Assembly: GCA_001777915.1 (NCBI GenBank)
Contig: MFFN01000006.1
Coordinates: 62,001 to 126,000 of the forward strand
DNA: 64,000 bases
Direction: 5' to 3'
Source: Candidatus Edwardsbacteria bacterium RifOxyA12_full_54_48
GTDB taxonomy: Bacteria; Edwardsbacteria; AC1; EtOH8
The notes beneath the pieces were generated by a model, which saw nothing but the letters and a program-made list of their open reading frames with translations, had not been told where the DNA came from and searched no databases. Made by a program: the position numbers and the translations under genes. Below are positions 1 through 64,000 of the stretch, piece by piece. Each line of letters begins with the position of its first letter. The stretch's first letter is position 1.

Positions 1-184
1 ATATGGTGAGCACCTCTGCCTTGTGTTCCTTGGACAGTTTGGCGGCCAAAGCATCCAGCCGTTCTTTGCGCCGGGCTGCCAGGATCAGCCTGGCGCCATG
101 CTTGGCGAACTCAACCGCGCAGGCCTGGCCGATGCCGCTGGAGGCCCCGGTGATAAAGATTACTTTGCTTTCTAACAGCGTCAT
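1..184 (-). CDS. SDR-family NAD(P)-dependent oxidoreductase, N-terminal fragment
   Basis: Partial gene: it starts at ATG 184 and runs off the left edge after about 61 codons. The protein opens with a short strand and the glycine-rich dinucleotide-binding motif TGASSGIG (residues 12-19), followed by a helix and the strand RLILAARR, which is the usual Rossmann start of classical short-chain dehydrogenases. The arginines after the second strand suggest NADP(H) preference (inference). The substrate cannot be told because the catalytic Tyr-x-x-x-Lys lies outside the window. A weak AAGAAAG ribosome site precedes the start. The family call is solid; the specific enzyme (YdfG-like or other) is not. 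Confidence 0.85.
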   Translation of the reverse strand, partial: MTLLESKVIFITGASSGIGQACAVEFAKHGARLILAARRKERLDALAAKLSKEHKAEVLTI

Positions 185-651
185 AACACACTTTCTTAAA
201 GATATGTTTTTCTCCGCTTTCTCTTTGAAGAGAAAGCTACAAAGAGAACTATCGCTACACCGCTGCCCGGAAGCTATGTTATCCAGCTGCCTAAATGTCT
301 TGACCACGAAACAGGGCACCCGCAGACAAAACATTCTTAACGGCAGCTTTTTGCCGGACAGCAGCGCTGATGCGATCCAGGGGGGTGATACCGGGGCCCC
401 GCCTTTCAGTGGAGCGGCGCATGCTTCAGCCCCGATAAAGCAGTCATTGCGTTATTTGCATCCTGCTTGTTCTGGTTCAATGAATGCCGGGACGTAGGTC
501 TTACTAACCGCGGAGCTGGGCGGGAAAGACTCCCTTAGTTTGCCGAGCAAGCAGACTACCTCAGGACAAGCCTTTGCTTACTTCCGGCGCCTGCCCTGAA
601 AATAGCAACCCGCCTTGGGTTTGAAAGGTCATAACAAAGTAACATATTGTT
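185..651. other. 467-bp intergenic region with one strong hairpin
   Basis: No convincing gene is seen here on either strand; the plus-strand frame that runs through it overlaps the antisense of the SDR gene. A perfect 9-bp stem with a TTGA loop lies at 216-237 (GCTTTCTCT / AGAGAAAGC), about 30 bases upstream of the SDR start, so it would sit in that gene's leader. It has no U-tract on either side. The rest shows no tRNA, riboswitch or terminator that I recognise. Confidence 0.4.
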
Positions 652-1956
652 TCATATTATTTCTTTGATCAATATGACTTCTTCCGGCTTCGTATTTGAA
701 ATATTGATGCATCTTTGAAGCCGATGGGCCGCTTCCCGCCCCTTCTGCTCATCATTGCAAAGCACTTTGACCATGGTGTCCCCTGCTTTGACCTGGTCGC
801 CGATCCTGCGTTCAAAGATGAATCCGGCCGAGGGATCGATCACATCATCCATCTTCAGCCGGCCGCAGCCCAAAAAGACCCCTGTCATGCCCACCTCGCG
901 GTTATCCATGGAGGAGATGTATCCGGATCGCTCCGCTTTTGCCTCGATGACATGCTTGGCCTGGGGCAGCACTTTCTTATAGTCATCGGCCACTTTGGCA
1001 TCCCCGCCGTGGGCCGCTACCATCTCCCTGAACTTCTCCAGCCCCTGACCGGAAGAGACTATCTGCTCAAGGACCCGTTTGCCCGATTCTGCATCCTGGG
1101 CCCGTTCGCCCATCACCAGCATCTCGGCTCCCAGGGCATAGGTCAACTCCATCAGGTCGGCAGGGCCCTTGCCTTTAAGACAGTCCACGCATTCCTCTAT
1201 CTCCAGAGCATTGCCCACCGCCCGGCCCAACGGCTGGTTCATATCGGTGATCAGGGCCTTCATCTTTTTGCCCATTCCCTGCCCAATGGCCGTCATGGTT
1301 TTGGTCAGCGCCAGGGCGTCCTGCTGCTTCTGCATGAAGGCCCCGCTGCCGGTCTTGACGTCCAGCACCAGCCCGTCGGCCCCCTCGGCCAGCTTCTTGG
1401 ACATGATGGACGCGGCTATCAGCGGAATGCAGTCCACCGTGGCGGTGACGTCGCGCAGGGCGTAGAGTTTCTTGTCGGCCGGAGCCAGGTCCGGGGTCTG
1501 CCCCATCATGGCCAGCCCGATCCGGGCCAAAGTATGCCGGAACTCATCGTATGAAAAGTTGGTGCGGAAACCCTGTATGGATTCCAGCTTGTCCAGCGTT
1601 CCGCCGGTGTGGCCCAGCCCCCGGCCTGAGACCATCGGCACCGGCACTCCGGCCGCGGCCACCATCGGGGCCAGGATGATGGATACCTTGTCCCCCACCC
1701 CGCCGGTGGAATGCTTGTCAATTTTTATGCCGGGAATATCCGACAGGTCGAACACCTTTCCGGAGTTCATCATGGCCATGGCCAGTTCGGTGGTCTCCTG
1801 TGCCGTCATGCCTTTCAGGAAGATGGCCATCAGCAGGGCCGAGGTCTGGTAATCGGGAATGGCGCCTGAGGTATAATTGGCGATGAACCATTTGATCTCG
1901 TCCGGCGTAAGCTCGCCGCCATTGCGCTTTTTATAGATGATCTCGTAAGGGGTCAT
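652..1956 (-). CDS. pdp: Pyrimidine-nucleoside (thymidine) phosphorylase
   Basis: Cytosolic enzyme that splits thymidine, deoxyuridine or uridine with phosphate to give the base and (deoxy)ribose-1-phosphate in nucleoside salvage. At 434 residues it has the normal family length. The phosphate-binding segment KHSTGGVGDK is at residues 81-90 and the family signature SGRGLGHTGGTLDKLE at 110-125; the C-terminal PYNP domain is complete. The start is supported by GGAGG about 8 bases upstream. The LysO genes lie 43 bases upstream on the same strand and may be co-transcribed. Whether it prefers thymidine only (DeoA) or all pyrimidine nucleosides (Pdp) cannot be decided from sequence alone. Confidence 0.95.
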   Translation of the reverse strand: MTPYEIIYKKRNGGELTPDEIKWFIANYTSGAIPDYQTSALLMAIFLKGMTAQETTELAMAMMNSGKVFDLSDIPGIKIDKHSTGGVGDKVSIILAPMVAAAGVPVPMVSGRGLGHTGGTLDKLESIQGFRTNFSYDEFRHTLARIGLAMMGQTPDLAPADKKLYALRDVTATVDCIPLIAASIMSKKLAEGADGLVLDVKTGSGAFMQKQQDALALTKTMTAIGQGMGKKMKALITDMNQPLGRAVGNALEIEECVDCLKGKGPADLMELTYALGAEMLVMGERAQDAESGKRVLEQIVSSGQGLEKFREMVAAHGGDAKVADDYKKVLPQAKHVIEAKAERSGYISSMDNREVGMTGVFLGCGRLKMDDVIDPSAGFIFERRIGDQVKAGDTMVKVLCNDEQKGREAAHRLQRCINISNTKPEEVILIKEII

Positions 1957-1999
1957 AAAGCCTCCGATCTATAATATGGAAAGCCAAATATTCCGGGGA

Positions 2000-2602
2000 T
2001 CAAAACTTTAAAATAAATGTCACCAGGAACGGCACCAATATGGTCAGCACCACCCCGCTGAAAACGGATATGATGGCATACTCCTTGCCGGTGAATCTGG
2101 TGATCACGGGAAGCGTGGTATCCATGGAGGTTGCCCCTCCGGAAGCTATCGGGGCCAGCTTTCCGAAATACCGGACCAGCAGCGGTGTCCCCAGCAGGGT
2201 GATGATCTCCCGGAAGATGTTTGAGATCAGAGCCACCACCCCCAGGGCCTGGCCGCTGATCTGTCCTATGAAGATGCTGGAAAGGCTGTAATACCCGAAG
2301 CCCGCGCCGACCGCCAATGATTCCCGCAGGCTGATGTCTTTGAGGAATACTGATGCAAAAGCTGCGCCGGCCAGGGTGCCGGTGATAACGGTCAGCGGGA
2401 CCAGGATTATCTTCAGCCTGGCGCTTTTAAGCACCGCCCAGGCTTTCTGGTCGGCTCCGATCGAGGCGCCGACCAGGAACATCAGCAGGTACAGGGCGTA
2501 TGAGCTGAGATCGTTATTCAGCCAGGCTTCGGGAAGCAGGGGATATATTCCGGCCAGGGTCCCCAGCACGAAAAAGCCGACAATAATGAGAGAGTTCTTC
2601 AT
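2000..2602 (-). CDS. lysO: LysO-family lysine exporter, large C-terminal part
   Basis: A 200-residue hydrophobic protein with about six membrane segments, matching the second, larger half of LysO/YbjE (DUF340), the inner-membrane L-lysine exporter. Conserved-looking features include the acidic pair in LVGASIGADQ and the GAGFGYYSLSS segment. In E. coli the exporter is one chain of about 300 residues; here the first 95 residues are a separate gene whose stop overlaps this start by four bases (ATGA), so the two are translationally coupled. Together they give 295 residues, the size of the fused protein. Both halves are probably needed for function. Substrate assignment is by family, not shown here. 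Confidence 0.85.
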   Translation of the reverse strand: MKNSLIIVGFFVLGTLAGIYPLLPEAWLNNDLSSYALYLLMFLVGASIGADQKAWAVLKSARLKIILVPLTVITGTLAGAAFASVFLKDISLRESLAVGAGFGYYSLSSIFIGQISGQALGVVALISNIFREIITLLGTPLLVRYFGKLAPIASGGATSMDTTLPVITRFTGKEYAIISVFSGVVLTILVPFLVTFILKF

Positions 2603-2886
2603 TCTTTTGCGACAAAGAATATCTGGTAGGTAAAATAGGAAAGGCCTACGCTCCCCGCCACCGCCCCTGCGGTCAGCGCTATGGCCGTCAGTCCCAGGGT
2701 TCCCAGATTCCTTATTATCGTCTCATTGGCTCCCACTGATATGCCCAGCAAAAAAAGCAACAAATATATGGCTAGATTGATGGCGCTACCGATATATCTT
2801 ATAATTCTAGTCTTACGGCGGATCAAATATCCCAGGATGATCCCGGCGGTCATTATGATCAGAACTGTGAACATATGGTTTTTCAA
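2599..2886 (-). CDS. LysO-family exporter, small N-terminal part
   Basis: A 95-residue membrane protein with three predicted helices corresponding to the N-terminal segment of LysO. The stretch LLLFLLGISVGAN resembles LLMFLVGASIGAD in the larger partner, which hints at an internal inverted or tandem duplication in the family. Separate small and large LysO genes are known in several thermophiles and anaerobes, so this is more likely a natural split than a frameshift; the clean ATGA overlap supports that. Confidence 0.8.
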   Translation of the reverse strand: MKNHMFTVLIIMTAGIILGYLIRRKTRIIRYIGSAINLAIYLLLFLLGISVGANETIIRNLGTLGLTAIALTAGAVAGSVGLSYFTYQIFFVAKE

Positions 2887-2943
2887 TATCTTTTATTTAC
2901 GGTTATAATTTATCCCATCTTCCGCCAAAATACAAGCAAAAAA

Positions 2944-2968
2944 AAAGCTCCGGGGTGCCCGGAGCTTT
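2944..2968 (-). terminator. Rho-independent terminator of the REC-DUF4388 gene
   Basis: Perfect 11-bp stem (AAAGCTCCGGG / CCCGGAGCTTT) with a 3-base loop, followed on the minus strand by a run of about ten T. It begins 8 bases after the regulator's stop codon and insulates it from lysO. Confidence 0.93.
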
Positions 2969-2975
2969 CTGTGGC

Positions 2976-3614
2976 TTATTCGTGCACCGCTTTAAAGGTG
3001 CCCTGGTTCCATCCCAGCAAAGTCGTCCAGGTGTTGGCATCCTCCTGTCCATCTATGGTACATTTCTGGATAAAGCCTTCAAAGACCTCGATCCGGCCCG
3101 CCCGGCCGTCAATTGACTTCAGATCGACAAAACCTGACCACACCCCGATGGAGAACATATCTATCAGGCTGAAGATGGAGATGATGGACAGATCCCCCTC
3201 GAATTTCTTGGCCTTCTTGGCGAACAGCTTGATGGCCTCGTTGGAATATTTCAGTCTGATGTTGACGGCCTTGAGCAGCTCCTCCTTGTTTACCGGCTTG
3301 GTAAGATATTTTTGGGCGCCTATGGAGTACCCATAGATCCGGTTATCATGGCCCGTCTTGGCCGTCAAAAAAATGAACGGGATCGCCCGAAGGTTGGGAT
3401 CTTCCTGCAAATGACGGCAAAACTCATAGCCATCCATATTGGGCATCATTATGTCCGAAACGACCAGGTCTGGCTTCTCGTTTTTAGCCCTTTCCAGCCC
3501 CTCCCGGCCATCGTTGGCTATAATGACATCATAGCCCTCTTTTTTCAATTCATAAGCCAATATTCTGGTTATGTTTGGCTCATCATCTACAATTAATAAC
3601 TTATATGCTCTCAT
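2976..3614 (-). CDS. Response regulator: receiver plus DUF4388 (PATAN) domain
   Basis: 212 residues. Residues 1-122 form a CheY-like receiver with the acidic pair D10-D11, phospho-acceptor D54 (VVSDIMMPN), T84 and K106. Residues 130-212 resemble DUF4388/PATAN, a domain found in gliding, motility and two-component proteins of myxobacteria and cyanobacteria that is thought to act in protein interaction. There is no DNA-binding domain, so output is probably through a partner. The ATG at 3614 is chosen because the receiver begins there and because the promoter at 3622-3650 would start transcription almost at that A; there is no Shine-Dalgarno sequence. A second DUF4388 protein is encoded at 50653-51333. 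Confidence 0.88.
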   Translation of the reverse strand: MRAYKLLIVDDEPNITRILAYELKKEGYDVIIANDGREGLERAKNEKPDLVVSDIMMPNMDGYEFCRHLQEDPNLRAIPFIFLTAKTGHDNRIYGYSIGAQKYLTKPVNKEELLKAVNIRLKYSNEAIKLFAKKAKKFEGDLSIISIFSLIDMFSIGVWSGFVDLKSIDGRAGRIEVFEGFIQKCTIDGQEDANTWTTLLGWNQGTFKAVHE

Positions 3615-3621
3615 GGAGATA

Positions 3622-3650
3622 AATATAATATAAAAAAGCTTAAATGTCAA
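3622..3650 (-). promoter_or_regulatory. Sigma70-type promoter giving a probable leaderless mRNA
   Basis: On the minus strand: TTGACA (3645-3650), 17-base spacer, TATATT (3622-3627). Transcription would begin near 3615, at or one base before the ATG at 3614. The missing ribosome-binding site of the downstream gene fits. Confidence 0.75.
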
Positions 3651-3816
3651 TAATTTTTAATGACTTATGTTTTGATCATAAAGATTTGTTTTCTTTCCGA
3701 TAAAATAAAGAATATGTAACCTTTTTATAAAATTAACGTATTTTAATTGAAAATCGATATTATTATAAACAAAATAAAGATTATTTATAATATTATTAAT
3801 TATATTAATATTTATA

Positions 3817-3845
3817 TTGACATTTTTAATATTTTATGTTATAAT
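3817..3845 (+). promoter_or_regulatory. Perfect consensus sigma70 promoter of the DUF2089/DUF4097 operon
   Basis: TTGACA at 3817-3822, exactly 17 bases, TATAAT at 3840-3845. It lies in an unusually A+T-rich 280-bp stretch that also holds the divergent promoter at 3622-3650. Transcription would start near 3852, 48 bases before the first gene. A promoter this close to consensus suggests strong expression or control by a repressor. Confidence 0.88.
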
Positions 3846-3899
3846 ACAAATAATCAAACAGGAACTTATTAAACAACCCTCATACAAAGGAGAAATAAA

Positions 3900-4103
3900 A
3901 TGAACCGCATCAACGCAATCATGGTCTATGCCGTGATCATAATCTGGACCGGAATTGTCTTGCTGCACGGCATTCCGAACAACGGCTTGAACGCCGGACC
4001 AAGAGGAAAAGGATCTGAAAGCAGGATCGTGAGAACCAAACATGTCTCCCCTGCCCCCGTCCTTGATCATCGGCTCGATTCATTGACCCCCCTCTACTAT
4101 TGA
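3900..4103 (+). CDS. Small single-pass membrane protein, first gene of the operon
   Basis: A 67-residue protein of unknown family. Residues 5-24 (NAIMVYAVIIIWTGIVLLHG) form one hydrophobic helix; the remainder is polar and basic, with no Cys. AAAGGAG stands seven bases before the ATG, an ideal ribosome site, and the gene is the first one after the consensus promoter. Its stop TGA overlaps a possible TTG start of the next frame, but the next gene more likely starts 30 bases further on. It may be a signal-anchored peptide that works with the LiaF-like proteins downstream (inference). Confidence 0.6.
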   Translation: MNRINAIMVYAVIIIWTGIVLLHGIPNNGLNAGPRGKGSESRIVRTKHVSPAPVLDHRLDSLTPLYY

Positions 4104-4132
4104 TCGAAAACTCAAATAAGGATGAATATAAA

Positions 4133-4504
4133 ATGATCAAACAGATGCCCAAAGCCTGCCCGTCCTGCGGTGGAAACCTTTATGTATCGGAATTCAAATG
4201 CCCTGACTGCGATACCGCCGTCAGGGGTGAGTTCCACCTTTCCCCCCTGGGGAATCTGAGCGAGGATCATTTTGATTTCATACGGACCTTCGTGCTGTCG
4301 CGGGGCAACATCAAGGAGGTGGAAAGCCGTATGGGCATCTCCTACCCCACGGTCAGGAACAAGCTGGACGAAGTGATCCGGGCCCTCTCGGAACAGCAGG
4401 CCAATAAAATGGCCCCCGCCGAGGTACTGGATGCGCTGGAGGCCGGAAAAATAACCGCCTCCCAGGCGGCTGAAATGCTGAAAAACAACCAACAAGGAGA
4501 ATAA
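4133..4504 (+). CDS. DUF2089-family zinc-ribbon / helix-turn-helix protein
   Basis: 123 residues. A four-cysteine zinc ribbon (C9, C12, C23, C26) is followed by a helical region with the family's SRGNIKEVESRMGISYPTVR pattern, a helix-turn-helix like those in transcription regulators (residues about 45-85). The C-terminus (about 100-121) carries VLDALEAGKITASQAAEMLK, the same short helical module that recurs in three other proteins of this operon. DUF2089 proteins are believed to be DNA-binding regulators, so this is a likely autoregulator of the operon. The ATG at 4133 has AAGGA nearby and keeps the zinc ribbon at the N-terminus; a TTG start at 4100 is possible. The next gene begins one base after its stop. 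Confidence 0.88.
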   Translation: MIKQMPKACPSCGGNLYVSEFKCPDCDTAVRGEFHLSPLGNLSEDHFDFIRTFVLSRGNIKEVESRMGISYPTVRNKLDEVIRALSEQQANKMAPAEVLDALEAGKITASQAAEMLKNNQQGE

Positions 4505-4505
4505 G

Positions 4506-5693
4506 ATGTCACAGGAAACCGTCAAAATACTTAAGATGCTGGAGGATGGCAAGATCAGTTCAAAAGAGGCTGAATCCCTGCTTTCGGCCATGGGCGGAAG
4601 CCGGCATCGCCACGCCTTCAGTGACCTCGGCATCGACCACAGCCAGTTAAAAGAGGAAATGGACGCCCTGCGCGACAATATCCACCACATAAATCCCGGC
4701 AGGATCGTGGCCGAGGCCATGGCCGGGGTCAAGGAGGGTTTGAAGGGATTGAAGGATATTCATATCGAAATGGATGACCTGCGCGGCTCCGAGAAGGCCC
4801 AGGAGAAAAAGGTGATCACCGTCCCGGCCCAGGGAGTCACCGTCCTGTCGGTCTCCCAGCCCCGCAGCGATTTCGAGATCACCGGGACCGACGGGGACCA
4901 GATCAGCATCAGGGCCGACATCCAGGTCTGGGCCGAGGAGCAGGATGAGGCCCAGGAAAAACTGAAGTCCCTGGGCATCACCACCGAGAATGATTCCGGC
5001 ACTCTTCGCATAAAGGTGGACGGCCCCCCCTGGACCAAAAAACGCCGAACCAAGGTCGACTTCACCATAGAGATGCCCCGCCATATAAAAGCCGAGATCT
5101 CCTCGGCCAGCGGACAGATAACCGTCAGCCAGCTTCACAAAGGGACCAGTTTGAACACCGCCTCCGGTGATATTGAGATATCGGGCTGCCAGGGGGAGAA
5201 CATTCTTTCCTCGGCCTCCGGGGATATCGCGGTCGCCAACTGCAGCCAGGCCTCCTTGAAAATAAACACCGCCAGCGGGGACATCGATGTCAGCGACTGC
5301 TCCGGAGACCTGGCCTTTCAGACGGTCGGCGGGGATGTCAGCGCATCGCTTTCGGGCAATGTCCAGGGGCAGACGGTCAGCGGGGATATCGATATAAAAG
5401 CCCAGAAGCCGGGCGAGATCAAGATCAACAGTACCAGCGGGGACATACAATTTAACGGCCTTATAAGCGAAGACAACCGGTCGGCCATAGCCACGGTCTC
5501 CGGCGATGTGTCCATCGGACTGGCCAGGGTTTCATCGGCAATGATAGAGGCCGGCACCGTCAGCGGGGACATAGACTGCGGCCTGGAGCTGACGGAGTCC
5601 CGCAAGAGCGGCCGCACATTATCGGGAAAGATCGGCGACGGCAAGGGGAACCTGACCGTCAAGACGGTCAGCGGCGATATCGGGATAAACTAA
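4506..5693 (+). CDS. DUF4097 beta-strand-repeat protein with N-terminal SHOCT-like module
   Basis: 395 residues, similar in layout to Bacillus YvlB. Residues 5-27 (ILKMLEDGKISSKEAESLLS) are the SHOCT-like helical module; about 28-100 is a polar, possibly coiled linker; from about 105 onward comes a long right-handed beta repeat in which the unit T(V/A)SGDI occurs about ten times (TASGDIEI, SASGDIAV, TVSGDIDI and so on). No signal peptide or sorting domain is visible, so the repeat is probably cytosolic or membrane-associated despite the family's old name of putative adhesin. In Bacillus relatives such genes belong to cell-envelope stress regulons. It lies directly after the DUF2089 gene with AAGGAG in the overlap. 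Confidence 0.88.
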   Translation: MSQETVKILKMLEDGKISSKEAESLLSAMGGSRHRHAFSDLGIDHSQLKEEMDALRDNIHHINPGRIVAEAMAGVKEGLKGLKDIHIEMDDLRGSEKAQEKKVITVPAQGVTVLSVSQPRSDFEITGTDGDQISIRADIQVWAEEQDEAQEKLKSLGITTENDSGTLRIKVDGPPWTKKRRTKVDFTIEMPRHIKAEISSASGQITVSQLHKGTSLNTASGDIEISGCQGENILSSASGDIAVANCSQASLKINTASGDIDVSDCSGDLAFQTVGGDVSASLSGNVQGQTVSGDIDIKAQKPGEIKINSTSGDIQFNGLISEDNRSAIATVSGDVSIGLARVSSAMIEAGTVSGDIDCGLELTESRKSGRTLSGKIGDGKGNLTVKTVSGDIGIN

Positions 5694-5717
5694 AACTGAA
5701 CAATGAAGGATTGAACA

Positions 5718-5888
5718 ATGAGAAAGACCGCAAAAAAGATCTTCTGGGGACTTTTCTGGGTGGCGGCCGGAGTGGCCGTTCTTCTCTCCAACTACGGCAG
5801 CATAAATTGGCATTTCTCCCTGGCTAGGGACTGGCCGGCAGTGTTCATATTGATCGGCCTCTCCGACCTGATAGAATCGTTAACCTAA
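5718..5888 (+). CDS. Short LiaI/LiaF-like membrane protein
   Basis: 56 residues. The chain has a basic N-terminus, a first helix (about 8-25, ending LLSNYGSI), the loop WHFSLARDW and a second helix (AVFILIGLSDLIESL), the typical two-helix LiaI/LiaF-like transmembrane unit (DUF5668 type). AAGGA lies 7 bases upstream of the ATG. It is a near copy of the first 60 residues of the next protein but lacks its C-terminal module. LiaF-type proteins act as membrane inhibitors or sensors of envelope-stress kinases in Firmicutes; no LiaS/LiaR pair is adjacent here. Confidence 0.78.
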   Translation: MRKTAKKIFWGLFWVAAGVAVLLSNYGSINWHFSLARDWPAVFILIGLSDLIESLT

Positions 5889-5912
5889 ACCAATATAAAC
5901 AAGGAGAAAGAA

Positions 5913-6230
5913 ATGTTCTGTTTTTACGAGAACCGGCCCCGCAAACTGTTATGGGGATTGTTCTGGCTGGCCCTGGGAGCCTTCCTGCTGCTCTCCAACT
6001 ACGGGGTGATCGGCTACCAGTTCTCTTTCAGCCGGGACTGGCCCATACTGCTGATCGCCTGGGGCATCATGAAGATCATCGACACCCTGGCCTGGCGCAA
6101 AGGGAAAAAGGACCATATCACCGTTCTGCAAAGCGAAGGCGACAGCCAGTCCCGGGCCCAGATATTAAAGGCGGTGGAGGACGGCCAGATGAGCGCCGAA
6201 GAAGCCGCCCGGAGGCTCAAAAACCTGTAA
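5913..6230 (+). CDS. LiaF-like transmembrane protein with C-terminal SHOCT-like module
   Basis: 105 residues. Residues 10-60 form the two-helix LiaF-like unit (LLSNYGVIGYQFSFSRDWPI), about 60-80 is a basic linker, and 81-103 is ILKAVEDGQMSAEEAARRLK, the shared helical module. Ribosome site AAGGAG seven bases before ATG. The architecture puts the module on the cytosolic side of a membrane anchor, so it could recruit the soluble module-bearing proteins encoded by the same operon. Confidence 0.82.
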   Translation: MFCFYENRPRKLLWGLFWLALGAFLLLSNYGVIGYQFSFSRDWPILLIAWGIMKIIDTLAWRKGKKDHITVLQSEGDSQSRAQILKAVEDGQMSAEEAARRLKNL

Positions 6231-6277
6231 ACAATGTCAGGGCAATTCATGAATTGCCCCAACAAGGAGGATGGAAC

Positions 6278-6679
6278 ATGTCAGAAGAAAGATTACGGAT
6301 CCTCAAGATGGTCGAAGATAAGAAGATCACCGCCGAGGAGGCCGCCAAACTGCTGTCAGCCATGGACTCCCCTGCCTCCCAGGGCAAGGCCCACTGGCTC
6401 AAGGTCCGGGTGTTCGACAAGGATTCCGAAAAGCCCAAGGTCCGGGTGACCGTGCCGCTGAGCATTTTGAAGATAGCCGGCAAGCTGGGCGGAAAATTTT
6501 CGGTGATGATGCCGGAGGAGGCCAAGGCCCAGATGGAGGCCAAGGGCATCAAACTGGACGCCGAAAGTCTGGAGAACATCGAGCAGTTGTTCGATGAGCT
6601 GGCGGTGAACGGCCGCTACCAATTGGTCAACGTAGAGGACGACCAGGACGGTCAAAGGGTCGAGGTGTACATAGATTGA
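6278..6679 (+). CDS. SHOCT-like-domain protein, last gene of the operon
   Basis: 133 residues, soluble. The N-terminus is the shared module (LRILKMVEDKKITAEEAAKLLS, residues 6-27); the rest (about 38-133) is a compact alpha/beta region with the pattern LKVRVFD...KPKVRVTVPLSILKIAG and a closing strand QRVEVYID, as in the uncharacterised proteins annotated 'SHOCT-like domain-containing'. AAGGAGG stands eight bases before ATG, so this start is preferred over the longer open frame upstream. Function unknown; likely a soluble partner of the LiaF-like and DUF4097 proteins. Confidence 0.8.
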   Translation: MSEERLRILKMVEDKKITAEEAAKLLSAMDSPASQGKAHWLKVRVFDKDSEKPKVRVTVPLSILKIAGKLGGKFSVMMPEEAKAQMEAKGIKLDAESLENIEQLFDELAVNGRYQLVNVEDDQDGQRVEVYID

Positions 6680-6693
6680 CCGGCCGGAAAAAC

Positions 6694-6719
6694 AAAGCCC
6701 CGCCAAACGGCGGGGCTTT
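6694..6719. terminator. Bidirectional terminator between convergent operons
   Basis: Perfect 11-bp stem AAAGCCCCGCC / GGCGGGGCTTT with an AAAC loop. It ends the plus-strand operon 15 bases after its last stop; on the minus strand it is followed by TTTGTTTTT and ends the phoH transcript. Confidence 0.88.
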
Positions 6720-6789
6720 GAGCATACCGTACCCAGGGAATGATCTGCGGGGATCAGTCTTGATCATGAATATCCGCGTTCCATTAACC

Positions 6790-8121
6790 TCACAGCAGGT
6801 CGCTGGCCAGCTCGGCCAGGTGGCTCCGCTCCCCCTTGAGCAGGTTGACGTGGGCAAAGACCTGCTGTCCCTTCATCCGGTCCACCAGGTAGGTCAGCCC
6901 GTTGGACTGGCTGTCCAGGTAGGGCGAATCGATCTGATAGATGTCCCCGGTGAAGATTATCTTGGCCCCCTCCCCCGCCCGGGTGATGATGGTCTTGACC
7001 TCCAGCGGCGTCAGGTTCTGGGCCTCGTCCACGATGAAGAAGATGTTGGACAGGCTGCGGCCCCGGATGAAGGCCAGGGCCGAGATCACCAGCTTCTCGT
7101 TCTGGATCATGTCGTTGATCTTGTTGTGTTCCTTGCTCTCCGGCGAGAAACGGTGCTTGATAACCGCCAGGTTGTCCCACAGCGGCTCCATGTAGGGATC
7201 GATCTTGGACTTGATGTCCCCCGGCAGGAAGCCGATGTCCCGGTTGGCCAGGGGCACCACCGGCCGGGCCAGGTAGATCTGGTGGAACTGCCGCCGCTGC
7301 TCCAGGGCCGCCGCCAGGGCCAGCAGGGTCTTGCCGGTGCCGGCCTTCCCGGTGATGGCCACCAGCTGGATCTCCGGCTGCATCAGGGCGTCCAGGGTGA
7401 TGGTCTGCTCGGCATTGCGGGGCTCTATGCCGTAGGCCTGGCGCTTGACCACCCGTTCCATGGCCTTTTTCTCGGCATTGAAGCGGCATAGCACGCTGGA
7501 GCTGTTATTCTTGAAGATGAAATACTGGTTGGGGGACGGCGGGGACATTTTGGGCAGGATGTCCAGGGCCACGCTGTAGGGCTCCTCGTAGAATTTGTTG
7601 ATGATGGACTTCTCCAGGTCCTCCATCACCTGGGCCCCGGCATACAGCTTGTCCACATGCTGGATCTTGCCGGTCTCGTAATCCTCGGCCGGGATGCCCA
7701 GGGATTTGGCCTTCATCCGCAGATTGATATCCTTGCTGACGATGATCACCGGGCGGCCCTTTAAGGTCTTGCAGAACTGATCGGCCAGAGCCAGGATCCG
7801 ATGGTCGGCCTTGTTGGCGGCAAAAGCGTGATATATCAGCTCCGAGTGGGGATCCTCCACCTCCACGTAAAGCCTCCCTTTCCCTTTTCCCAGAGAAACG
7901 CCCTTGGTGAATAACTGGTCCCCGGCCAGTTTGTCCAGTTCCCGGATGAACTCCCGGGCCTCGAAATTTATCAGGTCGCTGCCCTTCTTGAACTTGTCCA
8001 GCTCCTCCAGCACCACGATGGGGATGACGATGTCATGTTCCTCAAAATGATTGATACAGGTGTGATCGTACAGGATCACGTTGGTGTCCAGCACGAACAG
8101 CTTCTTCTTGACTGCTTTCAT
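6790..8121 (-). CDS. PhoH2-type protein: PIN ribonuclease fused to PhoH ATPase
   Basis: 443 residues. Residues 5-130 are a PIN domain (LDTNVILYD with D8 and later acidic residues such as those in ANKADHRILALA) and about 230-440 a PhoH ATPase with Walker A GKAGTGKT, a DEAQ-type Walker B (VDEAQN) and the ITRAGEGAKIIFTGD segment. PhoH2 proteins are ATP-dependent RNA helicases and ribonucleases; the same fusion is Bacillus YlaK. The length is normal and all key motifs are present. It stands alone between two terminators. The Pho-regulon link of the name does not imply phosphate control here. Confidence 0.93.
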   Translation of the reverse strand: MKAVKKKLFVLDTNVILYDHTCINHFEEHDIVIPIVVLEELDKFKKGSDLINFEAREFIRELDKLAGDQLFTKGVSLGKGKGRLYVEVEDPHSELIYHAFAANKADHRILALADQFCKTLKGRPVIIVSKDINLRMKAKSLGIPAEDYETGKIQHVDKLYAGAQVMEDLEKSIINKFYEEPYSVALDILPKMSPPSPNQYFIFKNNSSSVLCRFNAEKKAMERVVKRQAYGIEPRNAEQTITLDALMQPEIQLVAITGKAGTGKTLLALAAALEQRRQFHQIYLARPVVPLANRDIGFLPGDIKSKIDPYMEPLWDNLAVIKHRFSPESKEHNKINDMIQNEKLVISALAFIRGRSLSNIFFIVDEAQNLTPLEVKTIITRAGEGAKIIFTGDIYQIDSPYLDSQSNGLTYLVDRMKGQQVFAHVNLLKGERSHLAELASDLL

Positions 8122-8168
8122 GATCGTCCTGTTTTGGCGTTAATGGTTTTAGTTTTGAGGACCAATAT

Positions 8169-8199
8169 AAAAGCCGAGATCTTTATGATCTCGGCTTTT
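8169..8199 (-). terminator. Rho-independent terminator of the Kelch/Ig protein gene
   Basis: 13-bp perfect stem AAAAGCCGAGATC / GATCTCGGCTTTT with a TTTAT loop, six bases after the stop of the 8205-11720 gene on the minus strand, and also upstream of phoH. Confidence 0.88.
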
Positions 8200-8204
8200 T
8201 GTTT

Positions 8205-11200
8205 TTATCTGACCAATGCCATCCTTCTGGTTTCGGTCCGGTTGGGAGCCTGCAGCTGGTAGAAATACAGCCCGGCCGAGACCTGGCGCCCGGCCTGGTC
8301 CCTTCCGTCCCAGGCCACGCTGTAGCGCCCGGTCATCTGGTGCTCATCCAAAAGGGTCCTGACCAGCTGCCCGGCCACGTTGTAGACCGACATTTTCACC
8401 CTCCCTTCGGCCGCCAGCTGGTAGCTGATAGAGGTCCGGCCGGAGAAGGGATTGGGCAGGTTCTGGCCCAGCACCGTGGCGGTGGGCACCGAGAAGGTCT
8501 TGCCCAGCACCTGTTTGGCGTATTCACCGCTGCCGACGATGATCCGGAACTCCCTGGTCTGCTCGCTGGATTCCGGTATAAAACTGTAGACCTTTTCGCC
8601 GGCGATGTTCACCGAGACCTGCCGGGTCAGGTCGGCCAGAAAACATTCCATTCCCGCCGGGAACTCGGCCGGCAGGTTTACGGCCAATTTGGTCTGCCCG
8701 TTGCACTCCACCGCGAAGTTCCAGACCTGCCCCTCGCCTATCTCGGGTCGGATGTCGGTGCAGAACTGGTCGTCGGCCAGCCGGAAGTAGCCGGAGGTCC
8801 CGGTCAGCCCGGAGGGCGGCTCGGGGTAATCATATTGATCGCGTTCAATTGAAGCATCCGCGCTGAGGCCGAAATAATTATGATCCGATCCACCCTGGTT
8901 CTCCACCACCACCAAAGCCTGCCAGCCATCGGGAGACTTTACCACCGCCGTCTTGCCGTCCTTCTTTTTGGCCGAGGTGGGATATATCTCCAGATAAGTA
9001 GGAGATCCGAGGTCATTCTTGAAACTGAACCCCTGGAAGCTGGCAAAACTCATATTGGCGGTGACCTCGGTCGGCAGCAGCCAGCGAATCCCATCATAAT
9101 AATAAGGCCCAGCTATACTGCCAGAATACGTGGGAAGAGAGAAACCCTCAAGATATACGTTGTCCCAGTTAATATCGAACATGAACGGCGTCCCCAGGTC
9201 GTTCCAGCCGGTATACAGGTCCAAGCTGCAGGGTTTGGACTGGTTGAAATCACCGTAGCTGGAAATTGCCCCCGGGAAGGTGATGTTACTGGGTCCGACC
9301 CTGCGATTAAGCCAGTAGGCCCTGCCCAATTCGCTGATCGTGGTGGCGGTGGTTATCTCATGATAGCCGGAGCCGCTCCAGTTGAACAAACGCCATTTGG
9401 TGTTGTCATACGGCCCCAGAAGGTTGGATATTTGTCCGAATATGTTCGAGCCGATGGCATAGGCCGGAATGGAGATCATCTGCCACTTGTCATAGGTGAA
9501 CGGGGTGGCGGGAACCTGGCCGTTCATGTAAACCGAATGGATGTAATAATCGCCCATGTTCGGGTAATAGCTGACGTTGCCGGCTGAATCCATCGCTTCC
9601 ACCTGGTATTGCACCCCCTCCATGCCTATCTCGTTGCCGTTGATGCTGGTCTGGTACTCCCCTGGGCTGGTCTCGTTCAAGGCCCGGGAGAAGTTATAGC
9701 CGTTGTAGCCGGCCGTTCCCCAGTATACCGTGACCGATCCCATTTTTTTGTCATCGTTGGCGAAGACGGTGAACGGAGAATATGGAGATCCGGCGTAAAG
9801 CGGATCGGTGCTGCATTTGACGGAAGTTATGGACGGTGGCGTATAATCGTAGTCCTCGGTGCTAAAATTCCAGGCATAGCTGGATACCTGGTTGTTGCCG
9901 GCCAGATCCTTGGCATCGGTCACAGTAAAACTGACGGACTGTCCGGCGGCAAAATCGTTGTGGGTCAGTGTAACGGTGTCTCCGGTTATGTTCCACGACT
10001 CGAACCAGCCCATGGGATCCGGCGAGCAGGTAAAGGCGAAATTACCAGCTGTGGAGTAGTTTATCGGTTCGGAGAATCCGATCACGATCACGCGGCCGAC
10101 TGCCACCGATATCTCTCCGTCATAGGGCTCGTTGTAGTTCACCCAGGGGGAAGTCTGGTCGATGGTGAAGGTGGGAATGCTGTAATAACCCGACCAGTTG
10201 CCGGCCGCGTCCCTGGCCCGGACCCGCCAATAATAGAAATAATCGCCATAGGCCGACAGGTCTATGTTTACTCCGGCGGTTGAAATGGTGGAATCGTTGA
10301 TTATCGGGCTGGTAAAGGATCCGTCAATATTGTCTACCTGGAGATTATAAGCCACGGCGCCGTCCACGGCAAACCAGGAGAAATTAACGCTGGTGGTGTT
10401 CAGGATGGAAGCATCCGCCGGGGTTGACGGTATGGGAGCATCGGGCGGGGTCATATCCAGGGTCAGCCTTCGCACCGGCGACCAGTTGGAGCTGTCGGAT
10501 GGTACGTAAACCTTTACCCGCCAGTAGAATTTTCCTTCCGGAGTAAGATAGGGGCTTAACCCCATTGTGGATGTATCGGCCGCATAACTGTTGACCACCG
10601 ATATGGTGCTGAAAGTGGAATCATCCGTGACCTGTATCATGTAGCCGATGCCAGCCACCGGGTGCCAGTAAAAATCCTGAATCTGATTGTTGACTAAAGC
10701 GTCCTGGGGCGGGTTGGCCAGCGGCGGCGGATTGGGGGCAAACGGGTGATAAGCCCAGACGCTGTCGCTTTGCTGGCTGGTATTGGCGTTGAATCCGCCC
10801 ATTATATATATTACGTTGCCATACCCGGCCGCCCCGGCCCGGCACAACGGCTCGGGCAGTGAATCGCCCAAAGTCCAGACATTGGCTTGGGGGTCATAGA
10901 TATCCACCCGGCGGGTGACGGTGCCCGACAGGTCCACGATCCCGCCCATCACGAATATCTTGTTGTTGACCACCGCCCCGGCCGCCTGCCAGCGGGCCGG
11001 CCCGGGCATGCTGGTCTTAACTGTCCAGGTGCCGGGATAACCGCTGCTATCGTATTCGATCACCGAGTTCAGCAAAGCCCCGGTATGGCTCAGGCCTCCG
11101 ATCACGTAGATATGGGAATTTCCGTCGCCCCCCGTTGCCCCGGCCACCACCGCGTTCCTGCGGCCCTGGGGCATGGCTTTGACGTAGATCGGCGGACCAC

Positions 11201-11720
11201 CGTAGATGTCGAGACGCTCCACGGTAGAATCGGCCGATGCCCCCAGGCTGCCGCCCACCGCATAGAGGTACTGCCCGTACATCCGCACCAGGCCATGGTT
11301 CATCCTGGGGGTCAGGGAATAGCCGGCTAAAGTATCCCAGTCGTAGATATACCGGGCGAACTTCATAAGCCGGTTGCTGATCCGCATCCCGTCGCTATCC
11401 CAGCCGCCGTGGCAATATACGGTATCCCCCACGCTGGTCGCCGCGGCGCCGATCAGGCTGAAGGGAAGCAATGACAACCCGGTCCAACTATTGTCCAGGG
11501 TATAATGGGAGGCCATATTGGTGGCCCCGCCCGGCATGGTCCCTCCGATCACCGCGATGCCGTCCTTGCTGACCGAGGCATCGCGATAAAAGCTGACGGC
11601 GGCGTCATCCACCCCGCCAATGTTTGGCAGATGGTCCACCATCTGGTAATAGCCGGCCATTGCCGGCAGCGCCATGACCGATAAGATCAGTATATATATT
11701 ATTTTTTTCATCTTCTTCAC
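8205..11720 (-). CDS. Giant secreted Kelch / Ig-like protein with C-terminal sorting domain
   Basis: 1171 residues. Signal peptide 1-22 (ends AMAG). About 25-320 is a Kelch-type beta-propeller with repeats containing YVIGG, FVMGG and YIMGG. About 325-530 contains two fibronectin-like domains (FYWRVKVY, YYWRVRARD), 530-630 a SbsA/Big_5 Ig-like domain (GFSEPINYST...LAGNNQVSSYAWNFST), and 630-730 another Ig-like unit. The last 95 residues (PNPFSGRTSISYQL ... AGLYFYQLQ ... RRMALVR) are the FlgD-like / type IX-type sorting domain shared by six other proteins in the window. It is expected to be exported to the cell surface as an adhesin or carbohydrate-binding protein; no catalytic motif is seen. 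It follows the CsgG-like gene with a 3-base gap. Confidence 0.87.
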   Translation of the reverse strand: MKKMKKIIYILILSVMALPAMAGYYQMVDHLPNIGGVDDAAVSFYRDASVSKDGIAVIGGTMPGGATNMASHYTLDNSWTGLSLLPFSLIGAAATSVGDTVYCHGGWDSDGMRISNRLMKFARYIYDWDTLAGYSLTPRMNHGLVRMYGQYLYAVGGSLGASADSTVERLDIYGGPPIYVKAMPQGRRNAVVAGATGGDGNSHIYVIGGLSHTGALLNSVIEYDSSGYPGTWTVKTSMPGPARWQAAGAVVNNKIFVMGGIVDLSGTVTRRVDIYDPQANVWTLGDSLPEPLCRAGAAGYGNVIYIMGGFNANTSQQSDSVWAYHPFAPNPPPLANPPQDALVNNQIQDFYWHPVAGIGYMIQVTDDSTFSTISVVNSYAADTSTMGLSPYLTPEGKFYWRVKVYVPSDSSNWSPVRRLTLDMTPPDAPIPSTPADASILNTTSVNFSWFAVDGAVAYNLQVDNIDGSFTSPIINDSTISTAGVNIDLSAYGDYFYYWRVRARDAAGNWSGYYSIPTFTIDQTSPWVNYNEPYDGEISVAVGRVIVIGFSEPINYSTAGNFAFTCSPDPMGWFESWNITGDTVTLTHNDFAAGQSVSFTVTDAKDLAGNNQVSSYAWNFSTEDYDYTPPSITSVKCSTDPLYAGSPYSPFTVFANDDKKMGSVTVYWGTAGYNGYNFSRALNETSPGEYQTSINGNEIGMEGVQYQVEAMDSAGNVSYYPNMGDYYIHSVYMNGQVPATPFTYDKWQMISIPAYAIGSNIFGQISNLLGPYDNTKWRLFNWSGSGYHEITTATTISELGRAYWLNRRVGPSNITFPGAISSYGDFNQSKPCSLDLYTGWNDLGTPFMFDINWDNVYLEGFSLPTYSGSIAGPYYYDGIRWLLPTEVTANMSFASFQGFSFKNDLGSPTYLEIYPTSAKKKDGKTAVVKSPDGWQALVVVENQGGSDHNYFGLSADASIERDQYDYPEPPSGLTGTSGYFRLADDQFCTDIRPEIGEGQVWNFAVECNGQTKLAVNLPAEFPAGMECFLADLTRQVSVNIAGEKVYSFIPESSEQTREFRIIVGSGEYAKQVLGKTFSVPTATVLGQNLPNPFSGRTSISYQLAAEGRVKMSVYNVAGQLVRTLLDEHQMTGRYSVAWDGRDQAGRQVSAGLYFYQLQAPNRTETRRMALVR

Positions 11721-11723
11721 TCC

Positions 11724-12443
11724 TTAAGGCCTGGTTGGCGGGGCTGGAATGGTTGTGTCCGTGGTGGGCGGTGGTTCCTCGCCGGTGTCGGAGGAGCCTC
11801 CCGCCAGGGCCGCGGCGGTGCCGGCCGCCACTGCGCCGATGCCGCCCCAGAACCACCACTTGGCGTAGATGGGCTTTTTGCCGGAGCCGGAATCGGACTT
11901 GAGGGCCTGTTCATTGACCTTCTTGTCCTGTTTCTTGGGGGCGGCGTCGCTCTGGACCGAGGCCGCCAGGGTGTAGGCCACGTTCTTCATCACCGTGGTC
12001 AGCAGCCTGTCTATCTCCCCGGTGTAGTCCTCGGTGACGCTGCGCTCGATCCGCCCGGTGCGGACGTCAATCATCCGGATGTTGACGGTATAGGTCTTTC
12101 CCACCTTGCCCAGGCTGCCGGAGACCATCTTCTCCACCCCGATCAGCTGGCCCACCTCCATGGCGCAGGCATCGGTGTTGCAGGCCCCGGACTGCTGAAA
12201 GCCCTGCTCTTTGAGGATGTCCTGCATCTTTCCCCGCTCCATGGCATCGAAGACCCCGGTGCGGAAAAGCTCGGTGCGCAGGCGGTCGGACAGGGCCGAA
12301 ACCTCGGTCTCGGGAACCCCCTTGGGCTCCAGGTCCAGAATAGCCACCGTGGTCTTGCGGGCGGTCTGGGCCCGGCACAGCTCGGCGGCCATCGGAGATA
12401 AAAGCAACAACAATGTCAGCAAAGTTGACATGATTTTCATCAT
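11724..12443 (-). CDS. CsgG/LpoB-like periplasmic protein with C-terminal membrane segment
   Basis: 239 residues. Signal peptide about 1-25 (ends RAQ), then a CsgG/HfaB/LpoB-type fold: TVAILDLEPKGV, LSDRLRTELFRTGVFDAMERGKMQDILKEQG, and GVEKMVSGSLGKVGKTYTVNIRMIDVRTG, with a small disulphide-type pair in SGACNTDAC. Unlike typical members it continues into a lysine-rich linker, a hydrophobic segment (KWWFWGGIGAVAAGTAAALAGG, about 195-217) and a Pro/Thr tail. In this family such domains help curli export or peptidoglycan synthase activation; with a secreted giant 3 bases downstream, a role in its export or assembly is plausible. Start 12440 or 12443 (two adjacent ATGs). Confidence 0.75.
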   Translation of the reverse strand: MMKIMSTLLTLLLLLSPMAAELCRAQTARKTTVAILDLEPKGVPETEVSALSDRLRTELFRTGVFDAMERGKMQDILKEQGFQQSGACNTDACAMEVGQLIGVEKMVSGSLGKVGKTYTVNIRMIDVRTGRIERSVTEDYTGEIDRLLTTVMKNVAYTLAASVQSDAAPKKQDKKVNEQALKSDSGSGKKPIYAKWWFWGGIGAVAAGTAAALAGGSSDTGEEPPPTTDTTIPAPPTRP

Positions 12444-12486
12444 AGATCCCCCATACGATTAAGGCATTAACTTGTGTATGACCAGT

Positions 12487-12515
12487 ATGATACCCGAATA
12501 AATATTGATAGTCAA
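12487..12515 (-). promoter_or_regulatory. Sigma70 promoter of the CsgG-like / Kelch operon
   Basis: Minus strand: TTGACT (12510-12515), 17 bases, TATCAT (12487-12492). Start of transcription near 12480, about 37 bases before the first gene. Confidence 0.8.
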
Positions 12516-12533
12516 GCTGAAATTTAACAAAAA

Positions 12534-12564
12534 AGACAGGATAGTCGATAAAACTACCCTGCCT
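12534..12564 (-). terminator. Terminator of the HD-GYP signalling operon
   Basis: Minus strand: 12-bp stem AGGCAGGGTAGT / ACTATCCTGTCT (two G-U pairs), 7-base loop, then TTTTTTGTT. It lies about 170 bases after the HD-GYP gene; a weaker hairpin at about 12675-12697 occurs between them. Confidence 0.8.
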
Positions 12565-12734
12565 GAACTTTTCCGGCCCCCAGCACGACAGCGGAAGCAT
12601 TTTTCGCCTGACCTTCCAGTTGCCCCAAAAGCCTCCCCAGCCATCCCCGGTGAGGTATCCGTAAAATAAAAAAATCCGGGGTTTTATTACCGGGATATTA
12701 ATGGACCAAACCTATTATGCCGCCGGCTCCGGCG

Positions 12735-13817
12735 TCAACCGGAGGCCGGAATGGTATCGTCGCCAAAATGTTTTTTAATTGCCAGGATCTCATCCTGGAC
12801 GGCAAAGAAAGCATCAGCTACATCCGGATCAAAATAGCCACCGCTGCCTTCCCTGATAATTGCCAATGATATCTCCACCGATAGCGGCTCTTTATAGGGT
12901 CTTTTGGAGGTAAGGGCGTCAAATACATCCGCCACCGCCACTATCCGGCTGGAGATGGGGATCTCGGTGCCCCTTAGGCTGTTTGGATAACCGCTGCCAT
13001 CCCACTTTTCATGATGGTGCAGCGCGATGGTCTCTCCCATCTTTATGAATTCGGCATCCGATCCCTTAAGGATGTTGGCTCCTATGACCGTATGCTGCTT
13101 CATTATGCCCCATTCTTCCTGGTTGAGCTTGGAGGGTTTTGTCAGTATCCGGTCGGATATGCCTATTTTCCCGACATCATGCATGGGCGCTGCGTAAAGG
13201 ATGGTTTCAATTTCGCTTTCACTCAGTTTCAAACTTCGGGCGATGGCCGTGGAATAAAGGCTGATGCGCTTGATATGCGCTCCCGTTTCCTGGTCCTTGT
13301 ACTCCGCCGCTATGGACAGCCGGTAGATCGTCTCCAGCGAGGCATCTTTTATCTTTTTCAGGGCCTGCTTTAGTTCCTCGGTCCTGCCGGCCACCTCGGA
13401 CTCCAGTTCTTCCCGATAATTGCCCATCAAATCGTTATAGGCCTTGACCTTTAGCAGGGACCGGACCCGGGCTAAAAGCTCCATCTTGTCAAAAGGCTTC
13501 GAAACAAAATCGTCACAACCAGCTTCGATCCCCTTTACCCGGTCTTCCGTTTCCCGCAATGCTGTAACCAGAATTATCGGAAGCAGCCTGGTTTTGTCAT
13601 TCTGCCTGACCCTGCGGGTTACTTCAAAACCATCCATGCCGGGCATCATCACGTCCAGCAGGATCAGATCGATTTGATTGCCGGAAAGTTTTTCCAGCGC
13701 CTCTTCCCCGCTGGCCGCCATGATAATTTCATAACCCTGCGGAACAAGATGCGCCTCAATCAGCTCAATGTTTTGGGGTTGGTCATCAACCACCAGGATC
13801 ACCGGTTTGTTTTTCAT
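12735..13817 (-). CDS. Response regulator with HD-GYP phosphodiesterase domain
   Basis: 360 residues. Receiver at about 1-120 (VVDDQ, LILLDVMMPGMDG with the acceptor Asp, VTAL, SKPFD) followed by a coiled linker and an HD-GYP domain at about 165-350 with MHDVGKIGI, HHHEKWDGSGYP and RGTEIPISSRI. HD-GYP enzymes hydrolyse cyclic di-GMP, so this is the likely output of the phosphorelay encoded upstream. The start at 13817 is chosen because AAAGAG stands six bases before it and because the paralogue at 13934-15049 begins with the same residues (MK-KPVILVVDDQP-NIEL). The longer start at 13883 lacks a ribosome site. Confidence 0.92.
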   Translation of the reverse strand: MKNKPVILVVDDQPQNIELIEAHLVPQGYEIIMAASGEEALEKLSGNQIDLILLDVMMPGMDGFEVTRRVRQNDKTRLLPIILVTALRETEDRVKGIEAGCDDFVSKPFDKMELLARVRSLLKVKAYNDLMGNYREELESEVAGRTEELKQALKKIKDASLETIYRLSIAAEYKDQETGAHIKRISLYSTAIARSLKLSESEIETILYAAPMHDVGKIGISDRILTKPSKLNQEEWGIMKQHTVIGANILKGSDAEFIKMGETIALHHHEKWDGSGYPNSLRGTEIPISSRIVAVADVFDALTSKRPYKEPLSVEISLAIIREGSGGYFDPDVADAFFAVQDEILAIKKHFGDDTIPASG

Positions 13818-13933
13818 CCCCATCTCTTTCGTATTTGCCGGTACAGGCCCCCAGCCGTGGTCAGCCGCAGCGGTTTTTGCCATTATGCCATTTCATTTTA
13901 GCCGGAGCATCCCATAGGTTATTTTTACGGTTC

Positions 13934-15049
13934 TCATTTTTCAACGCCGGCAAGCGGGAGCGTGAAACGGAAAACACTGCCCCCTCCGTTCCGGTCTTCC
14001 ACCCATATTTTCCCGCCATGAAGCTCCACCGCAAGTTTGCAGAAGGTCAGACCAAGTCCGGTTGAACCCCGAATGCGTTTTTCCTTCGTTTCGACCGTCG
14101 CAAATTTATCGAATACCTTCTGTTTGTGTTCGTCGGGAATGCCGCTGCCGCTGTCCGAAACGGAAACCACCGCATATGGTGATTTTTCGTCCCTTCTGCT
14201 TTCAACCATAATGATGCCCAGTTTGGGCGTATAACGGATCGCGTTTGACAGCAGGTTCTGGACGATGCGCTCAACCAGGTCCTTTTGAATCTTGACCATG
14301 ATGCGTTTTTTGGGGTTTTCATGGAACAATTGAATGTCCTTTCCGTTGAGCATCGGGGTCATTACTTTTATGGCCGAGGAAAGCACTTCATTCATTTCGT
14401 GATCTTCAGCGTTGATCACCATTTCATTGTTTTCCATCTTTGCCATGTCCAGCAGGTTTGCTATCATGCCGGTCAGCATTATGACGCTTTGGGTTGCCTT
14501 TTCCACATATATTGAATCCTGCTTTTCAAGTTTGTTTGACATTGCCAATAAGCCCAAATAACCCATAATACCGGCCAGGGGGCTTCGCAGATCATGGACG
14601 ATGAACGAGGTCAGGCTGTCCTTCATCTCATCCAGCACTTTGATCTCCCGGTAGTTGTTTTCAACCTTATCGTAAAGGGTTTTGATTTTTATTAAATTAC
14701 TGACCTTCAGCTTCAATTCGGTTGAATCGAACGGTTTTGACAAAAAGTCGTCGGCTCCGCTCTCTATCCCTTTGAGGCGTGAATCTCTGCTGCCCAGGGC
14801 GGTAATCATGATCACCGGTAGATATTCCGCCCTTTTTTTCAATATCCTGCAGACCTCAAATCCGTTCATGCTGGGCATCATCACATCCAGCAGGATCAGA
14901 TCGATTCGGCTGTTGGAAATTATCTCTAACGCTTCCTGGCCGCTGGCCGCCTTGACGATCTCATAACCATGGGGGACAAGATATGCTTCCAGCAACTCAA
15001 TGTTAAGGGGCTGGTCATCAACCACCAGGATCACCGGTTTAGCTTTCAT
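13934..15049 (-). CDS. Receiver-histidine kinase hybrid
   Basis: 371 residues, cytosolic. Receiver about 1-120 (LILLDVMMPSMNG, MITAL, SKPFD), then a HisKA dimerisation domain with FIVHDLRSPLAGIMGY around the phospho-His (about residue 148), and a complete HATPase domain (NLLSNAIRYTP, SVSDSGSGIP, GSTGLGLTFCK). With no input domain other than the receiver, it probably acts as a relay kinase responding to phosphorylation. A GTG at 15097 overlaps the stop of the gene upstream (GTGA), which would add 16 residues; ATG 15049 is preferred from the paralogue's N-terminus and the AAAGAG site before it. Confidence 0.9.
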   Translation of the reverse strand: MKAKPVILVVDDQPLNIELLEAYLVPHGYEIVKAASGQEALEIISNSRIDLILLDVMMPSMNGFEVCRILKKRAEYLPVIMITALGSRDSRLKGIESGADDFLSKPFDSTELKLKVSNLIKIKTLYDKVENNYREIKVLDEMKDSLTSFIVHDLRSPLAGIMGYLGLLAMSNKLEKQDSIYVEKATQSVIMLTGMIANLLDMAKMENNEMVINAEDHEMNEVLSSAIKVMTPMLNGKDIQLFHENPKKRIMVKIQKDLVERIVQNLLSNAIRYTPKLGIIMVESRRDEKSPYAVVSVSDSGSGIPDEHKQKVFDKFATVETKEKRIRGSTGLGLTFCKLAVELHGGKIWVEDRNGGGSVFRFTLPLAGVEK

Positions 15050-15093
15050 TTCATTCTCTTTTATTGGTTGGGCCTTTCGATATGCCGGATGAC

Positions 15094-15816
15094 TCACATG
15101 ATAAATTGCCGGACCTCCTGGGCAAAGGTGCGGGTGTTGATCGGTATGCTGATAAAACCGCTTTTGGTTATGCTTCTTATCTCTTCCATGCCGTCCTCTA
15201 TTAAAGAGGCCGCCATGAAAACAATGGGAATGGCGTAGGTCTCTATGTCTTGCCGCAATAGCAGGGCAACTTCGGAGCCGTACATGTCCGGGGGCCGCAT
15301 AGCCATGATTATGATGTCCGGCTTTTCTTTTTTAGCCAGGATGATCCCGTTTGAAGCATCATCGGCCGCAAACACCTCGAAACCGGCGAACTCCAAAAGG
15401 TCTTTTTCCAACGCCACATTGCTTCTATTATCATCTATCAACAAGGCTTTCTTTCGCAGATGCAGACGGACCTCCTTGACAAAGGTGCGGGTGTTTATGG
15501 GTTTGCTGATAAACCCGCTGTTGGGTATGTTTCTTATCTCATCCATATCGTCTGCCAGTACAGAAGCGGTGACAAAAACAATGGGAACATTACAGATCTC
15601 TTTGTTTCGGCGCAATGCCTTGGCAGCTTCCGTGCCGCGCATATCCGGAAGCCTCACATCCATAATAATGATATCCGGCTTTATCCCCTCGGCTATGGCA
15701 ACCCCGCTGGAAGCATTCTCGGCTACAAACACTTCAAAACCGGCGCTGGCCAAAAGGTCACTTTCCAGCAGGAGATTATTTTGATTGTCATCAACCACCA
15801 ATGCTTTTATCCTCAT
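15094..15816 (-). CDS. Double receiver protein with a degenerate second receiver
   Basis: 240 residues made of two receivers joined without linker. The first (1-120) has D9-D10, phospho-acceptor D53, T83 and K105. The second (121-240) is clearly a copy of the first (for example DIIIMxxRxPDM, SGFISxPINTRTF) but has alanine at the acceptor position (A172), alanine for the Thr (A202) and isoleucine for the Lys (I224), keeping only the D128-D129 pair. It should therefore not be phosphorylated in the usual way and may act as a dimerisation or protein-interaction unit. The gene starts one base after the kinase stop upstream, so the two are tightly coupled. Confidence 0.92.
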   Translation of the reverse strand: MRIKALVVDDNQNNLLLESDLLASAGFEVFVAENASSGVAIAEGIKPDIIIMDVRLPDMRGTEAAKALRRNKEICNVPIVFVTASVLADDMDEIRNIPNSGFISKPINTRTFVKEVRLHLRKKALLIDDNRSNVALEKDLLEFAGFEVFAADDASNGIILAKKEKPDIIIMAMRPPDMYGSEVALLLRQDIETYAIPIVFMAASLIEDGMEEIRSITKSGFISIPINTRTFAQEVRQFIM

Positions 15817-15817
15817 C

Positions 15818-18151
15818 TCACACCTCCATCCTGGATAAAATAGGCAGGGTGAACCGAACCGAAGTGCCTTGGCCCAATCCCGCCGATGTTACAAAAAACT
15901 TCCCCTTATGCAACTCAACCAGTTTTTTAGAAAGCGGCAAGCCCAGCCCGGTTCCCTCGGTAACCCGGGAATACGGGGTATCGACCCGGAAAAACCCTTC
16001 AAATATTTTTTCCATATTTTCCTCAGCGATGCCGATTCCCGTATCCCATACTTCTATTTCTATATCGGGGCCGGCTTTCTTTGCCCGCAAGCCCAGTTTG
16101 CCGCCCTCGGGGGTGAACTTGATCGCGTTTGAAAACAGATTGTAAATTATCTCTTTTACCTTGAGTTCATCCCCCTCAATATTCGGCAGATCTTCGGCTA
16201 TTTCCAGCAGCATTTGAAGTTTATTTTTATTGACCAAATCCGTCACCAGCAGCGAGATCTCATGCAACAGGCTTTTCATCGGCAAGTTGGATAACGCCAG
16301 CTTCATTTTCCCGGATTCTACTTTTGACATGTCGAGTATCTGATTTATCAGCTGGAGCAGGTGCTTTCCGCTGGTTAAAACATTATTAACATACGTTTTC
16401 TGCTTATCATTAAGCGATCCGAAAGTCTCGTCATATAATACCTCGGAGAAGCCGATAATGGAGTTAAGCGGAGTTCTGAGCTCATGCGACATGTTGGCTA
16501 AAAATTCAGTTTTTATCCGGGCGACCCGTTTTAGCTCGGTGGCAAATTCATATAGCTCTTCATGGGCTTTTTCCAGGCCGGCTTCTATCTCCTTACGCTG
16601 GGTAATGTCCTCAATGGCCAGCAGGATGATCTTTTCCTTGCCCAGGCCTCTTCGGATTTGCCGGGCATTCAAAAGCATTACCCGCCGGCCGATGGTGGAA
16701 AAAACGTGCTCCACCTCATAGTTGTCAAAAGCGGCCTTTTGGGGCAGGATGGTTTCCAGCAATTCCCGCAGCTTGGGGATGTCCCACTGCTTGTTGCCCA
16801 GGTCATAGATCAGCTGGCCCACGGTCTCTTCGGGCATTACCTTGAAGAAGTCATAGAAGGAGCGGCTGACGGTGACCACCCTGAGGTCTTGATCCAAAGA
16901 GATCAGGGGCTCCCGCACCGTGTTGATGACGCTCTCGGCGAATTCGCTGGCTTCGTCGGCGGTTTTTTTGATGACCGCCAGTTCTTTCCGGGTCTTCTCC
17001 AGGCCGGCTTCTACCTCCTTACGTTTGGTGATGTCCTCGATGGCCAGCAGGATGATCCGTTCCTTGCCCAACACTCGATCAATCTGCCGGGCGTTCAAGA
17101 GCATGGTGCGCCGGCCGATGGTGGCAAAATCGTGTTCCACTTCATAGTTGTCAAAGGCGGTCTTTTGGGGCAGGACATCTTCCAGCAGTTCCCGCAGCTT
17201 GGGGATATCCCACTGCTTGTTGCCCAGGTCATAGATAAGCTGGCCTATGGTCTCCTCCGGCTTTACCTTGAAGAAGTCATAGAAGGAGCGGCTGACGGTG
17301 ACCACCCTTAGATCCTGGTCTAAAACGATCAACGGCTCCCGGACGGTGTTGATGATGCTCTCGGCGTACTCACTGACCAGCAGCATCTGCTTTATCTTCT
17401 TATGTTCGGTTATGTCATGCATAATGGCCGACACGCCACAAATTTTTCCCGCCTTGTCCTTGATGGGAGAAAGGGTCAAAGAGACATCTATCACCACCCC
17501 GTCTTTCCGGACCCGTTTTGTCTCGTGATTTTCGATAGGTTCTCCGGCCCGCAGCTTTTTAAATTGGTCCAGCATTTCATTTTTGTAGCCGGAAGGGGCT
17601 AACAGGGAGATATTCTGACCCTGCATCTCCTTTTGGGCATAACCGTATATTTTTTCCGCCCCGTCATTCCAGCTGACGACATCCCCCTGCAAAGTTTCTC
17701 CAATGATGCCGTCAACCGATGTGTTGACAATGGCCGCTAAACTAAGATATGATTCTTCCAGACTCCTGCGCTTGGTGATATCTTCGATGGCCAGGAGAAT
17801 TACTTTGAGCTTTTCCGGAGGATTGGGGATCCTCCGGGCGTTTAAAAGCATCACCCGCCGGCCAATACCAAGGAAATCGTGTTCCACCTCATAGTCATCA
17901 AAGGTTGCTTTTTGGGGAAGGATGGTCTCCAGCAATTCCCGCAGCCTGGGAATATCCCATTGCTTGTTGCCCAGGTCATAGATAAGCTGGCCCACGGTCT
18001 CTTCGTGATTAACCTTAAAGACGTCATAAAAGGACCGGCTGGCGGTGATCACCCTTAGATCCTGATCCAGGGTGATCAGGGGTTCCCGCACAGTATTGAC
18101 GATGCTCTCGGCGTATTCCTGGGATTTTGTGGCAGATTTTTTTTCGAACAT
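15818..18151 (-). CDS. Multi-PAS sensor histidine kinase
   Basis: 777 residues with no transmembrane segment. Three near-identical PAS-like units (about 15-130, 265-380, 410-520) share VNTVREPLI-LDQDLRV, SRSFYDVFKV and [21 protein letters not shown]; one ordinary PAS-PAC unit (about 138-255) sits between the first two. Then HisKA with NMSHELRTPLNSIIGF (about residue 555) and HATPase (NLFSNAIKFTPEGG, DTGIGI, GTGLGLPLS). A fourth copy of the special PAS unit is in the kinase at 42154-44103. A chain of REC-REC, REC-kinase and REC-HD-GYP genes follows in the same direction, implying a phosphorelay ending in cyclic di-GMP breakdown. AAGGAG lies 8 bases before the ATG. Confidence 0.93.
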   Translation of the reverse strand: MFEKKSATKSQEYAESIVNTVREPLITLDQDLRVITASRSFYDVFKVNHEETVGQLIYDLGNKQWDIPRLRELLETILPQKATFDDYEVEHDFLGIGRRVMLLNARRIPNPPEKLKVILLAIEDITKRRSLEESYLSLAAIVNTSVDGIIGETLQGDVVSWNDGAEKIYGYAQKEMQGQNISLLAPSGYKNEMLDQFKKLRAGEPIENHETKRVRKDGVVIDVSLTLSPIKDKAGKICGVSAIMHDITEHKKIKQMLLVSEYAESIINTVREPLIVLDQDLRVVTVSRSFYDFFKVKPEETIGQLIYDLGNKQWDIPKLRELLEDVLPQKTAFDNYEVEHDFATIGRRTMLLNARQIDRVLGKERIILLAIEDITKRKEVEAGLEKTRKELAVIKKTADEASEFAESVINTVREPLISLDQDLRVVTVSRSFYDFFKVMPEETVGQLIYDLGNKQWDIPKLRELLETILPQKAAFDNYEVEHVFSTIGRRVMLLNARQIRRGLGKEKIILLAIEDITQRKEIEAGLEKAHEELYEFATELKRVARIKTEFLANMSHELRTPLNSIIGFSEVLYDETFGSLNDKQKTYVNNVLTSGKHLLQLINQILDMSKVESGKMKLALSNLPMKSLLHEISLLVTDLVNKNKLQMLLEIAEDLPNIEGDELKVKEIIYNLFSNAIKFTPEGGKLGLRAKKAGPDIEIEVWDTGIGIAEENMEKIFEGFFRVDTPYSRVTEGTGLGLPLSKKLVELHKGKFFVTSAGLGQGTSVRFTLPILSRMEV

Positions 18152-18301
18152 TTTCTGTCTCCTTGTATTGGCAATGCCTTGGCCGAGGCATGCGCAACGG
18201 CAACTGCATTATTATTTACTTGGCTTGCTGGCTTATGAACATTGTGGTCGAATATACTTTGTGATTCAGGCCCTATGCCGTGCGTTGCGGATCAGGCCCA
18301 A

Positions 18302-18730
18302 CTATTCGCCGTCGCTGGCCTTCGTCTGGCAAGAAGGAATATCGTCGTCTGGTTGATCTTTCGCCGCGAGAATCCATCGCAAAGCAGTCTCATAGTCCGT
18401 AAACGCATTCACGGCATATCCCCGGTTGTGAGCACAGGTCTCAAAAAAACTGGCCTGGTCAAAGTTGACCCCCGGCATAACCAAAAGCGCCACTTTCCGG
18501 TGAAAGGCATCTCCGTGCTGGTAAAGCTCCGCCGCCAGTTGATACACATCCATTACCGATAAATTGTTTTGAGTGTCACGAAAATCAACCAGCAGCTCAT
18601 AATCCGCCGGTGATTGCTCCGCCTTGGCTATAGCTATCAGAAGTTGCCTGCTGGTATCGATGTTGATTATGCCATCGGGGGTTACCTCCAGAAAATCCCT
18701 GGCAGCTATGACCTTGATTTTTGTGGCCAT
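18302..18730 (-). CDS. STAS/SpoIIAA-like soluble protein
   Basis: 142 residues. The pattern is that of STAS/SEC14-like single-domain proteins: a first strand pair with ITPDG-like turn (VTPDGIINIDTSRQLLIAI), a strand LLVDFRDTQNNLSVMDV, a strand KVALLVMPG and a helix GYAVNAFTDYETALRWI. Such proteins are thought to bind nucleotides or lipids or to act as regulators; the serine used by anti-sigma-factor antagonists is not evident. Excellent ribosome site AAAGGAGG. It precedes the PAS kinase and follows PAP2, so it may feed information to the kinase (inference). Confidence 0.65.
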   Translation of the reverse strand: MATKIKVIAARDFLEVTPDGIINIDTSRQLLIAIAKAEQSPADYELLVDFRDTQNNLSVMDVYQLAAELYQHGDAFHRKVALLVMPGVNFDQASFFETCAHNRGYAVNAFTDYETALRWILAAKDQPDDDIPSCQTKASDGE

Positions 18731-18766
18731 GGAATGCCTCCTTTCATGTTGGCCGCCTGGGCGGCG

Positions 18767-19531
18767 TCAGAACCTGCCGAACCAATAGGGATCCACCAAC
18801 CTGACCAGTATCCCCCAGACCGAACCCAGCACCGCGCCGCCGAGGACATCGCGCGGATAGTGGGCTCCTACATACATCCGGGTGAACCCGACCAGCCCGG
18901 CGGCGGCGTACAGGGCTGCTGTTCCCCAAATTCCCGGGTGGAACCAGTGGCTGATCAACATCGCCAGAAAAAATGTCTGGGCGGTATGTCCGCTGGGAAA
19001 GGACCGGCCCCGTTCCCGCCAGCCGATGACCCTGGCCTTCTCATGGTCCATGAACGGGCGGGCCCGGTCCGTCAGCGCCTTGATGACCTCCACCAGCAGC
19101 CACAGGGTAAGCGTGCCCAGAATGATCTCCACCGTCAGGCGGCGGTATTTAATTATGAAGAATATGACCGCCAGGATAACTGCTGTTATCATATTGCCTG
19201 CCTGGGTCGCCAGCCACATGGCCCGATCCAGCCACTTTGGATGGCTGCCCCTGAGGTTAAAAAGCAGGAATATTCTAGTATCCAGACTACGCCCGGCCGA
19301 CCACAACAGGGATACGGTGATCAGCGAGAAAACAACCAGCATGGTGACCATCGTCCGGTTGGCCCGCAGCGCCGTGAACATTGCCGCCCGGGCCCCATTC
19401 GGCAGCCAGAGGAAGAACAGGATCAGGCCGGCCGCCAGGCCTGTCAGCAGTATCACCCTCCGCCGGGCGGACCAAAGACGGGCAACGTTCGACTCTGGCG
19501 GCAATAGTACCTCTTTGCGGTCACTGGCCAT
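18767..19531 (-). CDS. PAP2-family membrane phosphatase
   Basis: 254 residues with about six membrane helices. All three phosphatase motifs are present: KALTDRARP, RSFPSGHTA and TRMYVGAHYPRDV, giving the catalytic His pair and Arg. Members dephosphorylate phosphatidic acid, undecaprenyl pyrophosphate or phosphatidylglycerol phosphate at the outer face of the inner membrane. The start at 19531 has AGGGG seven bases upstream and overlaps the lipid-kinase stop by 11 bases; a longer start at 19567 is possible. Pairing with a diacylglycerol-kinase-like gene suggests a phosphatidate/diacylglycerol cycle. Confidence 0.9.
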   Translation of the reverse strand: MASDRKEVLLPPESNVARLWSARRRVILLTGLAAGLILFFLWLPNGARAAMFTALRANRTMVTMLVVFSLITVSLLWSAGRSLDTRIFLLFNLRGSHPKWLDRAMWLATQAGNMITAVILAVIFFIIKYRRLTVEIILGTLTLWLLVEVIKALTDRARPFMDHEKARVIGWRERGRSFPSGHTAQTFFLAMLISHWFHPGIWGTAALYAAAGLVGFTRMYVGAHYPRDVLGGAVLGSVWGILVRLVDPYWFGRF

Positions 19532-20501
19532 GGGACATCCCCTGGCGATCATCGGCTGCTTTTTCACGTTGCTCCCTGGCCAATCGCTGCCGGGACCGGC
19601 GGCGGCGCCACAATGCCTTGGGCCCCGCCATCACCACCAGACGCTGGGGATGCAGCATTATGGTCACAGAGCCGTCGCCGAGTGAGACCCCGTCTGCCAT
19701 GACCGGCATGGCCGGTTTGGTCCTGATCGTGATCTTTTTTGTCCGAAAGCGCTGGATCCGGTTGTCGGGTGCGGCGTTCGACGGCTGCATCATTTGGCCG
19801 ATCAGGTCGCGTTTGCTCAGATCGGAATAGACGAACACATCCAGATAGTGGTCGTCGAATATCACGTCCGGAGCAACCTGATAATTCGCCCCCATATACG
19901 GCATGTTGGCGACGATCACTACGTGTGCCTGGGCAACAACATATTTTCGACTGCTGCCAACCTGCAATCGGATCTCCGAGGGTTGCGCCTTAACCAGGGT
20001 CGAGATGAACCCGGCGATCTTGCCTAGTTCGCCGTGCTGAATGTCGTCGGAAGCCGGATATAGGGCCGAGGGCAGGCCGATGGCGGCCGCTTCCAAAAAT
20101 GGACGGTTTTTTTTGCGCTGGCGCACCTGGCCCACGTCGATCTTGATCTGACGCCCTTTCCGCAGCAGCGCGGCGGCGGCGGCAAGGTTATCGACCGGGA
20201 TGCCGAGGCTGCGGGCCAGATTGTTGCGGGTGCCGGTCGGTATGATACCCAGGGTGGTCCGGCTGCCGACCAGTCCCAGCGCTATATTTTCAATCGTGCC
20301 GTCGCCGCCGGAAACGATCACCATTTTTACCCCGGCCCGGACAGTACTGCGGGCCAATAACCGTAAATCCTGTTTCGGCTGTACCACAACCACTTCCGCC
20401 TGGATCTGCTGTTTCTGCAAAAGACACAGCAAGTCCACCAGTTGCGCTGCGGATTCCTTTGGATTGCCGGAAGCTGGATTGAAAATCAGTTTGGCTTTCA
20501 C
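19521..20501 (-). CDS. Diacylglycerol-kinase-family lipid kinase (YegS/BmrU-like)
   Basis: 326 residues, normal for the family. N-terminal KLIFNPASG, nucleotide-binding VSGGDGTIENIALGL (about 82-97), GIIPTGTRNNLARSLGIP and the C-terminal acidic DYLDVFVY-type segment (YLDVFVYSDL). It phosphorylates a lipid, most likely diacylglycerol, at the inner membrane. Normal members have GTxND/GTGND; here the motif reads GTRNN. The chain ends with a basic tail of about 30 residues (LWRRRRSRQRLAREQREKA) that may bind membrane. GTG start preceded by a purine-rich GGGGGAAAGG. Confidence 0.88.
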   Translation of the reverse strand: MKAKLIFNPASGNPKESAAQLVDLLCLLQKQQIQAEVVVVQPKQDLRLLARSTVRAGVKMVIVSGGDGTIENIALGLVGSRTTLGIIPTGTRNNLARSLGIPVDNLAAAAALLRKGRQIKIDVGQVRQRKKNRPFLEAAAIGLPSALYPASDDIQHGELGKIAGFISTLVKAQPSEIRLQVGSSRKYVVAQAHVVIVANMPYMGANYQVAPDVIFDDHYLDVFVYSDLSKRDLIGQMMQPSNAAPDNRIQRFRTKKITIRTKPAMPVMADGVSLGDGSVTIMLHPQRLVVMAGPKALWRRRRSRQRLAREQREKAADDRQGMSHGQ

Positions 20502-20639
20502 CCTTTCCCCCTATAGCTATGGCAGCCAGCGGCCGTCTTTATTGCGGAATGTTTTATTGGCAGAATGCCCCCGGGTTTTCATCGGGTGATGCTGACGATC
20601 AAACAACTTGTGCGCCAGCAGAATTGCGGCCGGGGCAGG

Positions 20640-21770
20640 CTACGGAGATTGCCTCGGCAGACTCCAACATCCCCATCCGGAATGGCTCTGTTTGTTTTTC
20701 AAACGACCAAAGCGCGGCGGGCGGTAGAATATATCCACCCCCTCGCTCATTCCGGGTCTGGCATAGGCGGGATCTTCGGCGCAGTCCAAGTGTTCAACTG
20801 ATCCCGGTTTCTTTCCACTCAAGGCGGTCAAAGTTTGTTCATAGGCGCTTCCGACAGAGTTCAGGTATCCCCGGACACTGTCCACATCGTATACCGCAAC
20901 AGTGACCGCTGTCTGGATATCTTCTGTCAGCTTGTCAAATGCTTGCCGGGCGAAGTTTTTGGCCAAAGCAGCCATATCTCCGTCTTGCAATTCCCGGTCC
21001 AAATTTTCAAGCCGCTGCAGGTCAAAATAGGAGCGGTGCAGATTTCCGGGAGAAGCGATGATGTAACGGGCATATGGCGCCAGCGCAGCAACGGTGTACG
21101 GAGTGCCGTTGTAGCAAGTGGACAGGACGATCAGATCTAATTTAACTGAATCACTCTTGATCTGCTTCAATCCCCCGGCAAAATCGTCTATGGTGAACAC
21201 CCGGCCCGGGGAGGAGGCATCATATCCGGCCCCCCCGAATTCCGGTATCTGGTGGCCGAAGTATAGCAACAACTTTGCTTCCGGAGGAGATGCCCCCTGA
21301 TGGTACCGGCTATATAGCTCTACTTCCGGCTGGAAGCGGGTCTTTCCCCGGTTTCGCCAATACGATTCCTTGGCCAGAAGCCGTCCCTCCCGGTAGTGGT
21401 AGCAGGTGCCGTCATGGCGGGGGAAAAAGAGCCAGGCATGCCGCCTGGGTTTTTGATGAAAGATAAACACCTCCGCCCGCCTGTTCTGTTCCGCCACCTC
21501 TATTGCCCCAGCCAGGGCCGCCTTATCGGCCAGGTGGGCCTGGCCGCCGGCATCGTGATACAGGTAGTCCCCGTCGCCGTGGATAATGAAGATCATCGAG
21601 TATCTTATTGGCTGGGGGGTCTCATCTGACATGGTTATTTCCCGCCGGGCGGAAGGGATAGAACTGCAGGAGATAAGGAACAATCCGAACACCACGCAGC
21701 CGGCGCACTTGAGCAGCATCTGGAATGGCCGCGTGGCGCTCGTAAAGGTCAGGTTGTATGAATTTTGCAT
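20640..21770 (-). CDS. Caspase-like (clan CD, C11/clostripain-type) lipoprotein
   Basis: 376 residues. Signal peptide with lipobox LISC (lipidated C35). The body is an alpha/beta fold with a His in LLLYFGHQIPEFGG (H173) after a strand and a Cys in LDLIVLSTCYNGTP (C219) after the next strand, the spacing and context of clan CD cysteine peptidases such as clostripain and gingipain. The usual HG dipeptide is HQ here, so catalysis is not certain. It would be anchored to a membrane and act in the periplasm or at the surface. ATG start with AAGGA five bases upstream. Neighbours are an OmpA lipoprotein and lipid enzymes. Confidence 0.6.
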   Translation of the reverse strand: MQNSYNLTFTSATRPFQMLLKCAGCVVFGLFLISCSSIPSARREITMSDETPQPIRYSMIFIIHGDGDYLYHDAGGQAHLADKAALAGAIEVAEQNRRAEVFIFHQKPRRHAWLFFPRHDGTCYHYREGRLLAKESYWRNRGKTRFQPEVELYSRYHQGASPPEAKLLLYFGHQIPEFGGAGYDASSPGRVFTIDDFAGGLKQIKSDSVKLDLIVLSTCYNGTPYTVAALAPYARYIIASPGNLHRSYFDLQRLENLDRELQDGDMAALAKNFARQAFDKLTEDIQTAVTVAVYDVDSVRGYLNSVGSAYEQTLTALSGKKPGSVEHLDCAEDPAYARPGMSEGVDIFYRPPRFGRLKNKQSHSGWGCWSLPRQSP

Positions 21771-21807
21771 GACTATCCTTGTGAATATCAGCTCGATGCC
21801 GGGCCCA

Positions 21808-22242
21808 CTAAAAGAGAAGGACCAAAATGAGAACGATCAAGAGCAGCGTGACCACGCTGATGGTTATCGTTTCGGGGGCTTGCTCCATATCCTGAACCAC
21901 ATAATCGGAGAAGTCGTCCAGTTGGGCATCCGCCACCCGATCATAGCCATTGGTGCCCACTAGCTCGTTTTGTTTCTCCTGCAGGGTTGTTTTGAGCTGA
22001 TTGATGCCGGCCCGGTCATCTTTTGAGACCAGGGGCAAGCTTTGGACCCGGTCCAATACCATGGTCATGTTTTGCAGTGAATTGTTCAGTATTTCGCGCT
22101 TTTGCACCGGGTCGCCGGTTGCTTTCACGTTGCAGGCGGTGTTGTTAAAATACTTGAGAATGCCGTCATTTGCCGCTGCATAACCTGTTTGCCCCAGGAC
22201 CAACAGGGCGGCGATTGTTCCGAGGATGGTTCTTGTCTTCAT
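21808..22242 (-). CDS. Exported protein with C-terminal membrane helix, unknown family
   Basis: 144 residues. Signal peptide 1-23 (ends GYAAA), a helical polar middle (about 25-115) and a C-terminal hydrophobic helix (ITISVVTLLLIVLILVLLF, about 125-144) running to the end of the chain, so it is probably a tail-anchored periplasmic protein. One cysteine (NTACNV). I do not recognise a family. It lies between the OmpA lipoprotein and the caspase-like lipoprotein with short gaps and a good AAGGAG site, so it is likely co-transcribed. Confidence 0.7.
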   Translation of the reverse strand: MKTRTILGTIAALLVLGQTGYAAANDGILKYFNNTACNVKATGDPVQKREILNNSLQNMTMVLDRVQSLPLVSKDDRAGINQLKTTLQEKQNELVGTNGYDRVADAQLDDFSDYVVQDMEQAPETITISVVTLLLIVLILVLLF

Positions 22243-22287
22243 GGCAGTTTCTCCTTGATTATTTAATGGTTTTAGCTCGGGGAGGAG

Positions 22288-22962
22288 CTAGTTAAGGGTT
22301 CCGTTCTCGGCGGCGTTCTTTAATTTGTCATTGGCAAATATGGCGACTTCCACCCGCCGGTTTTGTTGACGGCCATATTCCGTATCATTCGACGCGATGG
22401 GATTAGACTCACCCATTCCTACCGTAGATATCCTGGAGCCGGGAACAGCCTGACCCATAAGATGGTTGGCAACCGCCTGAGCCCGGCGTTCGGACAATTT
22501 CAGGTTATAGTCTTCACTTCCGGTGTTGTCGGTGTCTCCTTCAATGAGAATGTTGGTGTCCGAATATTTATTAAGGATCTTCGCCAAACTCTCGATGTTC
22601 GTTTTCGCCTGGGAGCGCAAATACGATTCATCCACATCGAAAAGAAGGCCCGAATCAAAGGTGATCTTGATCCCTTCCCCGACCCGCTCAATCGTTGCTC
22701 CCTGCATGTCCCGCTTCATCTCCTCGGCCCTTTTGTCCATCTCATTGCCGATCAAAGCACCGGCCGTGCCTCCGACCGCCGCTCCGATGATGGCCCCCAG
22801 GGCCGTATTTCCGTATTGGTTTCCGATAATCCCGCCGGCGACTCCTCCGACCCCGGCTCCTATACCCCCGCCTTTCAGCGCGTTACTGAGTCCGCACCCC
22901 GACATCACTGCGAGGGAGACACTGAGAGCCAGAACCATGACAATGTTCGTTTTTATTTTCAT
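22288..22962 (-). CDS. OmpA-family lipoprotein with glycine-zipper
   Basis: 224 residues. Lipobox MSGC (C23), then a glycine-zipper membrane segment (GGGIGAGVGGVAGGIIG and GAIIGAAVGGTAGALIG, about 31-72), then an OmpA C-terminal peptidoglycan-binding domain (about 100-215) with ILIEGDTDNTGSEDYNLKLSERRAQAV and the Asp/Arg that bind diaminopimelate (NRRVEV). This is the YiaD-like arrangement. It links the outer membrane to peptidoglycan. The gap of 223 bases upstream, without other genes, may hold its promoter. Confidence 0.9.
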   Translation of the reverse strand: MKIKTNIVMVLALSVSLAVMSGCGLSNALKGGGIGAGVGGVAGGIIGNQYGNTALGAIIGAAVGGTAGALIGNEMDKRAEEMKRDMQGATIERVGEGIKITFDSGLLFDVDESYLRSQAKTNIESLAKILNKYSDTNILIEGDTDNTGSEDYNLKLSERRAQAVANHLMGQAVPGSRISTVGMGESNPIASNDTEYGRQQNRRVEVAIFANDKLKNAAENGTLN

Positions 22963-23185
22963 ACTACCTCTTTTAACTGTTGTTTATGGTTGGGTTTAAG
23001 TTATGCGCCTGTTTGTAGGGCTTGCCCCCTTTTGGGTCGTCTCTGCTGAGCCTGGGTGGGACAAATGGTTCCGGGGAAAAGCTGCCCGGTTCCCCTAATG
23101 ACCGCCGTGATCATGGTTTAAGGATTGGTTTTCACATAGCGTACCCCCCGATATTGTTAATTTGGAATTTATCATGTCCTTCGCT

Positions 23186-24082
23186 TTATTTTCCGTCGCC
23201 GCTGGCCGCTGCCGCCGAACAGCGCAGACGGCTGTATTGGAAAGTGAATTCTGCCCCCAGGATCATTATAAAGGCCGAGCAGTATATCCAGACCAGCAGT
23301 ATAATAATTGAGGCAATGGAGCCGTAGATCAGCTGGAAATTGGCATATTTCTCCAGATAGAGCACAAACAAAGTTTTGGCAATTTCAAAAAGGACAGTGG
23401 CCAAAAGCGCCCCGGGCCAAACATAACGCCAGTATGTCTTGACATTTGGAATGAACTTATAGAGCAGCAAAAATACTGCCAACAACAGCAGGAATGCCGT
23501 CAGTCGGCTTCCCGCCTCCACTATTACCAATAACGCTGGCGGCAGGTCAAATACTTCACGCGCTAGTGAGATGAGGGCGCTGGCTCCCAGTGAGAAAAGA
23601 AAAAGGACGCTGGTGCCCAATGCCATGCCCATTGCATGTGCTTTCCCGACATAGAAACGACGGCCGCGGCGGTTATCCCAGGCCCGATTGATAGCCTGGT
23701 TTATCGCGCCGAACATCCCGCTAGCACCCCAAAACAGAAGAAAGATGCTTACCACCCCCACCGGACCCCGTAGTTTTACCACACTTACAATATTTTGCTT
23801 CAAAAAATCGGTGGCACCGGGCAGATTTTTGCCCACAAAATGCAGCAGTTCCTCTTGCAGGTTTAGTGAAGGCAGGAAAAAACCAAATACAGCAATCAGT
23901 CCCAGCAGCAGCGGAAAGGTGGATAAAATTGCATAATAGGCCACGCCGGCGGCTCTTTGGGTGGCATCATGGGCGTCTAATCCCTTGGCGGTCAGCAAGA
24001 TCAAATGCAGGACAGGTATTTTCAGCAGGCGGTCTTTTGTCTTCAGCAGCCTGACGGATAATCTTTTTATTTGATTTACCAT
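23186..24082 (-). CDS. YihY/BrkB-family inner-membrane protein
   Basis: 298 residues with six predicted membrane helices and the family features: the amphipathic start DAHDATQRAAGVAYYAILSTFPLLLGLIAVFG, the central LLFWGASGMFGAINQAINRAWD segment and the C-terminal WRYVWPGALLATVLFEIAKTLFVLYLEKYANFQLIYG-type block (this last seen over residues about 220-262). The family is of unknown transport function, once misnamed ribonuclease BN. It lies in the same direction as two AI-2E-type transporters. Confidence 0.9.
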   Translation of the reverse strand: MVNQIKRLSVRLLKTKDRLLKIPVLHLILLTAKGLDAHDATQRAAGVAYYAILSTFPLLLGLIAVFGFFLPSLNLQEELLHFVGKNLPGATDFLKQNIVSVVKLRGPVGVVSIFLLFWGASGMFGAINQAINRAWDNRRGRRFYVGKAHAMGMALGTSVLFLFSLGASALISLAREVFDLPPALLVIVEAGSRLTAFLLLLAVFLLLYKFIPNVKTYWRYVWPGALLATVLFEIAKTLFVLYLEKYANFQLIYGSIASIIILLVWIYCSAFIMILGAEFTFQYSRLRCSAAAASGDGK

Positions 24083-24175
24083 TCCCTTGTTCCATTTTCC
24101 TTCCGCTCATCACCTTAATCAGTGCCCGTGAAGGCCCCTCGATATATTTGCTGACCATACCGGGGTTTATCGATC

Positions 24176-25276
24176 CTAACTGATGCTCCCTTCAAGCGTG
24201 CTGTCCCTCAAGTATTGGTATATCTTTATGACCGACATGGTAAGCGGCAGGATCATGATGATCCCCAGGATTCCGCCGAAATGTGCTCCTAGAACACAAA
24301 GCACCAATACCAACGCCGGATGGATCTCCATTTGCCGGCCCTGGATCCTGGGCACCAGCAGGTTGTTCTCGAACAATTGGATCGCCAAATATCCCAAAGC
24401 CACCCAGAACACCTTTTCCGGAGCCGTGGCCAGCGTCACCAGAACGCCCAGGCCGCCGCCCATCCATGGACCAAGCTGGGGCACCATTTCGGTAAGCCCC
24501 GCAAAGACGGCCAACGGCAGGGCATAATCTATTCTCAAAATACTCAGCAACGCATAGGCACAAAGGCCCACCGCCAGCCCCAGCAACAACTGCCCGATGA
24601 TATAGCGTCCCACCACCTTGTTGAGAATGACGATTATGTTTTTGGTATGGATCCGCGCCCACCCCGGCAGCCCCGCATAAAATTTGTCGCGCAGTCTGCT
24701 CCAGTCTTTAAGGATGAAGAACAAAAATATTGGCAGGCTGGCAAACCCCATGATCATCCCCAGTGAGGTCTGGAACATTTTCAACCCCCGGGTCAGAAAG
24801 TCCTTCAGCAGCTCCGGCAGCGCGTCTCCGGCTTTGGCCATATAAACATCGATGGCCTCCTGGATCAGCGGATCTGACAGCATGGGGATGGATCTAAGCC
24901 ATTGTTTTATCGTATTCAATCCGTTGGGGATGGTCTGGGAAGCATCATGGGTCAGGGCTCCCAGGGCTTTCCCTCCGATGGTGATGATATAGAATAGTAC
25001 CAGACCGATGAAAGCCAGGGATAGGATATATGCCACCGTTATAAGAGAAATTCTTTTAAATTGCTGCAACTTCGGTTTCCGGCCAGCGCCGGGGAGACGT
25101 TTCTCCACCCACCGGATGACCGGCAAGATCAGGTAGGCCAGAAGGCCGCCTACCATAAATGGCAACAGGACGCTTCGTAAACCCCAGATCAACAGGATAA
25201 CGAAGATCAGTCCCAGTACGAACACTGTCAGCTGCCAGTGTTTTCTTATCAGCGCGTTAACCGAGTCCAATTTCAA
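24176..25276 (-). CDS. AI-2E-family transporter, copy 1
   Basis: 366 residues with about seven to eight membrane helices and a long central amphipathic region, as in the UPF0118/AI-2E (TqsA/PerM) family. Typical segments are FFILKDWSRLRDKF, YIIGQLLLGL, LTEMVPQLGPW and ENNLLVPRIQGRQMEIHPALVL. Family members export autoinducer-2 or act as Na+/H+ antiporters; the substrate here is unknown. It probably starts at TTG (25276, or 25270 in frame) with AGGAGG just upstream. The next paralogue begins 37 bases upstream, so both form one operon. Confidence 0.9.
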   Translation of the reverse strand: MKLDSVNALIRKHWQLTVFVLGLIFVILLIWGLRSVLLPFMVGGLLAYLILPVIRWVEKRLPGAGRKPKLQQFKRISLITVAYILSLAFIGLVLFYIITIGGKALGALTHDASQTIPNGLNTIKQWLRSIPMLSDPLIQEAIDVYMAKAGDALPELLKDFLTRGLKMFQTSLGMIMGFASLPIFLFFILKDWSRLRDKFYAGLPGWARIHTKNIIVILNKVVGRYIIGQLLLGLAVGLCAYALLSILRIDYALPLAVFAGLTEMVPQLGPWMGGGLGVLVTLATAPEKVFWVALGYLAIQLFENNLLVPRIQGRQMEIHPALVLVLCVLGAHFGGILGIIMILPLTMSVIKIYQYLRDSTLEGSIS

Positions 25277-25313
25277 TTTCCTCCTGTTATTGTCCTATAA
25301 TCCATCGCCGTCT

Positions 25314-26357
25314 TCATATCTGTTCTATCCCGGTGCCGGAACCCAGCATGACGGCCAATCCCCGGGTTTCTTCGTGGCTTTCCAGAAAGATCTTGACCAA
25401 GCTGGTCATGGGCACCGAGAGCAGCATGCCCACCGGTCCCAGGATCCATCCCCAGAATACCATCGAAAGGAAGACCACCAGAGTTGATAGGCTCAGGCCT
25501 TTACCCAACAGTTTGGGTTGCAGGAAGTTGCCCAGAAGCATGTAGACCACCATAAAGCCCAGGGCTGTCAGCAGGGCAGAACCTAAACCCAACTGGACCA
25601 GCGCCAGAAGGATGACCGGTATGGCCGCGAAGATGGAGCCGATATTGGGCACAAAGTTCAGGATAAATGCCAGCGTTCCCCAGAGCAGCGGATACGGGAC
25701 ACCGAGGACCAAAAGCCAAAGACAGATCAGCAGGCCTCCGGCGGCGCTGATCAGGGTTTGAATTACCAGATAGCGCTTGGCACTCTTGATGAATTTTGCA
25801 ATGACTGACAAAGACGTCTCGGGATTCTTGTAAACCGCCCTCATTTTTTGGGGCAATTCCGATACTTCCAGCAGAATGAACACCACCGTCAGTAGGATCA
25901 ATATCGCATTGGCGATAATGCGGCTCAGGGTTGAAAACACCTCCCCGGCCAGGCTCATTACCCATCCCGGATTTAAAGCGCCGGCTGCTCCATCCTGGGG
26001 TATGTTGACGCCTTTGTCCTGCAGCCAGCTTGAAAATGCGGCACTGTTAGCGGACAATCGTTCCAGGTAGCCTGGAAGGTTGCTCATAAATTGATTAAGC
26101 GAGGGACCTATCAGCAATACAAAGAATGCTCCGCCGATCAGTATCACCGCCAGAATGATGGCCAGGGCCAAAACCTTCGGCACGCCCTTGCTGCGGATCC
26201 AGTACAACGGCGGCGTGCAAATGACGGCGATGAACAGCGCCAGGAAAAGGGGCACCAACAACGAACTGGCCGCCTTCATTCCCGCCACCACGATCGTAAA
26301 ACTGGCCAACATCAAAAGCGCTGGAGCCTTGGCCGTGCGTTTCATAAGACTATTCAT
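25314..26357 (-). CDS. AI-2E-family transporter, copy 2
   Basis: 347 residues, same family and topology as the neighbouring copy but clearly diverged (FILNFVPNIGSIFAAIPVILLALVQ, NFLQPKLLGKGLSLSTLVVFLSMVFWGWILGPVGMLLSVP-like block near the C-terminus). The tandem arrangement with different loop sequences suggests different partners or a hetero-oligomer rather than a fresh duplication. Confidence 0.9.
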   Translation of the reverse strand: MNSLMKRTAKAPALLMLASFTIVVAGMKAASSLLVPLFLALFIAVICTPPLYWIRSKGVPKVLALAIILAVILIGGAFFVLLIGPSLNQFMSNLPGYLERLSANSAAFSSWLQDKGVNIPQDGAAGALNPGWVMSLAGEVFSTLSRIIANAILILLTVVFILLEVSELPQKMRAVYKNPETSLSVIAKFIKSAKRYLVIQTLISAAGGLLICLWLLVLGVPYPLLWGTLAFILNFVPNIGSIFAAIPVILLALVQLGLGSALLTALGFMVVYMLLGNFLQPKLLGKGLSLSTLVVFLSMVFWGWILGPVGMLLSVPMTSLVKIFLESHEETRGLAVMLGSGTGIEQI

Positions 26358-26461
26358 TTATTAACCAATAACTCTTTAGGGTTTTCCCAGCATTACTATT
26401 CAGCACTTATTTTATGAAGCCAACTACATCGTCAGGCAGAAGGCTCATGGTGTTTGCAGTT

Positions 26462-26707
26462 TTATCGCTTTATGGCCCGGACAGCTGCACGCCCCTTACG
26501 GCTGGCTTCGGAGGTTGCCTCCTTGACCGTGTCCACCACACTGCCGGCAGTTTCCTTGACGGTGTCCGCCACCTCATCGACCGCTTCCTTGAGCAGCTGT
26601 CTGGTCACTTTGCCCGATTTCGGGGCATAGAGCAAGGCCATTACTCCGCCAATGACCGCCCCGGTCAGCAGGCCGAGGCCAAAACCGGAAACATGATCCC
26701 TGTTCAT
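26462..26707 (-). CDS. YtxH-domain small membrane protein
   Basis: 81 residues. One hydrophobic segment at about 8-27 (FGLGLLTGAVIGGVMALLYAPKSG), the YtxH signature, then a charged helical tail with VTRQLLKEAVDEVADTVKE repeats. YtxH belongs to the general stress group in Bacillus; its role is not known. Ribosome site GGAGAG before the ATG. Confidence 0.88.
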   Translation of the reverse strand: MNRDHVSGFGLGLLTGAVIGGVMALLYAPKSGKVTRQLLKEAVDEVADTVKETAGSVVDTVKEATSEASRKGRAAVRAIKR

Positions 26708-26735
26708 AATTGTTCTCTCCTTTATTAAAGTTACC

Positions 26736-26891
26736 TTATGCGCTTCGCCGTTTGTGGCCCGCGATCAGGCTGGCCAGGATCACGACTATGAAAATTACCA
26801 GCAAAACATGAACTGCCCCTCCCAGTAAATTGCCGATCAGCCAGGCAAAAAGCCACAAAACCAGCAGGATGGTAAAAATGATCCAGATCAT
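26736..26891 (-). CDS. lmo0937-family small membrane protein, copy 1
   Basis: 51 residues, two hydrophobic helices (IWIIFTILLVLWLFAWLIG and VHVLLVIFIVVILASLIAG) around LLGGAVH, ending KRRSA: the lmo0937 family of short stress-associated membrane proteins. The ATG at 26891 has GAAAGGAG six bases before it; the longer frame from 26924 has no site. A second copy is at 39250-39399. Confidence 0.85.
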   Translation of the reverse strand: MIWIIFTILLVLWLFAWLIGNLLGGAVHVLLVIFIVVILASLIAGHKRRSA

Positions 26892-26944
26892 GTTCGGCTC
26901 CTTTCTCCGCAGGCAGAACGGCAACCACCCTTAAAATATTTCCG

Positions 26945-27130
26945 TTACACCTTCATCAGCAACTGGCGTATTTCTTCCTTGGTAATTCCCAGCTTCTTCT
27001 GGAGTCTCCCCAACAGCTCTTCCTCCTTGCCCTCTATAAAGAGCACGTCATCGTCCGTCAGGTTGGCATATTGCTGTTTGAGCTTGCCCGCCACCTCATT
27101 CCAGTTACCCTTGATTTTTAGCTTGTTCAT
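26945..27130 (-). CDS. CsbD-family stress protein
   Basis: 61 residues, the standard CsbD size, with KIKGNWNEVAGKLKQQYANLTDDD and the C-terminal GRLQKKLGITKEE pattern. CsbD-like proteins are made in large amounts under general stress in Bacillus (sigmaB) and many proteobacteria; the molecular function is unknown. Ribosome site AGGGAG before the ATG. Located among other small stress proteins. Confidence 0.92.
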   Translation of the reverse strand: MNKLKIKGNWNEVAGKLKQQYANLTDDDVLFIEGKEEELLGRLQKKLGITKEEIRQLLMKV

Positions 27131-27223
27131 TTGGCATCTCCCTGAAATTAATTGAATCCGTTTGGTTTTGTTCGATAACCCTATTCTGTTTTTGACGATC
27201 CGTCATTCATAACCATCCTGTTG

Positions 27224-27451
27224 TCAAGTGGTTTTAAAGCCTTTTACGCCCTTTATATCATTGGCCGGCTTTCCCGCCAGATCCTTTTCGGCTGCCAACC
27301 AATCGTCCAGGTCACGGCCGGGCTGCCGGCCCCTCTGTTCAAACATTTGATGGGCCTTTATCCTGGTCAGGTTTTCCATATCTGCGGGCGCCCCGGCGGA
27401 GACGGGAGCGGTTATGGCCGGCTGGACTTTTTGGGCTTTTGTCGTATTCAT
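27224..27451 (-). CDS. DUF2934-domain protein
   Basis: 75 residues. The segment RIKAHQMFEQRGRQPGRDLDDWLAAEKDL (about 30-58, shown by its key residues E38-Q39-R40-G41-R42 and D48-D49-W50) is the DUF2934 motif; the N-terminus is Ala/Pro-rich and disordered. Members are short soluble proteins of unknown function that often lie near stress genes. Confidence 0.82.
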   Translation of the reverse strand: MNTTKAQKVQPAITAPVSAGAPADMENLTRIKAHQMFEQRGRQPGRDLDDWLAAEKDLAGKPANDIKGVKGFKTT

Positions 27452-27497
27452 TTTCAGATTCCTTAAATTGTTATTTATCCGTTTGTTTAATTACGGT

Positions 27498-27638
27498 TTA
27501 AGCTGCGACCATCCTTCGCCACAGACGTTGATATGCCAACTGTATCATGTTTGCCGTGCTGAGTTTTGGGCTTTTCCCCGGGGCAGGACTTAAACGGCAG
27601 CCTGGCCGGTGCCTGTTATTTGACCGTTTGCGTTTCAT
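27498..27638 (-). CDS. Small basic protein, unknown family
   Basis: 46 residues, strongly basic (MKRKRSNNRHRPGCRLS at the start; RLWRRMVAA at the end). AAAGGAG stands eight bases before the ATG, among the best ribosome sites in the cluster, and the gene fits the gap between DUF2934 and the DUF948-like gene with no overlap. No family is recognised; the length is too short for codon statistics to help. Confidence 0.45.
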   Translation of the reverse strand: MKRKRSNNRHRPGCRLSPAPGKSPKLSTANMIQLAYQRLWRRMVAA

Positions 27639-27661
27639 GGTTTTGGCTCCTTTGTCGTTTT

Positions 27662-27925
27662 CTATTTTTTGAATATTTTGCCGATATTCTTGACCCCCCC
27701 CAGCAGGCCCTGGATCAATGCCAATACCGGAAGCAGGGGCCGAAGGCCCTCCTGCACCATGGCCACGGTGTCGCTGACGCTCTCGGATGCCTCCTTGACC
27801 GACTGCAGCGCTGACTTGGTTTCGCAACGCAGCTGGTAAAACATTACCGAAGCAAAAATGAGCACCGCCGTGGACACAAATCCCAGGACGGTTAGGCTCA
27901 AATCACGGTACCATTCAATACCCAT
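27662..27925 (-). CDS. Small membrane protein, DUF948-like
   Basis: 87 residues. One N-terminal helix (LTVLGFVSTAVLIFASVMFY, about 10-30) followed by an amphipathic helix with heptad-like spacing (SALQSVKEASESVSDTVAMVQE) and a hydrophobic C-terminal half ending in a basic tail. This resembles single-pass coiled proteins of the DUF948/YtxH kind but is not a clear match. AAGGAGG precedes the ATG. It appears to be the first gene of the small-protein cluster. Confidence 0.68.
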   Translation of the reverse strand: MGIEWYRDLSLTVLGFVSTAVLIFASVMFYQLRCETKSALQSVKEASESVSDTVAMVQEGLRPLLPVLALIQGLLGGVKNIGKIFKK

Positions 27926-28002
27926 TTGTCGTTACCTCCTTGTTATGTTACAAGGGCCGAGCCTTTAATGACCCGGCCGCTCGTTGTTACCCTTTTTGGG
28001 AT

Positions 28003-28033
28003 ACCTCCCCGTATTTCAGAGATACAGGGAGGT
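28003..28033 (-). terminator. Hairpin after the DUF3494/Ig gene
   Basis: Stem ACCTCCC-c-GTAT / ATAC-a-GGGAGGT with one mismatch, 16 bases after the stop at 28049. There is no T-run after it, so it may be a factor-dependent end or a stabilising hairpin. Confidence 0.4.
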
Positions 28034-28048
28034 CATTTGCCAGTTACC

Positions 28049-29827
28049 CTATGGAGCGGTAACGGTCGCGGCATCCAGGGTCACCGCTGACTGCACCAGC
28101 GCCCGTCCGGTAAATATTGAACCGGTTTCCATGCTCATCAGGGTCTGGCACAGCATGATCCCCTTGAGGTTGGCGGTCGTTCCCAGGGTCACTTGGCCGG
28201 CCACCTGCCAGAAGATGTTCTTGGCCTGGGCGCCTCCGCTCAGCGTAATGATGGCGCCGCTGCCGATGGTGAGATCCTGGGCTATCTGGAAGATCCAGAC
28301 ATCATTCACCCCGCCGCTGAGCGTGACCCCGGGGGCATTTACCAAAAGGCCGGTGCCCCACTTGTAAAGGCCCGGAACCAGGGTCAGCGAAGTGATATTC
28401 CCGGCTCCCAGTTCGGTGGCAGTGGGGTTGGTCCGTCCGGCGGCGTCGGTGTAAGCGGTTTCCAGATCGCTGATGGCTGTGGTCAGGTTGGCGGGAGTGG
28501 GCGGGTAGTAGTCGGAAGCGTAGACTTTCCCTCCAGTCACCAGAGTTGAGGTTGAAAATGTGTTCGAAACATCCATGATCAACCCGAACCCGGTGATATA
28601 GCTGGCGGCGGCCGGGCTCACGCCCATGTTGCCCACTACCGAGGCGGACCCGGTGGTCGAAATCCCCGTTTTTGACAGTAGCACGAAATTGCCGGCGGTG
28701 CCCAGGTCAACCGGCGGCGGTCCGGCCGTCCCCGCAGCGATGGTGGTGAAGCTCCACACTTTGGCAACAGCCATTGCATTGCCGGCCAGATCCTTGACCC
28801 CGGTGGTGACTGTGACCGTATAGGTGGTATTGTTGGCCAGGTCGCTGCCGGGATTAAGGGCGGCGGTGGTGGTGCTGGGAGAGGTCACCGCGCCGGATAT
28901 AAGCGTGGTACCCTGTTTTAAGGTAATGGTGGAAGCGGTGATGGTCAACGGATTCATTGCTTCGCTGAAGGTGACGTAAATGTTGGCGTTGACCGCAACA
29001 CCGGTGGCGGCATTGGCCGGGATGGTGGAGACCACTGTGGGCCTGGTGGTGTCCGCCGTTGTTCCGGTGGTAAATGTCCAGACATAGGTGCTGGCCATTG
29101 CATTGCCGGCCAGATCGGTGACCCCGGTGGTGATGGTGGCGGTATAGACGGTGCTGGCCGCCAGATTGGCTGCCGGGTTGAAGGTGGCGGTCGCGCCCAG
29201 GGAGGTCACCGCGCCGGAAATGACCGTGGTCCCCTGTTTTAAGGTAAAGGTGGCGGCGGTGATGGTGGCCGGGTTCATCGCTTCGCTGAAGGTGACGGCG
29301 ATGTTGCCTCCCAGCGCCACGCCGGTGGCCAGATTCGCCGGAACGGTGGAACTGACGGTGGGCCTGGTGGTGTCCTCCGTTGTGCCGGTGGTAAATGTCC
29401 AGACATAGTTACTGGCCAGCGTATTGCCGTCCGGATCCTTGACCCCGGTGGTCAGCGTGGCCGTATAAACGGTGCTGGCGGTCAGGTTGCTGGTAGGATC
29501 AAAGGTGGCCGTGGCGCCTGCGGCAGCATAGGATACCGCTCCCGAAATGGCGGTTGCTCCCTGTTTTAAAGTAAAGGTGGCGGCGGTAATGGTAGCCGGG
29601 TCCAGGGCCTCGCTAAAGGCGGCTGTGATCTGCCGGTTGAGCAACACACCGGTGGCAAGGTTGGCCGGGTTGGTGGAATTCACCGCCGGCCTTGTGGTGT
29701 CGGCCGTTACGGCAACGGGGCTGGTGATCCTCTGCCCGCAGCCGTTGGTCGCCACACCCACGGCCATCGCAATAAGACTAAGCATTATTACGGTAATGAC
29801 CTGCCGGGTGCCTGTTTTTTTCGACAT
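28049..29827 (-). CDS. Ice-binding-like (DUF3494) protein with three Ig-like domains
   Basis: 592 residues. N-terminal signal segment (about 1-30, ending NGC, possibly lipidated), three SbsA/Big_5 Ig-like domains (about 45-145, 145-245 and 245-345, each with DTTRP, NPANxATGV, FSEAxxPxTI, TGVxDxxGN and FTTG) and one DUF3494 domain (about 365-592) with PVDLGTAGNFVLLSKTGIS, VWIFQIAQDLTIGSGA and NIFWQVAGQVTLG. DUF3494 is the main family of secreted bacterial and fungal ice-binding proteins. Unlike its neighbours it lacks a sorting domain, so it is either lipid-anchored or free. AGGAG before ATG 29827 decides the start. The Ig units act as spacers. Confidence 0.88.
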   Translation of the reverse strand: MSKKTGTRQVITVIMLSLIAMAVGVATNGCGQRITSPVAVTADTTRPAVNSTNPANLATGVLLNRQITAAFSEALDPATITAATFTLKQGATAISGAVSYAAAGATATFDPTSNLTASTVYTATLTTGVKDPDGNTLASNYVWTFTTGTTEDTTRPTVSSTVPANLATGVALGGNIAVTFSEAMNPATITAATFTLKQGTTVISGAVTSLGATATFNPAANLAASTVYTATITTGVTDLAGNAMASTYVWTFTTGTTADTTRPTVVSTIPANAATGVAVNANIYVTFSEAMNPLTITASTITLKQGTTLISGAVTSPSTTTAALNPGSDLANNTTYTVTVTTGVKDLAGNAMAVAKVWSFTTIAAGTAGPPPVDLGTAGNFVLLSKTGISTTGSASVVGNMGVSPAAASYITGFGLIMDVSNTFSTSTLVTGGKVYASDYYPPTPANLTTAISDLETAYTDAAGRTNPTATELGAGNITSLTLVPGLYKWGTGLLVNAPGVTLSGGVNDVWIFQIAQDLTIGSGAIITLSGGAQAKNIFWQVAGQVTLGTTANLKGIMLCQTLMSMETGSIFTGRALVQSAVTLDAATVTAP

Positions 29828-29846
29828 GGTTTTATCTCCTATTTGG

Positions 29847-29902
29847 GGCGCAGTTTTAGCCCGGTGGGCTGACGGCTGTGCCTGGTTTCGCTCTTTATGA
29901 GC
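29847..29902 (-). promoter_or_regulatory. Two-hairpin leader of the first DUF3494 gene
   Basis: Minus strand, reading towards the gene: a hairpin GCTC / GAGC at 29890-29902, then an outer stem GGCACAG / CTGCGCC (29876-29882 with 29847-29853, one mismatch) enclosing an inner perfect stem AGCCC / GGGCT (29858-29870). The gene begins 20 bases further. The same architecture is at 31729-31792 and 32981-33047. Confidence 0.55.
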
Positions 29903-29960
29903 AGTTGGCGGGCCTTTTTTATATTTGATCATTCCCCGAGGTCTAAATCATTGAGGATTT

Positions 29961-30224
29961 TTATACCACTGGAGATTGTTCCTCTTGGGCAGCCTTTACT
30001 TTGGGGGGTTTGATGTGTCTGGCCGGCATTTCCAAATTGCGGGCCTTATATTCCTTTTCGGCCGCTTTCCTGATGATATACGCGTTGTCGTAGATAATGC
30101 CATAAAGCAAGTAAAACCCGTTATCGTCAGTATCGTTCACCATGCCTTGATCGGCCACTTGGACCATGTGCTCGACCATGTCAAGCACCACATCCAAATG
30201 CTCATTGATTTTAATTTTACCCAT
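29961..30224 (-). CDS. Small soluble protein of unknown family
   Basis: 87 residues, mixed charged helices (LDVVLDMVEHMVQVADQGMV, about 9-28; IIRKAAEKEYKARNLEMP, about 50-67) and a Lys/Pro-rich tail. No signal peptide, no membrane segment, no Cys. TAGGA precedes the ATG by six bases. It lies between two DUF3494 genes on the same strand; nothing else about its role can be read. Confidence 0.65.
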   Translation of the reverse strand: MGKIKINEHLDVVLDMVEHMVQVADQGMVNDTDDNGFYLLYGIIYDNAYIIRKAAEKEYKARNLEMPARHIKPPKVKAAQEEQSPVV

Positions 30225-30375
30225 ATTTAATCCTATCTAAGCCGGTTGTCAGCTTATAACCGGACCTCCCGAATTTCTGTCACAGGAGAGATCCATGATT
30301 GTCGTCTCTGGTACATAATGGCACATCACCATTAACAGGACGTACCGTCATTCCTGGTCGTGTCTATTTAATAAG

Positions 30376-31704
30376 CTACCTCAGCAGCACCAGCCGCCGG
30401 GTAAGGCTGTTTTCTTCATAATTCAACTGGTAAAAATAAACTCCGGCTGACAGCTTTCTTCCCTGGCTGTCGCTGCCTCTCCAGATAATGTTATAAGCCC
30501 CGCTTTGCTTTTGACCCTGCACCAGGGTGTTTACCTTCCGGCCGCAGATATCGTAAACATTAAGAGAGACATTGCCGGCCCGGGGGAGAACGTAACTGAT
30601 GATCGCCGACCCCGAAACCGGGTTGGGCCGGCAGGGCATTAATTGCAGTTTATTGAGGGTCAATTCGCCGCTTACCGCCATCACCGGACCGTGCCAGGTT
30701 ATCTGGCCGCTTAGATCCTTATCCCCCAGACGATAGTAGTAGGTGGAATTGGGAAGCACCAAAGTATCGGTGTAGCTGTATTGGCAGCCGAAGGGGGATC
30801 CTTCGGCCGATACAGATGTCAGCTTAAGAAAATCTTCGGCCTGGCCAAATGAACGCTCTATCAGCCATTCGTTATTGTTGATCTCACTGGCGGTCCGCCA
30901 GGTTAAAGTTATTCCCTTGCTTCCGCTCTGGCAGGCAAATTCCGACAGCTCTATTGCCAAGGGCACGGTAACTGCGTCCAATGTTACCGCGGTCTGGGCC
31001 AGGGCCCTGCCGCTTAAAGTTGCTCCGGTCATTATCACGATGGCCGTGGCATCAAGTATCGTTCCCTTGAATTGAGAGTAAGTTCCCAGGGTGGTCTGGC
31101 CGGCCACCTGCCAGAAAACATTGTGTGGTTGGGCGCTGCCTCTTAAATTAACGATGGCATAGCTGCCGACGTTGAGAGTTGTGCCTATCTGGAATATCCA
31201 GACATCTTCTGCGCCGCCCTCAAGAATCAGACTGTCGTTTATGATAACCCCGGTGGCCCATTTATAAATACCGGGGACCAGGGTCATTCCGCTGATATTC
31301 CCGGCGCCTAGTTCAGTAATATCCGGCGGTGTCCGCCCGGCAGCATTGGTGTATGCGGCTTCCATGGCGCTGACGGCCGCGGTCAGGTTGGCCGGAGTGG
31401 GGGCCTTATAATTGGCGGCATAGACATTCCCGGTCACCAAGGATGATGTCGAATAGGTGCTGTCGGCACTCATGGTAAGGGAGAATCCGGTTATGGCGCT
31501 GGCTGCTATCGGGCTCACTCCGATGGAACCATTAATAATGGTGGTTCCGGTGGTCGATATTCCGGATTTTGCCAGGATGGCAAAATTGCCGGCCGTTCCC
31601 AGGTCTACCGGCTGACTGTAGCCGTTGGTAATGCCCATTGCCAGGGCCGCCAGCCCCATGGTTATTGCGGCTATGATCGGCCGTCTTCCGGTTTTTGTTA
31701 ACAT
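30376..31704 (-). CDS. Ice-binding-like (DUF3494) protein with sorting domain
   Basis: 442 residues. Signal peptide about 1-30, DUF3494 domain about 32-255 (PVDLGTAGNFAILAKSGIS, ELGAGNISGMTLVPG, VWIFQIGTTLNVGS, NVFWQVAGQTTLG), a fibronectin-like linker about 258-345 (LTWRTASEINNNEWLIERS) and a FlgD-like sorting domain about 350-442 (PNPVSGSAIISYVLP ... GVYFYQLNYE ... RRLVLLR). It should be exported and left at the surface or released. The C-terminal 97 residues differ from the neighbour at 31896-32960 at only four positions, which shows recent duplication or gene conversion. Confidence 0.9.
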   Translation of the reverse strand: MLTKTGRRPIIAAITMGLAALAMGITNGYSQPVDLGTAGNFAILAKSGISTTGTTIINGSIGVSPIAASAITGFSLTMSADSTYSTSSLVTGNVYAANYKAPTPANLTAAVSAMEAAYTNAAGRTPPDITELGAGNISGMTLVPGIYKWATGVIINDSLILEGGAEDVWIFQIGTTLNVGSYAIVNLRGSAQPHNVFWQVAGQTTLGTYSQFKGTILDATAIVIMTGATLSGRALAQTAVTLDAVTVPLAIELSEFACQSGSKGITLTWRTASEINNNEWLIERSFGQAEDFLKLTSVSAEGSPFGCQYSYTDTLVLPNSTYYYRLGDKDLSGQITWHGPVMAVSGELTLNKLQLMPCRPNPVSGSAIISYVLPRAGNVSLNVYDICGRKVNTLVQGQKQSGAYNIIWRGSDSQGRKLSAGVYFYQLNYEENSLTRRLVLLR

Positions 31705-31728
31705 GGTTTTACACTTCTTTCTTTTTGG

Positions 31729-31792
31729 GACGCAGTATGCGCTCGGCGGGCGGAGTGCTGTGCCTTGCCCCGCCGCTTATTAAAGCGGCGGG
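31729..31792 (-). promoter_or_regulatory. Two-hairpin leader of the second DUF3494 gene
   Basis: Minus strand: a strong 10-bp hairpin CCCGCCGCTT / AAGCGGCGGG (31769-31792), then after four bases an outer stem GGCACAG / CTGCGTC (31758-31764 with 31729-31735) enclosing CTC / GAG. About 25 bases separate it from the ATG at 31704. Confidence 0.6.
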
Positions 31793-31895
31793 ACGTTGTT
31801 TGATTATTTCCTTTGGCATATAAGAGATCCACCGGTAGGACGGGTTATTTCGGACACGGCCATGGCTGCCGTAATTCTCACGCCAGCTGAGGTTC

Positions 31896-32960
31896 TTATC
31901 TCAACAGCACCAGCCGCCGGGTAAGACTGGTCCCTTCATAATTCAACTGGTAAAAATAAATTCCGGCTGACAGCTTTCTTCCCTGGCTGTCGCTGCCTCT
32001 CCAGATAATGTTATACGCCCCGCTCTGCTTTTGACCCTGCACCAGGGTGCTTACCTTCCGGCCGCAGATATCGTAAACATTAAGCGAGACATTGCCGGCC
32101 CGGGGGAGAACGTAGCTGATGATCGCCGACCCCGAAACCGGGTTGGGCCGGCAGGGCATCAGTTGCAGTTTATTGAGGGTCAATTCGCCTCCGGTCGGCT
32201 GTTCTACCCCTGTGGTAATGGCCACGGCGTCCAATGTCACCGCGGTCTGGGCCAGGGCGCTGCCGTTCACTGTTGCGCCGGTCTGGATCACGATCGCCGT
32301 CATATCCAATATGGTTCCCTTGAAATCGGAGGACGTTCCCAGGGTGGTCTGGCCGGCCACCTGCCAGAAAATGTTTTTGGCCTGAGCGGCGCCGCCTAGG
32401 GTAACAATGGCGCTGTTGCCCACTCCCAGAGTTTGTGCTATCTGAAAGATCCAGACGTCATCCGCGCCGCCCGACAAGGTGACGCCGCCGTTTATCAGGA
32501 CCGCGGAGCTCCAGTAATATGTGCCGGGGTAAATGGTCTGCCCGCTGAGGTCACCGGCGTGCAGTTCGGTGGAATCCGGAGTCAATCCGGCGGTGGTGGT
32601 ATAGGCGGTTTGCATATCAAGGACAGCCGAGTCCAGGTATGCCGGCGTAGGAACCGTATAATCGGCCGCATATACTTTCCCAGTTACCAGGGGCGAGGTC
32701 GCAAAGGTACCCGAACTATCCAAGGTCAGGTCAAATGGTCCGGTTATGGAGCCAGCGGTGTTCGGGCTCACTCCGATATTTCCCATAATTTGGGTGCCGG
32801 CGGTGGTCGATATTCCGGTCTTGGCCAGGATCACAAAATTACCGGCCTTTCCCAGATCCACCGGCGTGGCGCCGTATCCATTGGTAATGCCCAGTACCAT
32901 CGCAATAACCGCCATCGTTATTACGGTCATGGCCTGCCGTCTGACTGGTTTTGTTGACAT
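31896..32960 (-). CDS. Ice-binding-like (DUF3494) protein with sorting domain, short form
   Basis: 354 residues. Signal peptide about 1-30, DUF3494 domain about 32-250 (PVDLGKAGNFVILAKTGIS, DLSGQTIYPGTYYWSS, VWIFQIAQTLGVGNSA, NIFWQVAGQTTLGTSS), then directly a FlgD-like sorting domain (about 258-354) nearly identical to that of the gene at 30376. It lacks the fibronectin-like linker. The last 100 bases of leader also match the neighbour in structure. Confidence 0.9.
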   Translation of the reverse strand: MSTKPVRRQAMTVITMAVIAMVLGITNGYGATPVDLGKAGNFVILAKTGISTTAGTQIMGNIGVSPNTAGSITGPFDLTLDSSGTFATSPLVTGKVYAADYTVPTPAYLDSAVLDMQTAYTTTAGLTPDSTELHAGDLSGQTIYPGTYYWSSAVLINGGVTLSGGADDVWIFQIAQTLGVGNSAIVTLGGAAQAKNIFWQVAGQTTLGTSSDFKGTILDMTAIVIQTGATVNGSALAQTAVTLDAVAITTGVEQPTGGELTLNKLQLMPCRPNPVSGSAIISYVLPRAGNVSLNVYDICGRKVSTLVQGQKQSGAYNIIWRGSDSQGRKLSAGIYFYQLNYEGTSLTRRLVLLR

Positions 32961-32980
32961 AACTCTGCCTCTTTCTTTGG

Positions 32981-33047
32981 GGCACAGCGTTTGGCCGGTG
33001 TGGCCTGTGGGCGGTGCCTTGTCCCGCCCCCTTTTTGGGGGCGGGAC
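32981..33047 (-). promoter_or_regulatory. Two-hairpin leader of the third DUF3494 gene
   Basis: Minus strand: perfect 11-bp hairpin GTCCCGCCCCC / GGGGGCGGGAC (33021-33047), then after two bases an outer stem GGCACCGC / GCTGTGCC (33011-33018 with 32981-32988, one mismatch) enclosing a perfect GGCC / GGCC (32993-33005). The loops differ from the other two leaders but the pairs are kept. Confidence 0.62.
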
Positions 33048-33082
33048 CTTGTTAAAAGTTTCTTTTGACTGTTGATCCGTGG

Positions 33083-34900
33083 CTATTTTATTACCGTGAC
33101 TTCCATCCTGCGGTTAAGGGCCCGGCCGGCCTTGGTGCTATTGGTGGCAACCGGGTAGTCCTCGCCGTAGCCAATATGCGTCAACCGGTCTGCGCTGATG
33201 CCATAGTCGGCTATCAGGGCATTGCGAACCACGTTGGCCCGGGCTTCGGATAGCTTCTGGTTATAGGCTTTGGTGCCAGGGCTGGAGGTATGCCCGCCGA
33301 TCTCCACCCTTACTTCCGGGTTTTCTTTCAGGATCTTGGCAATGGATTCCAGAAGCTGCGCGGAATTGGGGCCGAGCTTGGCATTTCCAATGGTGAAATT
33401 AACGTCGGTAAAGACGAACTTGTCGCCGATCTTGACCAGGTATATGGTCTGCTTCGCAAGCGGCGCGCCGCCCATGGGGTGCAGGGTGAGGCTCTTGGGG
33501 TAATACCCGTCGGCTCCGGCCTGGACGTAGTACTCGCCCTGGTTCAACATGATGTTGAAGGCGCCCTTGAAGTCGGTCTTGGCGGACTGGAACTTGCCGG
33601 TGGAATCCTTGAAGGATATGGTGGCAACCACCGGACTGCCGGTTTTGTAGTCCATTACGTTGCCGGAGATTTCGCTGGGAGGAATGGGTTTGAGGGTCAG
33701 GGCGAAGTCCTGGATGGCCGGCACTTTCCTGTTCTTTTTTGTCAACTGGACCGCGGCGCTCCCCGGCAGGTACAGCTTGGCCTCGGCCCTGATCTCCACC
33801 GGAGCTTTTCCGATGACGACCCCTTCCAGCCGGTATTCGCCGGTCGGGTTGCTATTGGCGGCGATCCCTCCGGCCGATACGATGGCCAGGATCCCTTTGC
33901 CGGTCGACTTGTCAGTCACCTTGCCGGTGATGATCCCGGTGGCCGGAACCTTCGGGCCTATCTCCGCCTTGGGCGCATAGTGCAGGCCCAGGATGGCATG
34001 CCAGTGCTCGCCGCCGCGGAAGAATGGCAAAGCCTCACGGACGTCGGTCCGCAGGTTGTACTCGCCGCCCCCCGTGATGTTGAAGCCTGCGACATAGTAC
34101 CTCAGGCCGAAGACCGCCCAGGTGGGGTTGTTCAATTCGTCGTATTCGATCAGCTCGCCGGTGGTGCTGCCGGGCTTGGGATACTTGGTGGTGTCCATCA
34201 TGTATTCGGCGCTGAACCCGACATAGGGGGTCAGGTATCCCATGTCGTAGCTTAAACCGATGCCGAACGGCAGCGACATGTTCGGATAGATATTCACCTC
34301 CGTGCTGTCGGTGGCCGAGGCATGCATCTTGTCCAGCTTATAATACATGCCGGCGTTGAAGGTGATGCAGCCGCGGCCGTCTTGGCCGAAATGCCGGTCG
34401 GCCAGCATCCGGGCGTCGATGCCGCCATTGTAAACGTGGCCCGACGGCGCGATCTTGAAGGTGTCGGCCACGGTGGCGATGTCATAGCCGAAATAGGCGG
34501 CCAGCCACATCTTGTCTCCGGCCGGTATCGACATTTTCAAGCCCACCCGGGTGTTGCCCAGACCGCTGGGGTTATAGGTGTACTTGGTCCCGCCTATTTC
34601 AACGTAGCTGGAAGGCATCAGGTAGTTCGTGCCCGCTGACAGCTCGAACATGTCGTTGATGCTGAAGTAGCCGGAGGGCCTGATGGCCATGTCCATGGCC
34701 CCGTTTTTAAGGCTGGTGGCTGTGGAGTCGTCGTCCCATTTCCAGGCGTACAGATAGGCTCCGATCCCGAAGTTCATCGGGCCGGCGTTCTGGGCGCTGA
34801 TGGTCCGGAACATCCCGCTGCTGCCCCAGATGGTTGGCGAGGCCGAGGCCATCCCGGCCGCCAGCGCCATCAGCGCTACTAATGCGATTAGACGTTTCAT
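33083..34900 (-). CDS. OmpA-family outer-membrane protein with regulatory-like domains
   Basis: 605 residues. Signal peptide 1-20 (ends MASA). About 25-310 is an outer-membrane barrel of the kind with paired aromatic strands (YLYAWKWDDD, YFSINDMFELSAGTNY, GLRYYVAGFNITGGGEYN). Two carboxypeptidase-regulatory-like Ig folds follow (about 318-400, ITGKVTDKSTGKGILAIVS; 408-485, ISGNVMDYKTGSPVVATIS), then an OmpA peptidoglycan-binding domain (about 490-605) with VEIGGHTSSPGTKAYNQKLSEARA and NRRMEVTVIK. It would join the outer membrane, surface partners and the wall. ATG preceded by GGAAAGAG. It lies among the ice-binding genes and may be their anchor (inference). Confidence 0.88.
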   Translation of the reverse strand: MKRLIALVALMALAAGMASASPTIWGSSGMFRTISAQNAGPMNFGIGAYLYAWKWDDDSTATSLKNGAMDMAIRPSGYFSINDMFELSAGTNYLMPSSYVEIGGTKYTYNPSGLGNTRVGLKMSIPAGDKMWLAAYFGYDIATVADTFKIAPSGHVYNGGIDARMLADRHFGQDGRGCITFNAGMYYKLDKMHASATDSTEVNIYPNMSLPFGIGLSYDMGYLTPYVGFSAEYMMDTTKYPKPGSTTGELIEYDELNNPTWAVFGLRYYVAGFNITGGGEYNLRTDVREALPFFRGGEHWHAILGLHYAPKAEIGPKVPATGIITGKVTDKSTGKGILAIVSAGGIAANSNPTGEYRLEGVVIGKAPVEIRAEAKLYLPGSAAVQLTKKNRKVPAIQDFALTLKPIPPSEISGNVMDYKTGSPVVATISFKDSTGKFQSAKTDFKGAFNIMLNQGEYYVQAGADGYYPKSLTLHPMGGAPLAKQTIYLVKIGDKFVFTDVNFTIGNAKLGPNSAQLLESIAKILKENPEVRVEIGGHTSSPGTKAYNQKLSEARANVVRNALIADYGISADRLTHIGYGEDYPVATNSTKAGRALNRRMEVTVIK

Positions 34901-34933
34901 TTGGCTCTTTCCTTTTTTAGGTTGTTGTTTTTA

Positions 34934-34962
34934 GCCTGCGGGGGTTCTTTGCCCCCGCAGGC
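34934..34962 (-). other. Perfect 11-bp hairpin between the 816-type DUF3494 gene and the OmpA gene
   Basis: GCCTGCGGGGG / CCCCCGCAGGC with a 7-base loop, between the stop at 35001 and the ATG at 34900. On the minus strand no T-run follows, so it is more likely a mRNA-stabilising or leader element than a terminator. Confidence 0.55.
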
Positions 34963-35000
34963 GCTGTTGCATTTATTGTTTTGGTGCCGGTTGCCGTTGT

Positions 35001-37388
35001 TTACCTTACCAGCACTAACCGCCTGGTGAGGCTGGTCCCTTCATAGTTAAGCCGGTAAATGTATACCCCGGACGAAACCTTTCTTCCCTGGCGGTCGTTG
35101 CCCCTCCAGGTAATGTTATAAGACCCGGCCGATTTTTGTCCCTGGGCCAGGGTGCTTACCAGCCGGCCGCGGATGTCGTAAATATTAAGCGAGATATTGC
35201 CGGACCGGGGAAGGGCATAGCTGATGGTTACCAGGCCCGAGCTTGGGTTGGGCCGGCAGGGCATCAATTGCAGCTTGCCGTAGGTCAGGAGGCCTTCTAT
35301 CGGCTGTTCTACGCCGGTGGGTATGGTAAGGGTATTGCCTATCAATGTTACCTCGGTCTGGGCCAGCGCCCGGCCGTCCAAAGTTCCTCCGTCCTGCATC
35401 ACGATCGCTGTATAGTCCAATATGTTACCCTTGAATTGAGTGGTTGATCCCAGGGTGGTCTGGTCGGCCACCTGCCAGAAGATGTTCTTGGCCAGAGCGC
35501 CGCCGCTTAAGTAAACAATGGCTCCGCTGCCCACGATAAGGGTTCCATCTATCTGGAATATCCAGACATCATTGGAGTCGCCGGTTAAAGTGACGCCCGG
35601 GGCGTTTATCAGGACCCCGGTGCTCCACTTATACAGGCCGCGGACCAGGGTCTTTCCGGTAAGGTTCCCGGCATGCAGTTCGGTAAAGTCCGGCAATGTC
35701 CGTCCGGCGGCGTCGGTGAACGCGGTTTCCATGTTGCTGACGGCCGTGCCCACGTAAGTCGGAGTAGGCGCCTTGTAGTCGGCGGCATATATCTTGCCGT
35801 CCACCAAGGTTGATGTCGAATATGCGCTATCGGCGGCCATAATTAAGCCAAACCCGGTTATAGCCGTCGCGGCGATTGGACTCACCCCCATATCTCCCAC
35901 TATTTGGGTGGTTCCGGTGGTTGAAATTCCGGCTTTTGACAGGATCACGAAATTGCCGGCCAATCCCAGATCTACCGGAGTGCGATTGGTCGTCATGCCG
36001 GTGGTAAAGCTCCAGACATAGGCGCTATCCAGCGCGTTGCCGCCCAGATCGGTGGCCCCGGTCGTGATCGTGGCCGTGTAAACGGCGTTGGTATCAAGAT
36101 TGTCGTAGGGCGCGAAAGTTGCCGTTTTAACACTATCAACATATGTCACCACACCCCTGATCGGTGTCAGCCCCTGTTTCACGGTGAATGTCAGGGTGTC
36201 AATTGTTAGGGAGTCCATGGACTCGCTGAAGGTGGCGGTGATCTTGGTGTAGATCGACACGTCAATGGTGGAATTCGGCGGATCGGTGGAGATCACCGTG
36301 GGCGGGATGCTGTCGTTGATGGTGAATACGCCATCGCTGGTATCCGCCGAGCTGTTGCCGGCGCTGTCGCGGGCGGTCACCTTGACCAGGGCAAAAGTGC
36401 TGGGGGTGTTGGGCACCATCCAGTTATAGCTGGTGTCGAGCCCGGTCCAGATCGGGTCCCAGTTGGCCCCGTTGTCGATGGAGTAGCTCACCTCACTCTC
36501 CGTCACGCCGACGTTGTCGCTTTGGCTCCAGACGATCAGGCGGCTGGAACCGATGTTCCAGGCCTCGCCGCCGTTGGGCGCAATCACGGTCACGGTCGGC
36601 GGTATGGTGTCCTGGGCGGTGGTGTCTACTGTGACTGGGGCGGTAAAGGCCACGGCGTCCAGGGTCACCGCGGTCTGGGCCAAAGCCCGGCCGTTAAAGG
36701 CCGCGCCGGTCATGATCACGATGGCAGTGGCGTCCAGTATGATGCCCTTGAAATCGGAGTATGTTCCCAGGGTGGTTTGGCCGGTCACCTGCCAGAAGAT
36801 ATTCTTGGGCTGGGCGCCCCCGGTAAGTTTGATCATGGCGCCGCTGCCCAGGGTTAGGGTTTGCGCTATCTGGAATACCCAGACGGCGTTGGAGTCTCCG
36901 TCCAGGGTCAGGGTATCGTTTATCAGTACTGTGGAGCTCCAAAAATAGGTGCCGGGGTAGAGTGTCTGCCCGCTGAGAATTCCAGAGTGCAGTTCGGTGG
37001 AATCCGGGGTGCGTCCGGCAGCTACTCCGTACGCGGTTACCATGTTGCCGATCGCCACTCCCAGCTCGGTCGGGGTTGGCTCCTTGTAATTGGCGGCATA
37101 GACCTTCTCGGTCACCAAAGATGACGTCGAATATGTGCTGTCGAGGCTCATCACCAGCCCGAATGGTCCGGTGATCGTACCTGCGGCGGCCGGACTTACT
37201 CCGATGTTTCCCGCAATTAAGCTGCCGGCAGTGGTTGAAATTCCAGACTCTGCCAGGATGGCGAAATTGCCGGCCGTTCCCAGATCTACCGGTGTGGCGC
37301 CGTAACCGTTGGTAACACACATTACCAGAGCCATAAGCGCAATGGACATTGCGGTTATGCCCTTCCTTCTGACTGTTTTGGTAAACAT
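35001..37388 (-). CDS. Large double ice-binding-like (DUF3494 x2) protein with sorting domain
   Basis: 795 residues. Signal segment 1-30 (ends VTNGYGA), DUF3494 copy 1 about 31-255, an Ig-like domain about 265-365 (NGGEAWNIGSSRLIVWSQSDN, VTARDSAGNSSADTSDG), a Big_5 domain about 366-465 (TFSESMDSLTI ... LGGNALDSAYVWSFTTG), DUF3494 copy 2 about 472-690 and a FlgD-like sorting domain about 700-795. Two ice-binding units in one chain are known to raise avidity in other species. GAGGAG eight bases before ATG 37388 supports this start over the longer frame. It is first in the series of DUF3494 genes in transcription order. Confidence 0.9.
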   Translation of the reverse strand: MFTKTVRRKGITAMSIALMALVMCVTNGYGATPVDLGTAGNFAILAESGISTTAGSLIAGNIGVSPAAAGTITGPFGLVMSLDSTYSTSSLVTEKVYAANYKEPTPTELGVAIGNMVTAYGVAAGRTPDSTELHSGILSGQTLYPGTYFWSSTVLINDTLTLDGDSNAVWVFQIAQTLTLGSGAMIKLTGGAQPKNIFWQVTGQTTLGTYSDFKGIILDATAIVIMTGAAFNGRALAQTAVTLDAVAFTAPVTVDTTAQDTIPPTVTVIAPNGGEAWNIGSSRLIVWSQSDNVGVTESEVSYSIDNGANWDPIWTGLDTSYNWMVPNTPSTFALVKVTARDSAGNSSADTSDGVFTINDSIPPTVISTDPPNSTIDVSIYTKITATFSESMDSLTIDTLTFTVKQGLTPIRGVVTYVDSVKTATFAPYDNLDTNAVYTATITTGATDLGGNALDSAYVWSFTTGMTTNRTPVDLGLAGNFVILSKAGISTTGTTQIVGDMGVSPIAATAITGFGLIMAADSAYSTSTLVDGKIYAADYKAPTPTYVGTAVSNMETAFTDAAGRTLPDFTELHAGNLTGKTLVRGLYKWSTGVLINAPGVTLTGDSNDVWIFQIDGTLIVGSGAIVYLSGGALAKNIFWQVADQTTLGSTTQFKGNILDYTAIVMQDGGTLDGRALAQTEVTLIGNTLTIPTGVEQPIEGLLTYGKLQLMPCRPNPSSGLVTISYALPRSGNISLNIYDIRGRLVSTLAQGQKSAGSYNITWRGNDRQGRKVSSGVYIYRLNYEGTSLTRRLVLVR

Positions 37389-37611
37389 GACTCTGACTCC
37401 TCTTTGTATTAGTTTCTTTTTCTGTTGCTTGTTGCTCTGGGGCCTAAACATTTTTTCAAGTTAAATATCGCCTTGGTGATTTTTGTTGATCAGGCATAAT
37501 ATGCTTCCTTTCCTTTCTTCTATTTATAAAATTTATTGCTTAGCAGTCCTTTCGGAGCTTCATCGGCCGGTGATCCCGGCCATTGAATTGCAGCCCCCGT
37601 TAATTGCCGTT

Positions 37612-38292
37612 CTACTCCGGCAGCAGGGTTATTTCTATCCGCCGGTTCTTGCTGCGGCCGGAGGCCGTTTTATTGCTGGCCACCGGCTGGTATTCCGACA
37701 GGCCGATGACCTGCATCCGCTCCGGAGCGATGCCGACCTTCTCCTGAAGAAAACGGACCACATTTGCCGCCCGGGCCGTCGAAAGCTCCCAATTAGTGGG
37801 ATATTGCTTCTGGAGACGGGTGTGTATCGGCACGTTATCGGTATGGCCCTCAACCCGGATGGTCTTGTTGCTGGTGTTTTTCAGGACATTGCCGACCCTT
37901 TCCAGCACTTTTATGCCCTCCGGCGTTAATTCGGCTTCACCCGATGGGAACAATATCTTGTCGACCATGCTTACCGACAAACGGTCGGCCAGCTGGGTGA
38001 TCTTGATCTGGCCCTGCCCGATCTCATTCTTCATGTCCGCGGTCAGCTTTTCGTAAGTGCCTTTCAGCCGGGCGATCTCCTCCTCCTTTTTCAGGGAAAT
38101 GACGGCTATCTTGGCCTCAAGTTCCCGCTCCAATTCCATCCTTTGCGCTTCCAGGGCATTGATCTGGAAGGTGAGGTCCGTGACTGTGTTGCGCGCAGCC
38201 TCAAGCTCGTTTCGGCCGTTAAAGTAAAAATAATACGAACTGCCGGCCAGCAGCATGACCAGAACTATCACCACGGCCAATATTGCTTTCAT
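37612..38292 (-). CDS. OmpA/MotB-type protein with membrane anchor and coiled coil
   Basis: 226 residues. N-terminal hydrophobic anchor (about 4-27, FYFNGR ends it), a coiled coil (about 30-95, LEAQRMELERELEAKIAVISLKKEEEIARLK with heptads), then an OmpA-like peptidoglycan-binding domain (about 105-225) with FPSGEAELTPEGIKVLERVG, VEGHTDNVPIHT and NRRIEITLLPE. This layout matches inner-membrane-anchored wall-binding proteins such as MotB-like stators without the proton channel. No flagellar genes are nearby. Confidence 0.88.
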   Translation of the reverse strand: MKAILAVVIVLVMLLAGSSYYFYFNGRNELEAARNTVTDLTFQINALEAQRMELERELEAKIAVISLKKEEEIARLKGTYEKLTADMKNEIGQGQIKITQLADRLSVSMVDKILFPSGEAELTPEGIKVLERVGNVLKNTSNKTIRVEGHTDNVPIHTRLQKQYPTNWELSTARAANVVRFLQEKVGIAPERMQVIGLSEYQPVASNKTASGRSKNRRIEITLLPE

Positions 38293-38389
38293 TTTGATAC
38301 CTCGTTGATCGATCTTGGCGGTCTACAATGACCAGGATCGCATTTCTCCAATACCGGATATAAAAAGCCGGCGAAAGTTTCCATCGTCC

Positions 38390-38596
38390 TTATTTCCTCT
38401 TGGGGCTGAAGAACAGGCCGAAAAGCCCGGCCAGGGAAGCGACCGATCCGCCTATCAGCATCCAGACCGTTTTGTCGGTGGGCGAGCCGGTGAAAAATCT
38501 TGAGACATCAGAGCTGAAGGAATCCCCGGCCCTGACCCCCCAAACGATCAGCAAAATCCCTATGGCCAGCAGGGCAACCGAAAGACCTTTGTACAT
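38390..38596 (-). CDS. DUF3185-family small membrane protein
   Basis: 68 residues. Two membrane helices (about 4-22 and 46-63) joined by a polar segment with FFTGSPTDKTVWMLIGG, the family's conserved core. Members are short membrane proteins of unknown function that often sit with CsbD, YtxH and lmo0937 genes, as here. Confidence 0.88.
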   Translation of the reverse strand: MYKGLSVALLAIGILLIVWGVRAGDSFSSDVSRFFTGSPTDKTVWMLIGGSVASLAGLFGLFFSPKRK

Positions 38597-38627
38597 TTGT
38601 AATGCTCCTTAAAATATTACGGCGATC

Positions 38628-38648
38628 AAAGCGGCTTCGGGCCGCTTT
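38628..38648 (-). terminator. GC-rich hairpin after the outer-membrane protein gene
   Basis: 8-bp stem AAAGCGGC / GCCGCTTT with a TTCGG loop, 76 bases downstream of the stop at 38724 on the minus strand. The following T-run is short (TTT), so it is a weak terminator candidate. Confidence 0.45.
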
Positions 38649-38723
38649 AGGATAGGCAAAAGGCTATGGGTCGAACCGTTCGAAGGGGTATAATTAAACT
38701 GGGCCGTTATACTTCCGCCCGGT

Positions 38724-39218
38724 TTAAAAGAAATACCTGACCCCGATGCCGGCATCTATGCCAAAGCCCGTTGACGGCACCAGTTGGAGCGCGGGAACCA
38801 GTTCCAGAAACACGTCTATCGGCGTCCGGCGAGGCAGCCACAGAATGCCCAGCACCCCGCGGACGGCAGCCGAGTTCTTGTACCCGGCCCCGGTATTGAT
38901 CCGTCCTCCGACCCCGTAATACAGGGGGAATCGTTCGCTTGAGCGAATGGCGTCGAATGAATGCCAGAGATGATCCATGTGGAAGTGGATCCGGCTCTCG
39001 CCGGTATAATAGCCGTCATACTTGGAGATCCGGTCCCCGCCCAACGACCATCCCAGGCCGAAATCCAGGGCAGTGCGGTTCGATGTCCACAGTTTGGCAC
39101 TGAGTCCGGTCGGCTCGCCAATGATTATTCCCAGACCGAAGCGGCGTTCCTGGCTGCTGGCTCCGGTGGCGGTCAGAAACAGGACCAAGGTGATGGCGGC
39201 ATAAAGAAACGATCTCAT
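38724..39218 (-). CDS. Small outer-membrane beta-barrel protein
   Basis: 164 residues. Signal peptide about 1-22 (ends ASSQ), then alternating strands (FGLGIIIGEPTGLSAKLW, ALDFGLGWSLGG, IDVFLELVPALQLVP) ending in a terminal phenylalanine pair (VRYFF), the usual C-terminal barrel signal. The GEPTGLSAKLW opening is typical of a family of small barrels of unknown function in FCB and related groups. It is the second gene after the sigma54 promoter. Confidence 0.75.
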   Translation of the reverse strand: MRSFLYAAITLVLFLTATGASSQERRFGLGIIIGEPTGLSAKLWTSNRTALDFGLGWSLGGDRISKYDGYYTGESRIHFHMDHLWHSFDAIRSSERFPLYYGVGGRINTGAGYKNSAAVRGVLGILWLPRRTPIDVFLELVPALQLVPSTGFGIDAGIGVRYFF

Positions 39219-39249
39219 GGGGGGTTGCTCCCTTCGATGATGTTGTAGG

Positions 39250-39399
39250 TTACAGTATTTTGTTGCCGCGGATGATCCTTATCAGGACGGCAATGACGGC
39301 TATGACCAGAAGAATGTGGACCAAACCTCCCATGGTATGGGAAGTAACCAGCCCCAGCAACCACAAAACTACCATTATAGTGGCGATGATGAACAGCAT
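39250..39399 (-). CDS. lmo0937-family small membrane protein, copy 2
   Basis: 49 residues, two hydrophobic helices (FIIATIMVVLWLLGLV and VHILLVIAVIAVLIRII) separated by SHTMGGL, ending RGNKIL. It is a clear paralogue of the protein at 26736-26891 (shared LWL...G...GG.VHILLVI pattern). GAAAGGA stands eight bases before the ATG. It is the first gene downstream of the sigma54-type promoter at 39516-39531. Confidence 0.85.
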   Translation of the reverse strand: MLFIIATIMVVLWLLGLVTSHTMGGLVHILLVIAVIAVLIRIIRGNKIL

Positions 39400-39515
39400 G
39401 TTAGTTTCCTTTCATATTTTCGGTTTACAAAGTAATCTGAATTTTTGCCGCAATTTGACGGTCACCCAAATGCCCTGATTAACTGCGGTAGAATTGTCCA
39501 ACATTGTTATATAGC

Positions 39516-39531
39516 AGCTTATTCCGTGCCA
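39516..39531 (-). promoter_or_regulatory. Sigma54-type (-24/-12) promoter
   Basis: Minus strand TGGCACG-GAAT-AAGCT: the GG (-24) and GC (-12) have the exact 10-base spacing, and TGGCACG matches the consensus fully; the only departure is AA for TT before the GC. Transcription would start near 39506, about 107 bases before the lmo0937-family gene. The adjacent upstream gene encodes a sigma54 activator. Confidence 0.72.
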
Positions 39532-39640
39532 CATCATCGGCGGGACAAAAGATACTCGGCTGGTGATATCCTATGCCGTTGAACGGGAGCAAGATAACTG
39601 CCTGTAAATTAATAAAATGGATGCCGGAACAGTTCCGGAA

Positions 39641-39674
39641 AGTGTATCATCTCCCCTAATGTTAATGAGACACT
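39641..39674. promoter_or_regulatory. Inverted repeat I, candidate enhancer site
   Basis: Half-sites AGTGTATCAT (39641-39650) and ATGAGACACT (39665-39674) pair at nine of ten positions and lie about 110-145 bases upstream of the sigma54-type promoter. The half-site core TGTNTCAT recurs in repeat II. Confidence 0.5.
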
Positions 39675-39697
39675 GTTCCCTATCCTTGCCAAATAAA

Positions 39698-39737
39698 AAA
39701 GGGCCCGTCCTGCCTATTTCGGCAAAACAGACCCTTT
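39698..39737 (-). terminator. Imperfect terminator of the sigma54-activator gene
   Basis: Minus strand: AAAGG ... GTC ... GCC loop GGC ... GAC ... CCTTT with a bulge and an internal loop, followed by TTTTTTATTT. It lies about 105 bases after the stop at 39843. Confidence 0.45.
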
Positions 39738-39792
39738 CCAAGGGGTATCTTTGGTTATTAGGACCCAGTATTGGTCATCGCTTCATATTATC

Positions 39793-39835
39793 TGTATCAT
39801 TAACGCTTAATGACACACTTGAGTTAAATGAGACA
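39793..39835. promoter_or_regulatory. Inverted repeat II plus a third half-site, candidate enhancer
   Basis: TGTATCATTAA (39793-39803), CGC, TTAATGACACA (39807-39817) pair at ten of eleven positions; a further half-site ATGAGACA is at 39828-39835, touching the activator's stop codon. The distance to the promoter is about 260-300 bases, normal for an enhancer. Confidence 0.55.
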
Positions 39836-39842
39836 TTCGCCT

Positions 39843-41594
39843 TCACTTTTGAGTCAGGAACCGGTGGATGGTGGCCCGGCTTACCCCCAGGAGTTTGGCG
39901 GCTTTTAATTTATTTCCCTGGGTTTCTTCCAGGGCCGCATCCACTGTTTTGGAGTCAAGTTTTCCTTGGCGGTTCCTGCGTTTCTGGGGACGTTTATCGG
40001 TCGGGAAAATATTTATCGGCAGATATTGCGGGGAGATGGCCTTGCCCCGGCATTTGATCAGGGCAAATTGCAGGACGTTCTGCAGCTCCCTGACATTGCC
40101 GGGCCAATTATATTCCATCAGGATATCCAACACCTCGGGCGACAGGGAGACCTTTTCCTTATGGGATTCCTTGGATGACCATTCAAGATAGCTCTCGGCC
40201 AAAAGGGGGATGTCGTTAAGTCTTTCCCTCAACGGCGGCATGGTGATCGGCACCACGCACAGCCGGTAGAAAAGGTCTTCCCGGAACCTGCCGGCTTTGA
40301 TCTCTTCGCGCAGGTCCTTGTTGGTGGCGCTGATCACCCGGACATCCACCTTCATCGTCTTTTCGGAGCCCACCGGCTCGAACTGGCCATTCTGCAGCAC
40401 CCGCAGCAGCTTGACCTGCATGGCCTGGCTCAGATCGCCCACCTCGTCCAGGAAGATGGTGCCCCCGTCGGCCAGTTCAAACCGGCCCTTCTTGTCGCGA
40501 ATGGCTCCGGTAAAAGATCCTTTGCAATGTCCGAATAATTCGCTTTCCAGCAGGCCGTCCGGCAGAGATCCGCAATTGACCGGAACGAAACGCTTATGGC
40601 GCCGCGGGCCTTCGTTATGCAGGGCCGAGGCCACCAGCTCCTTGCCAGTTCCGCTTTCCCCCTGGATCAGCACCTGGGCGCTGGATTCGGCCAGTTCCCG
40701 GATGGTGGCGTACAATTCCATCATTTTTTCGTCCTTGCCCACTATGCCGGCAAAGGAATGTTCTATCCGGAGCCGCTGGCGTAAATATGACAATTCGGTG
40801 ATATCCTCCACCGTCAGCACCGCCATTCTCTTCCGTTCATATTCTATGGGCGCTGCGCTTAGGGAAAACAGCCGTTTATGGATATGGCCGTCTATAAAGA
40901 ATTCAAAATTAGCCATGACCCGCTGTGTTTCCGCACCCGCTAAAGCCGCCAATACCGTGGTTCTGACCTGACAGTTGCTGCAGACATCAAGGGATCCGCA
41001 TCCCTCCGGCGTTTCCTCGGCGTGGGTGCACCGCAGCATATCGCCCCAGCGGTGATTGACGATGGCGGTTTCCGGCAGGCCAAAAGTATGCTGGGCTGCC
41101 CCGTTGGCGGATCTTACAGTCAACTGGTCGTCCATTATCAGTATGGTGCAGGGAACGGCCTCAAAGATGGTGCGGAGCTTTTTCTCTGAGCTTTTTATCT
41201 CCATTTCCGCCTGCTTGCGTTCTATGGCATAGCGGATGCTTTTATCCAGAGGCACTACTTGCAGGCGACCCTTGGCAAAGTAATCCTGCGCTCCCTTAGT
41301 AAGCGCATCTATGCCCACTTGCTCATCATCCAGTCCGGTCAGCACAATGACAGCTACATTTGGGGCGGCCTGGGAGATCTTATCTATTATGGTCAATCCC
41401 TGGCTGTCAGGCAAGCCCAGATCGGCCAATACGGCGTCGGTTTTATTCTCAGACAACGCTCTGAGCGCATCGGAGAGGGTTTGGCTGCGCCTAATTTCAA
41501 ATGATGCCAGACGGGATTCCCTAAGGTATTCCTGCACCAGGCGGAAATCCGCGTCGGTATCTTCAATTACCAGCAGTTTGATCGGGTCTGACAT
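39843..41594 (-). CDS. Sigma54-dependent response regulator (REC-PAS-AAA-Fis)
   Basis: 583 residues. Receiver about 1-125 (VIEDTDAD, VLADLGLPDSQG, VLTGL), PAS domain about 135-260 (FEAVPCTILIMDDQL), AAA+ domain about 285-520 with Walker A GESGTGKE, the sigma54 contact loop GSFTGA (usually GAFTGA), Walker B DGGTIFLDEVGD and an arginine-rich sensor region, and a C-terminal Fis-type helix-turn-helix (about 545-583, AAKLLGVSRATIHRFL). It should activate sigma54 promoters when phosphorylated. The promoter and repeats directly downstream are its likely targets. It ends the PAS-kinase / Rcp1-like operon. Confidence 0.95.
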   Translation of the reverse strand: MSDPIKLLVIEDTDADFRLVQEYLRESRLASFEIRRSQTLSDALRALSENKTDAVLADLGLPDSQGLTIIDKISQAAPNVAVIVLTGLDDEQVGIDALTKGAQDYFAKGRLQVVPLDKSIRYAIERKQAEMEIKSSEKKLRTIFEAVPCTILIMDDQLTVRSANGAAQHTFGLPETAIVNHRWGDMLRCTHAEETPEGCGSLDVCSNCQVRTTVLAALAGAETQRVMANFEFFIDGHIHKRLFSLSAAPIEYERKRMAVLTVEDITELSYLRQRLRIEHSFAGIVGKDEKMMELYATIRELAESSAQVLIQGESGTGKELVASALHNEGPRRHKRFVPVNCGSLPDGLLESELFGHCKGSFTGAIRDKKGRFELADGGTIFLDEVGDLSQAMQVKLLRVLQNGQFEPVGSEKTMKVDVRVISATNKDLREEIKAGRFREDLFYRLCVVPITMPPLRERLNDIPLLAESYLEWSSKESHKEKVSLSPEVLDILMEYNWPGNVRELQNVLQFALIKCRGKAISPQYLPINIFPTDKRPQKRRNRQGKLDSKTVDAALEETQGNKLKAAKLLGVSRATIHRFLTQK

Positions 41595-41671
41595 ATCTTT
41601 CCTTTGTTATGGACGAGAGGGCCTCTGTACGAAGGGTGAAGGCCCCCTGCCCTTCGCTGGTCTTTTAGTGA

Positions 41672-42127
41672 CTAGCCCTTGTTTGATGGCAGTTTGACGA
41701 TGGTCAGCCAGAAATTTTCTATGGATTTCACCACCGTGGAAAACTGATTCAGATCCAGCGGTTTGGTGATATAGCAATTAGCATGCAGGTCGTATACTTT
41801 TATTATGTCCGCTTCCGATTTGGAAGTGGTGAGAACCACCACCGGAATGCTTCTCAGATTATCATCGCCTTTTATCTCCTTAAGCACTTCCCGGCCGTCT
41901 TTTTTCGGCAGATTTAGGTCCAGCAAAATCAGGTCCGGCCGCACTGCCTTGGAATACTTCCCTTCCTGGCGCAGATATTCCATCGCCTCCACTCCGTCAT
42001 TCACCACCTGAAGGGTGATGTGAAGCTTTTCCTCTTTTAACGCCTCCTTGGTCAGGCGTACGTCCGCCGGACTGTCCTCGACCAGAAGCACCTCGATCGG
42101 GTTTACTATGTGATCGTCATTTTCCAT
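41672..42127 (-). CDS. Rcp1-like single-domain response regulator
   Basis: 151 residues, one receiver with acidic residues in LLVEDSPAD, phospho-acceptor in [14 protein letters not shown] in VVLTTSKSE and K in YITKPLD. The sequence RLTKEAL, LRQEGKY and PKKDGREVL is that of Rcp1, the regulator that pairs with phytochrome-type kinases. AAGGA lies before ATG 42127; the longer open frame continues into the kinase gene. The kinase upstream has the matching phytochrome-type HisKA, so they are a cognate pair. Confidence 0.92.
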
Positions 42128-42153
42128 GGGATTTTTCCTTCTTTCGTAAAATA

Positions 42154-44103
42154 TTAAATGGCCCCGGTAAATAACACCGGTACTGTAAAGTAAAACGTTG
42201 CTCCCTGGCCGGCCTGGGATTCCACCCAGATCCGCCCCCCGCGATTCTCCACTATCTTCTTGCATATCGCCAGGCCGATGCCGGTACCGGGATATTCGTG
42301 CAGGGAATGGAGGCGCTGGAATATCTGGAGTATTCTGTCCTGGTATTGCGGTTCAATGCCGATGCCGTTGTCATGCACTCCGAATTTCCACTCTATATCC
42401 TGTTTCTCGGCACTGATGGTGATCCGGGGCGGTTCCTGGCCGTGGAATTTTACGGCGTTGCCGATCAGGTTCTGGAATAACTGCATGAAACTGTTTGCGG
42501 GGACATTTACCACCGGCAGGTTCCCATGGGTCACGGTAGCGCCGGCAGATTTTATGGACCCGGACAGGTTTTTAATTGCTTTGTCAACCAGTTCGTTGGA
42601 ATCAACTTCGGTCAGGGGATTTTCTTTGCGGCCGATACGGGAATATTCCAAAAGGTCGGAGATCAATTTCTGCATGCGGCTGGCCGCGTTCACGATAAAG
42701 CCGATAAAATCATCCGCATCCGCATCCAACTTTCCCTTATAGCGCTTTTCCAGCAGCTGGGAATAGTTGGACATCACCCTCAGCGGTTCCTGGAGGTCAT
42801 GGGACGCCACATAGGCAAACTGCTCCAGACTCTGGTTGGACCTTTCCAACTCATCATCAACCTGCTTACGCTCCGTGATATCGTGGACCATCGCGGTCGT
42901 GCGGATTAGCCTGCCGGTTTCATCCCTGATATGTTCGCATTTTTCATGGACATTGCGGACCTCTCCGGTGGATTTTCTTATGATGCGGTGATCTATTTCA
43001 TAGACGTCTTTTCCCTCGCGCTTTGATCCGGAATGCGCGGCATCCACCTCAGCCCGGTCATCCGGGTGCACTTGGTCCAAAAAGGCCTCATAGGTTGCTG
43101 CAAAAGCCTGGGACTTCAGCCCGAAGATCCGATATAACTCATCCGACCAGAACAGACGGTCATTCACCAGATCAAATTCCCAGCTTCCCAGATGCGCTAT
43201 TTCCTGTGCCCGGTTCAAGCGTTTTTCGCTTTCGCGGACTGACGCTTCCGCCTGCTTGCGCTCGGTGATATCCTCGATGGCCAGCAGGATGATCCGTTCT
43301 TTGCCCGAGGACCTTTTGATCTGCCGGGCGTTCAAAAGCATTATCCGGCGGCCGATGGTGGCAAAATTGTGTTCCACCTCATAGTTTTCAAAACTGGCCT
43401 TTTGGGGAAGGATGGTTTCCAGCAGTTCCCGCAGCTTGGGAATATCCCACTGCTTGTTGCCCAAGTCATAGATAAGCTGGCCCACGGTCTCGTCGGGCTT
43501 CACTTTGAAGACTTCATAGAATGATCGGCTGACGGTGACCACCCTCAGGTTCTGATCCAAAGAGATCAACGATTCCCGCACGGTGTTGATGACGCTCTCG
43601 GCGAACTCACTGACTTCATCTGCGGTCTTTTTAATGACCGCCAGTTCTTTCCGGGTCTTTTCCAGGCCGGCTTCTATCTCCTTGCGCTCGGTGATGTCGC
43701 GGATATTGCACTGCAGCACGTTCTTACCGCCGACAGAATAGGCATTGCTGACAAACTCAACCTCCTTCCGGCGGCCGTCCTTGGTCTCCAGGGGCAGGTC
43801 CTCGTAACGCACATATCCCTTCTTCTGCAGCTCAATGAAGCTGTCCCTGCTGGCCGCGATATCCTTGAACAGGCCGATCTCCCACAGCACCTTGCCCAGC
43901 AGCTCCTCGCGGGGATATCCCAGCAGGTCCTTGATGAACGGGTTGGCGTTCTCGATGACCCCGGTATCGGCGTTCAGGATCAGTATCCCGTCCTGGGCTG
44001 TTTCAAACAGCCGCCGGTAGCGGGTTTCCGAATCCTTCAACAGCGTTAAAGCCTGTTTGTCCGCCGAATCAACGGCCATCTGTTTTTCCGTTTTACCTTT
44101 CAT
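42154..44103 (-). CDS. PAS-domain histidine kinase of phytochrome-like HisKA type
   Basis: 649 residues, no membrane segment. PAS-PAC about 25-145 ([20 protein letters not shown]), special PAS unit about 165-285 ([18 protein letters not shown] ... [15 protein letters not shown]), a third PAS-PAC about 290-415 ([24 protein letters not shown]), HisKA with [19 protein letters not shown] (about 430-445) and HATPase ([43 protein letters not shown]). The special PAS unit is a near copy of those in the kinase at 15818-18151. No chromophore-binding GAF/PHY is present, so the input is not light by known means. Confidence 0.93.
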
Positions 44104-44305
44104 GGAACGTCCCCCTGTTGGGTAATTTACCTCGCGCTGTCAATATCTTGAATTTTGCCTAGAATTACAAGTATTCGCTGTTGGTTGCCAGATCCCGGCC
44201 CTATTATGGATTCCACCCCGTGGATCGGTCATATCCTGAATTATTACAGCCGAACCCTTTTTCCCGAATAAATGATACACCCAATGTTTGGTAAAAGTCA
44301 ACTAA

Positions 44306-44342
44306 AAAAAGCTTCTTCCGGTATTTTGGAATGAAGCTTTTT
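44306..44342 (-). terminator. Rho-independent terminator of the AsmA-like gene
   Basis: Minus strand: AAAAAGCTTC-a-TTCC / GGAA-GAAGCTTTTT with a one-base bulge, followed by TTTTTTTAG. It lies in the 316-bp gap 44104-44419, which otherwise holds nothing I recognise, about 78 bases after the stop at 44420. Confidence 0.85.
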
Positions 44343-44419
44343 CTGTGAATGCTCTTTAAAACGGGGAATTCTGATGCCCCTGCCGCCGCGATACTTTGCT
44401 TGCTGGCCGGGCCCACGCA

Positions 44420-45817
44420 TTACTGATGGATGACATCCAGAACTCCGCTTTTCAGGGCATACCACACCACCTGCAGAAAGGTGTCGCTTGGTTTTCTCCG
44501 GTAGTTCACCCTGCCCACCTTCATCGGAGCCGATGCCTCGGGAGAGTTGGTGCCCCGGATCTTGAACTGGTTGGCCAGGAACGAGGCAATGCGGTTGTCC
44601 AATCCCTTTTCGGAACCGGTTGATTTGTCAAGGACCGCTATCGTCAGGTCACTGAAGTTCGCCTGGACCCTGCCGCGGGCGCGGCCGGAGGCCACGGTGA
44701 TCCAGAATTCCGCCCCTATGGCCCTGCCGGAGCTGATGTCGTAGTGTTCCACAATACTAAGGAACGGACCCAGCCGGGTCAGGTCCATCGCGCCCAGCGA
44801 ACCGGAACACTTGAACGAAAGGTCCGGTGAAGCGGCCGGGACCGCCAGCCTCATTTTAAGAAGTCCGGCGTCCATCATTTTTCCCTGGGCCCGGAGGACT
44901 ATGGAATCAGCCGTTTGGCCCCGGTTGGTGATGCCCTCGGCCCCCAGATTTACCTCCGTGAAGGTCAGCACGCCGGGGGCGGCTCCGGGCGCCACCCGGT
45001 CGCGGTAGGCCACCCTGCCGTCGGTAATGCGGAGGCTGTCGACCCGCACCGGCAGCCGGATGGCGGCCAGCGCCTCGTTCACCATCAGCGGGCTCTTGAC
45101 AAAAGGCCCCGGTGGCTTTTCATGATAGGCAAAAGCATCAAAGGCGGGGCGGATAAAATGAACCGCCCGGGCCTGGCAAGACGCTCCCTTTAGCATTTCG
45201 CCAAAATTAAGCCCCGACACCCGGCATTCCGGCACAGATACGCTGTACCTGGTGGTTTGAAAAGGATTCTTGGTGCAGATTTCCTCGTCTCCCGCCAACG
45301 GCGAAAGCTCAATCCCTTCGGCGGTCAACTCTGAGCTAGGCGCCATAGCCTGCAGCCTTTTACAGCGTATCCCATAACGAGACCGGGAAAATTCCATATC
45401 AAGTTTCGAAGCATCCAGGCCGGCGTTGGCCATGGCATCAACCAAAGCAGACTTTCCCAAAAGAAACTGCAACCAGCGGACGCCAGTCAGCGAGATCCGC
45501 CCGGCCTTATAGGTTGAATTGGCCGTGCTCAGGGTAACGGATCGGGCCACCAGGCGGTTGGGACCGACGACGTAATACAGTCTGCCTATCCGCAGTGTGG
45601 ACCCGGGATGGGCTGCGGCATAGGTATGCTCTAACTTCCTTTTGCCGTAGCCGTTCAATAGCGCCCCGTTGAAGATCAGGATGAGCACCACCCCTGCCAA
45701 GACGGCACCGCCAAGACCATAGCCAGCATAGGTCGTCAGCCTGCGCAGCTTATGACCCCGGCTGTTGTCCGCCTCTGGCCGGCGGGGCCGGTCGTCCGGG
45801 TGGCCTCTATAACTCAC
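44420..45817 (-). CDS. AsmA/DUF748-like membrane-anchored protein
   Basis: 465 residues. Basic cytosolic start, one membrane helix (about 31-52, YGLGGAVLAGVVLILIFNGALL), then a long periplasmic part of beta strands with the AsmA/DUF748 flavour (IGRLYYVVGPNRLVARSVTLSTAN, LRITDGRVAYRDRV, LTFTEVNLGAEGI, SGSLGAMDLTRLGPFLSIVEHYDISSGRAIGAEFWITV seen in pieces). Such proteins help lipid transport or outer-membrane assembly. GTG start with GGAGG nine bases upstream. The Omp85-like gene lies 20 bases upstream, so the two form an operon, which fits an assembly role. Confidence 0.55.
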   Translation of the reverse strand: MSYRGHPDDRPRRPEADNSRGHKLRRLTTYAGYGLGGAVLAGVVLILIFNGALLNGYGKRKLEHTYAAAHPGSTLRIGRLYYVVGPNRLVARSVTLSTANSTYKAGRISLTGVRWLQFLLGKSALVDAMANAGLDASKLDMEFSRSRYGIRCKRLQAMAPSSELTAEGIELSPLAGDEEICTKNPFQTTRYSVSVPECRVSGLNFGEMLKGASCQARAVHFIRPAFDAFAYHEKPPGPFVKSPLMVNEALAAIRLPVRVDSLRITDGRVAYRDRVAPGAAPGVLTFTEVNLGAEGITNRGQTADSIVLRAQGKMMDAGLLKMRLAVPAASPDLSFKCSGSLGAMDLTRLGPFLSIVEHYDISSGRAIGAEFWITVASGRARGRVQANFSDLTIAVLDKSTGSEKGLDNRIASFLANQFKIRGTNSPEASAPMKVGRVNYRRKPSDTFLQVVWYALKSGVLDVIHQ

Positions 45818-45837
45818 CGGTAATTCCTCCTTTTTTT

Positions 45838-47697
45838 TTATTGGAAAGGCACCATTTCCGGTTTGCTTAAGATGAAATCGCTGAGACCAAAATCGGTCGT
45901 CCGGAAAACATTGAACTTGAAGATATTGTAACCGCTTCCGGGGATCGAGGGATAATACGCAATGGAGAATTGAAAGTTGTTCAAGACCAGATATTCGTTT
46001 TTGATCAAAGCCCCTATTCCCAGTTGTGAGGACACCCGGCTGTATTTGAATCCGGACGCAGCATTGCCCAGCATGCCAAGCGACCCGGTCAGATACGGTC
46101 CGAACCGGAATCCCACCAGGTTCCAGGGGGCGTAGGATTGGGTCTGGAGAGTCAAGACGATCTTTTGGGTGCCCCGCGAAGAACCGCTGAACCCCCGGAT
46201 GCCGTTCTCATCGTTGATGGTCAGGCTGTCAGAGGGGAACCGGTGCAATCCCCAGGTCACCTGAGGCTTGACGAACTGCCGGATCCGCCAGTTCCCGAAC
46301 TCGGCCAAATTGCTGAAATAGGTTGCCCCGGTTGTAAAAACTCCCTGCTCCAAGGCCCGTCCGTGAAGGAATGTCCCGTATTGGAAGTTGGTGCTTAGGT
46401 ATCCCCAGTCATTGTAATTGCCGTAGGAGATGCGCGAGCCCAGGTATAAGCGGCCGGTATTTCCCTGCATCTGGTAACCGCCGGTCATTCCGTAGACTGT
46501 ACCGACCGGCACATATTCGACCCCCCCGTAATTATAAATATAATTGTCCCGGAAGTATTTACGTATCGAGATCCCCAGCCCCGCCAGATAAAGGTCCTGG
46601 TTGGCATAGTGATGGAACGAATCGGGCATTTCATAGGGTTTCTCAAGATACCGGATCCGTAAATAACGCCCGGCCACGATGGCATTCGTCGTCCTGTCAT
46701 TTTCGGTCTTCCCCTTGAATATCCTGTTGGCATTCCCGGCCCAGTAATCCTGGATGTTGTATTTTATATCCTGACTTTGGTGTTCCGGCAGGGCATCGGC
46801 CAGGGCATCTTTTTGAAATTGCTGGGACAGGTTCAATCCCGCCGCCCACCGGGCAAAGGGAGAATAAAACGGACGTTCCACCGCCAAACTCCTGCCCGAA
46901 TTCCCGTTTTCGTCGCTGTCATAATGGAGCACTGTGCTGACGTGCGAATTTCGGATATTGGGAATATAATAGTTCGCGGTCAAGGCATTCTTTTTAGTGG
47001 AACGGTTCCAGACATGCCTGTTTTGCAATTCATGCCCCAAACCAATAAAGTCCTTTTCCGTGAAGCCGGCGGCGGCGTGCGAGGTGGTAAGCGAGCCGTT
47101 CAGATAAATGCTCCATTTGTCCAAGACCCGGATATTGACATCCACCGAATCGGCCGTTTCACCCGCGGGGGCAAAAGAGAAGACGACTTCGCGGACATAG
47201 GACTGGCTGAGGATCAACCGCTCGGATTCCTTTGCCAGCAGGGAGTCCAGCGGTTCGTTCCCGCGGATAAGCAGTATGTTTTTGATGGTGCTTTCCTGGG
47301 TCTTGACATGCAGCGCATTCCCGGTCCTGAATAAAATGTTCTGCGGCATGACGGACGTGTCCTTGGCCGAAAAGCCAAACGGATCCAGGGTGGTGATGTT
47401 TATATTCCTGATGATCTTGCCTTCATAACCGGCGTACGAAAATTGTATGAGTACGGCCGGTTTCTTATGGGCCGGAAGAGAAGCCACCGGCTTGAACACC
47501 AGGCCATAGATAAACCTGGTGAATTTGGATTTTTTTGAAAATGTTTCAATATCCCCGTAAACGGTGGATGTATCCGCTTTAAAGGAGGAGGGCTGGGCTA
47601 CGGCCTGAAGGTCCAGGCCGATCACTAAACATGCCATTAAAAGTATTTCAAATCTCAGACGCCATTTTCTTGTGATTACGGAACAGTTGGTAACCAT
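45838..47697 (-). CDS. Omp85/BamA-like outer-membrane protein with POTRA-like domain
   Basis: 619 residues. Signal segment (about 12-34, ILLMACLVIGLDLQAVAQ). A POTRA-like region follows (about 75-200): GKIIRNINITTLDPFG, LLIRGNEPLDSLLAKESERLILSQSYVREVVFSFAP and VDVNIRVLDKWSIYLNGS, the strand-helix-helix-strand-strand order of Omp85 proteins. From about 205 to the end is a barrel with aromatic strands (FRFGPYLTGSLGML, FQFSIAYYPSIPGSGYNIF). Related proteins occur in Bacteroidetes with no known function. The start is set at ATG 47697; an apparent longer frame to 48000 overlaps the promoter and is rejected. The ribosome site is poor. Confidence 0.7.
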   Translation of the reverse strand: MVTNCSVITRKWRLRFEILLMACLVIGLDLQAVAQPSSFKADTSTVYGDIETFSKKSKFTRFIYGLVFKPVASLPAHKKPAVLIQFSYAGYEGKIIRNINITTLDPFGFSAKDTSVMPQNILFRTGNALHVKTQESTIKNILLIRGNEPLDSLLAKESERLILSQSYVREVVFSFAPAGETADSVDVNIRVLDKWSIYLNGSLTTSHAAAGFTEKDFIGLGHELQNRHVWNRSTKKNALTANYYIPNIRNSHVSTVLHYDSDENGNSGRSLAVERPFYSPFARWAAGLNLSQQFQKDALADALPEHQSQDIKYNIQDYWAGNANRIFKGKTENDRTTNAIVAGRYLRIRYLEKPYEMPDSFHHYANQDLYLAGLGISIRKYFRDNYIYNYGGVEYVPVGTVYGMTGGYQMQGNTGRLYLGSRISYGNYNDWGYLSTNFQYGTFLHGRALEQGVFTTGATYFSNLAEFGNWRIRQFVKPQVTWGLHRFPSDSLTINDENGIRGFSGSSRGTQKIVLTLQTQSYAPWNLVGFRFGPYLTGSLGMLGNAASGFKYSRVSSQLGIGALIKNEYLVLNNFQFSIAYYPSIPGSGYNIFKFNVFRTTDFGLSDFILSKPEMVPFQ

Positions 47698-48374
47698 TGT
47701 TTTTTCAGGCCGAGCCAGCTTCAGGCTGTCCTTATGAATATATGCCGATGGGGGGCTGGTGAGGCCTGTCCCGCCCGGCCAGGGCCTGGCCGGCATAGGC
47801 ATACATTTTCCAGGAACAACTCCAATTGTTCTTTCCATTTGGTTGGTAAAGATTATTATAAAGTAACGGTCAATTAATAATACCTGGACCTTGTTTTGAA
47901 GTACCCTCGTTAATTGTGCCATTGAAAATAATACTGATAGGCCTCTCGAGTGAAAGGAAACTATTTTATTGTACAGTTTAATATAATCAAAATCAAGCAA
48001 AATCTGATCTGATCCCCTAACGGGTCTAAGTCTTATGTAATGAAGACAATTTTATGTGACCCTTGGCCACCCGCTTCATCTCTATCCTCGTTTCATACCA
48101 TAAAATCGCGCTTTGGGACACCAACCCGGGGAGCCAGATTGAAATACCAGGTCCCACAGTTATAATGCCTATGGGCCTTTTGTTTTGCATGATCTGTGGT
48201 AACAGGGATACAACTTCCCCTTGGTTGCCGATCAAATCCTTCTATTCTCCGGCCTTCCCGTATAAACCACCCGGATCGAGCAAAAGACATTCATCCGAAC
48301 CTTCGTAAAGAAGATCACGGTTAACGAACCGCAAATCACAATTGATTACACCATCACACCTTATAAAAGCAAAA
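47698..48374. other. Intergenic region with leader, palindrome and no gene
   Basis: About 680 bases. It contains the promoter at 47968-47996, an expected leader of about 264 bases, and a perfect 19-bp palindrome CCGGCCAGG-G-CCTGGCCGG at 47775-47793 inside that leader, about 80 bases before the ATG. A sigma54-like TGGCAC box on the minus strand at 47907-47922 lacks the -12 GC. No gene is convincing on either strand. Confidence 0.5.
47968..47996 (-). promoter_or_regulatory. Sigma70 promoter of the Omp85-like / AsmA-like operon
   Basis: Minus strand: TTGATT (47991-47996), 17 bases, TACAAT (47968-47973). Transcription starts near 47961. Confidence 0.65.
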
Positions 48375-48400
48375 CGGAACCACTAAACATAGCGGTTCCG
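48375..48400 (-). terminator. Terminator of tRNA-Asn
   Basis: 7-bp stem CGGAACC / GGTTCCG extended by CT/AG across one mismatch, then TTTTGCTTTT on the minus strand, 15 bases after the tRNA. Confidence 0.88.
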
Positions 48401-48414
48401 CGTATTATACGATC

Positions 48415-48489
48415 TGGCTCCAGCGGTAGGGCTCGAACCTACAACAACCCGGTTAACAGCCGGGAGCTCTACCATTGAGCTACGCTGGA
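48415..48489 (-). tRNA. tRNA-Asn (anticodon GTT) with encoded CCA
   Basis: Minus-strand cloverleaf of 72 bases plus CCA at 48415-48417. Acceptor TCCAGCG / CGCTGGA, D arm AGCTCAATGGTAGAGCT, anticodon stem CCCGG / CCGGG around CTGTTAA with anticodon GTT, T arm GTAGGTTCGAGCCCTAC. Discriminator G. It is a single-gene transcript with its own promoter and terminator. Confidence 0.97.
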
Positions 48490-48507
48490 ATATCTTCAAG
48501 AGAGCTA

Positions 48508-48536
48508 ATTATATTTTATTTTCACGGTTATGTCAA
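48508..48536 (-). promoter_or_regulatory. Perfect sigma70 promoter of tRNA-Asn
   Basis: Minus strand: TTGACA (48531-48536), 17 bases, TATAAT (48508-48513); start about 12 bases before the tRNA 5' end. It is the second perfect match in the window. Confidence 0.9.
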
Positions 48537-48556
48537 GATTTTTATGTCCGGGAAGA

Positions 48557-50602
48557 CTACCTTAAAACCATGATCTTTTTGGACGACTGGTTCCAGCCGG
48601 TGGTCATCAGGGCGATGTACAGGCCGCTGGCAACCGGCTGCCCCCGGTCGTCCTTCAGGTCCCAAAAGGCCGGCTGCTGCGAACCGATACGGTTCTTGAT
48701 GATGTTTATCTGGCTGGGATACGACCCGGCCAGCCTCTCCCCCAGGTTCAGGCTTCGGATCATCCGGCCGTCCAGGGTATACAATCTTATGATGACGCTG
48801 TACGAGTCGCGAATTAGAAAGAACGGGAGGTAAACCCCGCCGTTATTTCCGTTGGCCGGATTGGGATAGGGGTCCAGCAGGCGGTCCTCGTCAGGCAATA
48901 CATTCTCCGGGGCGGTGTAACCCAGGGCCTTGATCCCGTCCGGTACCCCCCATCCTATGCGATAGACATCATAGAGATCGTAAACAACCCCTCCGCTGGT
49001 GTAATATTTGTGGCCGGTGGCGATGTCCGCAAAGCCCGGATTATAGATGGGATAGCTCCCCAGGGTTATATCCAAAGATTCGGGTACTGTAAAAAAAGCT
49101 TCCACTGTGCTGCGGTTGCTGCCGCTGTATTTTAAGGCGTTAATGACATCCTGCGGTCCCCAGGATGGATGGGCCTCCAGCAGCAGGGCGCACAGCCCGG
49201 CGGTCAGGGCAGTGGCCCCTGAGGTGCCGACGGAACTGGCATAGCGATTGAAATCCCCGTTCCCATCCGGCTCGTTATAGGCATAATAATTCTGCCAGCA
49301 TGAAGCAATATCGGGCTTTATTCTTCGAATTGCTGCCGAATCGGACCTGCCGGCAGGCAATATCCTCACGCTGTCGGCTGGCGGCCCGGTAACCGCACCG
49401 GTGGACCAGCCCCCAGTGCTGGCCCAAGCGCCACCCACAGCGATAATGCTGACGGCATCGGCCGGAGCCACCAAACTGGTATCAGGCCGGGAATTGTTCC
49501 TGATGTTCCCCAAAGCATTTAAGATCAGCACCCCCCGGCTTGCTGCACTGTCGGCGGCCCTGGTGCAGCGGGCCTGATCTCCGTCCATCTGGTCATAACC
49601 GTAGTTATACTGGGAAGAGTCGGACCAGTATCGGTAGCCCAGCGAACTGGACACGATATCAGTGCCGATGCTGTCGGTAGCCCACTGCAAAGCAGCTATC
49701 CACCAGTCTTCCTCCTGTATGAAATCTTCAGTGGGGTATAACATCTCGGTTTTAGCCAGTATAAAATCAGCATTATAGGCGCTACCAATAAGGCTGCCTG
49801 GCTTATAGCCTCCGGCGATGGAGAGCATCCCGGTTCCGTGCCCGGTTTGAGCTAAATATAAATCCTGGTAATCCTTTTCAAACGATGTTATACTGTCTAT
49901 CCCATTATATCCCCATATTGTATCGAGGGACAAAGGAGATATCGTTATTGTGTCAATTTCTATAATCCTCGGTTGAAAATCCCTCTCGGCGATAACCCGG
50001 GTCCTAAGCAGCGATTCGTGCCAGCGGTCGAACCCGGTGTCGATGATGGTCAGCCTGACCCCACTCCCGGAATAACCCCTTTGATGCAGGGAGTCGATCT
50101 TCATCATCTTTATCTGGTCCAGCGAGGGTCCATACTCCAATAAGGGTGCCTCCTTGCTTTGCCCAGTAGGAAGTTCCACGGTTTTTGAGGGCCGTTGGTA
50201 AACCGCCACCTCCTCCAGGCTTTTTACCCCTTTGCTGTCCGCTATGCGCGATAGCTGCCCGGCGGTGGCCCTTACGCTGACCGCATTAAGCCAGGGGCTG
50301 ATCACCCGGATCTCTGACCCGGTCCCCCGGACTGTTTCAAGGTATTCGCTGCTGACCGGCAGATCGCCGTATGAAAGCTCCCGGCCGATCTTGGCCCGCC
50401 GTCTCATTGCGTTTGCATCAAGACCGGGGATATTTTCCGCCCGGCCCTTGTCCCCGAAGAACACCCAGCACAGCAAGGTATCAGATGACTTCCCCCCGGC
50501 AATCCTTTTTTTCAGGGATGGCGTCAATTTGCTTTGCCCGGCAGCAGCAAAGGCGGCTGACAGCGTTATCAGGGCGGTGCCTATAACAATTATTTTTTTC
50601 AT
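48557..50602 (-). CDS. Secreted S8 (subtilisin-like) serine peptidase
   Basis: 681 residues. Signal peptide about 1-22, propeptide-like region to about 160, then the catalytic domain with Asp in LTIIDTGFD, His in TGHGTGMLSIAGG and Ser in VGTSGATALTAGLCALL (the usual GTSMATP reads GTSGATA). The triad is complete. The C-terminus (about 585-681) is a FlgD-like sorting domain (DPYPNPANGNN, SGLYIALMTTG, KKIMVLR). It should be exported to the surface or medium. The ATG at 50602 is preferred; a GTG at 50632 falls in the preceding terminator hairpin. Confidence 0.92.
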   Translation of the reverse strand: MKKIIVIGTALITLSAAFAAAGQSKLTPSLKKRIAGGKSSDTLLCWVFFGDKGRAENIPGLDANAMRRRAKIGRELSYGDLPVSSEYLETVRGTGSEIRVISPWLNAVSVRATAGQLSRIADSKGVKSLEEVAVYQRPSKTVELPTGQSKEAPLLEYGPSLDQIKMMKIDSLHQRGYSGSGVRLTIIDTGFDRWHESLLRTRVIAERDFQPRIIEIDTITISPLSLDTIWGYNGIDSITSFEKDYQDLYLAQTGHGTGMLSIAGGYKPGSLIGSAYNADFILAKTEMLYPTEDFIQEEDWWIAALQWATDSIGTDIVSSSLGYRYWSDSSQYNYGYDQMDGDQARCTRAADSAASRGVLILNALGNIRNNSRPDTSLVAPADAVSIIAVGGAWASTGGWSTGAVTGPPADSVRILPAGRSDSAAIRRIKPDIASCWQNYYAYNEPDGNGDFNRYASSVGTSGATALTAGLCALLLEAHPSWGPQDVINALKYSGSNRSTVEAFFTVPESLDITLGSYPIYNPGFADIATGHKYYTSGGVVYDLYDVYRIGWGVPDGIKALGYTAPENVLPDEDRLLDPYPNPANGNNGGVYLPFFLIRDSYSVIIRLYTLDGRMIRSLNLGERLAGSYPSQINIIKNRIGSQQPAFWDLKDDRGQPVASGLYIALMTTGWNQSSKKIMVLR

Positions 50603-50629
50603 GCTTGCTTCGATAAGATTATTGCAAAA

Positions 50630-50652
50630 CACCGAAGAATTTATCTTCGGTG
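50630..50652 (-). terminator. Terminator hairpin of the DUF4388 gene
   Basis: Perfect 9-bp stem CACCGAAGA / TCTTCGGTG, loop TAAAT, then TTTTG on the minus strand, directly after the stop at 50653. Some read-through is needed if the peptidase gene downstream has no promoter of its own. Confidence 0.75.
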
Positions 50653-51333
50653 CTATTTTTTCTTGCCGAAAAGCCCCCCCAGCATGCCTTTTTTCTCTGG
50701 CTCCGGGGGCTTGGGCGGTTCCGGCTTGGGCTGGGGTTTGGCGGCCACCGGCGGGGAAGGTTTCACCGGCGGGGGCGGCTCGACCGGCTTGGGTTTGGCC
50801 ACCTGCTTGAGCAGGCCGGAGGAAACCAGGCCGTAAAGAACCTTGCAGGTCTCAAAGTCCCCCATGTGGCTCTCCCTGATCATCTGCTCGATGTTGCGCG
50901 AACCGTCCACCAGCGCCAGCACCCGCCATTCGGCCGGCTCCAGCTTGATGTCCTCGGTCCCGGCCGCCGGGTTCTCCTCGATGGCCAGAACCAGATCCAG
51001 GCTGGGAAGCAGCTTCTGGATATCCTGCCACTCGTCTATCTGGCGGGCAGCTTCCAGCACCAGATGCTGGAGCGGGGCCTTGATGCTGTGCTGGTCGGTG
51101 GTCACATCGGGCTTGAAGGCAAAAGAGCCATGCCGCCAGCGCAGGATGCGATTGACAGCCTCGTCACCCCGGATATCGGTTGCCAGGGCATGGACTGCGG
51201 CGCCCTCATTGAAGAAAATGCTTCCGGCATCTTTGCCCGCTTCAACCTCCAGGGCCCCGGTCTTTTTGCCCATCTGGATCAGTTGCAGAATATCGGATAG
51301 ATCGAAATCCTGTAGATTGCCTTCCAAACCCAT
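50653..51333 (-). CDS. DUF4388 (PATAN)-domain protein with Pro/Lys-rich tail
   Basis: 226 residues. Residues 1-95 are DUF4388 (GNLQDFDLSDILQLIQMGKKTGALEV ... GSIFFNEGAAVHALATDIRGDEAVNRILRWRHGSFAF), about 125-175 a winged-helix-like part (WRVLALVDGSRNIEQMIRES, CKVLYGLVSSGLL), and 178-226 a Pro/Lys-rich, disordered tail ending in GGLFGKKK. The combination is common in gliding or motility-linked regulators. A TTG start at 51363 would overlap the upstream stop (TTGA); ATG 51333 places the domain at the N-terminus. Confidence 0.85.
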   Translation of the reverse strand: MGLEGNLQDFDLSDILQLIQMGKKTGALEVEAGKDAGSIFFNEGAAVHALATDIRGDEAVNRILRWRHGSFAFKPDVTTDQHSIKAPLQHLVLEAARQIDEWQDIQKLLPSLDLVLAIEENPAAGTEDIKLEPAEWRVLALVDGSRNIEQMIRESHMGDFETCKVLYGLVSSGLLKQVAKPKPVEPPPPVKPSPPVAAKPQPKPEPPKPPEPEKKGMLGGLFGKKK

Positions 51334-51359
51334 TGTCAAAACCCGCTGCTTTATATTAA

Positions 51360-51719
51360 TCAATTAATTGTAAACAATACAATCCCTGCGGCCGCACCCA
51401 GAATATCGGCGGCCAGATCCTTGAAGCTGAAACGATTTCCCTTTTGGGCTCCGTCCTGTAATTCCTTGACTATCCCCAGGGACAGGGAAAAGACCACCGC
51501 AGTGTTTCTGGCCCGAACCGGGGGCTCGGCACTTTCAGCCTCCAGCCAATGATTGGCAAGCCCCACGGCCGCTAGGCTTACGGCAAAATGAGACAGCTTG
51601 TCACGTCCCAGCCATCTGTCGGAAAGCCCGGTCTTTTCTGATGTTTGGCAATTCAGAACAGCCGCAGAACCACAAAGAACTAAGACCGCAGGCAGGAATA
51701 ATTTTATCTTCGGTCTCAA
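51360..51719 (-). CDS. YfiM-like (DUF2279) exported protein
   Basis: 119 residues. Signal segment about 1-24, then DKLSHFAVSLAAVGLANHW, a GIVKELQDG segment and a closing SFKDLAADILGAAAGIVLF, the pattern of YfiM/DUF2279 and VanZ-like small membrane proteins. The His and two Asp residues are the conserved ones. Function unknown. It overlaps the PorV-like gene upstream by four bases (ATGA). Confidence 0.7.
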   Translation of the reverse strand: MRPKIKLFLPAVLVLCGSAAVLNCQTSEKTGLSDRWLGRDKLSHFAVSLAAVGLANHWLEAESAEPPVRARNTAVVFSLSLGIVKELQDGAQKGNRFSFKDLAADILGAAAGIVLFTIN

Positions 51720-52645
51720 AATCCCAGGCCCAGAGAAAACCGATGGGAGGTGCCCAGGTCATAAAGGCTGGGAACAAAGGCATAGTCAAATTCGTAGCTA
51801 CGCCACCGGCAGCCCATGCCCAGGCTGTAGGTCTCGGTATCGTGGCCGGTCCTATATCCCATCCGGAGGGCCAGCTGGTCCCGCCATAGATACTCGCCGC
51901 CCCATCGGGACTGCCATTTTCCGTCGATCGGTTTGGCAACGTCGGCCGCCGCAGTGAACCTGCCGTTATAAGCAAACCAGGGCAGTTTATAGGCTGTTCC
52001 CAATTTGAAAGTGGTGGGCTGCTTAAAGAGGTTGCCGGCCATCTGCATCCTGGGTCCGATATTGTCGGCCGTGCCGGCCAGAGAAAGATCCCCCTTAAGG
52101 AGGTTGAAATTAAGCCCGGCCTGAAGGCTGTGACCGTACGCCGAGTTCAGGTAGACTTTCTCATACAGCCGCCGGTAGGACACCCCTACGGACAACAGCG
52201 ATGACGGGACAAAGGCATAAGACAGGCTGCCGAAGAAATCATAGGCCTGGTAGAAATCCAAGGGATCCAGGCTGGGGATGTCCTCCCGGAGGGGAATATC
52301 GCCGGACGACAACAGCCGTCCGCCCAGCCCCAGGCGGTGTTTGCCGAATCCGGTGGCGTAATAGATCTCGTCCACCGAGGTCTCAGCTATCCAGACGTTA
52401 TGCTGGAAATGGAACGAATTTTTCAGGGGCATCTGGGCCAGGCGGGCCGGATTCCAGTAGCAGGCCGTGGCATCGTTCACCAGGGCGATCCCGGCTTCGG
52501 CCATTCCGGCGGTCCTGGCCCCGGCACCGATCTTGAGGAACGACATGGCCGTGCTTCCGGCCAGGGGGTACACTTCCGCCAAGGCACTATCGGCAGTTGC
52601 AAAAACAAACAGGGCGAAAAACAGACGGCTTAGATATCGTATCAT
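51716..52645 (-). CDS. PorV/PorQ-family outer-membrane protein
   Basis: 309 residues. Signal peptide about 1-23 (ends ALAE). The mature start AGSTAMSFLKIGAGARTAGMAEAGIALVNDATACYWNPARLAQ is the PorV/PorQ (UPF0164) hallmark, followed by a 14-strand-type barrel ending HRFSLGLGF. PorV works with the type IX secretion system, where it shuttles cargo bearing C-terminal sorting domains; the many such cargo genes in this window support the same job here. No PorK/L/M/N or Sov gene is in view. Confidence 0.9.
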   Translation of the reverse strand: MIRYLSRLFFALFVFATADSALAEVYPLAGSTAMSFLKIGAGARTAGMAEAGIALVNDATACYWNPARLAQMPLKNSFHFQHNVWIAETSVDEIYYATGFGKHRLGLGGRLLSSGDIPLREDIPSLDPLDFYQAYDFFGSLSYAFVPSSLLSVGVSYRRLYEKVYLNSAYGHSLQAGLNFNLLKGDLSLAGTADNIGPRMQMAGNLFKQPTTFKLGTAYKLPWFAYNGRFTAAADVAKPIDGKWQSRWGGEYLWRDQLALRMGYRTGHDTETYSLGMGCRWRSYEFDYAFVPSLYDLGTSHRFSLGLGF

Positions 52646-52741
52646 GACAGCCTCGTAAAAGCTTTCCGGTTAAATGGTGATTGCCTACCTTGAATTTCCC
52701 GCTACAACACTCCTTTAAAAAATAACCCCAAAGCTTGTTTT

Positions 52742-53188
52742 CTAAAACCGCCGGTTCAAGGGGTAGGCATTATACGAATAGGGGTCCACCTGGTTATACT
52801 GGAACTCTATCAGGAAACTCTTGCTGGGCTGGTATTTCATGCCGAACGACGGCAGGAACATTCCCTGATCATGTTTTCCGCCCTGAAAAGATGACAGGCT
52901 GTTGAACTGGTTCGGAGTAAAACGATAGGCCAGATCCAGGTTCAGTTCCAGCTTGTCGGTCAGCCGGTAGCTCATGGAATTGCGGTAGAGATTGCTCACC
53001 AGGCTGCCATTATTGGTGCCCAGATAACTCATGGAAAAGCTTTGCTGCATGGAAAGACGGCTCATGTCAATAAGGTTATTGTTGAACAGACTATTATATG
53101 ACGGAACCGCGATCCCGCTATAGGACTGGGCCGGAACCAGGCTGGCAGCCAGGCAGAGAAGCATTACGATGGAAACGAGCCTTTTCAT
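52742..53188 (-). CDS. Outer-membrane-like protein of unknown family
   Basis: 148 residues. Signal peptide 1-20 (ends VPAQ), a Ser/Asn-rich segment (SLFNNNLIDMSRLSMQQSFSMSYLG) and strands such as DKLELNLDLAYRF and FLIEFQYNQV. It resembles small barrel or barrel-edge proteins found beside PorV genes but I know no name. It overlaps the FmdB gene by four bases and lies 96 bases before the PorV-like gene. Confidence 0.7.
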   Translation of the reverse strand: MKRLVSIVMLLCLAASLVPAQSYSGIAVPSYNSLFNNNLIDMSRLSMQQSFSMSYLGTNNGSLVSNLYRNSMSYRLTDKLELNLDLAYRFTPNQFNSLSSFQGGKHDQGMFLPSFGMKYQPSKSFLIEFQYNQVDPYSYNAYPLNRRF

Positions 53189-53457
53189 TTTTTCCCTCCC
53201 TCGCTGGTGGTGCTTTTGTTTTCGACTTTTGCCGGGGTGCCGCCGGCTTCGGATTTGGCCTGCCGCCGGTACTCGCTGCTGCGGTTATCAGTGATGTAAA
53301 ATCCTGATCCCTTGAACAGCAGACCAACCCCCCCGCCCAGTAGGCGCTCCACCTTGCCTCCGCACTTGGGACATTTCTTCAAGGGCTTGTCCTTTATGGA
53401 TTGGAACTGCTCAAAGCGGTGATTGCACAAATTGCATTCATATTCGTAAGTGGGCAT
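53185..53457 (-). CDS. FmdB-family zinc-ribbon protein
   Basis: 90 residues. MPTYEYECNLCNHRFEQFQSI with a second CPKCGG pair: four cysteines (C8, C11, C34, C37) that bind zinc, followed by the family's GxGFYxTD element (GSGFYITDN). The tail is charged and disordered. FmdB-type proteins are putative regulators with no proven target. It is the first gene of an operon running to the DUF4388 gene. Confidence 0.93.
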   Translation of the reverse strand: MPTYEYECNLCNHRFEQFQSIKDKPLKKCPKCGGKVERLLGGGVGLLFKGSGFYITDNRSSEYRRQAKSEAGGTPAKVENKSTTSEGGKK

Positions 53458-53480
53458 AAAACCCCCGATGTTATCCTCTA

Positions 53481-53509
53481 AGTATACTAACTAAAATGCC
53501 TTGTGTCAA
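53481..53509 (-). promoter_or_regulatory. Sigma70 promoter of the FmdB-PorV operon
   Basis: Minus strand: TTGACA (53504-53509), 17 bases, TATACT (53481-53486). It occupies the 62-base gap after the C25 peptidase gene. Confidence 0.85.
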
Positions 53510-53519
53510 TACATAATCA

Positions 53520-56500
53520 TCATCTGATCATCACCATGCGGCGGACCAGCGACCTTCCGGATATCGAAAGGCGGACAAAATATATGCCTCCGGAGAGTCC
53601 CCTGCCGTAAAAATCCTTCCCATCCCAGACGGCATTATAACTCCCCGGCTGGAGCAGGCCCGAGGTCAGAATTTTAACCTTCCGGCCCAGCACATTGTAG
53701 ACCGCCAATTCGACCGGCGATCTCTGTTTCAATTGAAAGGTTATCTCGGTTGACCCGGCAAAGGGGTTGGGCCGGTTCGGCAGCAATCTGTCGGCGAAAA
53801 GAAGCACCGGCTGCCCTCCCGTCACCCCGGCCGGAGCCGGACCCGCCAAGACATCGTCGATGAACCACCCCTGCGACCTGATGCCAGGTCCGGCGCTGTC
53901 CACATAGGCAATGAACCTCAATTGCAGGGCCTGGCCCGGCTGGTACCGGGACAGATCGTATATTCTCTTTTCCCACTGCCCGGATGATCCGGTCAGGACC
54001 CCCAACAGCCTGGTCCCGAACGACCCGGACAATTCTATGAAGCCATAGCCCCACTCGGGAATGAAGTCGTACCACTGCCAGAAACTTAGCTGGTGGCTTT
54101 CGCCCACCAGAAATGGTCGGCTAAGCAGGGTATCCACCGCCCGGTAAGGAGCCAGGTTCGCCGACTCGATCCCGAAATACCAGCTGTTGGCCGGAGAATG
54201 GTATCTATAAGGGCTGATATGCCAATAACTGGAATCCGACACCAGCCAGCTGCCGCCGCCCGACTCTGTTTGATCGTCAAGCCCTGCCGCCCCCACCGTC
54301 AAGATCAACGAATCGGAAAAATATCCCCCGGCAAATAAGCCCTGGATCAGGAGCCTGGGGAAATAATTGGTATCCGGCGCCAGCGAATCTATTTTAAGAA
54401 TAAATTCAATGGCAGCGCCAGAATCCGGCTCCAGCCAAATCAGGCTGTCAGAAGGCTGCAATATATCCATCAAGCCGTCGGCGGTGCTCAGGCTGAAAGC
54501 GCCCTGGCTTAGAGCCGCCTGGCCGGTGTTTTTCAAAGACACCGACAGGGTGACGGTCTCGCCCGGTTCGATTATTTTATTTCCGTTGCCCAACAGGCTG
54601 TCATCAGTTATATGATACAAATATTTCAGTGACGGGGCCGAGATATCCTGGCCGATCTGGTAATGCCAGTTGTTCCCGGCGGAATCGATGAGTTCAATTT
54701 CGAACCGGGTGATATCCCCCTCCCGGCAGGTCGAGTCGATGGCAATTTTCGGAGAACCGCTGGTCCAGAGGCTGTCGCCCGGCAGCAGCCCTGAGATGTC
54801 TGCCAGACTGTCGGTCACTGCCGCATTGCTGTCAGTTGACCTCAATACAGCCCTGGCATTCAATCCGGAGAATAATGTTCCGTTATTTCTGATCAAAATT
54901 TCCAGGGTGCCTGATTCGCCGGGTCCGGCCAGTCCGTCGCCGTTGCCCGAGATCTCGGTCCATCTTTGCCCGGCATATGATAGGCTGGGGCCCGGTGTGA
55001 CTATCTTCACATCCTTCTGCAGCGGGATGCAGTTCGCCGCCCAGGCAGAGAGGCCCGCCTCCTGCGGCAGGGCTGTAAATCCCGACAACAGCGCCTGTCC
55101 GGACCGATCGGTGACCGATCTTATGTATGTAGAATCGACGCACAAGGTGAGGACGACATCGCCGGCCGGCTGGTTGTTCCTCGATACACTCACCGAGAGC
55201 CCTATGGGCCCGGTATTGATGCTGTCGGAGCAGATCATCTGCAGGCTCTCCGGAGCGGATGTCCATACCGCCAGGGTGGGATCCCCCAGCAGATTCAGAT
55301 TGTAATTGACCCAGCGGAAATAGCCGTCGGCCTGCGACAAGGGGATCATGTCGGCCTTGGAGAAGCCCACCGCCTGCCCCAGGCTGGGGGCCTGCCGAAT
55401 CAGCAGCTGATCGAAGAAAGTATTGTCGTAAAGATCGGACGGGCTGTAACCGGGGAATCCGGGGAAGTACCACCCATAGCGCGAATTTCCAATGAAGGCC
55501 AGCCCCCCGCCCTGCGGGTTATTCACGAAATGCTCGGCGATGCAGTTGGAATCGAAGCCGGCCGCCTGGCAGCCCTGGGAGTACAGGATACCCCACCGGC
55601 CGGAATTGTTGAGGGTGTCCATCAGGGTGGTATCCAGCCAGCCGTTCCCTCCCTGCATCACCTTGAAACCGGAATGGCCATTGTGGTTCATCAGATGGAG
55701 TCCATTATTGACCGACTGGATTATGGTGGCCGGACTTTCGTTGCCCGATGACTGGTAAAGCTTCTCCACCGGACGGAAATGATCGGTCATATAATCACGA
55801 TCCACCATGTCCTTGCCCAATGCGGCGTCGGTGCCGGCGTCCAGATAGGACGCCCAGAAAGATGCCCTGGAAAGATAGCCGTCCGGAGGATTCTTTTCAT
55901 AGGTCAATACCTTGTCAACGAAGGTCCCAGCTTGTTCTATGCTGCCGGCCGTTGCCCGGCCCACCGAGATCTCGGGATACATATCCACACTGTCAGCCGG
56001 CTCCCCGAAGATGCCGTTATTATTGAGGTCCCAGCCGCCGTCCAAATCGCTGTAGTAAAGATCGCAGATCAAGCTATCAACGCCCACTCTGGTGCTGTCC
56101 TCGTACCCGCTGTGCATGGCAAAGGCGGTCCGGGCCGGGACCAGGCCGTAATCTCCGCCCAGCAGCAGATGGCTGATCCCGTGATTTGCATATTGCTCGA
56201 TGACGAAGTTGCGCAGTTTCTCCGGCTGATCACGGCCGGGATATTTCGGATAGATGGTGTCCACCACAGCTATTTTTGTGCTGATGCCCTTTTGGTTCTT
56301 CCATTGGGCCAGCCTCTGAAAAACTGTGTCAAACTGGGTTACGGTAACTATCAGAAGGTCGTACTGGGGGCCTTTCGGGGTTGCCTCCCCGGGATAATTG
56401 AGAACAGCAGGCTCAAAGTTCGCAGCAGATCTTGAAACCCATGGGGCTCCATGTTGGGACATTCTTGCCTTCTTGGAGTGATCCAGGTCATATTCAACTA

Positions 56501-56999
56501 TGACCTCCATATCCTGAAGCACCCTCAGCTTTCCTTCCAGGGGCTGGAAGCTGAAGGGGCAGACCACCAGGTTTAACAGGTTATAACCGCCGAAATTTCC
56601 CTGGTGCCGGCTGAGCACCGGCCCGGCGGGGTAGTAGCCGCCGGAATTGTAGATCAGGCTGTCCTTGATGAAACCCGGCTGGGCATTCTCGGAGGTCGGC
56701 TGGTATCTCTGGGCCGGAATGATGTTGTAGCTGCCGGGAAGTTCCCGGTAGGCATCATTGGTCTTTATCGACCGGACCACGGCCTGCGGCGGCAGTAACA
56801 GGGTCAGGGTTTTGGCCGGCAGCCAGGGGGCCCCGGGCTTACCGTAATTGACCAGCCCGGAACATTTAATTGCCTGATACTCCCCGGCTTTTTGGAAATC
56901 CGGGGAAAGGTCCCGAAATGATATTTTTTGACTGAGGGTGCCCCCGCCGGCTATTGAAGCAAGCGATACCAACGAGATTATGGTCAATTTGATCTTCAT
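53520..56999 (-). CDS. C25 (gingipain-family) cysteine peptidase with sorting domain
   Basis: 1159 residues. Signal peptide about 1-21, an N-terminal propeptide to about 205, then the catalytic domain (about 208-585): YDLLIVTVTQFDTVFQRLAQWKNQKG, LLLGGDYGLVPAR, the catalytic His in GLHLMNHNGHSGF and Cys in LYSQGCQAAGF, then GLAFIGNSRYGWYFPG. Two Ig-like domains with DUxGNxIxEPGE-type starts (GNGDGLAGPGESGTLEILIRN; GNGNKIIEPGETVTLSVSL), a jelly-roll part about 920-1060 and a FlgD-like sorting domain (about 1070-1159). It is a surface-directed protease of the type IX cargo kind. The start has a promoter but no good ribosome site. Confidence 0.93.
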   Translation of the reverse strand: MKIKLTIISLVSLASIAGGGTLSQKISFRDLSPDFQKAGEYQAIKCSGLVNYGKPGAPWLPAKTLTLLLPPQAVVRSIKTNDAYRELPGSYNIIPAQRYQPTSENAQPGFIKDSLIYNSGGYYPAGPVLSRHQGNFGGYNLLNLVVCPFSFQPLEGKLRVLQDMEVIVEYDLDHSKKARMSQHGAPWVSRSAANFEPAVLNYPGEATPKGPQYDLLIVTVTQFDTVFQRLAQWKNQKGISTKIAVVDTIYPKYPGRDQPEKLRNFVIEQYANHGISHLLLGGDYGLVPARTAFAMHSGYEDSTRVGVDSLICDLYYSDLDGGWDLNNNGIFGEPADSVDMYPEISVGRATAGSIEQAGTFVDKVLTYEKNPPDGYLSRASFWASYLDAGTDAALGKDMVDRDYMTDHFRPVEKLYQSSGNESPATIIQSVNNGLHLMNHNGHSGFKVMQGGNGWLDTTLMDTLNNSGRWGILYSQGCQAAGFDSNCIAEHFVNNPQGGGLAFIGNSRYGWYFPGFPGYSPSDLYDNTFFDQLLIRQAPSLGQAVGFSKADMIPLSQADGYFRWVNYNLNLLGDPTLAVWTSAPESLQMICSDSINTGPIGLSVSVSRNNQPAGDVVLTLCVDSTYIRSVTDRSGQALLSGFTALPQEAGLSAWAANCIPLQKDVKIVTPGPSLSYAGQRWTEISGNGDGLAGPGESGTLEILIRNNGTLFSGLNARAVLRSTDSNAAVTDSLADISGLLPGDSLWTSGSPKIAIDSTCREGDITRFEIELIDSAGNNWHYQIGQDISAPSLKYLYHITDDSLLGNGNKIIEPGETVTLSVSLKNTGQAALSQGAFSLSTADGLMDILQPSDSLIWLEPDSGAAIEFILKIDSLAPDTNYFPRLLIQGLFAGGYFSDSLILTVGAAGLDDQTESGGGSWLVSDSSYWHISPYRYHSPANSWYFGIESANLAPYRAVDTLLSRPFLVGESHQLSFWQWYDFIPEWGYGFIELSGSFGTRLLGVLTGSSGQWEKRIYDLSRYQPGQALQLRFIAYVDSAGPGIRSQGWFIDDVLAGPAPAGVTGGQPVLLFADRLLPNRPNPFAGSTEITFQLKQRSPVELAVYNVLGRKVKILTSGLLQPGSYNAVWDGKDFYGRGLSGGIYFVRLSISGRSLVRRMVMIR

Positions 57000-57021
57000 A
57001 TATCTTTAATGCAGTTGTAAG

Positions 57022-57050
57022 AATATAACATCAATTAACCCGGCAGTCAA
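57022..57050 (-). promoter_or_regulatory. Sigma70 promoter of the C25 peptidase gene
   Basis: Minus strand: TTGACT (57045-57050), 17 bases, TATATT (57022-57027). Start near 57015, about 16 bases before the ATG. Confidence 0.82.
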
Positions 57051-57081
57051 TAGTTTGCCGTTTTTAGTGAAAAGGGAATAT

Positions 57082-57110
57082 AAAAGGCCGAGCTCATCGC
57101 TCGGCCTTTT
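57082..57110 (-). terminator. Terminator of pnp
   Basis: Perfect 12-bp stem AAAAGGCCGAGC / GCTCGGCCTTTT with a 5-base loop, directly after the pnp stop on the minus strand. Confidence 0.92.
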
Positions 57111-57113
57111 ATA

Positions 57114-59204
57114 TTACAACGCCTGTTTTCTTGACAGGCTGACCTTGCCGGTATCGGAATCTATCTTGATCAGCTTGACCACTATCTGCTGGCCCTCCTG
57201 GACCACGTCCTCCACCTTCTCCACCCGTTTTTTATCCAGCTCGGAGATGTGGACCAGACCTTCCTGGCCGGGCATGAACTCCACAAAAGCCCCGAAATTC
57301 ATGATCTTGACCACCTTGGCCTGGTAGATCTTGCCTATCTCCGGCTCGGCGGTCATCCACTTGATCTTCTCGTAGCAGGCCTCGGCCCCCGCCACCCCGG
57401 CCGCTCCCACCGAGGCCACGCAGACCCGCCCGGAATTGTCGTCGTCGATGTCTATCTTGACCCCGAACTCCTCCTGCAGGGCCCGGATGCTCTTGCCGCC
57501 GGGGCCGATGACCATGCCGATCTTGTCGGGCGGGATCATCAGGCTGAGGATCCGCGGGGCATAAGGGGAAAGCTCGGTCCGGGGTTGGTCCATGGTCTGG
57601 GTCATGATGTCCAGGATGTGCATCCGCCCCTGGTGCGCCTGGGTCAGGGCCTTCTGCAGGATATCCTTGGTGAGGCCCTGGACCTTGATATCCAATTGCA
57701 GGGCGGTGATCCCCTCCCTGGTGCCGGCCACTTTAAAGTCCATGTCCCCCAGATGATCCTCCAGGCCCATGATGTCTGAAAGAATGGCCACCTGGTCCTT
57801 TTCCATGACCAGCCCCATAGCGATGCCGGCCACCGGAGATTTGATGGGCACTCCGGCGTCCATCAGCGACAGCGAAGCGCCGCACACCGAGGCCATCGAG
57901 GAGGAGCCGTTGGATTCCAGGATTTCCGATACCACCCTGACGGTGTAGGGAAACCGGTCCTCGGCCGGGATCATGGGAGCCACCGCCCTCTCGGCCAGCG
58001 CTCCGTGACCTATCTCCCGGCGGCCCGGACCGCGGATGGGTTTGACCTCTCCCACCGAGAACGGCGGAAAGTTATAATGCAGCATGTAGCTTTTGGTGTA
58101 TTCGCCCTCCAGATCCTCTATCCTTTGCCCGTCGGAGGCGGTTCCCAGGGTGGTCACCGCCAGGCTCTGGGTCTCGCCCCGGGTGAACAGGGCCGAGCCG
58201 TGGGTCCGGGGCAGCACCCCCACCTCGCAGGTTATGGGACGGATGTCGGTCAGGCCCCGGCCGTCGGCCCGTTTGCCCTCCTTAAGGATCCTCTCCCTCA
58301 GGTCCTGGCTCTGTATCTCCTCGATCAGCGCCTTGATGGTCTTGTCGGATTCCGGATAGGATTCTTTCAATGATTCGATGGCCTCGGCGGCCAGCTGCTT
58401 GACGGCATCCTGACGGACCTCCTTTTGCGGCAGGATGTTGGCCGCCCGGACCTTGTTCAGGGTCAGCTCCCTGACCTTTTCTATCAGGGCCTGGTCCTTC
58501 TCCGCCGGGGTGACGACCCGCTTGGGTTTGCCGCATTTTTTGACCAATTCATCCTGCATCTCCACGATCTGCTTGATATACTGATGGCCGAACTCTATGG
58601 CGGCCACGATCTCGTCCTCCGAGACCTCCCGGGCCCCGGCCTCCACCATGGTGATGGAATCGCGGCTGCCGGCTATGACGATATCCAGCCGGCTTTCCTG
58701 CAGCTGCTGGAAAGTGGGATTGATCACATACTGGCCGTTTATCATCCCCACCCTGACCGACCCGATGGGTCCCAGGAATGGGACATCGGAGATGGACAGG
58801 GCCGCCGAGGCCCCGATCATTCCCAGTATATCGGAATCGTTCTCCTGGTCGGCTGAAAGTATCAGGGCAAAGACCTGCACTTCGTTCCTGAATTCCTGCG
58901 GGAACAGCGGACGGATCGGCCGGTCGATCAGCCGGGCCGAAAGGATCTCCTTTTCCCGGGGCCGGCCCTCCCTCTTGAAGAAGCCGCCCGGTATCCTGCC
59001 GACGGCATAGGCCTGCTCCCGGTATTCCACGCTCAGGGGGAAGAAGTCTATTCCCTCCCGGGGCTTATCGGCCCCCACCGCCGTCACCAGCACCACGGTG
59101 TCGCCGTAGCGCACCGTCACCGAACCGCCGGCCTGTTTGGCCATCCGGCCGGTCTCGATTATCAGTTTGCGTCCCCCCAGTTCCAGTTCCTGTACTTGTA
59201 CCAT
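57114..59204 (-). CDS. pnp: Polyribonucleotide nucleotidyltransferase (PNPase)
   Basis: 696 residues, normal length. Two RNase PH domains (about 1-220 and 300-540), the second with the catalytic segment around AGVPIKSPVAGIAMGLV and the Asp in the DHLGDMDFKVAGT motif, then a KH domain (IGMVIGPGGKSIRALQEEFG, about 560-610) and an S1 domain (GKIYQAKVVKIMNFGAFVEFMPGQEGLVHISEL, about 620-690). It degrades and trims RNA 3' to 5' with phosphate. It follows rpsO as in many bacteria, with a long hairpin between the two. Confidence 0.98.
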   Translation of the reverse strand: MVQVQELELGGRKLIIETGRMAKQAGGSVTVRYGDTVVLVTAVGADKPREGIDFFPLSVEYREQAYAVGRIPGGFFKREGRPREKEILSARLIDRPIRPLFPQEFRNEVQVFALILSADQENDSDILGMIGASAALSISDVPFLGPIGSVRVGMINGQYVINPTFQQLQESRLDIVIAGSRDSITMVEAGAREVSEDEIVAAIEFGHQYIKQIVEMQDELVKKCGKPKRVVTPAEKDQALIEKVRELTLNKVRAANILPQKEVRQDAVKQLAAEAIESLKESYPESDKTIKALIEEIQSQDLRERILKEGKRADGRGLTDIRPITCEVGVLPRTHGSALFTRGETQSLAVTTLGTASDGQRIEDLEGEYTKSYMLHYNFPPFSVGEVKPIRGPGRREIGHGALAERAVAPMIPAEDRFPYTVRVVSEILESNGSSSMASVCGASLSLMDAGVPIKSPVAGIAMGLVMEKDQVAILSDIMGLEDHLGDMDFKVAGTREGITALQLDIKVQGLTKDILQKALTQAHQGRMHILDIMTQTMDQPRTELSPYAPRILSLMIPPDKIGMVIGPGGKSIRALQEEFGVKIDIDDDNSGRVCVASVGAAGVAGAEACYEKIKWMTAEPEIGKIYQAKVVKIMNFGAFVEFMPGQEGLVHISELDKKRVEKVEDVVQEGQQIVVKLIKIDSDTGKVSLSRKQAL

Positions 59205-59399
59205 TTTTTCCTTCCTGCCCCGCAGCTCTGCGGGACCTTCCCCGCTTTTCGGGGGAAATTGATTGTTGATTGGAGCGTATCACCGCAGGCCTTGCCGTAC
59301 TTTGTCGGACCGGAATGGTCCGAGTTGTTTCGCGTGTTTCGCGGGCAAGAAAGCCTGCTGATACCTGCTCCGGGGTATTGCTTGCCGTCCGGTTTACGC

Positions 59400-59429
59400 C
59401 CACCGGGGCGATTACGATCGCCCCGGTGG
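59400..59429 (-). promoter_or_regulatory. Intercistronic hairpin between rpsO and pnp
   Basis: Perfect 13-bp stem CCACCGGGGCGAT / ATCGCCCCGGTGG with a 4-base loop and no T-run, 20 bases after rpsO. Its place matches the RNase III-cut stem that controls pnp in E. coli; here it is a candidate processing or stabilising element. Confidence 0.72.
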
Positions 59430-59447
59430 CTTATCAAGCCCGGACAA

Positions 59448-59717
59448 TTACTTTCTGAGTTCCAGCTTTTCCACTATGGCCCGGTAGCGGTCCATATGGC
59501 GCTTGGATAGGTAGTTCAGCAGCCGGCGCCGCTGGCCCACCATCTTTAAAAGCCCCCGCCGGCAGGCGTGGTCTTTTTTGTGGATCTTGAGGTGCTCGGT
59601 CAAATCGTTGATCCGCTGGGTAAGCAGGGCCACCTGCACCTCGGGGCTGCCGGTATCCCCTTCATGTTTCTGGTGTTTGCCGATCAAATCCTGCTTCTTT
59701 TCAATGGTCAGTGGCAT
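59448..59717 (-). CDS. rpsO: 30S ribosomal protein S15
   Basis: 89 residues, the standard length. Contains [51 protein letters not shown] and the closing [12 protein letters not shown], all typical of S15, which binds the three-way junction of 16S rRNA. GGAGG stands before the ATG. Its mRNA leader of about 68 bases contains a hairpin (CCGC-TTC-GCGG with flanking pairs) that may serve S15 self-regulation. Confidence 0.98.
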
Positions 59718-59791
59718 GGTGTGATTTCCTCCTGATTTTTCTGATGCCTTCTCCCGCGAAGCGGTGCAGGAGAGGCCGTTAATGATAGGTA

Positions 59792-59821
59792 ATTATAAGC
59801 TATAAGTGGCACGAATGTCAA
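59792..59821 (-). promoter_or_regulatory. Sigma70 promoter of rpsO-pnp
   Basis: Minus strand: TTGACA (59816-59821), 18 bases, TATAAT (59792-59797). Start near 59785. Confidence 0.85.
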
Positions 59822-59850
59822 CACCATAAGCAAGCAGATATAAGGATACA

Positions 59851-59880
59851 AAAAAGGCCGGGTTATCTACCGGCCTTTTT
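59851..59880 (-). terminator. Terminator of the S8 peptidase / TolB-like operon
   Basis: Minus strand: AAAAAGGCCGG / CCGGCCTTTTT stem, loop of about 8 bases, then T-run, 24 bases after the stop at 59905. Confidence 0.88.
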
Positions 59881-59904
59881 TGTTTGGGTAAAAAGTTCGA
59901 TTGG

Positions 59905-62900
59905 TTATTTTAATATCACCATTTTCTTGGTTGCTTTAAAACTGCCTGACTCCAGTCGGTAAAAATAAACACCGTTTGCCGCGGCTTTGCCGGTATTATC
60001 CCGGCCATCCCAGGTTACATTATACAAACCCGCAGGCTGTTCCTGGGAAACCAAAGTTTTTACCACCTGCCCCAGGGTGTTGTAGATCTTCAGGCTGACT
60101 TTGCCCGCCTGGGCCAATTGGTATTTAATGGCTGTTTTCCCGGTGTTGGGATTGGGGTAGTTTTGCATCAATTCGTAGCTATAGGCTGCGGTTGATTTGC
60201 TATTGCTTCCGGAAATGTCTTCCGTAGATTTCCCGTCGCAATCCCGGTCGTATTCATAAAGGGCTATTACAGAACAAACCGCATATTCGCCAATAGTTTT
60301 GGTTATCGTTACCTCTATCTGCCCGTCTTTTAGGCAACTATTGGGTATCCAATGCTCTTCGGTAACAACCGTTTTGGGTTTAATGGTGGTCTTGGCATTG
60401 AAGGTTTTATCCACCGTCAGGGTTTGTTTTATATTAGCATCCGTTTCCTGGTAATAAACCACTTTGATCCGGTATTTTTTGGCCGGGTCAAGATTTTGAA
60501 TGCTGTATTTCAATTCTGCCTGATGGTAGTCAATGGTATATTCCGGCTGCGGGCCGTAATAATATGTGCCCTTTTTCTGGAGGTTATAACTGTTATACTC
60601 CTCTGTTCCCACATCGATGTAATTGCACGGCACCGGGTCAACCGTCATTTTATAGTTTTTAATTAGGGAGATGATGGCTTTGGTACCGCCTTTTACTGTT
60701 GGCATTTCCTCGGTCCAAAGCACATACAGCTTGGATTTGGGCCATTCCTGCTTGAAGGCGATGGAAGGATAACGGGAAATGCCGCCCTGGGCGCCGGAAA
60801 GGTTCTGGGTGCCCATCAGCCAGCCATTGTCGTATTCGCAATTGTAAATAAGATCATAGTCGCCGTCTTTCACGTTCTTGCTGTAAACGTACTGACCGGC
60901 GGCTGCTACCACCGGGAAATCGGCATTTTGCCCATCCGGGCAGGATATAATTTGCTTATCCGACCAGCCGTTAATCCCTTTGGTCTTCTTGACGATTTGA
61001 TAGATATCCGGCGCTATCTCTTCCTGCCAGACCACGGTGGTTTTATCGCCATAGGTGTCAACAATGGGGTGTATGCCGTTTTCGCCCATCTCGAAAAATT
61101 CGCTGTTGTCCTTATAATAAACCTTGCCGGAATGGCTCCAGGCGATCTTCAAGTTTCCGGCTTTATCCAAGGCCAGCGACGGCGATTTGAAAGCATCGGC
61201 GCCGCCTTGATCAATGGGGGTTGGAGCCAGATTTGCAGAAGTTGAGGGATTATAGGTAGAGATCAACACCGAAGATCCCGAAGCCCCCTCATCCACCCAG
61301 CCCAGGAATGAATTGTTGGTGTTTTGATCCAGAACATAGGCAAGGTAGGATATTTCAGTGCCTTCGGGGCCGGTGTAAATGAGTTGCGGTTCTTCAAATG
61401 TGCCGCTTGCCATTTTTGTGCTGTAGAGGCGATTGCCGTTATTCCAGCAAATGGTTGGCAAGTTAACGGACGTTAACTCTATGGCCGGGCGTTTGCCCAA
61501 GCCTACGGTTACAGGAGATGTCCAAGTTTCGCCATCGTCTAGCGAGCTTGTATAATAAACATTCTCGCCGGAAGCAAAGACCGCGTGAATTTTGCCATCG
61601 CTCCCTACAATGATCTTTTTGCCATTGGAATAGGCGGTGCCTTCGGGGGTATTGCTTTCAGCAACGATGGGATCATCTTCATTTGGTGAATCTATATAGA
61701 CAATGTTAGACCAAGGCGTAACATACCCGTCGTTATGGATTGCCCTCATCCTTAGATATAATCTAGAAGGAACGCTGCCAAAATCATAAATAGTCCAACC
61801 GAGGGCATTGGGGCTGATATCATCCCTTAATGTGTACCAGATTGAAGATGCATCCGTATGCATTTGAACTTCATATCTTTCCAACGTTGGACAACCCCAA
61901 GCATAATACCAGCCAAACCAAAGGTCATAATTAGTTCCCGGCACTGCTTTAGAAGCAGTAGCTTCTCTTAATGAGGGGCTGACCATTTGCGGCGGTTGGG
62001 GCACACCAAGTGCCGTATAAGCAAATTCAGCAAGTAGTGGGTTAGTAGGCACATATGATCCCGACATGTTTTTGTAAGTGTAGGTTTTTAAATAACACTC
62101 CCACACATTGTCACTATTTTTTGTTAAAGTACCATCAACTATTTGACAATCTTTTTTGCTCCCGCTATATGTTGGGTCGTTTGTCCAACCCTTCGATTGA
62201 GCCCCTCTGGTCCATATTTGAGGTGCCGTTGTATAATATCTGGGAAGTTGTATTTTTTTTATCGCTTCATAACGTGGGGAAGCCATTAAATAATCTGACG
62301 AACCCGGCACAAAACCAGAAAGCACACCAGCATGGCTATAATAATCGCATCCCACATACTTGCCTTTAACCAATTGCCATGGAGCGTTAAGCATGTCCAT
62401 AGCCTTACGGGCGTTAATTAAGCCATAGCCATACTCATCATTAATTCTCGTACCGTTGCCCGAAGAAGTCAGTTCAATAATTTTTCTAAGATCATCATTA
62501 TTCAATACTATCCCCTTGCTTTTGGCATACCCTTTAAGCAAAGAGGCAACTCCGGTAACATAAGGTGTTGCAAACGAAGTTCCGCCCCACCATTTGTATG
62601 TCGGTGTGTAATGCCAGTCATAGAGCAAATATTTGCTTTCTTTAGGGTCCCCGCCAACGTCAGTCGTATCAATCCTAACATCGCAGGCGGTTGAATAGAT
62701 ATTTATATCCTTATAATCCTTAAAATAATCTGTCGAATAACCACCAGGTGCAACAACACTTATATGACTACCATATTCGGAAAAATCACTTAATCTACCT
62801 GTTTTTTGCACTGCACCAACAGCCATAACACCAGGCATAGCTGCCGGGTAATATGGATTGCCCGTCGGCGTGATATTGTTGAACATGCAAGCGACCAATA

Positions 62901-63255
62901 AAATATCACTGTTATAAGCATTAGCGCAAGCGCCTGCCAAGGCTATGTTCCACCCATTAGGATCGCGCCAACTCATATTAATAATCTCTGCGCCTAGACC
63001 TCTGGCCTCATCAATTCCGGCGTAGCTACCGCCTCCCACCTGATTAATTCTGACATCAGCATCAACCCCGGCAATGCCTATGCCATTGTTGGTTTGGGCC
63101 CCCAATATGCCTGCTACAAATGTGCCGTGTCCCCCATAAACAGTGTTGCCAACAATAAAAAAATCACGCCAATTGGCTATGTGGGAAGTTTTATTATTTA
63201 TATCAGGATGACCGCTGGCTGTTTCCCATAAAGGGTCTGGCGTAGGATTAGCCAA
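59905..63255 (-). CDS. S8 peptidase with sorting domain, main open frame (5' end cut off by TGA)
   Basis: 1116 codons from a TTG at 63255. Read without the upstream TGA, the gene starts at ATG 63471 and would encode 1188 residues. The open part begins inside the subtilisin domain: His in YGGHGTFVAGILGAQ, Asn in NMSWRDP, Ser in GGTSFATPYVTGVASLLKG are intact. Upstream, where DTG is expected, the sequence reads TENGV, so the Asp is Glu. About 530-1010 holds a beta-propeller-like repeat region (for example YYTSSLDDGETW) and the last 90 residues a FlgD-like sorting domain (QNYPNPNTGKTAIKYQL ... GVYFYRLESG ... KKMVILK). As it stands the product lacks a signal peptide. It is probably a decaying gene unless TGA is read through. 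Confidence 0.8.
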   Translation of the reverse strand: MANPTPDPLWETASGHPDINNKTSHIANWRDFFIVGNTVYGGHGTFVAGILGAQTNNGIGIAGVDADVRINQVGGGSYAGIDEARGLGAEIINMSWRDPNGWNIALAGACANAYNSDILLVACMFNNITPTGNPYYPAAMPGVMAVGAVQKTGRLSDFSEYGSHISVVAPGGYSTDYFKDYKDINIYSTACDVRIDTTDVGGDPKESKYLLYDWHYTPTYKWWGGTSFATPYVTGVASLLKGYAKSKGIVLNNDDLRKIIELTSSGNGTRINDEYGYGLINARKAMDMLNAPWQLVKGKYVGCDYYSHAGVLSGFVPGSSDYLMASPRYEAIKKIQLPRYYTTAPQIWTRGAQSKGWTNDPTYSGSKKDCQIVDGTLTKNSDNVWECYLKTYTYKNMSGSYVPTNPLLAEFAYTALGVPQPPQMVSPSLREATASKAVPGTNYDLWFGWYYAWGCPTLERYEVQMHTDASSIWYTLRDDISPNALGWTIYDFGSVPSRLYLRMRAIHNDGYVTPWSNIVYIDSPNEDDPIVAESNTPEGTAYSNGKKIIVGSDGKIHAVFASGENVYYTSSLDDGETWTSPVTVGLGKRPAIELTSVNLPTICWNNGNRLYSTKMASGTFEEPQLIYTGPEGTEISYLAYVLDQNTNNSFLGWVDEGASGSSVLISTYNPSTSANLAPTPIDQGGADAFKSPSLALDKAGNLKIAWSHSGKVYYKDNSEFFEMGENGIHPIVDTYGDKTTVVWQEEIAPDIYQIVKKTKGINGWSDKQIISCPDGQNADFPVVAAAGQYVYSKNVKDGDYDLIYNCEYDNGWLMGTQNLSGAQGGISRYPSIAFKQEWPKSKLYVLWTEEMPTVKGGTKAIISLIKNYKMTVDPVPCNYIDVGTEEYNSYNLQKKGTYYYGPQPEYTIDYHQAELKYSIQNLDPAKKYRIKVVYYQETDANIKQTLTVDKTFNAKTTIKPKTVVTEEHWIPNSCLKDGQIEVTITKTIGEYAVCSVIALYEYDRDCDGKSTEDISGSNSKSTAAYSYELMQNYPNPNTGKTAIKYQLAQAGKVSLKIYNTLGQVVKTLVSQEQPAGLYNVTWDGRDNTGKAAANGVYFYRLESGSFKATKKMVILK

Positions 63256-63309
63256 AACGCCGTTTTCAGTGATATAAACATTAACGGTCGTGCTGCCCTT
63301 AAATAATTC

Positions 63310-63471
63310 TCAGGCTGATTTGGCGTTAATATCCATACCGGGGTAATCCGTATTGTTCAATCCCCATTGATAACCCTTTTCAAAATCAGAATCGTTGGGA
63401 TAAGTTTGTGCAAACGCAATGGAGCTCAAAATCAAGACCAAACCGATAAACGATAATTGTCCCTTTCTCAT
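63310..63471 (-). pseudogene. 5' fragment of the S8 peptidase gene ending at an in-frame TGA
   Basis: 53 codons from ATG 63471 (GGAGG eight bases upstream) to TGA 63310-63312, in the same frame as the main part. The fragment has a signal peptide (about 1-21, FIGLVLILSSIAFAQ) and the S8 start YQWGLNNT...GMDINAKSA, then stop, then ELFKGSTTVNV. Homologues have AW at this place, so TGA replaces TGG for Trp. Confidence 0.75.
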
Positions 63472-63483
63472 GCTTACCTCCTT

Positions 63484-64000
63484 TTAAAATGTTAATTGAT
63501 ATTTGCCTGAACCATCGGCGTTCATTATCCAAAGCTTGCCGTTATTACTGCAGCAATTGCTGTAAACTATCTTAGTCCCATCCGGGGACCATCGTGGGTA
63601 TTCCCCGATATTCTCACAAATGCTGGCGTCGCCCATTAGATTCTTATGGTTCCCGCCGGTTGCATTAATGGTGTATATCTGTGATAAACGCAAATATTTT
63701 TGGCATTGAACAGCTATTGTGTTTCCATCGGGGGAATATTGCATATTATAAAGTTTTCCGTAAATAGTATCGACAAAAGCAGAATCATAAGTATCAATAT
63801 TTATTGTTTTTAAATAAGATATGAAATATTTATAACTACTATCATAATATTCTCTTCTTGCCAATATATTTTTATTATCTGGTGACCAAGTTGGATAATC
63901 ATAATTAGAACTAATCCTTCTCAGTGCATTTCCATCTTTATCCATAACCCAAATGCCAGCTGAATCTATAGTTTTGGCAAATGCAATATTATTACCATCC
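63484..64000 (-). CDS. TolB-like / WD40-like PD40 propeller protein, C-terminal fragment
   Basis: Partial: the frame continues past the right edge. 172 codons seen. Three PD40 repeats are visible, each with a P-W/Y-SPDG core (YPTWSPDNKNILA, MQYSPDGNTIAVQ, YPRWSPDGTKIVYS) and a strand ending in D-G-N or A-D-G-S (WVMDKDGNALRRI, WIMNADGSGKYQLTF). Such beta-propellers bind proteins or glycans in the periplasm or at the surface. The stop lies 12 bases upstream of the S8 gene's ATG, so the two are co-transcribed. Confidence 0.85.
   Translation of the reverse strand, partial: DGNNIAFAKTIDSAGIWVMDKDGNALRRISSNYDYPTWSPDNKNILARREYYDSSYKYFISYLKTINIDTYDSAFVDTIYGKLYNMQYSPDGNTIAVQCQKYLRLSQIYTINATGGNHKNLMGDASICENIGEYPRWSPDGTKIVYSNCCSNNGKLWIMNADGSGKYQLTF

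Follow-up and report, generated by a model that had tools for sequence, protein, structure and literature searches.

Gene content and flanks of the operon

Positions 3817-6719 of the window analysed here, the whole 64,000-nucleotide stretch of Candidatus Edwardsbacteria DNA, hold an operon of six open reading frames separated by intergenic gaps of 1-47 bases (Table 1). A preliminary description of this DNA had counted five proteins; there are six, among them two LiaI/LiaF-like paralogues of which only one carries the module described below. The perfect sigma70 promoter and the small membrane peptide that it had placed at the head of the operon were both found there. Sigma70-type sites with at most one mismatch occur four times in the window against 0.13 expected, and L017 and L018 also have perfect promoter hexamers 5' of their homologous operons. 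The reading frame of the 67-aa peptide is conserved in three congeners, with a pN/pS of about 0.4-0.7 and a common tail of the form RIVxxKHVSPAPxLDxxxxSxTPLYY, and searches of Pfam and NCBIfam gave no match to it. The hairpin at 6693-6720 fits the convergent PhoH-like gene better than the operon, or is bidirectional, because its T-run is on the minus strand. On the other side, the only Pfam match of the divergent gene at 2976-3614 is a receiver domain.

Table 1 Features of the operon in window coordinates
Feature	Position	Strand	Details
Sigma70-type promoter, TTGACA-17-TATAAT	3817..3845	+	12/12 consensus match
67-aa peptide, genus-restricted leader gene	3900..4103	+	single N-terminal transmembrane helix
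DUF2089 protein, predicted DNA-binding	4133..4504	+	zinc ribbon PF22747, HTH PF09862, C-terminal SHOCT-like module PF22746
SHOCT-like module, DUF2089 C-terminus	4424..4486	+	PF22746 20.2 bits; type B, A/B score -11.3
Toastrack (DUF4097) protein, N-terminal module	4506..5693	+	PF13349 106.6 bits, E 1.7e-30
SHOCT-like module, Toastrack N-terminus	4515..4601	+	PF22746 31.8 bits; type A, A/B score +10.2
Small LiaI/LiaF-type two-helix membrane protein without module	5718..5888	+	PF18917, PF22570
LiaI/LiaF-like membrane protein, C-terminal module; paralogue of 5718-5888 product	5913..6230	+	PF18917 36.7 bits, PF22570 33.1 bits, PF22746 29.6 bits
SHOCT-like module, LiaF-like C-terminus	6153..6230	+	PF22746 29.6 bits; type B-leaning, A/B score -1.0
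Last protein, N-terminal module and unnamed alpha/beta domain of about 95 aa	6278..6679	+	
SHOCT-like module, last-protein N-terminus	6284..6370	+	PF22746 44.3 bits; type A, A/B score +14.6

The DUF2089 protein is the only one of its family in the genome, and its AlphaFold2 model (pLDDT 84) contains an HTH similar to sigma region 4 and to the LuxR-type HTH. The Toastrack protein is devoid of a transmembrane segment. The alpha/beta domain of the last protein is also encoded beside DUF2089 in other phyla. Its AlphaFold2 model (pLDDT 70, pTM 0.44) gave no convincing match in a comparison with PDB structures, and a PDB search with the sequence of the last protein was empty. The family shows a weak similarity to the N-terminus of LiaX: at E<=0.1, NF038025 picks up 22 of its 53 members, with 5e-8 as the lowest E-value.

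The shared module

The helix pattern which the preliminary description had seen four times in the operon corresponds to the Pfam family PF22746 (SHOCT-like_DUF2089-C), a helical hairpin of 25-30 residues. All four copies match it: three pass the curated cut-off of 27 bits, and the DUF2089 copy lies below it with an E-value of 4e-4. A search of the whole genome (2,735,535 bases) at E<=1 yielded exactly these four and no further copy, which excludes chance as the source of the pattern. The Pfam model of the classical SHOCT domain did not match any of the operon copies at E<=1. Like the window modules, the classical SHOCT domain is a short two-helix unit that is often C-terminal and occurs on unrelated proteins (PMC3581485); the window copies differ from it in belonging to PF22746.

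Relation to known envelope-stress systems

As described in the main text of Ravi et al. 2024 (PMC11237479), DUF2089 proteins combine a zinc ribbon, an HTH and a SHOCT-like part, and their genes belong to a conserved context of four genes that includes Toastrack and, in variants, LiaI-LiaF-TM; this context is pan-bacterial, and a PSP/Lia-like stress role is proposed for it. The window operon resembles this context in its DUF2089 protein, its module-bearing Toastrack protein and its LiaI-LiaF-TM protein; it has two of the latter, and thus the LiaI-LiaF-TM, B-box or PspC partner that marks the context there. By domain analysis the operon is a DUF2089/Toastrack member of the PSP/Lia-like class, with a predicted function in envelope stress. 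The combination of parts had initially been taken as undescribed, which does not hold because Pfam already lists the module as a family with a name and that paper sets out the context. An envelope-sensing switch, to which the arrangement had been likened, is consistent with published work. The main text of Ravi et al. does not mention four copies per operon, two subtypes or a name for the domain of the last protein.

In the liaXYZ/yvlBCD operons (LiaX/YvlB) with LiaFSR, the Toastrack protein likewise begins with a helical part that is SHOCT-like. In contrast to them, the window operon is without a PspC or holin-like gene and without a LiaRS-type pair, and has a DUF2089 regulator instead. With the LiaX profile NF038025, the Toastrack protein reaches 29.5 bits and the last protein 14.3 bits, both far below the curated NCBIfam cut-off of 350 bits. 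The module-bearing LiaF-like protein shares the LiaI-LiaF-type transmembrane hairpin (PF18917, PF22570) with classical LiaF, but a SHOCT-like module stands in place of the C-terminal Toastrack domain. A LiaFSR system was rejected, given the missing Toastrack domain and the absence of a kinase among the ORFs of the operon, and so was PSP proper, since PspA/Vipp1 (PF04012) has no match in the genome. The PspC copies of the genome lie on another contig. Apart from PMC11237479, PMC3581485 and the LiaX papers, our literature search found no functional studies of DUF2089 or SHOCT-like domains.

Two subtypes of the module

Comparison with more than 100 further operons divides the modules into two subtypes. 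Type A, on the soluble Toastrack and last proteins, has Met or Leu at position 8, Lys or Arg at position 13 and Leu at position 22, and thus an additional hydrophobic strip (Met/Leu 8, Leu 22). Type B, on the DUF2089 and the LiaF-like membrane proteins, is polar at position 8 and often, on DUF2089 in most cases, has Asp or Glu at position 13. Position 8 is hydrophobic in 83/84 type A modules versus 11/54 DUF2089 modules (p=3e-24), and position 13 is acidic in 2/84 versus 38/55 (p=2e-18). Leave-one-out classification was correct for 82 of 84 type A and 51 of 55 DUF2089 modules. When the rule was trained without one phylum and then applied to it, it correctly classed 20/21 membrane and 32/35 DUF2089 modules as B, and 34/36 Toastrack and 38/38 last-protein modules as A. 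The subtype follows the kind of protein and not the end at which the module sits, as C-terminal Toastrack modules are of type A in 16/16 cases. In L033/L062, a membrane protein unmatched by the LiaF-type transmembrane profile ends in a clear B module, and 13 DUF2089 proteins without a module by profile nevertheless end in a similar hairpin. The module that had been postulated as a common docking unit is a real shared domain, but it comes in two subtypes and not one.

Occurrence and synteny in other genomes

The module exceeds the PF22746 cut-off in 91 of 389 sampled genomes, and in 75 of 100 in one phylum. The same four module-bearing kinds of protein (DUF2089, Toastrack, LiaF-like and last protein) lie together in another phylum, in varying gene order (loci L043; L099, L106, L107, L109, L112, L113, L122, L127, L131-L133, L136). 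Such synteny is seen in more than one phylum outside that of the window, and the preliminary description had named conserved synteny as a sign of support. DUF2089 is also present in control genomes (Thermotoga, Deinococcus, Thermus). DUF2089 adjoins 64 of 73 surveyed module loci. Due to this adjacency and the confinement of the module to the operon in the window genome, its use seems to be internal to the system.

Proposed mechanism and alternatives

We propose, with a probability of roughly 0.45 and from sequence patterns, that the hairpin is a docking handle through which the soluble type A proteins bind either the membrane or the DNA-binding type B protein, and that an envelope signal shifts the partition between them. 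Type A hairpins (Toastrack, last protein) would dock on type B hairpins (DUF2089, LiaF-like), and if A binds B, the DUF2089 and LiaF-like proteins would be rivals for their type A partners. At rest, the LiaF-like protein might keep these partners at the membrane, or they might be seated on DUF2089. An envelope signal would alter their partition between the B proteins, and with it the activity of DUF2089 at target promoters, probably including its own. What the sequences show are the parts, their domains, the synteny and the partition into A and B; binding of A to B, a switch of partners, the nature of the signal and autoregulation are inferred. A heterotypic partner fits with the one classical SHOCT domain whose self-association was tested and not found (PMC3581485).

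The LiaF-like module of the window lies near the A/B boundary, its DUF2089 module has the non-acidic Lys at position 13, and the module-bearing membrane gene is missing from many operons, all of which counts against A:B docking. Natural proteins that fuse an A to a B module, and whose folding could serve as a proxy for docking, were looked for and not found; L057 (2367-3053) joins two A modules only. We also considered co-variation within operons as a test of docking and rejected it, as its weak and inconsistent signal neither proves nor excludes binding. In favour of docking, the DUF2089 module resembles the last-protein module of its own operon slightly more than in shuffled pairings (0.437 vs 0.416; p=0.004, n=70). 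Against it, coupling is otherwise weak and mixed (DUF2089-Toastrack p=0.37; membrane-last protein p=0.72), and in the first set of operons the charge at position 13 is not reversed from DUF2089 to its partners, many pairs being K/K.

The A/B split could stem from descent or from differing third partners. Such weak or inconsistent coupling would fit a reading in which each subtype has separate outside partners, for example RNA polymerase, a sigma factor or a membrane complex for B and another for A, with modules that do not bind each other and an operon grown by module duplication. The sigma-4-like HTH of DUF2089 agrees with this, as does one lineage (L114, L118, L119) that has gained several small proteins rich in Cys and His, each with a type A module, in the manner of a duplicating plug. 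However, the restriction of the module to the operon and its neighbourhood with DUF2089 speak against outside partners, and we regard this explanation as quite improbable.

According to the main text of Ravi et al. (PMC11237479), the SHOCT-like module is predicted to anchor proteins to the membrane, so that each module might on its own attach to the inner leaflet, or to one common site in the membrane, with co-localisation as the only result. The wide hydrophobic strip of type A (M/L8, L22) and the presence of the module on soluble proteins of membrane-stress operons are in line with such a tag. It leaves unexplained, however, why the module is found on proteins that are membrane-embedded anyway (LiaF-like, 20/21 type B) and why the DNA-binding protein shares their subtype, and the net charge of the core is negative in every class (-1.2 to -2.1), which is unfavourable for anionic lipid. 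A mere membrane tag is therefore rather unlikely in our view.

An amphipathic hairpin of this size (25-30 residues) usually requires a partner, which could also be any other copy. In this homotypic case any two modules could assemble into a four-helix bundle, and the outcome would be a single mixed complex without switching. All copies are homologous, and last-protein and Toastrack modules are alike (mean identity 0.51-0.52 between operons), but the A/B partition is sharp by protein role and the tested classical SHOCT domain did not oligomerise (PMC3581485), and we regard homotypic oligomerisation as quite improbable.

We return to A:B docking, of which a more far-reaching version can be formulated. 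A hairpins on soluble sensors would act as plugs for B sockets on the membrane protein or on the sigma-4-like DNA-binding protein, forming a partner-switch stress system without PspA or kinase to which sensors could be added by fusion of an A hairpin. This general code is speculative and somewhat doubtful.

Implications

DUF2089 and SHOCT-like domains are widespread. The A/B rule survives in a held-out phylum and thus leads to specific predictions about the binding pairs and about the key residues 8, 13 and 22. If A:B docking is true, operons of this kind would provide a self-contained route from the membrane to the promoter without a histidine kinase.

Composition of the operon

The four helix copies noticed in the preliminary description are real and well above chance. 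In profile searches with the Pfam family PF22746 (SHOCT-like_DUF2089-C; cut-off 27 bits) the module was matched at the N-termini of the DUF4097 (Toastrack) protein (31.8 bits) and of the last protein (44.3 bits), at the LiaF-like C-terminus (29.6 bits) and, with 20.2 bits and therefore under the cut-off, at the DUF2089 C-terminus. A six-frame search (E ≤ 1) of the whole 2.74-Mb genome returned these four operon sites only. The perfect sigma70 promoter was likewise confirmed (12/12 positions, 17-base spacer), its hexamers being perfect also in L017 and L018, two loci of congeners. The operon had been described as encoding five proteins but has six ORFs, one small membrane protein gene (5718-5888) having been missed; the gaps between ORFs are 1–47 bases. 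The LiaF-like helices have positive flanks (RPRK before and WRKGKK after the helix pair), which by the positive-inside rule suggests that the module lies on the cytoplasmic side. The similarity of the DUF2089 HTH to sigma region 4 and to LuxR-type HTH domains is one of fold only (E ~ 0.1).

The DUF2089 protein is 93–95% identical in two near relatives. The order DUF2089, Toastrack, LiaI-like, LiaF-like with module and last protein is kept across the family (L016–L023), as counted among genomes holding the locus with contig ends allowed for. The 67-aa leading peptide occurs in the genus only, where its frame and its tail RIVxxKHVSPAPxLD...TPLYY are kept (pN/pS ~ 0.4–0.7).

Features of the operon, its surroundings and related loci (L-numbers are loci of other genomes)
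Feature	Location	Remarks
Receiver-domain gene, divergent from operon	2976-3614	Receiver domain is sole Pfam match over cut-off; ~90 further residues unassigned; counterpart also upstream of operon in L017
Its own promoter	3622-3650	Near-consensus (11/12)
LiaI/LiaF-type membrane protein without module	5718-5888	
Hairpin	6693-6720	T-run on minus strand
Second perfect TTGACA-17-TATAAT site	48508-48536	Minus strand
Secreted protein of one congener	L017:1647-2882	Inserted between leading peptide and DUF2089 in operon direction; two D-T/A-G-A aspartyl-protease-like motifs, C-terminal PDZ-like end (domains by eye)
Three-helix membrane proteins	L033:3593-3973, L062:2438-2818	Same operon position; clear type B module at end
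Membrane-anchored protein	L041:1778-3124	TPR-like tail, N-terminal module; DUF2089 operon without Toastrack and last-protein genes
Up to four extra small module proteins (one family)	L114:4736-5250, L118:4170-4469, L119:5046-6035	62–110 aa; modules mostly type A; several Cys/His-rich tails
Toastrack/PspC cluster of the same genome	Contig C4:236152-250770	Two more DUF4097 genes and two PspC domains within 15 kb, without SHOCT-like module; possibly a second, separate envelope-stress locus

Distribution of the module

PF22746 was matched (E ≤ 1e-3) in 111 of 389 genomes comprising the window's own family and a broad sample of other lineages, and 83 loci were read around such matches, including ones from an earlier search. 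Outside the family, DUF2089 is present in 64 of 73 annotated loci. Of these 64, 40 have a Toastrack gene; the last-protein family occurs in 43 and at least two modules in 55. Even the 13 DUF2089 proteins in which no module was detected end in a similar hairpin, so that this element is near-universal in DUF2089. Locus L119 holds eight modules within ~4 kb. The extra proteins with Cys/His-rich tails look like metal-binding sensors added on to the operon.

Members of the last-protein family consist of the module and ~95 aa with the motif VxVxxPLxLxK...GIDxxxL...VxIxxE, for which, module aside, no Pfam name was found. The LiaX model was weakly matched by 22 of 53 members (best E 5e-8); the family is likely akin to the LiaX N-terminus, although the module may account for most of the similarity.

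Two module subtypes

The aligned modules form two groups that are sorted by protein and not by protein end. Type A comprises the Toastrack (N- or C-terminal) and last-protein modules, type B those of DUF2089. In A versus B, position 8 is hydrophobic in 83/84 versus 11/54 (Fisher p = 3e-24), position 13 basic in 72/84 versus 13/55 (1e-13) and position 22 hydrophobic in 84/84 versus 28/50 (1e-11), counted from one or few loci per family outside the window's relatives; because the modules share descent, these p-values overstate independence. Stronger evidence comes from 40 held-out operons of one phylum, all known loci of which were excluded from training: DUF2089 (32/35) and membrane LiaF-like modules (20/21) were called B, Toastrack (34/36) and last-protein modules (38/38) A. 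By leave-one-out, the profile rule assigned 82/84 A and 51/55 B modules correctly. Membrane-protein modules, kept out of training, were B-leaning. The three-helix membrane proteins of L033 and L062 do not match the LiaF-type TM profile. In the window, scores are +10.2 (Toastrack), +14.6 (last protein), −11.3 (DUF2089) and −1.0 (LiaF-like; B-leaning, near the boundary), positive values denoting A.

Proposed mechanism and relation to known systems

The two proteins that need a fixed place, the predicted DNA-binding DUF2089 and the membrane LiaF-like protein, share type B, and the soluble ones type A. In the simplest reading of this split, type A would bind type B, and the two B proteins would compete for A as in a partner switch. 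Such a switch fits the Lia/PSP logic, in which LiaX and LiaF keep the pathway off until envelope disturbance (PMC10269926), and the finding of no self-association for one classical SHOCT domain (PMC3581485). Module coupling within operons is, however, weak and mixed, and charge compensation at position 13 was not seen within the first-set operons; descent or different outside partners may therefore underlie the pairing instead.

The preliminary interpretation was partly right, but its claim that the combination is undescribed fails, because Ravi et al. 2024 (PMC11237479) already place DUF2089 with Toastrack in a four-gene setting that has LiaI-LiaF-TM variants; there the SHOCT-like part is proposed as an inner-leaflet anchor for proteins. 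No description of the A/B partition was found in the literature searched. A genome-wide search found no PspA, two PspC copies were located on a different contig and DUF2089 is present once; by membership, then, the operon is neither a PSP nor a LiaFSR system. It may nevertheless function like one. The partition of modules into A and B makes the docking idea directly testable.
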